A stretch of DNA of 34,901 nt from Chloroflexota bacterium (GTDB lineage: Bacteria; Chloroflexota; Dehalococcoidia; UBA2979), in NCBI GenBank assembly GCA_009840965.1, contig VXMT01000226.1, forward strand, positions 1,930 to 36,830, given 5' to 3'. Position numbers and translations under genes: made by a program. This document shows positions 1 to 34,901 of the stretch, one piece after another. Each line of letters starts with the position of its first letter. The first letter of the stretch is position 1. The notes under the pieces were generated by a model. That model did not search any database. It saw nothing but the letters and a program-made list of their open reading frames with translations, and was not told the DNA's origin.

Positions 1-73
1 GGTCGCGGGCCCGTCAAACACAACCCCGGGCCGGCGCTGCCCGCCGGGCGTGCTGTTCGGATCCTCGCGGGGC

Positions 74-862
74 CTAGCGGCCGTGGAAGATCGGCTGGCG
101 CTTCTCGGCGAAGGCGGCGGCGGCCTCGCGCGTGTCGTCCAGCTTCATCAGCCCCTGCATGGCCTGCGGGAAGGCGATGCCGAACTGGTAGCTCTCCGGG
201 CGCGGCCGCGCCATCATCAGCTGCTGCTTCGTGACCTGGACGTGGACCGGCGGCAGGCCGGCGATCTCCTGCGCCAGCTCCATCGCGGTGCCCATGATGT
301 CCTCGGGCGCGACGACGTGGTTGACGAGGCCCAGCTCGTAGGCGCGCTGCGCCGTGATCTGGTGGCCGCGCAGCACGATCTCGGAGCCGGGCAGCCAGGG
401 CAGGTTGTTGAGGATCGGCACGAAGGCCGGGCCGATGATGCCGGTCGGCAGCTCGGACATGGCGAAGCGGGCGTTGTCCGCGGAGACGACGATGTCGGAG
501 CCGCAGCACATGTACCAGCCGGCGCCCCAGGCGCCGCCCTGCACGGCGGAGATGATCGGCTTGTCGGTCTCCGGCACCAGGTAGAGGCCGAAGATCTCGG
601 CGCGGGAGGCGCCGCGCGCGCCCATGGTGTTACCGCCCCGCTCGGCCTGCTCGCGGATGTCGCGGCCGGCGCAGAAGATGCGGCCCTCGGCGCTGAGCAC
701 GACGCAGCGCACGTTGTCGTCGGCCATCGCCTCCATCCAGGCGCCGCCGAGCTCGTCGCCCATCTGCTCGCCGAAGGCGTTGAGCCGCTCGGGCCGGTTC
801 ATGATGATGTTGGCGACGTGACCGTCCACCTCGTACTTGACGTACTCTGCCTCGTAGGCCAT
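74..862 (-). CDS. Enoyl-CoA hydratase/isomerase (crotonase) family protein, paralogue 1
   Basis: 262 aa ORF; NRPERLNAFG, GRIFCAGRDIREQ, GGAWGAGWYMCCGSDIV and ARFAMSELPTGIIG are crotonase-fold landmarks. Confidence 0.9.
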   Translation of the reverse strand: MAYEAEYVKYEVDGHVANIIMNRPERLNAFGEQMGDELGGAWMEAMADDNVRCVVLSAEGRIFCAGRDIREQAERGGNTMGARGASRAEIFGLYLVPETDKPIISAVQGGAWGAGWYMCCGSDIVVSADNARFAMSELPTGIIGPAFVPILNNLPWLPGSEIVLRGHQITAQRAYELGLVNHVVAPEDIMGTAMELAQEIAGLPPVHVQVTKQQLMMARPRPESYQFGIAFPQAMQGLMKLDDTREAAAAFAEKRQPIFHGR

Positions 863-1118
863 CTGCGCTCCCTGTTCCTCGCTCCTGCGTCTGTCCGATG
901 CTCGTTCGCTGCCGCTCGCCGCGGGTCCGGGCGCCGACCGAACCGGCGGCGTGCCCGAACACTCCGCGACCGGCCCGCACCCTACACGACGAGCCGGACA
1001 GCGGCAACGCGCGCGAGCGCCCGGCGCGCCGCGTTGCGCCGAGCCGTGCTATACCGGCTCGGGCCGCCGCCGCACTGATGCCGGCGCGCAGCGGCGCAGC
1101 GTGGACGGGAGCAGCGAG

Positions 1119-2210
1119 ATGCAATCGAAAGCCGCGATCTTCACCGAGCCGGGCCAGCCACTTCTCGTCGAGGACGTCGAGTACGGCGAGCCGGGGCCGG
1201 GCGAGGTGCTGGTGCGCAACTTCGCCTCCGGCATCTGCCACTCGCAGTTGCACCAGATGCACGGCCCGCGCGCCGTGCCCGGCCCCTTCATGCTCGGCCA
1301 CGAGGCGACGAGCGAGGTCGTCGCGGTCGGCGAGGGCGTCGAACACGTCGCTACGGGCGATATCGTCTTCCTCACCTGGATCCCGCGCGACGCCGCGCCC
1401 GGCGACGGCCAGCCACCGCAGCTCACCGGCGAGATTCGCTGGCGAGGCGAGAACATCGCGCGCATGATCTACACCTGGTCGGAGCACTCCCTCGCCCGCC
1501 AGGAGTACGTCGTGCGCGTGCCCGACGACGTGGCCCGCGACGTGACCAGCATCATCGGCTGCGCCGTGATGACGGGCGCGGGCGCCGTGCTCAACACGGC
1601 GAACGTGCAGCGCGGCCAGTCCGCCGCCGTCTTCGGCGTCGGCGGCGTCGGGCTGTCCGCGATCAGCGCGCTCGCCGTGCGCGAGGCGGACCCGATCATC
1701 GCCGTCGACCTCGACGACGAGAAGCTGGAGCTGGCGAGGCGCTTCGGCGCGACGGTCGGCGTGAACGCCGCCGATCGCGACGCGGTGACCGCGATCGGCG
1801 AGCTGACGGGGCCGGGCACGACGAACTGGTTCAACCAGCCGACGAGCGGGCTGGAGTTCGCCTTCGACTGCATCGGCAAGGAGATCACGATGCACCAGAT
1901 CGCCGAGGCGGTGCGGCCCGGCGACATCACGAACACGCGCGGCGGCACGGCGGTGCTGGTCGGCGTGCCGGACGGCGAGGCCTCGCTCAACATGCTCGAT
2001 ATCCTGCGGGGCGAGAAGCGCTTCATCGGCTCCTACGGCGGCTCCTGCCGCCCCGATCGCGACTTCCCGGAGTTCATCCGCTGGCACAAGGAGGGAATGC
2101 TCGACCTCGACTTGCTGGTCAGCGAGCGCGTCGCCCTCGACGACATCAACGACGCCACGGAGCGCCTGCGCCGCGGCGAGATCGCCGGCCGCTCGATCAT
2201 CGAGTTCTAG
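1119..2210 (+). CDS. Zinc-type alcohol dehydrogenase family protein (MDR superfamily)
   Basis: Internal ATG of ORF 951..2210 (MQSKAAIFTEPGQPLLVEDVEYGEPGPGEVLV); GHEATSEVVAVGEGV and nucleotide-binding GVGGVGLSAI motifs. Confidence 0.88.
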   Translation: MQSKAAIFTEPGQPLLVEDVEYGEPGPGEVLVRNFASGICHSQLHQMHGPRAVPGPFMLGHEATSEVVAVGEGVEHVATGDIVFLTWIPRDAAPGDGQPPQLTGEIRWRGENIARMIYTWSEHSLARQEYVVRVPDDVARDVTSIIGCAVMTGAGAVLNTANVQRGQSAAVFGVGGVGLSAISALAVREADPIIAVDLDDEKLELARRFGATVGVNAADRDAVTAIGELTGPGTTNWFNQPTSGLEFAFDCIGKEITMHQIAEAVRPGDITNTRGGTAVLVGVPDGEASLNMLDILRGEKRFIGSYGGSCRPDRDFPEFIRWHKEGMLDLDLLVSERVALDDINDATERLRRGEIAGRSIIEF

Positions 2211-2220
2211 TGGCGAGGCG

Positions 2221-3018
2221 CTAGCGGCCCCGGAACACCGGCGTGCGCCGCTCGGCGAAGGCGGCCGCGGCCTCTCGCGTGTCCTCGAGCGTCATCAGGC
2301 CCTGGAAGGCCTGCGGGAACGCGATGTCGAACTGGTAGGTGGCGGGCCGGCGGCGCGCCATCATCAGCTGCTGCTTGGTCACCTGCACGTGCACCGGCGG
2401 CAGCCCCGCGATCTCCTCGGCGAGGTCGCGCGCGGTGCTCAGCACCGCGTCCGCGGGGACGACGTGGTTGACGAGGCCGAGTGCATGGGCCCGCTCTGCC
2501 GAGACCTGGTGGCCGCGCAGCACGATCTCCGAGCCGGGCAGCCAGGGGAGGTTGTTGAGGATCGGCACGAACGCCGGCCCGATGATGCCCGTCGGGAGGT
2601 GGGACATCGCGAAGCGGGCGTCGGCGGCGGCGACCACGATGTCGCTGCCGCAGCACATGAACCAGCCCGCGCCCCAGGCGCCGCCGCGCACGGCGGCGAT
2701 GATCGGCTTGTCCGTCTCGGGCACGTGGAAGAAACCGAGGACGTCTGCGCGCGAGGCGGCGACGCGGCCGTCGGAGCGCCGCTGCCGCCCCTCGAGCTCT
2801 CGCTGCTCGCGGATGTCGCGACCGGCGCAGAAGACGCGGCCCTCGCCGGTGAGGATGACGCAGCGCACATCGTCGTCGCCCATCGCCTCGAGCCAGGCCC
2901 CGCCGAGCTCGTCGGCGGTCTGCTCGCCGAACGCGTTGAGCCGCTCCGGGCGGTTCATCGTGATCGTGGCGACGTGGCCGTCCAGCTCGTACCTGACGAA
3001 CTCCGCCTCGTAAGCCAT
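2221..3018 (-). CDS. Crotonase family protein, paralogue 2
   Basis: Starts at internal Met MAYEAEFVRYELDGHVATITMNRPERLNAFGEQ; clearly paralogous to 74..862. Confidence 0.9.
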   Translation of the reverse strand: MAYEAEFVRYELDGHVATITMNRPERLNAFGEQTADELGGAWLEAMGDDDVRCVILTGEGRVFCAGRDIREQRELEGRQRRSDGRVAASRADVLGFFHVPETDKPIIAAVRGGAWGAGWFMCCGSDIVVAAADARFAMSHLPTGIIGPAFVPILNNLPWLPGSEIVLRGHQVSAERAHALGLVNHVVPADAVLSTARDLAEEIAGLPPVHVQVTKQQLMMARRRPATYQFDIAFPQAFQGLMTLEDTREAAAAFAERRTPVFRGR

Positions 3019-3041
3019 CGGGGGACCGCTCCTCCCGCTCG

Positions 3042-3989
3042 CTACGCCTCGCCGGTCAGGAACCTGCGGGGCACCTCGATCATCATCAGGTCGATCGTGT
3101 CCTGCGGGAGGCCGTCCCCCAGCAGCGCGGGGATCGCGGTGGTGGAGAGGAAGGTCCAGCCGTTCGGGCCCGTCGGGTCGTGCGGCACCTCGGTCTGGCC
3201 GACGCGCAGCAGCGGCGTCGTGCCGTCGTGGCCGAGCATGATCTTGTCCGCGTAGCCGCGCCGGATCAGCTCCTTCACGCTCGCGTTGCGCTCCTCCCAG
3301 CTGGCCCGCCCCGGGCGGCCGGGGTAGCGATCCATCGAGAGGTAGACGCCGGCCTTCAGCAGGTCCTCGAGGTAGTCGACATCCGTCGTGTCGGCGGAGT
3401 GGCCGATCGCGACGCGGTCCATCGGCACGCCCTCCTCCTGGAAGATCTCGACCTGGCGGCGGCCCACCTCGAGCAGCGCCCAGTGGTGCGTCGAGATCGG
3501 GGTGCCGGTCCGCTTGCAGGCGCGCGCCGCGCCCCGGATCGTCGTGTCGTACGCCTCGGTGACGCCCTCCATGTCGTTGGCGACCTTGATCGCGCCGGCC
3601 CTGATGTCGGTGTCGCCGATCCCGACTTCGATCTCGCGCACGAAGATCTCGGCGATCTCGTCCGGCTCGCGGTTGGTGAAGGACATCGGGGCGACGCGCC
3701 ACATGCCGGTCGCGCAGACGACCTGCATGCCGGACAGCTCCGACATCTCGCGCATCAGCGCCACGTCGCGCCCGAGGTCCGGCGTCGTCAGGTCGATCAG
3801 CGTCTGCACGCCCACGGCCCGCGCGGCGGTGAGCCGCTCGAGCATCACGCGGCGGCTCGCGTCGAAGTCGTACATCCACGGATACCAGACGTTGTCCGCG
3901 CTCTGGCAGGTGAAGACGTGCTCGTGGCTGAGCGTGAACCCCAGCTCGCTGCCGTCAATCGGTCCAAGAACGGTCTCAACCTGCGCCAT
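3042..3989 (-). CDS. Phosphotriesterase-family (amidohydrolase superfamily) protein
   Basis: 315 aa; N-terminal LGFTLSHEHVF metal site, AGAIKVAND (candidate bridging Lys), ISTHH, IGHSADTTD, MLGHDG. Confidence 0.85.
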   Translation of the reverse strand: MAQVETVLGPIDGSELGFTLSHEHVFTCQSADNVWYPWMYDFDASRRVMLERLTAARAVGVQTLIDLTTPDLGRDVALMREMSELSGMQVVCATGMWRVAPMSFTNREPDEIAEIFVREIEVGIGDTDIRAGAIKVANDMEGVTEAYDTTIRGAARACKRTGTPISTHHWALLEVGRRQVEIFQEEGVPMDRVAIGHSADTTDVDYLEDLLKAGVYLSMDRYPGRPGRASWEERNASVKELIRRGYADKIMLGHDGTTPLLRVGQTEVPHDPTGPNGWTFLSTTAIPALLGDGLPQDTIDLMMIEVPRRFLTGEA

Positions 3990-4075
3990 CTTGTCCTCCG
4001 CTTCTCGCCGCGTGCACCTGAGCGGCGGCGCCGTCAGGATATGCTCTCGGCGCGAATCTTGCGGGAGGCACGGCG

Positions 4076-5794
4076 ATGGCGGTCGATCGGGTGCTCGTCG
4101 AGAAGCACGTCACGGTCACGATGCGCGACGGCGTCGAGACGCGCGGCGACCTCTACCGGCCCGCCGAGGGCGCGCCCGTCCCCGGTATCGTCTGCCGCAC
4201 GCCCTACGACAAGGAGGCGATCGGCGCCACGCGCGTCCTGCCCGCGCCGCTCAAGTTCGCCGAGGCCGGCTACGCCGTGCTCGTCGTCGACGTACGCGGC
4301 CGCTACTCCTCGGACGGCGTGTTCGAGCCCTTCCACAACGAGGGCCGCGACGGCTACGACACGGTCGAGTGGCTGGCCGCGCAGCCGTTCTGCGACGGCA
4401 ACGTCGGCATCTTCGGCCTCTCCTACTACGGCGCGACGACGCTGCTGGCGACACGCGAGCAGCCGCCCTCGCTGCGCTGCGCCGCCGCGATCATCACCGC
4501 CAGCGACTACTTCGACGACTGGACGCACTACGGCGGGGCGCTGCAGCTCGGCTTCAGCGGCACCTGGGGCATGGGCCTCGCCGCCGCCCAGTTGCTGCGC
4601 GAGGACAGCGCCGCCTCCGAGGCCGACGCGGAGGCGCTCGCCCTCGCGATGGCCTCGCCGCTGGAGACACTGGCCCACCGGCCGTTGAGCGAAATGCCGG
4701 GCATGTCGATCCCCGGCGTCGCGCCCTACTGGGCGGAGTGGCTGGAGCACGACCGCCGCGACGAGCACTGGGAGGCGCTGAGGCTCTCAAGAGACTACGC
4801 CGACTTCCGGGTGCCCGTGATGCACGTCGGTGGCTGGTTCGACCTCTTCACGCTCGGCACCGTGCGCAACTTCCAGGGCATGCACGCCGCGGGCGTCGCC
4901 GAGCAGCGGCTCTGGATGGGGCCCTGGTCGCACACCTCGTACGAGCGCTACCACGGCGAGGTCGATTTCGGCGGGACCGCGCCGGTCGGGCTCTGCGGCA
5001 TCGACCTGGCCTACCTCGCCTTCTTCGACGAGCACCTGCGCGGGTTGGCCCCCGAGGAGCCGCAGCCGACCGTGCGCTACTTCCTGATGGGCTCGAACGA
5101 GTGGCGCGACGCCACCGCCTGGCCGCCCGCGGAGGCGCGCGAGCAGGCGCGCTACCTGCGCTCGGGCGGCGAGGCGCACGGCGCGCGCGGCGACGGCCGC
5201 CTCGAGGACGCACCTGCGGAAGGTGACGAGCCGGCCGACCGCTACCTCTACGACCCGGAGCGGCCCGTGCCGACCGAGGGCGGCTCGCTGCTCCAGCAGT
5301 CGGTCGGCCAGCCGGGCCCGCGTGATCAGTCGCAGATCGAGGCGCGCGACGACGTGCTTTGCTACACCACCGCGCCGCTCGAGCGGCCGCTCACGGTCGC
5401 CGGACCGGTCACGGTCGAGCTGTGGGCCGTCACCGACGCGCCGGACACGGACTGGACGGCCAAGCTCGTCGTCGTCGAGCCGGACGGGCGCACGATCTCG
5501 CTCTGCGACGGCATCCGCCGCGCCAGCTTCCGCGAGTCGCTCACGGACCCCTCGCCGGTGACGCCGGGCGAGGCCTACCGCTACGAGATCGAGCTGGGCA
5601 GCACGGCCTACCGCTTCGGTACGGGTGACCGCCTGCGCCTGCAGGTCTCAAGCTCGAACTTCCCGCGCTTCGACGCCAACCCGAACACCGGCGAGCCCTC
5701 GTGGAAGGCCGTCGGGACGCGTCCGGCCGTGCAACAGGTGCTGCACGACGCCGCGCACCCCTCGGCGCTGCGCCTCTGGCGGCTGGACGAGTAA
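4076..5794 (+). CDS. CocE/NonD family hydrolase (X-Pro dipeptidyl-peptidase-like)
   Basis: 572 aa; MRDGVETRGDLYRP, RTPYDKEA, DVRGRYSSDG, GLSYYGATTLLA nucleophile elbow, MHVGGWFD; C-terminal jelly-roll domain. Confidence 0.9.
   Translation: MAVDRVLVEKHVTVTMRDGVETRGDLYRPAEGAPVPGIVCRTPYDKEAIGATRVLPAPLKFAEAGYAVLVVDVRGRYSSDGVFEPFHNEGRDGYDTVEWLAAQPFCDGNVGIFGLSYYGATTLLATREQPPSLRCAAAIITASDYFDDWTHYGGALQLGFSGTWGMGLAAAQLLREDSAASEADAEALALAMASPLETLAHRPLSEMPGMSIPGVAPYWAEWLEHDRRDEHWEALRLSRDYADFRVPVMHVGGWFDLFTLGTVRNFQGMHAAGVAEQRLWMGPWSHTSYERYHGEVDFGGTAPVGLCGIDLAYLAFFDEHLRGLAPEEPQPTVRYFLMGSNEWRDATAWPPAEAREQARYLRSGGEAHGARGDGRLEDAPAEGDEPADRYLYDPERPVPTEGGSLLQQSVGQPGPRDQSQIEARDDVLCYTTAPLERPLTVAGPVTVELWAVTDAPDTDWTAKLVVVEPDGRTISLCDGIRRASFRESLTDPSPVTPGEAYRYEIELGSTAYRFGTGDRLRLQVSSSNFPRFDANPNTGEPSWKAVGTRPAVQQVLHDAAHPSALRLWRLDE
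5760..5794 (+). repeat. Left copy of direct repeat flanking the NYN gene (native CocE 3' end, ...SALRLWRLDE*)
   Basis: cctcggcgctgcgcctctggcggctggacgagtaa aligns with 6891..6925 with few mismatches. Confidence 0.8.
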
Positions 5795-6018
5795 GCCTCA
5801 ACGTCACCGGCGGTCAAGGGGAGAACTCGGACACTCGACCGCGGCCTCGCAATGCGCGGGTTTGGGAACGGGATGCGACTCGGCGTTGATCGGAGTGCGC
5901 CTATGTGCGAGATTAGGATATCTGTTCGCCTCGCGGCTTGAGCGGCTGACGAACCGAAGGCGTGCTGCGCGGAGCGCGCTCATGGCGCGAATCTTCACGG
6001 TTAGGGGGGCTGGTCGGA

Positions 6019-6861
6019 ATGGGCATCTCTGGAGGGGGCGCCTACCTGGGCCCGCAGGAGGTCAGATACCTCTTCGTCGACGGTGGCTATCTGAGGAAGG
6101 TCGCGGAGAAGTTCAGCCGCGAGTTCTTCGACGGGGCCGACCTACCCATCAACTACCAAGCGCTCGGCAGCCAATTCACGAGGTGCTTCTACTACGACTG
6201 TCTTCCCGCCCAGTCAGCGAACGGGGAATCGGTCACTAACGATGCGCGCCTGGAACGGCAGCGCGAGCAGCTGAGCGAGATTCGGTCGCTTCATGGGTGG
6301 CACGTCGTGGAGGGCGTCATGGCTGGCACCGGCAATCGGGCGCGCCAGAAACAAGTGGATGTCCACATAGCCGTCGACCTCTTGACGCACTCTTACCGGA
6401 AGAACATGCACCGGGCGGCGTTCATCGCTGGCGACCAGGACTTCAAGCCGCTCGTCGAGGCAGTCGTTCGCGACGGGATGCTCATCGAGATTTGGTTTGA
6501 GAGATCATCGGCGAGCCGCGACCTGCTCGATGCTGCGGACGGCCGGAAGCCTCTCGACTTGTACGAGTTCTATCGATACTTGGAGAGGCCATTCAAGGAT
6601 GCGCATCCACTGCCGAAGCGGTGGGTCAATGAGTCGTGGAGGGTCATGGCGGGGGAACTCCAGCGGTCCGGGGAGTGCCGTGAAGGTTCTGTTGACCTGT
6701 ACTGCCACGGTGGTGAGTACACGATCGTCGGCCCCAGCCAAGGCGGCGGAGGTCGCTACCGTTGCATGGGGTACGACAATCTTGATCTGCTCGAGCGAGT
6801 CTTCGCGTCGCAATTCGGCGAGATCACGTGGCGGAAGGCTCCCGTAGCCCCGACGGGCTAA
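6019..6861 (+). CDS. NYN (PIN-like) domain putative RNase
   Basis: ORF 5962..6861, probable start near MGISGGGAYLGPQEVRYLFVDGGYLRKV; acidic-site pattern LFVDGGYL ... QVDVHIAVDLL ... AFIAGDQDFKPLV. Start codon uncertain. Visibly lower GC than neighbours. Confidence 0.75.
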   Translation: MGISGGGAYLGPQEVRYLFVDGGYLRKVAEKFSREFFDGADLPINYQALGSQFTRCFYYDCLPAQSANGESVTNDARLERQREQLSEIRSLHGWHVVEGVMAGTGNRARQKQVDVHIAVDLLTHSYRKNMHRAAFIAGDQDFKPLVEAVVRDGMLIEIWFERSSASRDLLDAADGRKPLDLYEFYRYLERPFKDAHPLPKRWVNESWRVMAGELQRSGECREGSVDLYCHGGEYTIVGPSQGGGGRYRCMGYDNLDLLERVFASQFGEITWRKAPVAPTG

Positions 6862-6890
6862 CGTCCAGGATCTCGGTAGTTGGCCGGTAG

Positions 6891-6925
6891 CCTCGGCGCT
6901 ACGGCTCTGGCTGCTGGACGAGTAG
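6891..6925 (+). repeat. Right copy of CocE 3'-end direct repeat (SALRLWLLDE*)
   Basis: cctcggcgctacggctctggctgctggacgagtag; encodes SALRLWLLDE-stop in the equivalent frame but has no upstream CocE coding region. Confidence 0.8.
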
Positions 6926-6945
6926 CGCCCGCGCGGCGCTCGCGG

Positions 6946-7824
6946 TCAGGCCTTCGGCCGCATTCCGATCTCGCGCGGCGGCATGCCGAGGATGGCGCGC
7001 GCCTCGTCGGGCGTCGCCACCTCGCGGCCGGCCATGTGCGTCATCTCGACGGCCATCTCGACGTGCTCGACGTTCGTGTAGGCGTCGGCGCCGCGTTTGC
7101 CGTCGAGCATCGGGTTCTCGCCGATGCCGGTGCGGATATGGCCGCCGGTGGCGGCGGCGAGCAGGCTCGTGCGGCGCAGCGTCGGCTCGCCCGGAATGCC
7201 GTCGTAGACGGTGTTGAACCACTGGCAGGTCACCCCGGAGGGCACGAGGTCGAGGTACATCTTGAGGCCGTCGAGGCCGGCCGGCGGGCCGAGCGAGAAC
7301 TCGTTCCAGAAGATCTTGAGGGCCAGCGTGTCGTCGATCAGGCCCTGCTCGCGGAGGCGTGCGATGTGCCGCATGTGGCCGACGTGCCGCACGCCGATGC
7401 TGTAGCTGACGTTGAGCGCCCGCAGATCCTCGATGAACTTCGCGACGAAGCTCACGTCGTGCCCGGTGATGCCTTCCTCCGGGAAGATGTCAACCGTCGC
7501 CAGCTCCAGGCCCTCTTCCTCGTTGCGCGCCAGCTCGAAGAGGTGCGAGGTGTTCTCCTCGTGGGCGCCGCGCTGCGTCGGGTAGACCAGCACGTCCGGG
7601 CACTCCTCGCGGATCAGGCGGTAGCACTCGAGGTACATCTCCGTCCCGTGCTGCCAGAGGTTCTCGCCCTCCTCGTCGCGCGGGTGGTAGTGGATGATCG
7701 CGGCGCCCGCCTTCGCGGCGGCGATGCCGTCGCGCGCGCCTTCCTCGGGCCCGTAGGGGACGTGCGGGTTGTCCTCCTTGCGCGCCGACTCGTTGATCGA
7801 AGCCTCGATGATCAGCTTGTCCAT
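6946..7824 (-). CDS. BKACE family (DUF849, 3-keto-5-aminohexanoate cleavage-like) enzyme
   Basis: 292 aa; KLIIEASINES...NPHVPYGPEEGARDGIAAAKAGAAIIHYHPRDEEG. Confidence 0.85.
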   Translation of the reverse strand: MDKLIIEASINESARKEDNPHVPYGPEEGARDGIAAAKAGAAIIHYHPRDEEGENLWQHGTEMYLECYRLIREECPDVLVYPTQRGAHEENTSHLFELARNEEEGLELATVDIFPEEGITGHDVSFVAKFIEDLRALNVSYSIGVRHVGHMRHIARLREQGLIDDTLALKIFWNEFSLGPPAGLDGLKMYLDLVPSGVTCQWFNTVYDGIPGEPTLRRTSLLAAATGGHIRTGIGENPMLDGKRGADAYTNVEHVEMAVEMTHMAGREVATPDEARAILGMPPREIGMRPKA

Positions 7825-7864
7825 CGCCCGCTCCTCCCGCTCGCCCCGCGCCGCCCGGAACCGC

Positions 7865-9061
7865 TCAGCGCGCGGCGGTCACGCCCTTGTCGTGCAGTTG
7901 CTCGATGTCCGGCCAGTCGTAGCCGAGCTCGAGCAGGATCTCCTCGGTGTGCTGGCCCAGCTCCGGCGCGGGCGCGCGCACGCCGCCCGGCGTCTCGCTG
8001 AGCTGCACCGACATGCCGATCGTGCGGTGGCCGGGGAAGGTCGGGTGATCGAGGTCGATCAGGTAGCCGTTCTGCCAGTGCTGCGGCTCGGCGGACACGC
8101 CCGCGTAGTCGTAGACCGGACCGCAGGGAACCTCCGCCTCGACGAGGGCGGCCAGCCACTCCTCGCGCGGCTTCGTGGCGAAGACGGCGCTCAGCTCCCC
8201 GGCCAGCCACGCGCCGTTGTCGAAGCGCGCGAAGGGGTCCGCGGAGCGCGGATCGTCGATCAGGTCCTCGCGCTCCATCACGCGGCAGATCCTCGGCCAG
8301 AACTTCGGATCGAGGCCGGCGATGGTGAACCACTCGCCGTCGGAGGCCTGGTACCAGCTGAACGCGGCGTTGCGCGAGGCGCCGGGATTGCGCCGCTCCT
8401 GCTTGCCGGTGTGCAGGTAGGTGAGCAGCGAGAAGCCCTGCAGCGAGATCATCGCGCCGAGCTGGGAGACGTCCACCTTCTGGCCCACGCCGAAGCGCTC
8501 GCGGGCGAGCAGCGCCGTCATCACGCCGTAGGCGAGCGTCATCCCGCCGACCTGGTCGGCGAGCCCCCAGGCAACCGAGGTGGGCGTCGCTCCCGGTCCG
8601 CCGCCCTGCGCGACGAGGGCGCCGCTCATGCCCTGCGCGACGTGGTCGAAGGAGCCGCGGCTGCTCCACTCGCCGTCCGGGCCGAAGCCGCTGTTGACCG
8701 CGTAGATCAGCCGCGGGTTGAGCGGCGCCATCTCGTCGTAGCCGATCCTGAGGCGGTCGAGGACGCCGGGGCGGAAGTTCTCCACCACCACGTCGACCTT
8801 CGGCACCAGCTTGCGGATGACCTCACGGCCCTCCTCGGTGCGGAGCTCGAGCGTGATGCTGCGCTTGCCGCGGTTGAGCGCCTCGAAGTAGGCGGAGAAG
8901 CCGTCGGGCAGCCGCATGACGGAGCGGCCCGGGTCGCCGTCGCCGGGCAGCTCCACCTTGAGCACCTCGGCGCCCATGTCGGCGAGCAGTTGCGTGCCGT
9001 GTGGTCCGTTCTGGTAGCGGGTGAAGTCGAGGATGCGGATCCCCTCGAGGGGTGACGGCAT
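7865..9061 (-). CDS. CaiB/BaiF family (class III) CoA transferase
   Basis: Internal Met of ORF 7865..11860: MPSPLEGIRILDFTRYQNGPHGTQLLADMGAEVLKVELPGDGDPGR; NRGKRSITLEL; ENFRPGVLDRLRIGYDEM. Confidence 0.92.
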   Translation of the reverse strand: MPSPLEGIRILDFTRYQNGPHGTQLLADMGAEVLKVELPGDGDPGRSVMRLPDGFSAYFEALNRGKRSITLELRTEEGREVIRKLVPKVDVVVENFRPGVLDRLRIGYDEMAPLNPRLIYAVNSGFGPDGEWSSRGSFDHVAQGMSGALVAQGGGPGATPTSVAWGLADQVGGMTLAYGVMTALLARERFGVGQKVDVSQLGAMISLQGFSLLTYLHTGKQERRNPGASRNAAFSWYQASDGEWFTIAGLDPKFWPRICRVMEREDLIDDPRSADPFARFDNGAWLAGELSAVFATKPREEWLAALVEAEVPCGPVYDYAGVSAEPQHWQNGYLIDLDHPTFPGHRTIGMSVQLSETPGGVRAPAPELGQHTEEILLELGYDWPDIEQLHDKGVTAAR

Positions 9062-9274
9062 GAGCTGCTCCTTCCGCGCCGCGATCGGCCACGATCGGGC
9101 GCGTGCCGTTCGTCGTTCTCCGGAGCAAGACTTAGCACAGACGGAGATCGCCTGTCGCGCCCGCAGGCCCGGCTGCCCTCGGGCATCGGAACAACGGGTG
9201 GATTCGCTACAATGCACGGCGGATCGCGCCGCAGACGCCGCGAACGCCGAGCGCCCGACGAAGGAGAGCAGCGC

Positions 9275-11578
9275 ATGGTCGCCACAGACAAGCCGTACGA
9301 GGTGATCGGAACCCGCCCCGTCCGCCACGATGGAGCCGACAAGGTGACCGGACGCGCGCAGTACGGCGCCGACGTGCGGCTGCCGCGCATGCTCTACGGC
9401 CGCGTCAAGCGCAGCCCCGTCGCGCATGCGCGCCTGATCAGCATCGACACCTCGAAGGCGGAAGCCCTCGAGGGCGTACAGGCCGTGATCACGGCCGCCG
9501 ACATGCCGGACCCCGGCGACCGCATCGTCTCGACGATCCGCGGCCTGACGCCGCTGCGCTGGCTGCGCGGCTTCCTGCTCGCCAACGAGAAGCTGCTCTT
9601 CCGCGGCCACCCGATCGCCGCCGTCTGCGCCACTGACCCGCACATCGCCGAGGACGCCATCGACCTGATCGAGGTCGAGTACGAGGAGCTGCCGCCCGTG
9701 CTCGACGTGCAGGAGGCGATGTCCGAGGCGGCCCCGGTGCTGCTCGAGGACCTGCGCACCGAAGTGCTGGCGCAGGCCGCCTACAACTCCCCGGGTGATG
9801 CGGCGACCGACCAGCAGACCAACATCGCCAAGCACCTCGTGATGGAGCTCGGCGACACCGGGGCGGGCTTCGCCGAGGCGGACATCGTCCTCGAGGGCGA
9901 GTACGGCACGACGATGGCCCACCAGGGCTACATCGAGCCGCACGCCTCGACGGCGATGTGGCAGCAGGACGGCGAGCTGATCGTCTGGACCTCGACGCAG
10001 GGCGCCTTCGGCATCCGTGACAACCTCTCGATGATCCTCGATCTGCCCGTCTCGCAGGTGAAGGTGATCCCGACGGAGATCGGCGGCGGCTTCGGCGGCA
10101 AGCTGAAGCTCTACTACGAGCCGCTCGCGGCGCTGCTCTCCCGCAAGACCGGCCACCCGGTCAAGATGCAGATGACCCGCACCGAGGTCCTCGAGGCGAG
10201 CGGCCCGACCTCCGGGACGCACCACCGCGTGAAGATCGGCGCGAAGAACGACGGCACGATCACCGCCGTCGAGGGCCACTTCGCCTACGAGGCCGGCGCC
10301 TACCCGGGCTCGCCCTACGTCGCCGGCGCGCGCTGCGCCTTCGGCCCCTACGACATCCCCAACCAGTTCGTCGAGGCCTGGGACGTCGTCCTCAACAAGC
10401 CGCAGGTCGCCGCCTATCGCGCGCCCGGCGCGCCCTCCTCGGAGTTCGCGGTCGAGTCGCTGCTCGACGATCTGGCCGAGCGGCTGGAAATGGACCCGAT
10501 GGACCTCCGGCTCAAGAACTCCGCCGTCGACGGCACGCGCCGCACCGACGGCGCCACGTTCGGCTCGATCGGCGCCCGGGAGGTGATGGAGGAGATCAAG
10601 AACAGCGAGCACTACCGCTCCGAGCTGCAGGGCGAGAACCGCGGCCGCGGCGTCGCGATGGGCTTCTGGTTCAACGGCGGTAACGAGTCCAGCGCCTACG
10701 CCAACGTCAACGCCGACGGCACGGTCAGCCTCGTCACCGGCTCGGTGGACATCGGCGGCCAGCGCGCCGCGCTGGCGATGACGCTCGCGGAGACGCTCGG
10801 CCTCACGGCAGAGGACGTGCACCCCTCGGTGGCGTCGGACACGGACTCGATCGGCTTCACCGGCAACACCGGCGGCAGCCGCACCACCTTCGCGACCGGC
10901 TGGGCCGCCTACGAGGCGGCGATGGACATCCGCCGCCAGCTCGAGGAGCGCGCCGCACAGATTTGGGAGTGCGAGCGCGACGACGTGAGCTACGGCGACG
11001 ACGGCGTGATTCGCGGCCCCGCGGACGACGACGGCAACGAGCGCTCCCTGACCTTCAAGGAGATCGCGGGGCAGCTCGGTATGACCGGCGGGATGATCCA
11101 GGGCCGCGCCAACGTCAAGCCCACGACCGTCGGGCCGGCCTTCGCCGGGCACATCGTCGACGTCGAGGTCGACCCGGAGACGGGCAAGGTCGACATCCTG
11201 CGCTACACCGCGGTGCAGGACGTGGGCACGGCCGTCCACCCCTCGTACGTCGAGGGCCAGATCCAGGGCGGCGTCCAGCAGGGCGTCGGCATGGCGCTGA
11301 GCGAGGGCTACGACTTCGACGAGACCGGCCGCATGCGCAACGCGAGCCTGCTCGACTACCGCATGCCGACCGCGCTCGACCTGCCGATGATCGAGACGAT
11401 CCTCGTCGAGGTGCCGAATCCCGGCCACCCCTACGGCGTGCGCGGCGTCGGCGAGGTGCCGATCGTGCCGCCGCTGGCGGCCGTCGCCAACGCGATCGAG
11501 GACGCGATCGGCGTGCGCATGAGCAAGCTGCCCGCCACGCCCGACGCGATCCTCGCGGAGCTCTACCCGGAGGAGTAG
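9275..11578 (+). CDS. Xanthine dehydrogenase-family molybdopterin-binding (large) subunit
   Basis: ATG preceded by aaggag; VRHDGADKVTGRAQYGADV, GGGFGGKLKLYYEPLAALLSRKTGHPVKM, AYRAPGAP, GVGEVPIVPPLAAVANAI. Confidence 0.92.
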   Translation: MVATDKPYEVIGTRPVRHDGADKVTGRAQYGADVRLPRMLYGRVKRSPVAHARLISIDTSKAEALEGVQAVITAADMPDPGDRIVSTIRGLTPLRWLRGFLLANEKLLFRGHPIAAVCATDPHIAEDAIDLIEVEYEELPPVLDVQEAMSEAAPVLLEDLRTEVLAQAAYNSPGDAATDQQTNIAKHLVMELGDTGAGFAEADIVLEGEYGTTMAHQGYIEPHASTAMWQQDGELIVWTSTQGAFGIRDNLSMILDLPVSQVKVIPTEIGGGFGGKLKLYYEPLAALLSRKTGHPVKMQMTRTEVLEASGPTSGTHHRVKIGAKNDGTITAVEGHFAYEAGAYPGSPYVAGARCAFGPYDIPNQFVEAWDVVLNKPQVAAYRAPGAPSSEFAVESLLDDLAERLEMDPMDLRLKNSAVDGTRRTDGATFGSIGAREVMEEIKNSEHYRSELQGENRGRGVAMGFWFNGGNESSAYANVNADGTVSLVTGSVDIGGQRAALAMTLAETLGLTAEDVHPSVASDTDSIGFTGNTGGSRTTFATGWAAYEAAMDIRRQLEERAAQIWECERDDVSYGDDGVIRGPADDDGNERSLTFKEIAGQLGMTGGMIQGRANVKPTTVGPAFAGHIVDVEVDPETGKVDILRYTAVQDVGTAVHPSYVEGQIQGGVQQGVGMALSEGYDFDETGRMRNASLLDYRMPTALDLPMIETILVEVPNPGHPYGVRGVGEVPIVPPLAAVANAIEDAIGVRMSKLPATPDAILAELYPEE

Positions 11579-11625
11579 GCCGGCCGGAGGGCCAGCCGCC
11601 TGGTCGCCGCTCGGCGGGAGTTGCG

Positions 11626-12585
11626 ATGTACCTGAACGAGTTCGCGCCGGACCTTGACGCCCTCGACATGACGGGCGCCGAGGAGTTCGAGAGCCTGCTG
11701 CGGAGCGCGAGCGATCTCGGGATCCCGCATGACCGCGACGTGCGCTACGTCTCGCGTAACACCGTGGTGCAGCGGCAGCGCTTCCACTTCCTGGAGTGGG
11801 GCGACCCGGCCGGCCCGCCGCTGCTGCTGTTGCACGGCGGCAACCAGTCCTCGCACTCATGGGACCTCGTGAGCCTCCACCTCGCCGATCGCTACCGCGT
11901 GCTGGCGCTCGACCAGCGCGGGCACGGCGACAGCGAGTGGGCGCGCGACGCCGCCTACGGCATCGGCCACATGGCCGAGGACGCGATCGCCTTCATCGCG
12001 CAGCAGGGCCTCGATCAGCCGATCATGATGGGTCACTCGATGGGCGGACGCGTCACCATGGAAGTGCTGAAGCGCCGCCCGGGCATCGCCCGCGCCGCCG
12101 TCTTCGTCGATGTCGGCCCGGTGATCAGCGGCCCGGGCACGCAGGCGATCCGCAACTTCATCCAGCGCAACGTCGAGTTCGACGACCTTGAAGCGTTCAT
12201 CGACCGGGTCGCGGAGTACGACCCGTACCGCACGCGCGAGCACATCACGCGCACGGTCCGCTACAACCTGATCCGGCGCGCCGACGGCCGCTACATCGCG
12301 AAGTCCGACCGCATCCTGCACGACCCCGGCTTCCGCCGCGTTCGCGAGGGCGACGGCGTCCCGCTGAGCATCGGCCTCGAGGTGGTGCGGGGCTTCGACC
12401 TCCCGGCGCTCGTGATCCGCGGGGGCGACTCGAACGTGCTGACCGAGCAGGGCGCGGAGGAGTTCGCGGCGGCGATGCCTCAGGGGCAACTGCAGACCGT
12501 GCCGGACTGCGGACATAACGTTCACTCCCAGAACACGCCCGGCTTCCTCGAAGCGGTGACGCCGTTCCTCGACGCGCTGACGTAG
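11626..12585 (+). CDS. Alpha/beta hydrolase
   Basis: Internal ATG of ORF 10963..12585; LLLLHGGNQSSHSWD, LDQRGHGDSEW, MMGHSMGGRVTME nucleophile elbow, C-terminal DCGHNVH. Confidence 0.88.
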   Translation: MYLNEFAPDLDALDMTGAEEFESLLRSASDLGIPHDRDVRYVSRNTVVQRQRFHFLEWGDPAGPPLLLLHGGNQSSHSWDLVSLHLADRYRVLALDQRGHGDSEWARDAAYGIGHMAEDAIAFIAQQGLDQPIMMGHSMGGRVTMEVLKRRPGIARAAVFVDVGPVISGPGTQAIRNFIQRNVEFDDLEAFIDRVAEYDPYRTREHITRTVRYNLIRRADGRYIAKSDRILHDPGFRRVREGDGVPLSIGLEVVRGFDLPALVIRGGDSNVLTEQGAEEFAAAMPQGQLQTVPDCGHNVHSQNTPGFLEAVTPFLDALT

Positions 12586-12673
12586 CGACCTCTGCGAAAC
12601 CCCCTCCTCAGGGCAGCGAGCGCATCCCTTCCGGTCCCCTCTCCCCGAGGGAGAGGGTTAGGGTGAGGGAGGG
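12583..12673. repeat. Dispersed palindromic (REP-like) repeat, copy 1
   Basis: tagcgacctctgcg...ggcagcgagcg...ccggtcccctctccccgagggagagggt; closely matches 34691..34760. Confidence 0.75.
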
Positions 12674-12726
12674 TCGCCCTCCAGGATTGCGTTGTGCCAT
12701 CGGGGCTCTCGGAGGTGCGCGGGAGT

Positions 12727-12773
12727 CCTCCCCCTCACCCCCGCCCTCTCCCCAGGGAGAGGGAGCCGGATCG
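12727..12773. repeat. Inverted arm of the same repeat family (REPIN/MITE-like partner)
   Basis: ctccccctcacccccgccctctccccagggagaggga approximates the reverse complement of 12635..12668. Confidence 0.65.
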
Positions 12774-12833
12774 GGCTTGTGGGAGCTTCGCAACGGTCCC
12801 GCGTTGCGACGCGGCCGGACGCCGGACAGCAAG

Positions 12834-12856
12834 AAGGCCGCCCGACGGGCGGCCTT
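12834..12856 (-). terminator. Candidate intrinsic terminator downstream of the LLM oxidoreductase gene
   Basis: aaggccgcccgacgggcggcctt near-perfect palindrome between convergent gene ends. Confidence 0.6.
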
Positions 12857-12878
12857 CGTTGCGAGGTCTGCGAGGTGT

Positions 12879-14096
12879 CTAGCGCGCGTCCGGGTCGAAC
12901 TCGGGAATGAGCTCGCCGGTGAGCCGGATGCTCTTCATGATCGCCTCGTGTGGAAGCGCGCCGACCTGGTGGAAGGACATCAGGCGGTCGATGCCGGCGT
13001 CCTGGTAGACCTTCATCCCTTCGCGAACCTGGTCCTGGCTGCCGACGATCAGCGAGTGCTGCTTGGAGAGCACCTCCCAGACCTCCTCGGGGGTGACTTC
13101 CTCACCCTCCATCACCTTGGCGACGATCAACTGCGCCTCGGTCACCGCGTCGTCGGCGTGCTCACGCAGGAACTGGCCGGTGAGGCCGCCGCCCGCCGGG
13201 TCGGCCGCCGCCGCCTCCAGCTCCCTGGCGGTGAGCACGAAGGACTCCTTCGCCTCGAAGAAGGTGAAGGCGCCGTTGGTGTACCAGGCGGCCGCGTCGG
13301 CGGCGCCGTTCTCCATCGCCTGCTGCTCGCTCTCGGCGGCGTGCACGAAGGTGAAGAAGGCAACTTGATCGTTGATCTCCTCGCCCACCGGCTCGCACTC
13401 CTTGATCGCGTCGCGGTAGAGGCCGATCCACTCAGCGACCTGGTCGAGCGAGGCCCAGAGCGTGACGCCGAGGGCGCCGACGCCGTTGCGGCCCGCCTGC
13501 TCGAACGAGGTCGGGCTGGAGCAGGCCTGCCAGAGCTTCGGGTGCGGCTTCTGGTAGGGCTTCGGGATGATCGAGACGTTGTTGATCTCGTAGAAGTCGC
13601 TCTTCCACGAGAAGTCGTCGCTGGTCCACATCTTCGGGATCATCTCGAAGGCTTGCTGCATCTGGTCGCGCGTGTCGTCGGGGTCGATGTTGAAGGTGCG
13701 CCACTCAGGGATGGTGGAGCGGGCGAGGCCGAGTTCGAAGCGGCCGTTGCTGACGTGGTCCAGGAAGGCGGCGCGCTCCGCAACCCGGATCGGGTGGTTG
13801 AAGCGGAAGGGGGAGAGCACGGCGGAGTGGCCGACGCGCAGGTTCTGCGTGTTGGCGGCGATGTTGGTGAGCATGATCTCCGGCGCCGAGCTGTAGCTGA
13901 ACTCGACGGCGGTGTGGTGCTCCACCTCCCACCAGATGCCGTAACCCATCTCGTCGGCGAGCTTCGCCTGCGCGAGGGTCTCCTCAAACAGCCGATGCTC
14001 ATGGTTCTCGACGTCGGGGCCCCAGAGCTCCTTCGGTTGCTGCATCTCGGAGAAGATGTCGACCTTCACTCGCTGCTCCTTCTTCGCTCTCGCCAT
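12879..14096 (-). CDS. LLM class flavin-dependent oxidoreductase (luciferase-like monooxygenase)
   Basis: MARAKKEQRVKVDIFSEMQ...LADEMGYGIWWEVEHH...EIMLTNIAANTQNLRVGHSAVLSPFRFNHPIRVAERAAFLDHVSNGRFELGLARS. Confidence 0.9.
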   Translation of the reverse strand: MARAKKEQRVKVDIFSEMQQPKELWGPDVENHEHRLFEETLAQAKLADEMGYGIWWEVEHHTAVEFSYSSAPEIMLTNIAANTQNLRVGHSAVLSPFRFNHPIRVAERAAFLDHVSNGRFELGLARSTIPEWRTFNIDPDDTRDQMQQAFEMIPKMWTSDDFSWKSDFYEINNVSIIPKPYQKPHPKLWQACSSPTSFEQAGRNGVGALGVTLWASLDQVAEWIGLYRDAIKECEPVGEEINDQVAFFTFVHAAESEQQAMENGAADAAAWYTNGAFTFFEAKESFVLTARELEAAAADPAGGGLTGQFLREHADDAVTEAQLIVAKVMEGEEVTPEEVWEVLSKQHSLIVGSQDQVREGMKVYQDAGIDRLMSFHQVGALPHEAIMKSIRLTGELIPEFDPDAR

Positions 14097-14192
14097 CGCC
14101 GCCCGAGCGCGCCGGCGAGCCGTGTGCCGCAGGCCAGCATCGGGACGAATACCGCGAGTGTCAAACGGGGCGGGGAGGGCAGCGCACAGCAA

Positions 14193-14217
14193 GGGGGCTG
14201 CCACACCGGCAGCCCCC
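14193..14217 (-). terminator. Candidate intrinsic terminator downstream of crotonase paralogue 3
   Basis: gggggctgcc-acacc-ggcagccccc: 10-bp stem, 5-nt loop, just past the stop at 14247. Confidence 0.6.
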
Positions 14218-14246
14218 TGCGTTGTGGCCTCGGATGGCCTCGCGCG

Positions 14247-15023
14247 CTAGCGGCCCTTGAAGACCGGCTTGCGCTTCTCGGCGAAGGCGACGGCGGCCTC
14301 GCGGGTGTCCTCGAGCGACATGAGCCCGTCGAGGGCCTGCGGGAAGGCGATGTTGGACTGGTAGGTGTTCGGGCGCGGGCGCGCCATCATCAGCTGCTGC
14401 TTCGTGACCTGGACGTGCACCGGCGGCAGCGCCGCGATCTCCTCGGCGATGTCCATCGCCGTCGACATCAGCTCGGACTCCGGCACGACGTGGTTGATGA
14501 TGCCCAGCTCGTAGGCGCGCTGCGCGTCGAACTGGTGACCTCGGATCACGATCTCGGAGCCCGGCAGCCAGTAGAGGTTCTGCAGGATCACGAACAGCGC
14601 AGGGCCAATGATCCCCGTCGGAATCTCCGACATCGCGAAGCGCGCGCCCTCGGCCGCGACGCAGATGTCGGAGCCGCAGACAATGTAGAAGCCCGCGCCC
14701 CAGGCGCCGCCCTGCACGGCGGTGATGATCGGCTTGTCGGTCTCGGGCACGCCGTAGAAGCCCATCTTGGCGACGGGGGCGTCCGGGTTGCTGATCTCGG
14801 GGCGGCCCCCGGCCTGCTCGCGGATGTCGCGGCCCGCCGAGAAGATGCGACCCTCGCCGCTAACGACGGCGATGCGCAGATCAGAGTCGTTCTCGAACTC
14901 GTACCACGCCTGGTTGAGGTCATGGCGGATCTGGGCGCCGATCGCGTTCAGGCGTTCCGGCCGGTTGAGGCGGATGTGATAGATGTGGCCGAGCTTCTCG
15001 ACCTTGAGGAATTGCAGATCCAC
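14247..15023 (-). CDS. Crotonase family protein, paralogue 3
   Basis: 258 aa; LNRPERLNAIG, GRIFSAGRDIREQ, GGAWGAGFYIVCGSDICV, VQVTKQQLMMARPRP shared with paralogue 1. Confidence 0.9.
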   Translation of the reverse strand: MDLQFLKVEKLGHIYHIRLNRPERLNAIGAQIRHDLNQAWYEFENDSDLRIAVVSGEGRIFSAGRDIREQAGGRPEISNPDAPVAKMGFYGVPETDKPIITAVQGGAWGAGFYIVCGSDICVAAEGARFAMSEIPTGIIGPALFVILQNLYWLPGSEIVIRGHQFDAQRAYELGIINHVVPESELMSTAMDIAEEIAALPPVHVQVTKQQLMMARPRPNTYQSNIAFPQALDGLMSLEDTREAAVAFAEKRKPVFKGR

Positions 15024-15185
15024 GTTGACTCCTCGAGTGCTAGATCCTCGCTGCGTGCGGACTCTAGCACATCGCCGCGCTTCGGGCGCAGCGAGGGCGC
15101 GCTTGCGTTATTCGCGGGTGTGCCGACAATAGGCGGCGCCGGTTCGACGGCGGACGCCGCGCCGGACGCCCGTACGGAAGCTGTT

Positions 15186-15206
15186 GGGCGCACGCGTGGT
15201 GCGCCC
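15186..15206. promoter_or_regulatory. Perfect inverted repeat immediately upstream of sodN
   Basis: gggcgcac-gcgtg-gtgcgccc, 8-bp arms, 5-nt spacer, ending 17 nt before the GTG start at 15224. Confidence 0.45.
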
Positions 15207-15223
15207 GCGAAGGGAGCCCAGAC

Positions 15224-15670
15224 GTGCACCTCCTCTCCGACCTTTTGCGCCCTCGCCGCCTCGCCGAGGCCCACTGCGACGGCCCCTGCGGCATCTACGA
15301 TCCGGCGTCGGCGCGCATCGCCGCCGAGGCCGTGCTCTCGATGGCGCAGAAGATCGTCGCCCTCGGCGACGCCGACGACGCGGCGACGAACAACACGCGC
15401 TCCCGCTTCACGGCGATCAAGGAGGAGCAGGCGGAGCTGGCCAAGCGCGAGCTGAACATCCTCTGGACGGACTACTTCAACCCGGAGCGCACCGCCGACT
15501 ACCCGGACCTCTGGCAGACCTTTTGGAACGCCGCCAAGCTCTGCTCCCGCAACAAGACGGAGCTGAGCGTCGAGGCCGGCGAGCAACTGCTCGCGACCAT
15601 CGAGGAGATCCACAACGTCTTCTGGGCCACCAAGGGCCGCGACGACGTTCCGTTCTACCTGGCGGTCTAG
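15224..15670 (+). CDS. sodN: Nickel-containing superoxide dismutase
   Basis: GTG start; short leader then HCDGPCGIYDPASARIAAEAVLSMAQKI, the Ni-hook motif; adjacent SodX-type peptidase. Confidence 0.93.
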   Translation: MHLLSDLLRPRRLAEAHCDGPCGIYDPASARIAAEAVLSMAQKIVALGDADDAATNNTRSRFTAIKEEQAELAKRELNILWTDYFNPERTADYPDLWQTFWNAAKLCSRNKTELSVEAGEQLLATIEEIHNVFWATKGRDDVPFYLAV

Positions 15671-15703
15671 CCGGACCACTCGCCCGGCGACCCGAGGTCA
15701 ACT

Positions 15704-16135
15704 GTGCGCGGCCTCGCGCTCGCCCTCGCCTGTGGCGCGGGGGCGGGCGCGCTCATGTGGTTCGTCCCGCACCTCGCGGGGCGCTTCACCCGCTACGCGA
15801 TCGCGGGCGAGAGCATGCTGCCGACGCTGCAGCCGGGCGACTGGGTGATCGTCGACCGCCGCGCCTGGGCGCACGACGAGCCGCGCGAGGGCGAGATCGC
15901 GCTCGCCCGCGACCCGCGCGACCCTGGCCGCACGCTCGTGAAGCGCATCCGCGTGCGTGAGCCCGGGGGCGACCTCTGGCTGCTCGGCGACAACTCGCGG
16001 CGCAGCACGGACAGCCGCACGCTCGGCGCCTTCCCGCCGGAGGCCTTGCTCGGCCGCGTACGCTGGCGCTACTGGCCTCCGCCGCTGGGCGAGCCCGCGT
16101 CGGGGCCGCGGAGGGCGACGGCGGAGCGCGCGTGA
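15704..16135 (+). CDS. sodX: Ni-type SOD maturation protease, S26 signal-peptidase-like
   Basis: IAGESMLPTLQPGDWVIVDR (Ser), RTLVKRIRV (Lys), GDNSRRSTDSRTLG; directly downstream of sodN. Confidence 0.85.
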   Translation: MRGLALALACGAGAGALMWFVPHLAGRFTRYAIAGESMLPTLQPGDWVIVDRRAWAHDEPREGEIALARDPRDPGRTLVKRIRVREPGGDLWLLGDNSRRSTDSRTLGAFPPEALLGRVRWRYWPPPLGEPASGPRRATAERA

Positions 16136-16902
16136 AACTCGCCACCTGGAACGTCAACTCGGTGCGGGCGCGGATGCCGCGCCTGCTCGAGTTCCTCGCC
16201 GTGCACGAGCCGGACGTCGTCTGCCTGCAGGAGACGAAGACCGCCCCCGGAGACTTTCCCGCCGGCGCGCTGCGCGAGGCCGGCTACGAGGCCGCCGACG
16301 AGTCCGGCGGGCGCTGGGCGGGCGTCGCCATCCTCGCCCGCGAGGATCACGCGATCGAGGACGTGGCCCGCGGGCTGCCCGGCAGCCCGCTCCCGGAGGA
16401 CGCCCGCTGGATCGAGGCGACCGTCGCCGGCGTGCGCGCCGTCAGCGTCTATGTCGTCAACGGCCGCGCCCTCGACGACCCGATGTACGAGGCGAAGCTC
16501 GCCTTCCTCGACGCGATGGCCGAGCGCGCCGAAGCGCTCGCGGACCATCCGCTCGTGATCGCCGGCGACTTCAACATCGCGCGGGCCGACATGGATGTCT
16601 GGGATCCCGCCGCCTTCGAGGGCGCGACGCACACGAGCGCGCCGGAGCGCGAGCGCCTCGAGGCGCTGCTCGGGGCTGGGCTGGCCGACGCCTTCCGCGT
16701 TGTCGAGCCGGAGACGGTGCAGCACACCTGGTGGGACTACCGGCAGGGGCACTTCCACCGCGGCATGGGGATGCGCATCGATCTCGCCCTCGTAAGCCAG
16801 CAGCTCGCCGGGCGGCTGCGCGCCGCGGGCATCGATCGCGACTTCCGCAAGGGCCCGAAGCCCTCCGACCACGCGCCGGTGCTGTTCGAGTTCGAGGACT
16901 GA
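16132..16902 (+). CDS. xth: Exodeoxyribonuclease III family (AP endonuclease)
   Basis: MKLATWNVNSVRARMPRLLEFL, VVCLQETK, VIAGDFNIA, SDHAPV; GTG start overlaps sodX stop (gtga). Confidence 0.92.
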   Translation: MKLATWNVNSVRARMPRLLEFLAVHEPDVVCLQETKTAPGDFPAGALREAGYEAADESGGRWAGVAILAREDHAIEDVARGLPGSPLPEDARWIEATVAGVRAVSVYVVNGRALDDPMYEAKLAFLDAMAERAEALADHPLVIAGDFNIARADMDVWDPAAFEGATHTSAPERERLEALLGAGLADAFRVVEPETVQHTWWDYRQGHFHRGMGMRIDLALVSQQLAGRLRAAGIDRDFRKGPKPSDHAPVLFEFED

Positions 16903-16990
16903 GGACAGGCCGGATGGTCGCATCGCATCGGCGCCGCGCCGTATCCTGCGCCTCACCAGCCACCGGGTGTGTAGCGATCGGATGTGCACG

Positions 16991-18094
16991 ATGAGCGAGG
17001 ACGCGCTGCGCACGCGGCTCTGCGAGGAGTACGGCTGCGAGTACCCGATCGTCGCCTTCTGCCACACCAAGGAGGTCGTGGCCGCGGTCACGAACGCCGG
17101 CGGCATCGGCGTCCTCGGCACCACTCAGCTCAAGAAGGACGAGTTCCGGCGAGATGTGCGCTGGATCCGCGACCGGGTCGGCGACAGGCCGTGGGGCATC
17201 GACACCCTGCTGCCCGCCACCTTCCAGGAAGGCAACGTCGAGGACCTCGAGGGGATGATCCCGCAGGGGCACCGCGACTTCGTCGAGCGGATGCAGCACG
17301 ACAACGAGATCCCGGACCCGTCCAGCCCGCCACCCTGGCAACCCTCCGTCGGCGCCGACTTGCTGCAGCGCGCCCGCGACCACATCGACGTGACTCTCGA
17401 GGAGCGCGTGCCGATCTTCGCCTCGGGCCTCGGCAACCCCGCCGTGATCCTCGAACGCGCGCACGAGGTCGGCACGAAGGTCTGGGGGCTGATCGGCATG
17501 ACCCGGCAGGCGCGCCGCGAGCTGGAGGCGGGAGTCGACCTGATCATCGCGCAGGGCGGTGACTCCGGCGGTCATTCCGGCCGGATCGGCACGTTCTCGC
17601 TCGTCCCGGCCGTAGCGAGGATGGCGCGCGAGTACGACACGCCGGTGCTCGCCGCCGGGGGCGTGACCCGCGGCGAGCACCTCGTGGCTGCGCTTGCCCT
17701 CGGCGCCGTCGGCGTGTGGGCCGGCACGATCTGGCAGGCGACGACGGAGTCGCACATCGACCGCTACCTCAAGGAGAAGCTCGTCAGCGCCGCCACCGAG
17801 GACTCGACGAAGAGCCGCGCGCTCACGGGCAAGCCCGCGGCGCGGCTGCGCTCCAAGATGATCGACGCCTGGGAGCAGCCCGACGCGCCCGAGCCGCTCG
17901 GCATGCCGCTGCAGCCGATGCTGATGGCGAAGATCATGCAGGCGGTAGACGATCACAGGGTCGAGGAGTTCATGAACGTCGCGGCCGGGCAGGGCGTCGG
18001 CCTGATCGACGAGATCCGCCCGGCCGCCCGGGTGGTCGACGACATGGTCGCCGAGGCGCGCGCGATCCTCGAGGGCGAGCCGCTCCCGGCCTAG
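16991..18094 (+). CDS. NAD(P)H-dependent flavin oxidoreductase / nitronate monooxygenase family
   Basis: YPIVAFCHTKEVVAAVTNAGGIGVLG, IIAQGGDSGGHSG, VLAAGGV, ALALGAVGVWAGT. Confidence 0.88.
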   Translation: MSEDALRTRLCEEYGCEYPIVAFCHTKEVVAAVTNAGGIGVLGTTQLKKDEFRRDVRWIRDRVGDRPWGIDTLLPATFQEGNVEDLEGMIPQGHRDFVERMQHDNEIPDPSSPPPWQPSVGADLLQRARDHIDVTLEERVPIFASGLGNPAVILERAHEVGTKVWGLIGMTRQARRELEAGVDLIIAQGGDSGGHSGRIGTFSLVPAVARMAREYDTPVLAAGGVTRGEHLVAALALGAVGVWAGTIWQATTESHIDRYLKEKLVSAATEDSTKSRALTGKPAARLRSKMIDAWEQPDAPEPLGMPLQPMLMAKIMQAVDDHRVEEFMNVAAGQGVGLIDEIRPAARVVDDMVAEARAILEGEPLPA

Positions 18095-19500
18095 CCGCCG
18101 ACCAGCGGCGGGCGGCGTGGCCAGCCGGTCGCCTGCTCGCAGGCGTGGGCGGCGCGGCAGACGGTCGCCTCCGCGAAGGGCCGCCCGGCAATCATCAGCC
18201 CGACCGGCAGCCCGTTGCCGTCGAGGCCGCAGGGCACGCTGACCGCCGGCAGGCCGGAGACGTTGTAGAGCCGCGTGTTGCTCGCGAGGATCGACTCGGG
18301 GTCGCCCTCGGCGACCGTCGGCACGGTCCGCCGAAGCGTCGGCGAGACCAGCAGATCGACGGTCTTGAGCACCGCGAGCACCTCGTGCTCGATCGCTGCG
18401 CGTGTCCGCAGGTCGCGGAAGTACTCGATCGCCAATCGATCGAGGCCCGCCGCGATCTTCCCGCGGACCTCGTCGCTGTAGAGCTCGGGATGGTCGCGCA
18501 GCCACTGCGCGTGGAACGCGGCGCCCTCGACCGGGCTGATCACCAGCCGCCGCGAGGCGCCGAAGCTCGGCAGCTCGACCTCGACCGTCTCGGCGCCGAG
18601 CGCGCGCAGCTCGTCGAGGGCCGGCTCGCAGACCGCTACGACCTCGTCATCGCAGTTCGCCCACAGCGGGTCGCGCGGCACGCCAAGGCGTAGCCCGGCC
18701 AGGTCGCGGCCGAGCTCGCGCGTGAAGTCCTCCGGCGGACGTTCCATGGACTGCGAGTCGGTCGGGTCGTAGCCGGCGATGGCGTTGAGGATCAGCGCGG
18801 AGTCCTCGACGGTCCTGGTGAGCGGCCCGGCGTGGTCGAGCGTGTGCGAGAGCGGGAAGACGCCGCTGCGGCTGACGAGTCCTCGCGTCGGCTTCAGCCC
18901 GGCGACGCCGCAGACGGCGGCGGGGATGCGGATCGAGCCGCCGGTATCGCTGCCGAGCGTGCCGAGCGCGGACCCGGCCGCCGCAGCCGCGCCGCTGCCG
19001 CCGCTGCTCCCGCCCGGCGTGTAGTCCCGGTTCCAGGGGTTGCGGATCGTCCCGAAGTGCGCGTTGTCGCTCGTCGTGCCGAACGCGAACTCGTGCATCC
19101 CGAGCTTGCCGGTGAGGACCATGCCCGCCTCGTGGAGCTTCGCGACGACGAACGCGTCCTCCTCCGGAACGCGATCCCGCAGGAAGCCGGAGCCCGCGGT
19201 CGTCACGATGCCGGCGGTGTCGAACAGGTCCTTGAGGGCGAACGGGATGCCGTGCAGCGGCCCGCGATCGAGGCCGCTCGCCAGCTCCTCGTCGGCGCGG
19301 GCCGCCCGCTCGCGGGCGAGGTCCGCCGTCACGAGCACGTAGGCGTTGAGTGCCGGCTCGGTCTCCTCGATGCGCGCGAGGACCGACTCGGTCAGCGCGA
19401 CCGCGCTCAGCGAGCCGTCACGCAGCGCGGCCTCAGCCTCGGCGATCGTGAGGTCGCAGGGCTGGCCTTCGAGGGCCTCGGCGTCGATGTTGGGCGGCAT
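18091..19500 (-). CDS. Amidase (amidase signature family)
   Basis: GIPFALKDLFDTAG, TPGGSSGGSGAAAAAGSALGTLGSDTGGSIRIPAAVCGVAGLKPTRG; stop shares CTAG with the convergent gene. Confidence 0.93.
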   Translation of the reverse strand: MPPNIDAEALEGQPCDLTIAEAEAALRDGSLSAVALTESVLARIEETEPALNAYVLVTADLARERAARADEELASGLDRGPLHGIPFALKDLFDTAGIVTTAGSGFLRDRVPEEDAFVVAKLHEAGMVLTGKLGMHEFAFGTTSDNAHFGTIRNPWNRDYTPGGSSGGSGAAAAAGSALGTLGSDTGGSIRIPAAVCGVAGLKPTRGLVSRSGVFPLSHTLDHAGPLTRTVEDSALILNAIAGYDPTDSQSMERPPEDFTRELGRDLAGLRLGVPRDPLWANCDDEVVAVCEPALDELRALGAETVEVELPSFGASRRLVISPVEGAAFHAQWLRDHPELYSDEVRGKIAAGLDRLAIEYFRDLRTRAAIEHEVLAVLKTVDLLVSPTLRRTVPTVAEGDPESILASNTRLYNVSGLPAVSVPCGLDGNGLPVGLMIAGRPFAEATVCRAAHACEQATGWPRRPPLVGG

Positions 19501-19518
19501 GGTGCGATCCTCCCGGCG

Positions 19519-20820
19519 TCAGCGCAGGCGGCTGATCGGCGTGCGTGCGATGAACTGGGCGGCGGTGATGAGGAGCAGGGCCACGGCGGCGAGGCCGACG
19601 GCGATCTGCGGTCCGATCGCGTTGGCGATGAGGCTCACGAGCAGCGTGCCGAGCGACATCAGCCCGTACTGCATCATGTAGACGCTGAGCACGCGCCCCC
19701 GGAAGTCCTCGTCCACGTAGGCCTGCAGCAGCACGCTGCCGAGCGAGAGATAGCCGGCCTGCCCCATCCCGATCGCGACGGCGCAGACGAGGGCGACCCA
19801 GTAGAGCTCGTTGAAGGCGAAGACAAGCATCGCGACACCGATCAGCACGACGCTGAGCATCCAGACGCGCCCGCGCTGCCCTCCGGGAATCGAGGCGACG
19901 ATCAGCGAGCCGCCGACGGCGCCGAGGCCGCCCATGCTGAGCATCACGCCGAGCGCCCCGGCGCCGGCGTTCAGGATCTCCTTGGCGTAGCCCGGCAGCA
20001 GCGTCATGTAGGTCATCCAGAAGAGCGCGACGGCGCCGTTGTAGATGAGCAGCGGGCGCATCACCTCGTCACGCCACACGTAGCGCAACCCCTCGGCGAG
20101 CTGTCCGATCGCACGCGAGGGTCCGGTGGCCGTCCTTGGGCCGATCTCGACGGGCAGCAGCAGGAGGAGCGCGCCGACGTAGAACGCGGCCATCATGTAG
20201 TAGACGTACTGGGTGCCCTCGATGCTGCCGGCGGGGCCGAGGGCGCCGATCATCCAGCCGGCGAGCGCGGGCATGAGCAGGAACGAGGCGTTCTGCCCGG
20301 TGGTGTAGAGCGCCATCGCGTTCGTGAGGTGCTTCATCCCCACCACCGAGGGCGTGAGCGCTTGCCGCGCGGGCATCGTCAGCGTGTGCGACCCGGCAAT
20401 CAGCGAGGAGCCGACAGCGATCTGCCAGAACTGCACGTCGCCGCTCGCGACCAGCAGCGCCATCGCCAGCGAGGCGATCGCTCCTCCGGCCTGTCCCGTC
20501 TGGATGAAGCGCTTGCGATGCTTGACCTTGTCCGCGAGGACGCCCCCCGGCAGCGCTGTCAGCAGGCCGGTGATCCCCGCGGAGAGGTGCAGCACGCCCA
20601 GCGCCGCGAACGACCCCGTGAGCTCGAACGTCAGCCAGCCGCCAACGAACATCTGCACACCCATCGCCGCGAAGCCCGCGAACATCGAGGTGAAGAACCA
20701 GCGGAAGCTGACGATGCTGAACGAGTCGAGCGTCCGGAAGCGTCGCCTTCCCCCGGCGACCGCCTGGTCGACGGGGATCGGCGTTGCCGGCGTCGCGGCG
20801 CGCTCGCGCGTCTGGGTCAT
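19519..20820 (-). CDS. MFS transporter
   Basis: 433 aa multi-spanning protein; FTSMFAGFAAMGVQMFVGGWLTFELTGSFAALGVLHLS, PGGVLADKVKHRK. Confidence 0.88.
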   Translation of the reverse strand: MTQTRERAATPATPIPVDQAVAGGRRRFRTLDSFSIVSFRWFFTSMFAGFAAMGVQMFVGGWLTFELTGSFAALGVLHLSAGITGLLTALPGGVLADKVKHRKRFIQTGQAGGAIASLAMALLVASGDVQFWQIAVGSSLIAGSHTLTMPARQALTPSVVGMKHLTNAMALYTTGQNASFLLMPALAGWMIGALGPAGSIEGTQYVYYMMAAFYVGALLLLLPVEIGPRTATGPSRAIGQLAEGLRYVWRDEVMRPLLIYNGAVALFWMTYMTLLPGYAKEILNAGAGALGVMLSMGGLGAVGGSLIVASIPGGQRGRVWMLSVVLIGVAMLVFAFNELYWVALVCAVAIGMGQAGYLSLGSVLLQAYVDEDFRGRVLSVYMMQYGLMSLGTLLVSLIANAIGPQIAVGLAAVALLLITAAQFIARTPISRLR

Positions 20821-20863
20821 GCGCGCATCGTGACCGATCGAGGGCGAGCGGCATAGCGCCTTG

Positions 20864-21748
20864 TCACGCCTCGGGCGGCTCCCAGCTCACCACCGCGGTC
20901 TGCGCGAACGGCAGCGGGAACGCCACGAGGCCGTCGTCGCCGGCGTAGCGCTCCAACAACAGCTCCCGCATGCGCGCCTCCCGCGCCGAGCCGCGCGCGA
21001 CGAAGTAGCGGTGCCGGTACGAGTCGATCACCTCGTCGAGCGGCTGTGCGGGCAGGGGCGGGGGTGGCGTCGTGGCGAGGTCGAACGCGCGCCCGCGGGC
21101 GCCGAGGATCGCGAGGAACTCGCGCAGCGCGGGCAACTCGGCGAGCGGCTCGTCGTGCAGGACGGACCAGAGCGGCTCGAGCGGCGTGCCCGGCATGTGG
21201 TCCATCAGCACGATCACGCACAGCCGCCGCGCGTGCGCCTCGAGCGCATCGAGGAAGGCGCCGACCTCCTCGACAAAGAAGAGCACGCTCGCCGAAAGCG
21301 CCACGTCGACGATCGGCGCGGCCTCGCCGGGCGCTCCCGCGGGCGGCCAGCCCGTGGTCGGCAGCACCTCGATGTTGTCGAGGCCGGAGGCGGCGGCCTC
21401 CTCGCGCAGCCGCGCCGTCATCCCCGGCGAGCGGTCGACGGCGGTCATGTGGCGCACGCGGCGTGCGAGCGGGATCGCGAGGCGTCCCGCGCCCGCGCCG
21501 ACCTCGAGCCAGTGGTCCTCGGGGCGCGCGAGCGCCTCCAGCAGCGGCAGCTCGGGCGCCGGGTAGGCGTCCGGGCCGGGCGCGAAGATGTCGGCCATCG
21601 CGCCCCACTCGTCGTCGGGCGGGGCCTGCTCGCGCATCCGCTCCGCCTGCTCGTTGGCTGCACGGTGCAGCGCGCGCCAGGCGGCGAGCGCCTCGGCCTC
21701 GCTCGGGCGCAGCGTGCGGCGGGCTTCGTCGTGGGTGGGGTCCGTCAT
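20864..21748 (-). CDS. Class I SAM-dependent methyltransferase
   Basis: Start at MTDPTHDEARR; HWLEVGAGAGRLAIPLARRVRHMTAVDRSPGM (motif I). Confidence 0.8.
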   Translation of the reverse strand: MTDPTHDEARRTLRPSEAEALAAWRALHRAANEQAERMREQAPPDDEWGAMADIFAPGPDAYPAPELPLLEALARPEDHWLEVGAGAGRLAIPLARRVRHMTAVDRSPGMTARLREEAAASGLDNIEVLPTTGWPPAGAPGEAAPIVDVALSASVLFFVEEVGAFLDALEAHARRLCVIVLMDHMPGTPLEPLWSVLHDEPLAELPALREFLAILGARGRAFDLATTPPPPLPAQPLDEVIDSYRHRYFVARGSAREARMRELLLERYAGDDGLVAFPLPFAQTAVVSWEPPEA

Positions 21749-21849
21749 CGGGGCTACGGTACCACTAGGCCAGAGCGGCAAGATGGTGTCGGCACGGTCG
21801 TTCGGGTTGTCGATTACCCTCGGTGTATCGTCTCCAGTGGGAACCGAAC

Positions 21850-23688
21850 ATGCGACTGCTCAGGTCCGGGCTTCTGTCTGCCGTCGTCCTCGTCGTTCTT
21901 GCCTCGTTCGGCGAGGTTGCGCCCGCTGGGGCAACGTCGTCGGAGGAGGCGCCCGTCGTGCAGGAGATCACTACCCTCCTGCACCCCGGGCTGAATGAAG
22001 TCGGCTGGGTGAGCGAGGAAACTGCGTCGAGTGCGCTGTTCGACGCGCTCCCTGAGTTGATCGCTGTCTCGGCGTGGGACGCTTCGGAGCGACGAGCTCG
22101 ACGAGCGCTCCGGGGCAAATACGAGGAACTGCCCACCTTGAAGCCCGGCATGGGGTTGTGGTTGCGGATCGGCGGATCGGTATCGGTCGAGTGGACGCGA
22201 CCGGTGACCGCCGATGGCATCCTGCTGTCGCTGCAACGGGGGAGCAACCTTATCGCCTGGACAACGAGCGGTGAGGTCGCCAACGCCCTGAGCAAGTTCG
22301 AAGGCGCGGTGACTGGGGCTTGGCGATGGGATCCGGCCAGGCGGGCGTACGCTCGCTACGAGCTTGACTCCTCGACCGCGGCCGGGGGTCTGCCGCAGCC
22401 ACAGCCGGGCGAAGCGCTGTGGGTATCCGCATCGAAGACCGTCCACTGGTGGCAGCCCGGCACGGACCGTCCGGAGTTGGTCTTCCTCGACGGTGTATCG
22501 GAGGGCAAGCAGGATGAACTGATCGAGGATATGGAGATCATCCGGGCCGCCTATGCCGAATACTTCGGCGTACAGACGTCAGCGTTCACGGCGTACATCG
22601 GGGGATCGGTGGAGGCGATCGCACCTGCGTACCGGCAGGTCACCGGAAGGGAGCTCCCGGATGTAATCACGCGGGCTGACCCACCCGAGACCTGCGGGAC
22701 CGTGAGCAGCGGCGCGGTGTTCGTACTCACCTACTGCGCAGGTATCCCCAGCTTCACGGGCAAGGGAGCGACTCACATTCTCGCGCACGAATACTTCCAC
22801 GTCCTGCAGCAGCAGCTCGCTTCCGATCGCGGTACCGAGGGGCCAACATGGCTCCTGGAAGGCACGGCGCTGTACGCCGAGCATCTCGCCAGCGAGACAT
22901 TCGATCCCTACTCGGCACGCCAGGCGGCGAGCTGGGGCGATGGGATGCTTGGCAACGCCATCCGCCGCGCCGCAACGCACTGGAGTGAGTTCCCCATCTC
23001 TCTCCCCGACATCGAAACCTACTCGGCGTTCCATACTGCAGAGGGGATCTTTGGGACCTACGATCACTACCAGGTCGCACTCCTGGGGGCGAAGTGGCTC
23101 GCCGACCGCGCGGGAGAGCAGGCTCTCGCCGACTACTACCGCCTGCTGCCGTCCGTCGACCACTGGCACGACGCGTTTGAGAGCGCATTTGGCATTTCCA
23201 TTGCCGACTTCTACGAGGCATTCGCGACGTACCCCGACGAACTCGGTCCTCGCAATCGCGTGCGGGGCGTCGTAAATGGTCCGGACGGAGGTCCACTCGA
23301 GGGCGTCAGGGTGACCGCGCATCGGCTCAGCCTTCATGGCTACCGTGACTACGATGCGAGGAGCTTCAGGGAAGCGCCCATCGACGTTGAGACCTGGACG
23401 GATGAGCATGGAGCGTTCGAGATGTGGGTGCGGCCCGGAAGGTACTTCTTCGTGGTGTCCCGCGCGGATCCGAAGCCCGCGATTGTCGACGGAGCACTCC
23501 CCGACACGCACGTAAGCGAGCGGGAGTGCGATCTCGCGATACGCACCGACCGAGGTCTGACGGGCTGGTCGGGCCCCCGGGAATCCTCGGATCTGTACGA
23601 GTTGGTCGGCACTACCAATATCTGGGCGGCGATCACTATCCCGAGCAACGTGGCGAGCTTCGGCCGCTCGTTCTGCGCCGAACCCTGA
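21850..23688 (+). CDS. Secreted gluzincin-like metalloprotease with duplicated N-terminal modules and C-terminal carboxypeptidase-regulatory-like domain
   Basis: Signal peptide MRLLRSGLLSAVVLVVLASFGEVAPAGA; AHEYFHVLQQQ at 22786..22800 followed by WLLEGTALYAEHL; NRVRGVVNGPDGGPLEGVRVTAHRL. Confidence 0.75.
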   Translation: MRLLRSGLLSAVVLVVLASFGEVAPAGATSSEEAPVVQEITTLLHPGLNEVGWVSEETASSALFDALPELIAVSAWDASERRARRALRGKYEELPTLKPGMGLWLRIGGSVSVEWTRPVTADGILLSLQRGSNLIAWTTSGEVANALSKFEGAVTGAWRWDPARRAYARYELDSSTAAGGLPQPQPGEALWVSASKTVHWWQPGTDRPELVFLDGVSEGKQDELIEDMEIIRAAYAEYFGVQTSAFTAYIGGSVEAIAPAYRQVTGRELPDVITRADPPETCGTVSSGAVFVLTYCAGIPSFTGKGATHILAHEYFHVLQQQLASDRGTEGPTWLLEGTALYAEHLASETFDPYSARQAASWGDGMLGNAIRRAATHWSEFPISLPDIETYSAFHTAEGIFGTYDHYQVALLGAKWLADRAGEQALADYYRLLPSVDHWHDAFESAFGISIADFYEAFATYPDELGPRNRVRGVVNGPDGGPLEGVRVTAHRLSLHGYRDYDARSFREAPIDVETWTDEHGAFEMWVRPGRYFFVVSRADPKPAIVDGALPDTHVSERECDLAIRTDRGLTGWSGPRESSDLYELVGTTNIWAAITIPSNVASFGRSFCAEP

Positions 23689-23759
23689 TCCCTCGCCACT
23701 CCTCGCGTTGACCGCCACTGCGCCCGTGCCTACGCTCGCGACGCAGCGAGGAGGCGCCC

Positions 23760-24983
23760 GTGGACTTCGAGCCCGCCTACACGCCAGAGCAACGCGCCTT
23801 CCGAGCCGAGGTGCGCGCCTGGCTCGAGGATCACGTCCCGCAGATCGAGGGCGACCAGGACTCCGACGAGAACTACGCGAAGTACCGCCAGCTCGGCCGC
23901 GACCTCGGGGCACGCGGCTGGCTGCGCCCGACCGCGCCGCTCGAGTACGGTGGCGGCGGCCTCTCCGTCGACCACGCGATCGTGCTCGCCGAGGAGATGG
24001 ACCGCCACGATCTGACGAGCCCGCCCTACTACGACAGCGGCGGCAGCCTCGGCGGGGCGAGCATCCTCGTCTGGGGCAGCGAGGAGCAGAAGCGCCGTCT
24101 GCTGCCACCGATCTTCCGTGGCGAGACCGTCACCTGGCAGCTCCTCACCGGCCCCGAGGCCGGCTCCGACCTCGCCTCGACCGAGACCGACGCCATGCGC
24201 GACGGCGACGAGTACGTGATCAACGGCACGAAGGTCTTCATCGGCGGCTCGCACGGCGCCGACTCGTTCTGGACGATCTGCCGCACCGACCGCGAGGGCG
24301 CGCGCCACCAGAACGTCAGCTGGTTCATGATCCCCTCGGACCTGCCGGGCATCACCGTCGAGCGCATGTACCTGCTCAGCGACGGCCGCGAGGGCATCGG
24401 CCGCGGCTACAAGAACACGATCTACTTCGACAACGTGCGCGTGCCCGCGGAGAACCTCGTGGGCGGCGAGAACAACGGCTGGCGGGTGGCCAGCACGCAC
24501 CTCGAGCTGGAGCACGGCTCCGGCGGACGCATCGCCCGCAACGTCTGGTTCGAGCGCACGCGCGACCGCCTGCGCTCGCTGCCCGCTAACGGCGCCAACC
24601 CGCTCGACGACGCGGAGACGCGGGGGCTGCTCGCCGACCTGTTCATGGAAACCGAGGTGCAGCGGCTGTTCGAGCTGCGCAACTTCTGGATGAACCGCAC
24701 GCACCAGGACATGAGCTACGAGGGCCCGCAGGCCTCCTACTACCGCAAGATGAGCGGCCTCCGCGCCTCGCAGATCATGCTCGAGCTGCTTGGCCCGTAC
24801 GCGCAGCTCAACGACGCCGAGTTCGACCCCACGGGCGGGCGCTTCGACTCCTACCTGCGCAACGCGATCGTCTCGCTCCATCCGGGCGGCACGGCGGACA
24901 TCCAGAAGGTGATCATGGCCCGCCGCATCGGCATCGGGCGCGGCGAGAGCGAGCGCGAGCGCGCCGGCCGCACGGTCGAGTAG
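23760..24983 (+). CDS. Acyl-CoA dehydrogenase family protein
   Basis: 407 aa, GTG start; YTPEQRAFRAEVRAWLEDHVP, LTGPEAGSDLAS, YVINGTKVFIGG, RNAIVSLHPGGTADIQKVIMARRIG. Confidence 0.92.
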   Translation: MDFEPAYTPEQRAFRAEVRAWLEDHVPQIEGDQDSDENYAKYRQLGRDLGARGWLRPTAPLEYGGGGLSVDHAIVLAEEMDRHDLTSPPYYDSGGSLGGASILVWGSEEQKRRLLPPIFRGETVTWQLLTGPEAGSDLASTETDAMRDGDEYVINGTKVFIGGSHGADSFWTICRTDREGARHQNVSWFMIPSDLPGITVERMYLLSDGREGIGRGYKNTIYFDNVRVPAENLVGGENNGWRVASTHLELEHGSGGRIARNVWFERTRDRLRSLPANGANPLDDAETRGLLADLFMETEVQRLFELRNFWMNRTHQDMSYEGPQASYYRKMSGLRASQIMLELLGPYAQLNDAEFDPTGGRFDSYLRNAIVSLHPGGTADIQKVIMARRIGIGRGESERERAGRTVE

Positions 24984-24993
24984 GCGGCGCGGC

Positions 24994-26142
24994 GTGGACC
25001 TCTCACTCAGCGAAGAGCAGCAACTCCTGAAGCAGGGCGTCGAGGACTTCGTCGCCCGCGAAGCGCCGCTCGAGGCGGTGATCGAGCTTTCGGGCAGCGA
25101 GCTTGGCTACTCGCCCGAGCACTACGCGCGCGTCGCCGATCTCGGCTGGCTGGGCGCGGCGATCCCCGAGCAGTACGGGGGCGCGGGCCTCGGCCTGACG
25201 GACGCCGCCGTGCTCTTCGAGGCCTTCGGCTACGCGGCCCTGCCGGGTCCGTTCATCTCCTCGGGAGTCGTCTCGGCGCTGATCGTCGAGGAGGCTGGCG
25301 GCGAGGAGCAGCGCGCCGAGCTGCTCCCGCGCATCGCGAGCGGCCAGGCGATCGCCGTGCTCGCGCTGACCGAGCCGGGCTACGGCTGGGGCCCCGAAGG
25401 GGTGCACATGCGGGCCGCTTCGAGCAATGGCGACTACGTGCTGGACGGCGTCAAGCTGTTCGTGCACGACGCGATCGGCGCGACGCACCTGATCACCCCC
25501 GTGCGCACCGGCGACGAAGGCGCGCTCGCACTCCTCGTCGTCGACGCCTCGGCGCCCGGCGTCTCTGTACGGCGACTGGAGGGCTTCACCGGCTCCGAGT
25601 GCGTCGTGCGCTTCGAGGGCGTGCGCGTGCCGGTCTCGGCGGCGCTCGGTGACGGCGGCGCGGTCGAGGAGGCGCTCGACCGGGCGCTGACGAAGGCGGC
25701 GCCGGTGCTCTCCGCCTACCAGGTGGGCGGCGGGCAGGCGGCGTTCGAGATGGCGGTGGACTACAGCAGGGAACGCCGCCAGTTCGGCCAGCCGATCGGG
25801 CGCTTCCAGCACGTGCAGAACCACATCATCCAGCTCGTCAACCACGTCGACGCCTCACGTTGGACCACCTACGAGGCGCTGTGGCGGCACGACTCCGACA
25901 AGCCCGGCTTCGAGGTCGCCTCACATCTCGCGAAGGCGGTGACGAGCGAGGGCTTCGTGCACGCGGTGAACTACTCGCACGAGGTGCACGCGGGTGTCGG
26001 GGTGATGCACGAGTACGGGCTCACGCTCTACACGACGCTCTCCCGCTCGCTCTACCACCAGCTCGGGAGCCCTCGCTACCACCGGGGCCGGCTCGCCGAC
26101 CTGCTGGTCGACCACGACCTGGGGCCAGATCCGCTCGATTAG
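24994..26142 (+). CDS. Acyl-CoA dehydrogenase family protein
   Basis: 382 aa; SLSEEQQLLKQGVEDFVAREAP, AAIPEQYGGAGLGLTDAAVLFEAFGYAALPGPF, YSRERRQFGQPIGRFQHVQN. Confidence 0.92.
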   Translation: MDLSLSEEQQLLKQGVEDFVAREAPLEAVIELSGSELGYSPEHYARVADLGWLGAAIPEQYGGAGLGLTDAAVLFEAFGYAALPGPFISSGVVSALIVEEAGGEEQRAELLPRIASGQAIAVLALTEPGYGWGPEGVHMRAASSNGDYVLDGVKLFVHDAIGATHLITPVRTGDEGALALLVVDASAPGVSVRRLEGFTGSECVVRFEGVRVPVSAALGDGGAVEEALDRALTKAAPVLSAYQVGGGQAAFEMAVDYSRERRQFGQPIGRFQHVQNHIIQLVNHVDASRWTTYEALWRHDSDKPGFEVASHLAKAVTSEGFVHAVNYSHEVHAGVGVMHEYGLTLYTTLSRSLYHQLGSPRYHRGRLADLLVDHDLGPDPLD

Positions 26143-26169
26143 CTGTCTCTGGACTAGCTGTCGCTGGAC
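26140..26169. repeat. Tandem 15-bp repeat (2 copies) at convergent gene ends
   Basis: tagctgtctctggac | tagctgtcgctggac; one mismatch. Confidence 0.85.
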
Positions 26170-27437
26170 TCGGGAGCGCTCGCCGGGTCACCCCGAGGCG
26201 CCCTCGCGGCGGGGAGGTCCGCCCAGGGCGGGCGGCGGATCAGCATCACCGCCGCCATGCCCGCGAACGTGCCGAACGCGAAGACGGTGAACGCCGTGTG
26301 GTAGCTGCCCGTCACGTCGAAGGACCAGCCCGCGAGCAGCGGGGCGGCCACGTTCATCGGCATCTGCAGCATCGAGACCAGCCCCCGCACCGTCGCGAAG
26401 CGGCGCGTCCCGAAGTAGTCGGCGATCACGGCCATCTGCAGCACCAGCCAGGCGGCGTGGCCGAAGCCGAAGCACAAGTAGTAGACGGGCAGCAACCAGA
26501 TCCGGTCCGGGCTCACGTTCGTGAACGCGAGGAACCCGACTCCCATGGCGGCGAACGAGAGCGTGAAGACGCGGCGACGCCCGAAGCGGTCGCCAACCCA
26601 GCCCGCGGAGACCCGCAGCACCAACTGACACGCGCCGTAGGCGCCGGTGATGATCGCCGCCGCGCGCAGCGAGAATCCAACGGCCTGGAGGTGCGGGACC
26701 AGGAAGATCGTCCAGATGATGAGCACTGCCACACCAAGCGCCGAAGCGACGGCCAGCAGGTAGAGCGCGGGTGTGCGCAGCGCCTCGCCCGCGCTCAGCC
26801 CGCCCTCGGAGATCGCGAGGCTGGACTGCGAACGCCGCTCGTCCGTCCCGTCGACCGTCATCCCGAGGTCCTCGGGGCGATCGCGCACGACCCACGCGCT
26901 GATCATGCCGGCGATGAAGATCGCGATCGCGCCGAGCGTGACGGTCGAGCGCCATCCGACCGACTCGACGAGGAGCGCGAGCACCGGCGCGGCGAACCAG
27001 GCGGCGGCGTTGCCGGCGTTCATCACGCCGGTGGCCCGGCCGCGCTTGGCCTCGAACCACTTCATGATCGCCGCGGGGAAGGCCGCGCCCGATCCGATGC
27101 TGAGGCCGAACGACATCACGAGGCTCGCCACGTAGTAATGCCAGAGCTCTTGCGACTGGGCGAACACCAGCATGCCTGCAGAGATGAAGACCGCCCCGGC
27201 GAAGGCCATCCGCCGCGCGCCGACGATGTCGATCACCATCCCGGTGAGCGGCGCCAGCAGCCCCTGCTCGAAGCTGCGCAGCGAGAACCCGAAGGCGATC
27301 GCCGAGACGCTCCAGCCAAGCTCGTCGCGGATCGGCTCGATGAAGATGCTCGCTCCGATCATGACGAAGCCGAGCACCAGGAAGTTGTTCGCCGACCCGG
27401 CGATGGCGATATACCAGCCGTAGAAAAGGCGCGGCAT
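26154..27437 (-). CDS. MFS transporter (monocarboxylate/oxalate-formate antiporter-like)
   Basis: 427 aa; FYGWYIAIAGSANNFLVLGFVMIGASIFIEPIRDELGWS. Confidence 0.88.
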   Translation of the reverse strand: MPRLFYGWYIAIAGSANNFLVLGFVMIGASIFIEPIRDELGWSVSAIAFGFSLRSFEQGLLAPLTGMVIDIVGARRMAFAGAVFISAGMLVFAQSQELWHYYVASLVMSFGLSIGSGAAFPAAIMKWFEAKRGRATGVMNAGNAAAWFAAPVLALLVESVGWRSTVTLGAIAIFIAGMISAWVVRDRPEDLGMTVDGTDERRSQSSLAISEGGLSAGEALRTPALYLLAVASALGVAVLIIWTIFLVPHLQAVGFSLRAAAIITGAYGACQLVLRVSAGWVGDRFGRRRVFTLSFAAMGVGFLAFTNVSPDRIWLLPVYYLCFGFGHAAWLVLQMAVIADYFGTRRFATVRGLVSMLQMPMNVAAPLLAGWSFDVTGSYHTAFTVFAFGTFAGMAAVMLIRRPPWADLPAARAPRGDPASAPESSDS

Positions 27438-27566
27438 CGACGCATCGTGCCACGCCGGACGCGCATCCGCCTCGTGCCTGAGCGCGCACGGCCCTAGAAT
27501 CAGGCCGCGGCGCTGGAGGCCGCCCCGGCTGACCGCCGCGGACTACGAAGTGGAGTACCGCATCCC

Positions 27567-29075
27567 GTGAGCGACCGCGACGGACCCGACGGCGCCGGCC
27601 CGGCCCCGCACCCCCTCGACGCGATGTTCCACCCTCGTGGCGTCGCCGTCGTCGGGGTGTCCACGCAACCCGGTCCGGACGGGCGCATGGGCGGGAACTT
27701 CCTCAACGCCCTGCTCGAGCTGGGCTACGACCGCGATCACGCCCTCTACGCCGTCAACCCGAAGATGAGCGAGGTGCGCGGCGTCGCCTGCTACCCCTCC
27801 GTCCTCGACATCCCGGACCCGCTCGACCATGTGATCTCGCAGATCCCGTCCGAGGGCGTGCAGGAGCTCGTCGAGCACTGCATCAAGCGCGGCGTGCGAT
27901 CGCTGCACTTCTTCACCGCGGGCCTCTCCGAGACCGGCGAGGAGGACCTGATCCAGCAGGAGCGCGAGCTGGTCGAGCGGGCTCGCGCCGCCGGGCTGCG
28001 GCTGATCGGCCCCAACTGCATGGGCCTCTACGCCCCCGGCCCCGGCCTCGCCTTCAACTCCGAATCGCCCAAGGAGGAGGGCAACGTCTTCCTGCTCTCG
28101 CAGTCGGGGGCGAACGCCACCGGGATCATCAACGGGCTGGGCGCGCGCGGCCTGCGCTTTTCCAAGGGCGTCTCCTACGGCAACGCCGCCGATCTCAAGT
28201 CCCATGACTTCCTCGACTACGCGCTGCACGACCCGCAGACCGAGCTGGTCGTCGCCTACATCGAGGGGCCACGCGACGGGCGGGCCTTCTTCGAGGCGAT
28301 GAAGGCCGTGGCTCGCGCGAAGCCGACGATCGTGCTCAAGGGCGGGATCACCCATGACGGCGCGCGCGCCGCGCGCTCGCACACCGGCTCGCTCGCCGGA
28401 TCGATCGATGTCTTCGACGCGCTCTGCCGGCAGGCCGGCGCGATGCGCGTGCGCACGCTCGACGACCTGCTCGACCTCGCCGTGGCGGCGACCACGGAGC
28501 TGCGCCACACGCGAGGGCGCAATGTCACGCTCGTCGGCGCCGGCGGCGGCTACGCGGTCCTCTCCTCGGATCAGATGGCGATGGAGGGCCTGTCCGTTCC
28601 GCCGCTGCCGGACGAGGTGCAGGACAGGCTGCACGAGTTCATCCCGATTGCCGGCACCAGCGTGCGCAACCCGGTCGACGCCAACTTCGGGCGCGACCAC
28701 CCGATGGACTTTCGCAGCGACACCGGCCTCACGCGCCGCGCCTTCGAACTGATCGCCGGCTCACCGACGACGGACCTGATCTTCACCACCGTCGGTACGC
28801 GCTGGCACCCGGGGCAGGACCACTCGCGCGACGCCAGGCGGCGGCAGCTGGAGCTGACCGCGGACGAACTCGACCGCATCGCGAAGGAGTACCACGTCCC
28901 GATCGCGCTGATCCTGCGCGAGGCCAACATCGAGGACGCCGGCCAGCCCGCCTACGAGCGTGGCGTTGGCGTCTTCCCGACCCTCGAGCGGGCGGCGCGC
29001 GCCGTGGCCACGCTGCTCGAGTGGCGCAGGCGGCGCGAGGGCCTGCCGGAGCTGTTCGAGCGCCCGGAGGCGTAA
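27567..29075 (+). CDS. CoA-binding / NDP-forming acyl-CoA synthetase alpha-like protein
   Basis: 502 aa; HPRGVAVVGVSTQPG, LIGPNCMGLY, VLKGGITHDGARAARSHTGSLAGS. Confidence 0.85.
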   Translation: MSDRDGPDGAGPAPHPLDAMFHPRGVAVVGVSTQPGPDGRMGGNFLNALLELGYDRDHALYAVNPKMSEVRGVACYPSVLDIPDPLDHVISQIPSEGVQELVEHCIKRGVRSLHFFTAGLSETGEEDLIQQERELVERARAAGLRLIGPNCMGLYAPGPGLAFNSESPKEEGNVFLLSQSGANATGIINGLGARGLRFSKGVSYGNAADLKSHDFLDYALHDPQTELVVAYIEGPRDGRAFFEAMKAVARAKPTIVLKGGITHDGARAARSHTGSLAGSIDVFDALCRQAGAMRVRTLDDLLDLAVAATTELRHTRGRNVTLVGAGGGYAVLSSDQMAMEGLSVPPLPDEVQDRLHEFIPIAGTSVRNPVDANFGRDHPMDFRSDTGLTRRAFELIAGSPTTDLIFTTVGTRWHPGQDHSRDARRRQLELTADELDRIAKEYHVPIALILREANIEDAGQPAYERGVGVFPTLERAARAVATLLEWRRRREGLPELFERPEA

Positions 29076-29869
29076 TGCCGAGGATCGACGTCGTCATGCA
29101 CGGCTCCGGCCTCAGTACCGACATCGGCGTCGTCGGCTTCTGCGCCGTCGTACTGATCGAGGGCGAGCAGCGCATCCTCTTCGACTCCGCGCACGTGGGG
29201 CGGCGGGTCTACCTCGAGGAGCAGCTCGCCGAGCGGGGGCTGACGACGCGCGACATCGACGCGCAGGTGATGAGCCACGCGCACTGGGACCACGTGCAGA
29301 ACGCCGACCTCTTCGACCACGCGCCGCTGCTCGCCCACCCCTCGGAGGTCGCGTACGCGCACCAGCCGCACCGCAACGACTGGGCGACGCCGCCCTGGAC
29401 GGGCGCGATCCTCGACCTGATGCGCATCGAGGAGGTGGCCGAGGGTTCGGATCTGATGCCCGGCTGTCGCGTGATCGAGCTGCCCGGGCACTCACCGGGC
29501 AGCATCGGGCTCGAGGTGGAGACGGACGACGGCCTCTGCCTGATCACCGGCGACGCGGTGCATCACGCGGGAGTCGCCGTGGCGGGTCAGAACCCGCTCG
29601 TCTTCTGGAACGCCGAGCAGGCGGACGCCTCGGTGCGTCGTGTCGCCGAGGCGAGCGAGCGCGACGGCGCGCTGATCTACCCGGGCCACGACCGGCCGTT
29701 TCGCCTGAGCGGCGGCGAGGTGGCCTACACGATCGAGGAGCGCATCACGATCCTCAACGCGGGCCCCGGCCGCCCCGGCCAGAGCTTCGACGAGTACGCC
29801 CCGCGCCGCGGCCAGTGGGTGATGCCGGGCATCGAGGAGCAGCGCCTGCCCGGCGAGGCGTCGGCGTAG
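29075..29869 (+). CDS. MBL-fold metallo-hydrolase
   Basis: VMSHAHWDHVQNADLF, ELPGHSPGSIGLEVETDDGLCLITGDAV, YPGHDRPF; TAATG overlap with upstream gene. Confidence 0.9.
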   Translation: MPRIDVVMHGSGLSTDIGVVGFCAVVLIEGEQRILFDSAHVGRRVYLEEQLAERGLTTRDIDAQVMSHAHWDHVQNADLFDHAPLLAHPSEVAYAHQPHRNDWATPPWTGAILDLMRIEEVAEGSDLMPGCRVIELPGHSPGSIGLEVETDDGLCLITGDAVHHAGVAVAGQNPLVFWNAEQADASVRRVAEASERDGALIYPGHDRPFRLSGGEVAYTIEERITILNAGPGRPGQSFDEYAPRRGQWVMPGIEEQRLPGEASA

Positions 29870-29881
29870 CACGCGTAGCAC
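29864..29881. repeat. Perfect 9-bp tandem duplication gcgtagcac x2 spanning the MBL stop codon
   Basis: gcgtagcacgcgtagcac read directly. Confidence 0.85.
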
Positions 29882-29898
29882 GACTGGAGGAGAACGAC

Positions 29899-30111
29899 AT
29901 GAGAACGAGAGAGGCCCGAAGTACAGTAGATGCTGCGGCTGCTGATGCTGAAAGAGCAATAGGTGTTGTACTTGACATGGCTTTCAGCGTGGATGAGTTC
30001 GAGAGCGAAGGTACCGCTGAGGTTGAGAAGAAGGCTCTGAGGGGCCACATAATGGAGAAGCTGCGCCACATCGAGAGAAGGGCAAAGGACGCGGCTGGCG
30101 TACTTGACTAG
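29899..30111 (+). CDS. Small (70 aa) helical charged hypothetical protein with atypical codon usage
   Basis: ggaggaga RBS upstream of ATG; MRTREARSTVDAAAADAERAIGVVLDMAFSVDEFESEGTAEVEKKALRGHIMEKLRHIERRAKDAAGVLD. Confidence 0.6.
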   Translation: MRTREARSTVDAAAADAERAIGVVLDMAFSVDEFESEGTAEVEKKALRGHIMEKLRHIERRAKDAAGVLD

Positions 30112-30177
30112 GTCTGGCTCCCAGTAGTCTGCAGAGTGACGATTGAGGTAGCCCGGCGCGGTGTACCCCAAGCCGGA

Positions 30178-31458
30178 CTACTCGACGACGCCGTCCGCGA
30201 AGAGCTCGGCGACCTCGTCGGTGCTGAAACCGCACTCGAGCAGCACCTCGGCCGTGTGCTCGCCCGTCGCGGGCGAGGGGCGCGCGGGGGTTGGCGGGGT
30301 CTCCGACATCTCGATCAGCGGGCCGGCGTGGAGCTGCGGACCGGTGATCGGGTGCTCCAGCTCCACGATCATCCCCGTCTCGCGGGCGTGGGGGATGTCC
30401 GCGATCTCCTCGGGCAGGTAGAACGGCGAGGTCGGCACGCCCGCCTCGTCGAAGATCTCGATCCACTCGGCCACGGTCTTCTCCGCGAGCTTCTCGCGCA
30501 TGAACTGCTGCCACTGCTCGACCAGCTCCCAGTTGTTCGGGTCGGCGGCGTCGAAGTCGGGCGAGTCGGAGCGCTCCTCGTGCATGTCGAACAGGTCGCG
30601 CACGATGCCGCGCGTCTGCCGGGTGAGCGCGCCGAGGACGAGCGGGCCGTCCTTGGCGTTGTAGGCGCCGTAGTAGATGCGCCCGGAGGCGCGCAGTCGA
30701 AAGTGGTCCTTGCGCAGCTCGACCACCTCGGTCCACGGCGCGCCGCGCTCGCGCGCCTCGGCGATGTTCGCGCGAATCACGTCGGCGACGCTGGCGTCGG
30801 TCACCGGCTCACGCATCACCGTGTAGCCCTGCAGGAAGATCGAGGAGCGCAGCAGCGAGGCGCCGATGTACTGGCCCTGGCCCGTCCGCTCGCGGTGGAA
30901 GAGCGCCGCGCAGACGCCCATCGCGCCCGCGATCGCCGTCGAGTAGTCCGCGAGCGGCGTCGCGCCGATGATGATCGGCGCACCGTGCTCGTCGCTCTGG
31001 CCGTCGCCGCCCGAGATGCCGGAGTAGGCGCGGATCACGCCGTCGTTGCCGCCCTGCTGGGCCTCCGGGCCCGTCGTGCCGAAGCCCGTCGCCTCGAGGT
31101 AGATGAGGTCCTCGCGCAGCTTGCGCAGCGTCTCGTAGTCGATCCCCAGCCGCTGCACGACGCCCGGGCGGTAGTTCGTGACCACGACGTCCATGTGGGG
31201 GATCAGGCGGTAGGCCGTCTGGAGGCCCTTCGGGTTGTGCAGGTCGAGCACGATGCCGCGCTTGCCGCGGTTGTAGCTCTGGAAGGCCTTGCTCTCGCCG
31301 GGCACGACGGAGCCCGAGGCGCGCAGCGGCTCGCCGCCGGGCTGCTCGACCTTGACCACGTCCGCTCCGAGGTCGGAGAGGCTGATGCCGACCACGGGCC
31401 CGGCGATGATCTGCGAGAACTCGAGCACGCGGATGCCGTCGAGCGCGCCGCCGCTCAT
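30178..31458 (-). CDS. CaiB/BaiF family (class III) CoA transferase
   Basis: MSGGALDGIRVLEFSQIIAGPVVGISLSDLGADVVKVEQPGGEPLR; NRGKRGIVLDLHNPKG; TNYRPGVVQRLGIDY. Confidence 0.92.
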   Translation of the reverse strand: MSGGALDGIRVLEFSQIIAGPVVGISLSDLGADVVKVEQPGGEPLRASGSVVPGESKAFQSYNRGKRGIVLDLHNPKGLQTAYRLIPHMDVVVTNYRPGVVQRLGIDYETLRKLREDLIYLEATGFGTTGPEAQQGGNDGVIRAYSGISGGDGQSDEHGAPIIIGATPLADYSTAIAGAMGVCAALFHRERTGQGQYIGASLLRSSIFLQGYTVMREPVTDASVADVIRANIAEARERGAPWTEVVELRKDHFRLRASGRIYYGAYNAKDGPLVLGALTRQTRGIVRDLFDMHEERSDSPDFDAADPNNWELVEQWQQFMREKLAEKTVAEWIEIFDEAGVPTSPFYLPEEIADIPHARETGMIVELEHPITGPQLHAGPLIEMSETPPTPARPSPATGEHTAEVLLECGFSTDEVAELFADGVVE

Positions 31459-31563
31459 CGCGGCCCCCTCCCGTACGCGGGCATTATGCGACAGCCACGC
31501 CTGGCGCACCTCTGCACTGTGCGACAGGGCGCGCCAGCGCTCGACACGGGCGGATTGACCCGC

Positions 31564-32331
31564 TCAGCGGGCGGTGTAGCCGCCGTCGACCGGCAGCGCC
31601 ACGCCGGTCAGGAACGAGGACTCGTCGCTCGCGAGGAACGTGGCGGCGGCGGCGATCTCCTCCGGCTTCCCGAGTCGGCCGATCGGATGCAGCCCGACGA
31701 GCCGCGCAACGTCCTCGGGCGTCTCGCGGATCGAGGCCGTCATTGGCGTCTCGATGTAGCCGGGGCAGATCGCGTTGACGCGCACGCCGAGGCGGCCGTA
31801 GCGGACCGCGAAGCTGCGCGTCAGGCCGACCACGCCGTGCTTGCTGGCGACGTAGGCGCCAGCGGCGGGCGGGCCCTCGACGCCCTGGTCCTCGCGCGGC
31901 ACCGAGGCGACAAGCCCGAGGATCGAGGCGGTGTTGATGATCGAGCCGCCGCCGCGCTCGGCCAGCAGCCGCGCTCCGTGCAGCAGCCCGTAGTAGACAC
32001 CACTGAGGTTGACGCCGAGCGTCGCCTCCCAGTCGCCGCCCCCGCCAACGCCGGCGTTGTTGAAGAGCACGTCGAGCGTCCCGAACTCGGCCACGGATCG
32101 TGCGAGCGCGTCTTGCACCTCTTCCTCGGCGGTCACGTCGAGCCGGATCGCCAGGCTCGAGCCGCCGGATTCGGCGATGCGCGCGGCCGTGTCCTCCACG
32201 CCGTCGCCGTCGAGGTCGGCGCAGGCGACCGCGGCGCCCTCGGCGGCGAAGCGCAATGCCGTCGCGCGGCCGATGCCAGACGCCGCGCCGGTGATCAGCG
32301 CCGCCTTGCCCTCGAGCGTGCCTTCGCTCAT
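31564..32331 (-). CDS. SDR family oxidoreductase
   Basis: AALITGAASGIGRATALRFA, LFNNAGVGGGG, YVASKHGVVGLTRSFAV, VNAICPGYIETPM. Confidence 0.93.
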   Translation of the reverse strand: MSEGTLEGKAALITGAASGIGRATALRFAAEGAAVACADLDGDGVEDTAARIAESGGSSLAIRLDVTAEEEVQDALARSVAEFGTLDVLFNNAGVGGGGDWEATLGVNLSGVYYGLLHGARLLAERGGGSIINTASILGLVASVPREDQGVEGPPAAGAYVASKHGVVGLTRSFAVRYGRLGVRVNAICPGYIETPMTASIRETPEDVARLVGLHPIGRLGKPEEIAAAATFLASDESSFLTGVALPVDGGYTAR

Positions 32332-32945
32332 TGCTCCCACCTGTCGTAGCGCACCGTCTCCTCGACGGGGAGGCGCGTGACGGGGCCGAAGTTACCCATC
32401 GGGTAGCCGACCGGGATCAGCACGTACGGCTCGACGGTGTCCGGCACGCCGAGTACCTCGCGCACGGCGGGCTTGTCGACGAGCCCCAACGTGGTCGCGG
32501 TGGCGCCGAGGCCGAGCGCGCGCGCCGCGAGCAGCGCGTTCTGCACGGCCGGCCAGACCGAGCCGCCCGCACCGGCGCGCGCGGCGTCGTCGGCGGGCGC
32601 CTCCAGCCACTGGTGGCAGGCGAGGATCAGCGCGGGCACCTCGCCCATGTGCTCGGCCTGCCAGAGCACGGCGTCGAGCATCCGCTGCCGCTTCGCCGGA
32701 TCGTGGTGAGGCACGTCGACACGCCGGGTGTCGACGTAGTTGAGGACGCTCTTCCTGTTCAGTTCAGCGAGGCGGGTGCGCTGCTCCGGATCGCGCACGA
32801 TGATCCAGCGCACGCCCTGCATGTTGGAGCCGGTCGGGGCCTGGTTGCCGGCCTCGCAGATGCGCAGCAGCAGCTCCTCGGGGACGGGGTCGGGCTTGAG
32901 GCGACGCATCGAGCGGCAGTGGTAGATCACGTCGAAGATGCCCAT
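32328..32945 (-). CDS. Nitroreductase family protein
   Basis: MGIFDVIYHCRSMRRLKPDPVPEELLLRICEAGNQAPTGSNMQGVRWIIV; stop overlaps SDR start (ATGA). Confidence 0.88.
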   Translation of the reverse strand: MGIFDVIYHCRSMRRLKPDPVPEELLLRICEAGNQAPTGSNMQGVRWIIVRDPEQRTRLAELNRKSVLNYVDTRRVDVPHHDPAKRQRMLDAVLWQAEHMGEVPALILACHQWLEAPADDAARAGAGGSVWPAVQNALLAARALGLGATATTLGLVDKPAVREVLGVPDTVEPYVLIPVGYPMGNFGPVTRLPVEETVRYDRWEQ

Positions 32946-33061
32946 CTGCTCACTCAACGCGCTGCTCCCTCTCACGATCCGCAAAGACTCTCGGGCTCGT
33001 GGCCGTATGCTATCAGGCGGCCCGCGCAGGCACGGGCGTACGCGAGGGGAGCACAGGCTCG

Positions 33062-34693
33062 ATGAAGGTCGACGACGCGATCGCGGAAATCCTCAAGCGC
33101 GAGGGGGTCGAGTTCATCACCGCCTACCCCGTGAACCCGCTCATCGAGGCGGCGGCGAAGGTCGACATCCGCACGATCATCGTGCGCCAGGAGCGGACCG
33201 GCATCCACATCGCCGACGGCTACAGCCGCATCAACTCCGGCAACAAGATCGGCGTCTTCGCCTCGCAGGCCGGGCCGGGCACGGAGAACTCCTTCGGCGG
33301 CCTCGCGCAGGCCTACGGCGACTCCGCGCCGATCGTCGTGCTGCCCGGCGGCTACCCGCGAGGCGTGACGAACGTGCCCCCGCACTTCAGCGCCCTCGTC
33401 AACTTCCAGCACGTCGGGAAGTCGGTCGAGCAGGTCACGGTGCCGGGCGCGGTGGCCCCCGCGCTGCGGCGCGCCTTCAACGCCGCTCGCAACGGCCGCC
33501 CGAGGCCCGCGATCGTCGAGATCCCCGGCGACCTCTTCGGCGAGGACGTCGGCGAGCTCGACTACCGGCCCGTCGTCTCCGCGCGCTCCGCGCCCGACCC
33601 GCAGGCGGTCGACGAGGCGGCGCAGGTGCTCTTCGACGCGGAGCGCCCGCTGATCTACGCCGGGCAGGGCGTCCACTACGCCGAAGCCTGGCCCGAGTTG
33701 CGCGAGCTTGCGGAGCTCCTCGAGGCGCCCGTCACCACGAGCCTGCAAGGCAAGAGCGCCTTCCCCGAGGATCACCGGCTCTCGCTCGGCTCCGGCGGGC
33801 GCTCGCTGACCGGCGAGTTGCACCACTTCCTCCAGCAGGCCGACGTGATCTTCGGCATCGGCTGCTCCTTCGCGGCGACCAACTACGGCATCCAATTCCC
33901 CGCCGGCCGCACCGTGATCCACGCCACGCTCGACCCCGCGGACCTCAACAACACCGTCGAGGTCCAGCACGCCCTCGTCGGCGACGCGAAGCTCACCCTG
34001 CAGGCCGTCATCGAGGCCGTGCGCGAGCGGGTCGGCAGCGGCGGACGCGGGCGCGCCGACGCGGTGGCGGCGGAGATCGAGGAGCACCACTCCGCGTGGA
34101 TGCAGCAGTGGCAGCCGTTCCTCGACGACGAGAGCGTCCCGCTCTCGCCGTACCGTGTGATCCGCGACCTGCTCGCGACGGTCGACGGGAAGAACACGAT
34201 CATCACCCACGACGCGGGCAGCCCGCGCGACCAGCTCTCGCCGTTCTGGCGCTCGACCGAGCCGCTCAGCTACATCGGCTGGGGCAAGACGACGCAGCTC
34301 GGCTACGGCCTCGGGCTGGCGATGGGTGCGAAGATCGCGCGGCCGGAGAAGCTCTGCATCAACGTCTGGGGCGATGCCGCGATCGGCATGACCGGCATGG
34401 ACTTCGAGACCGCCGTGCGCGAGCGCATCCCCATCCTCTCGGTGCTGTTCAACAACTTCTCGATGGCGATCGAGATCCCGGTCATGCCGGTCTCGCAGGA
34501 GAAGTACAACTCGACCGACATCTCCGGGCACTACGCGGACTTCGCGACCGCCCTCGGCGGCTACGGTGAGCGCGTCGAGCAGCCGGGCGACATCATCCCG
34601 GCGATCAAGCGCGGCATCGAGGCTACCGAGGCGGGCAGGCCGGCGCTGCTCGAGTTCATCACGCAGCAGAGCTACACCTACTCGCGCTTCTAG
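33062..34693 (+). CDS. Thiamine pyrophosphate-requiring enzyme (acetolactate synthase-like)
   Basis: 543 aa; RQERTGIHIADGYSRINSGNKIGVFASQAGPGTENSFGGLAQAY; C-terminal NVWGDAAIGMTGMDFETAVRERIPILSVLFNNF. Confidence 0.9.
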   Translation: MKVDDAIAEILKREGVEFITAYPVNPLIEAAAKVDIRTIIVRQERTGIHIADGYSRINSGNKIGVFASQAGPGTENSFGGLAQAYGDSAPIVVLPGGYPRGVTNVPPHFSALVNFQHVGKSVEQVTVPGAVAPALRRAFNAARNGRPRPAIVEIPGDLFGEDVGELDYRPVVSARSAPDPQAVDEAAQVLFDAERPLIYAGQGVHYAEAWPELRELAELLEAPVTTSLQGKSAFPEDHRLSLGSGGRSLTGELHHFLQQADVIFGIGCSFAATNYGIQFPAGRTVIHATLDPADLNNTVEVQHALVGDAKLTLQAVIEAVRERVGSGGRGRADAVAAEIEEHHSAWMQQWQPFLDDESVPLSPYRVIRDLLATVDGKNTIITHDAGSPRDQLSPFWRSTEPLSYIGWGKTTQLGYGLGLAMGAKIARPEKLCINVWGDAAIGMTGMDFETAVRERIPILSVLFNNFSMAIEIPVMPVSQEKYNSTDISGHYADFATALGGYGERVEQPGDIIPAIKRGIEATEAGRPALLEFITQQSYTYSRF

Positions 34694-34770
34694 CGACCTT
34701 TGCGGCGGGGCAGCGAGCGATCCTCTCCGGTCCCCTCTCCCCGAGGGAGAGGGTGAGGGAGCCAGATCGG
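34691..34770. repeat. Dispersed palindromic (REP-like) repeat, copy 2
   Basis: tagcgacctttgcg...ggcagcgagcg...ccggtcccctctccccgagggagagggtgagggagccagatcgg; matches the 12583 copy. Confidence 0.75.
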
Positions 34771-34781
34771 TCTCTTCCGTC

Positions 34782-34801
34782 ATTCCGGCGAAAGCCGGAA
34801 T
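34782..34801. repeat. Short palindromic repeat attccggc-gaaa-gccggaat
   Basis: Perfect 8-bp stem with GAAA loop, in the cgtcATTCCGGCGAAAGCCGGAATccagg context typical of dispersed intergenic repeats. Confidence 0.7.
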
Positions 34802-34901
34802 CCAGGGTCGTCGGCGGTGCTGTCGCCTCGATATGGAGATATTAAAAATCTACCCACCCACCAGACAACAGGCAAAGAAGGTTTCCCGGAGGATGGTGGA
34901 A

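Follow-up and report, generated by a model that had tools for sequence, protein, structure and literature searches.

In rhs loci, Jackson et al. (2009) explained the displacement of C-terminal tips by a circle that carries a conserved segment and cargo and was proposed to integrate by a single crossover, shunting the old end downstream (PMC2935791). The cocE locus described here resembles these loci: a putative new 3' end adjoins cargo and the old end lies downstream as a gene fragment. The repeats are of variable length, a single crossover of a circle can be proposed and only close relatives are involved. However, its target is an ordinary hydrolase gene whose new tail hardly differs from the old one, and what was gained would be a passenger NYN gene instead of a new toxin tip. 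At T6SS loci, effector displacement by homology-facilitated illegitimate recombination was proposed (Kirchberger et al., 2017; PMC5361080). These loci also share with cocE a homologous anchor on one side, an illegitimate joint on the other, a native remnant downstream and the lack of a specific integration site, whereas the cocE locus has no effector/immunity pair and is anchored in the tail of a metabolic gene.

Two further systems are comparable. Some islands, such as SGI1 at trmE and its relatives at dusA, integrate at the 3' ends of protein genes (PMC8409611). As in our case, insertion is at a gene end, and the element can restore that end and leave direct repeats. Unlike these islands, the insert at cocE has no integrase and no recurring core, and consists of one gene only. 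P2-like phages carry antiviral hotspots of 1-5 kb (PMC9122126). The small, fast-turnover cargo lying between two conserved genes in P2-like phages and P4 satellites is similar to that at cocE, and NYN relatives adjoin gpD in three P2-like contigs. However, the cocE insert lies in a chromosome, and the surrounding segment that was examined holds no phage genes. The locus is best read as the capture of a solitary NYN gene by end displacement at an ordinary gene, a known process in a new setting.

The two cocE tails and the empty site

The window, the whole stretch of 34,901 nt that was analysed, comes from a Chloroflexota bacterium, and its relevant features are listed in Table 1.

Table 1. Features of the cocE locus, in window coordinates
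Feature	Position	Strand	Basis
cocE, CocE/NonD hydrolase (S15 + PepX_C), 572 aa; target gene, still complete	4076..5794	+	TIGR00976 E=5.6e-141; PF02129, PF08530
Left tail copy SALRLWRLDE*, TAA, joined to cocE; putative replacement tail	5760..5794	+	sequence comparison
Inserted segment, 1096 bp, GC ~0.62-0.64; single copy in genome, absent from G002 empty site	5795..6890	+	
NYN-domain RNase-like gene, 280 aa from ATG 6019	6019..6861	+	PF01936 E=5.2e-12
Right tail copy SALRLWLLDE*, TAG; putatively displaced native cocE 3' end	6891..6925	+	G002 comparison
Imperfect hairpin across NYN 3' end and right tail copy; arms 6842-6853 / 6893-6904	6842..6904	.	
BKACE gene, native downstream neighbour, convergent with cocE	6946..7824	-	PF05853 E=5e-47; synteny

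A direct repeat was found at 5760-5793 and 6891-6924, on the same strand and 1131 bp apart, with 31/34 identical positions. Its ungapped score was 25, against a maximum of 17 in 200 dinucleotide shuffles of both flanks, confirming the claim of a preliminary description that the last ~34 nt of cocE recur after the NYN gene. Aligned over 35 sites, the copies differed at four: G/A in ctg/cta, C/G in cgc/cgg, G/T in cgg/ctg (Arg/Leu) and the last base of taa/tag, exactly as listed there. The similarity ends at the stop codon and its upstream limit is CCTCGG. A search with the repeat over the whole genome (2.69 Mb, up to three mismatches) returned exactly two matches, the window's own copies. The right copy is a 34-nt non-coding remnant after the cargo, and the hairpin that includes part of it had a folding energy of -24.9 kcal/mol on the bottom strand (z = -2.6, of modest significance). 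Base 6901, the sole difference of the right tail from the sister species, perfects the hairpin pairing there.

The DNA between the tails is a single copy in its genome and is lower in GC (0.62-0.64) than the flanks (mostly 0.70-0.73), and it holds a single sizeable gene, the NYN gene, without an integrase; the lower GC and the lone gene without an integrase had been noticed before and were borne out here. Six-frame reading of its left part gave neither an integrase gene nor any recognisable integrase remnant. Elsewhere in the window, a further lower-GC stretch (21751-23750, 0.63-0.66) has an ORF with a weak Peptidase_MA_2 match alone.

One of three genus relatives, G002, whose cocE orthologue is 94% identical in amino acids, presents the empty site. 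There, cocE with a single tail, CCTCGGCGCTGCGGCTCTGGCTGCTGGACGAGTAG, is directly followed by the BKACE gene, the 1096-bp insert is absent, and there is no second full cocE. BLASTN of window 3001-9000 against this locus gave two blocks, 3001-5793 and 6891-8432, which overlapped by 34 nt on the G002 contig. The right copy differed from the G002 tail at 1/35 sites (tail position 11, window 6901) and the left copy at 3/35 (positions 14, 22 and 35; window 5773, 5781 and 5794), the last being the final base of the stop codon. This comparison agrees with the right tail being native and the left one incoming, although it is weak by itself. All four variable positions are compatible with one crossover between positions 11 and 14, a pattern with at most one switch being expected by chance in 5/16 cases for four sites. 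Furthermore, the divergence at fourfold sites between the window genome (G000) and G002 was 17-21% (~18%), with which drift after insertion may also be compatible. Such drift should hit the free right copy harder than the coding left copy.

The LRLW-LDE form of the tail was confined to these two genomes. In the other genus relatives cocE ends in SVWVLPSGS* (G001) and VVQVLPAGS* (G003), and the two other cocE paralogues of the window genome, both on another contig, also end differently. Therefore, any donor must be a close relative. In 44 family genomes the tail core occurred three times, twice in the window and once at the empty site of G002. It was not found in IMG/VR. The left-end DNA of the insert had no further copy in the same 44 genomes, giving short weak matches only, and no donor cocE carrying the left-copy variants was found.

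Judged from these alignments, ~1.1 kb of lower-GC DNA with one NYN gene is a recent insertion at the cocE 3' end. The event is either a gain in the window lineage or a loss in G002, of which the former is the simpler explanation, since the other family members do not have the NYN gene. Vertical inheritance of this gene, named earlier as a history that would speak against displacement, was not seen in the genus or the family. We infer that the left tail arrived with the cargo.

The NYN gene and its relatives

Alignment with relatives indicated that the NYN gene likely starts at ATG 6019 and not at GTG 5962, which is also open and in frame. D21, D114, D139 and D141 were among 21 invariant columns in an alignment of 26 proteins. 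The AlphaFold model (pLDDT 89.8), with 2qip (E 6e-9) and the Marf1 NYN domain 5yaa (E 3e-4) as the best PDB matches, confidently predicts an NYN/PIN-like fold. From family and context, the protein would be RNA-cleaving.

In a 60-genome sample, no close NYN copy was found within the family (best E ~1e-4 to 1e-3, <30% identity); matches outside it were better, yet reached 36% identity at most. A scan of 85,000 species genomes gave 24 relatives, patchy over many phyla and mostly lower in GC than their surroundings. In the tree, the window protein was nearest to those of a Planctomyces MAG (L065) and a Saprospiraceae MAG (L066), with support of 89/93, although this grouping was not firm. A phage or plasmid origin of the insert DNA was rejected, as there were no matches save one NYN protein, 39% identical, that a Nostoc plasmid encodes. 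On the Nostoc plasmid p057_C (L061, 1-1976), an NYN homologue adjoins a PDDEXK nuclease gene.

The contexts of the relatives were diverse. In L066, the NYN gene is an integron cassette within an array (1-12810), flanked on either side by repeated 120-nt attC sites. At two other loci (L069 and L080), attC-like sequences adjoin the NYN gene. Five clear relatives were on viral contigs, among which L264 and L265 look like one phage; in L264-L266 the NYN gene adjoins the late-control gene D of P2-like phages, as recognised by eye from translations. On the other two viral contigs the family recurs among known defence genes, namely PtuA, HerA, type I REase and WYL genes (L267), and type I methylase and specificity subunits with WYL genes (L268), which is not the case at the window. 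Judged by its family and context, the window gene is probably anti-phage-type defence cargo. The earlier suggestion of anti-phage cargo gains support from those relatives that lie in defence islands, in a P2-type prophage and in an integron array, the activity itself being predicted.

A strict protein-level search of 26 other NYN loci gave duplicated gene tails at L065 and L264/L265 only, besides the integron array L066. In L065, the NYN gene is flanked by two ~91 nt, 98.9% identical copies of the 3' end of an oxidoreductase gene, named as Gfo/Idh-type by eye from its C-terminus. This site is empty, with one tail, in two relatives (G074 and G076), and in a third (G075) it holds other cargo, a DUF433 gene and a DUF5615 gene. 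In G075 (L260, 16405-17960), the DUF433 and DUF5615 (PIN-like) pair is accompanied by another ORF at the oxidoreductase 3' side. Comparison of L260 with L065 and L261 showed this side to be variable among close Planctomyces relatives: empty, DUF433/DUF5615/ORF as in L260, or NYN with an integron-integrase remnant. The L065 case may have another history, because its tails are nearly identical, the MAG contig is only 3.3 kb long and the NYN gene has beside it the truncated C-terminus of an integron integrase (TIGR02249 E=1e-10).

In L264/L265, the P2-like gpD precedes the NYN gene, after which comes a second, diverged gpD tail (L264, 4630-6068). The tails extend over 174 nt (~175) at the DNA level, with 68% amino-acid identity over 68 aa, and differ at many sites, mostly synonymous. 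The second tail is still in frame and open to its own stop; therefore, before displacement it was the coding end. Although post hoc and limited to few cases in unrelated hosts, the comparison suggests that the stranded-tail signature is not confined to the window.

Proposed gene-end displacement and its rivals

We consider that the ~1.1-kb NYN segment was added at the cocE 3' end by gene-end displacement independent of an integrase, a proposal that in our judgement stands at about an even chance. The incoming DNA, either a linear piece or a small circle, would have borne a homologous cocE tail and then the NYN gene. Recombination inside the homologous tail would have given cocE the incoming tail and left the native one stranded downstream of the cargo. 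This step, presumably acting on short homology, could be homology-facilitated illegitimate recombination or, for a circle, a single crossover. An old end that lies beyond the new one and points the same way was found in the window, a relative with an undisplaced end in G002, and fragments of variable length without a site-specific core in three cases (34, ~91 and ~175 nt at cocE, the Gfo/Idh-type gene and gpD, respectively). The stretches examined at the window, L065 and L264/L265 had no intact integrase beside the cargo. Different targets and lengths argue against a fixed att site and, with no intact integrase by the cargo, we favour recombination through a homologous gene end over site-specific integration. 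Against displacement, no donor was found, the L065 case may differ in its history, no further gene-end-only duplication was recognised in the ~1.2 Mb of genome examined, and the 4/35 tail differences at 18% fourfold divergence are also compatible with an old target duplication. The displacement model of the preliminary description, in which the new DNA brings a functional tail and pushes the former one aside, is supported by the single tail of the G002 site and by the greater nearness of the right copy to it, and is essentially right in outline.

The main rival is site-specific integration with the integrase in trans, to which we give a minor but real share of probability. The cocE 3' end would be an attB in the style of tRNA genes, an attP would carry a cocE-like tail, and the crossover would fall in the shared CCTCGGCGCT(G/A)CG, the integrase acting in trans or having been deleted later (a CIME-like remnant). 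Indeed, the two tails behave like attL/attR, the left restoring the gene and the right being native; the polymorphism pattern fits one crossover, and the similarity stops exactly at the stop codon. However, the insert is without an integrase, and the only two tyrosine recombinases found in the 88% complete genome were Xer-like, beside enolase and topA-like genes. Elsewhere in the 44 family genomes the core was seen at the G002 empty site only and the left-end DNA had short weak matches only, while the related NYN cases are at other genes with repeats of ~91 and ~175 nt. Integration of the Xer/dif type was rejected, as the cocE target is GC-rich and unlike dif and the recombinases found are only Xer-like.

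An island dedicated to integration at gene termini, as raised in the preliminary description, was not supported: there was no recombinase, no core shared across the cases and no second insert in the genome parts examined, and repeats that vary in length from gene to gene are better explained by recombination through homologous gene ends. In ~1.2 Mb of the window genome, no other duplication of a gene end only was recognised, L210 and some masked small contigs aside; the gene-end-anchored repeats looked at were tandem paralogues or longer similarities. Five of the 472 genes tested had a flanking repeat of equal score, two of these repeats being hundreds of nt long. An example of ordinary paralogue repeats is given by the similar 3' ends of two enoyl-CoA hydratase genes in the window (77-862 and 2224-3045, minus strand), which are 75% identical and near each other on the same strand. 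A transposon or multicopy element was ruled out, as the insert is a single copy and showed no transposase and no terminal inverted repeats. As for a known RNA element, there were two sub-threshold Rfam matches only, both outside the insert.

Rather unlikely, in our estimate, is a target-site duplication, in which a staggered break in the cocE tail (~34-nt overhangs) was filled in while foreign DNA was captured, so that both copies are native and diverged later. An early event would fit the 4/35 differences at 18% fourfold divergence, and the L065 tail copies are nearly identical. However, three of the four changes fall in the coding copy, where one of them alters an amino acid, and just one in the free copy, the opposite of what relaxed constraint predicts. 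Moreover, the end of the repeat at the stop codon would be a coincidence, and the prophage tails differ mostly at synonymous sites, like two homologous coding ends.

The integron cassettes of the relatives raise the idea that an integron integrase placed the NYN cassette at a secondary site. L066 is such a cassette, L065 adjoins an integron-integrase remnant, and in the window an R'-like GTTAGGG precedes the start and an R''-like GGCTAAC lies at the stop. Even so, we regard this as very improbable: no attC in the window passed at 6/7 consensus and 6/7 pairing and the candidate folds were weak, cassettes insert without duplicating 34 nt of their target, the empty tail has neither GTT nor GAT, and no integron integrase was found in the genome. 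Equally hard to credit is the decay of a tandem second cocE down to its last 34 nt with the NYN gene between, the alternative named in the preliminary description: the genome does have two other cocE paralogues, but the sister has one cocE with such a tail directly before BKACE, the right copy matches that tail, and genus relatives and paralogues end otherwise.

Going beyond gene-end displacement at this locus, the NYN nuclease could represent a class of single-gene cargo that hitch-hikes on homologous 3' ends and swaps tails in chromosomes and prophages of unrelated bacteria without a recombinase of its own, possibly with its nuclease activity or its own ends promoting the event. We hold this generalisation to be doubtful indeed.

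Implications for the gain of small defence genes

Little is understood of how small solitary defence-type genes, in the absence of integrases, arrive at new places in a chromosome. Here, a pair of sister species shows the site with and without the insert, together with both tails, at the resolution of single bases, and at other genes two members of this cargo family carry the signature as well. Should stranded tails prove to be a common footprint, they would offer a simple genome-wide way to spot defence genes gained of late and the routes from their donors, and end displacement would be extended from toxin loci to ordinary genes.
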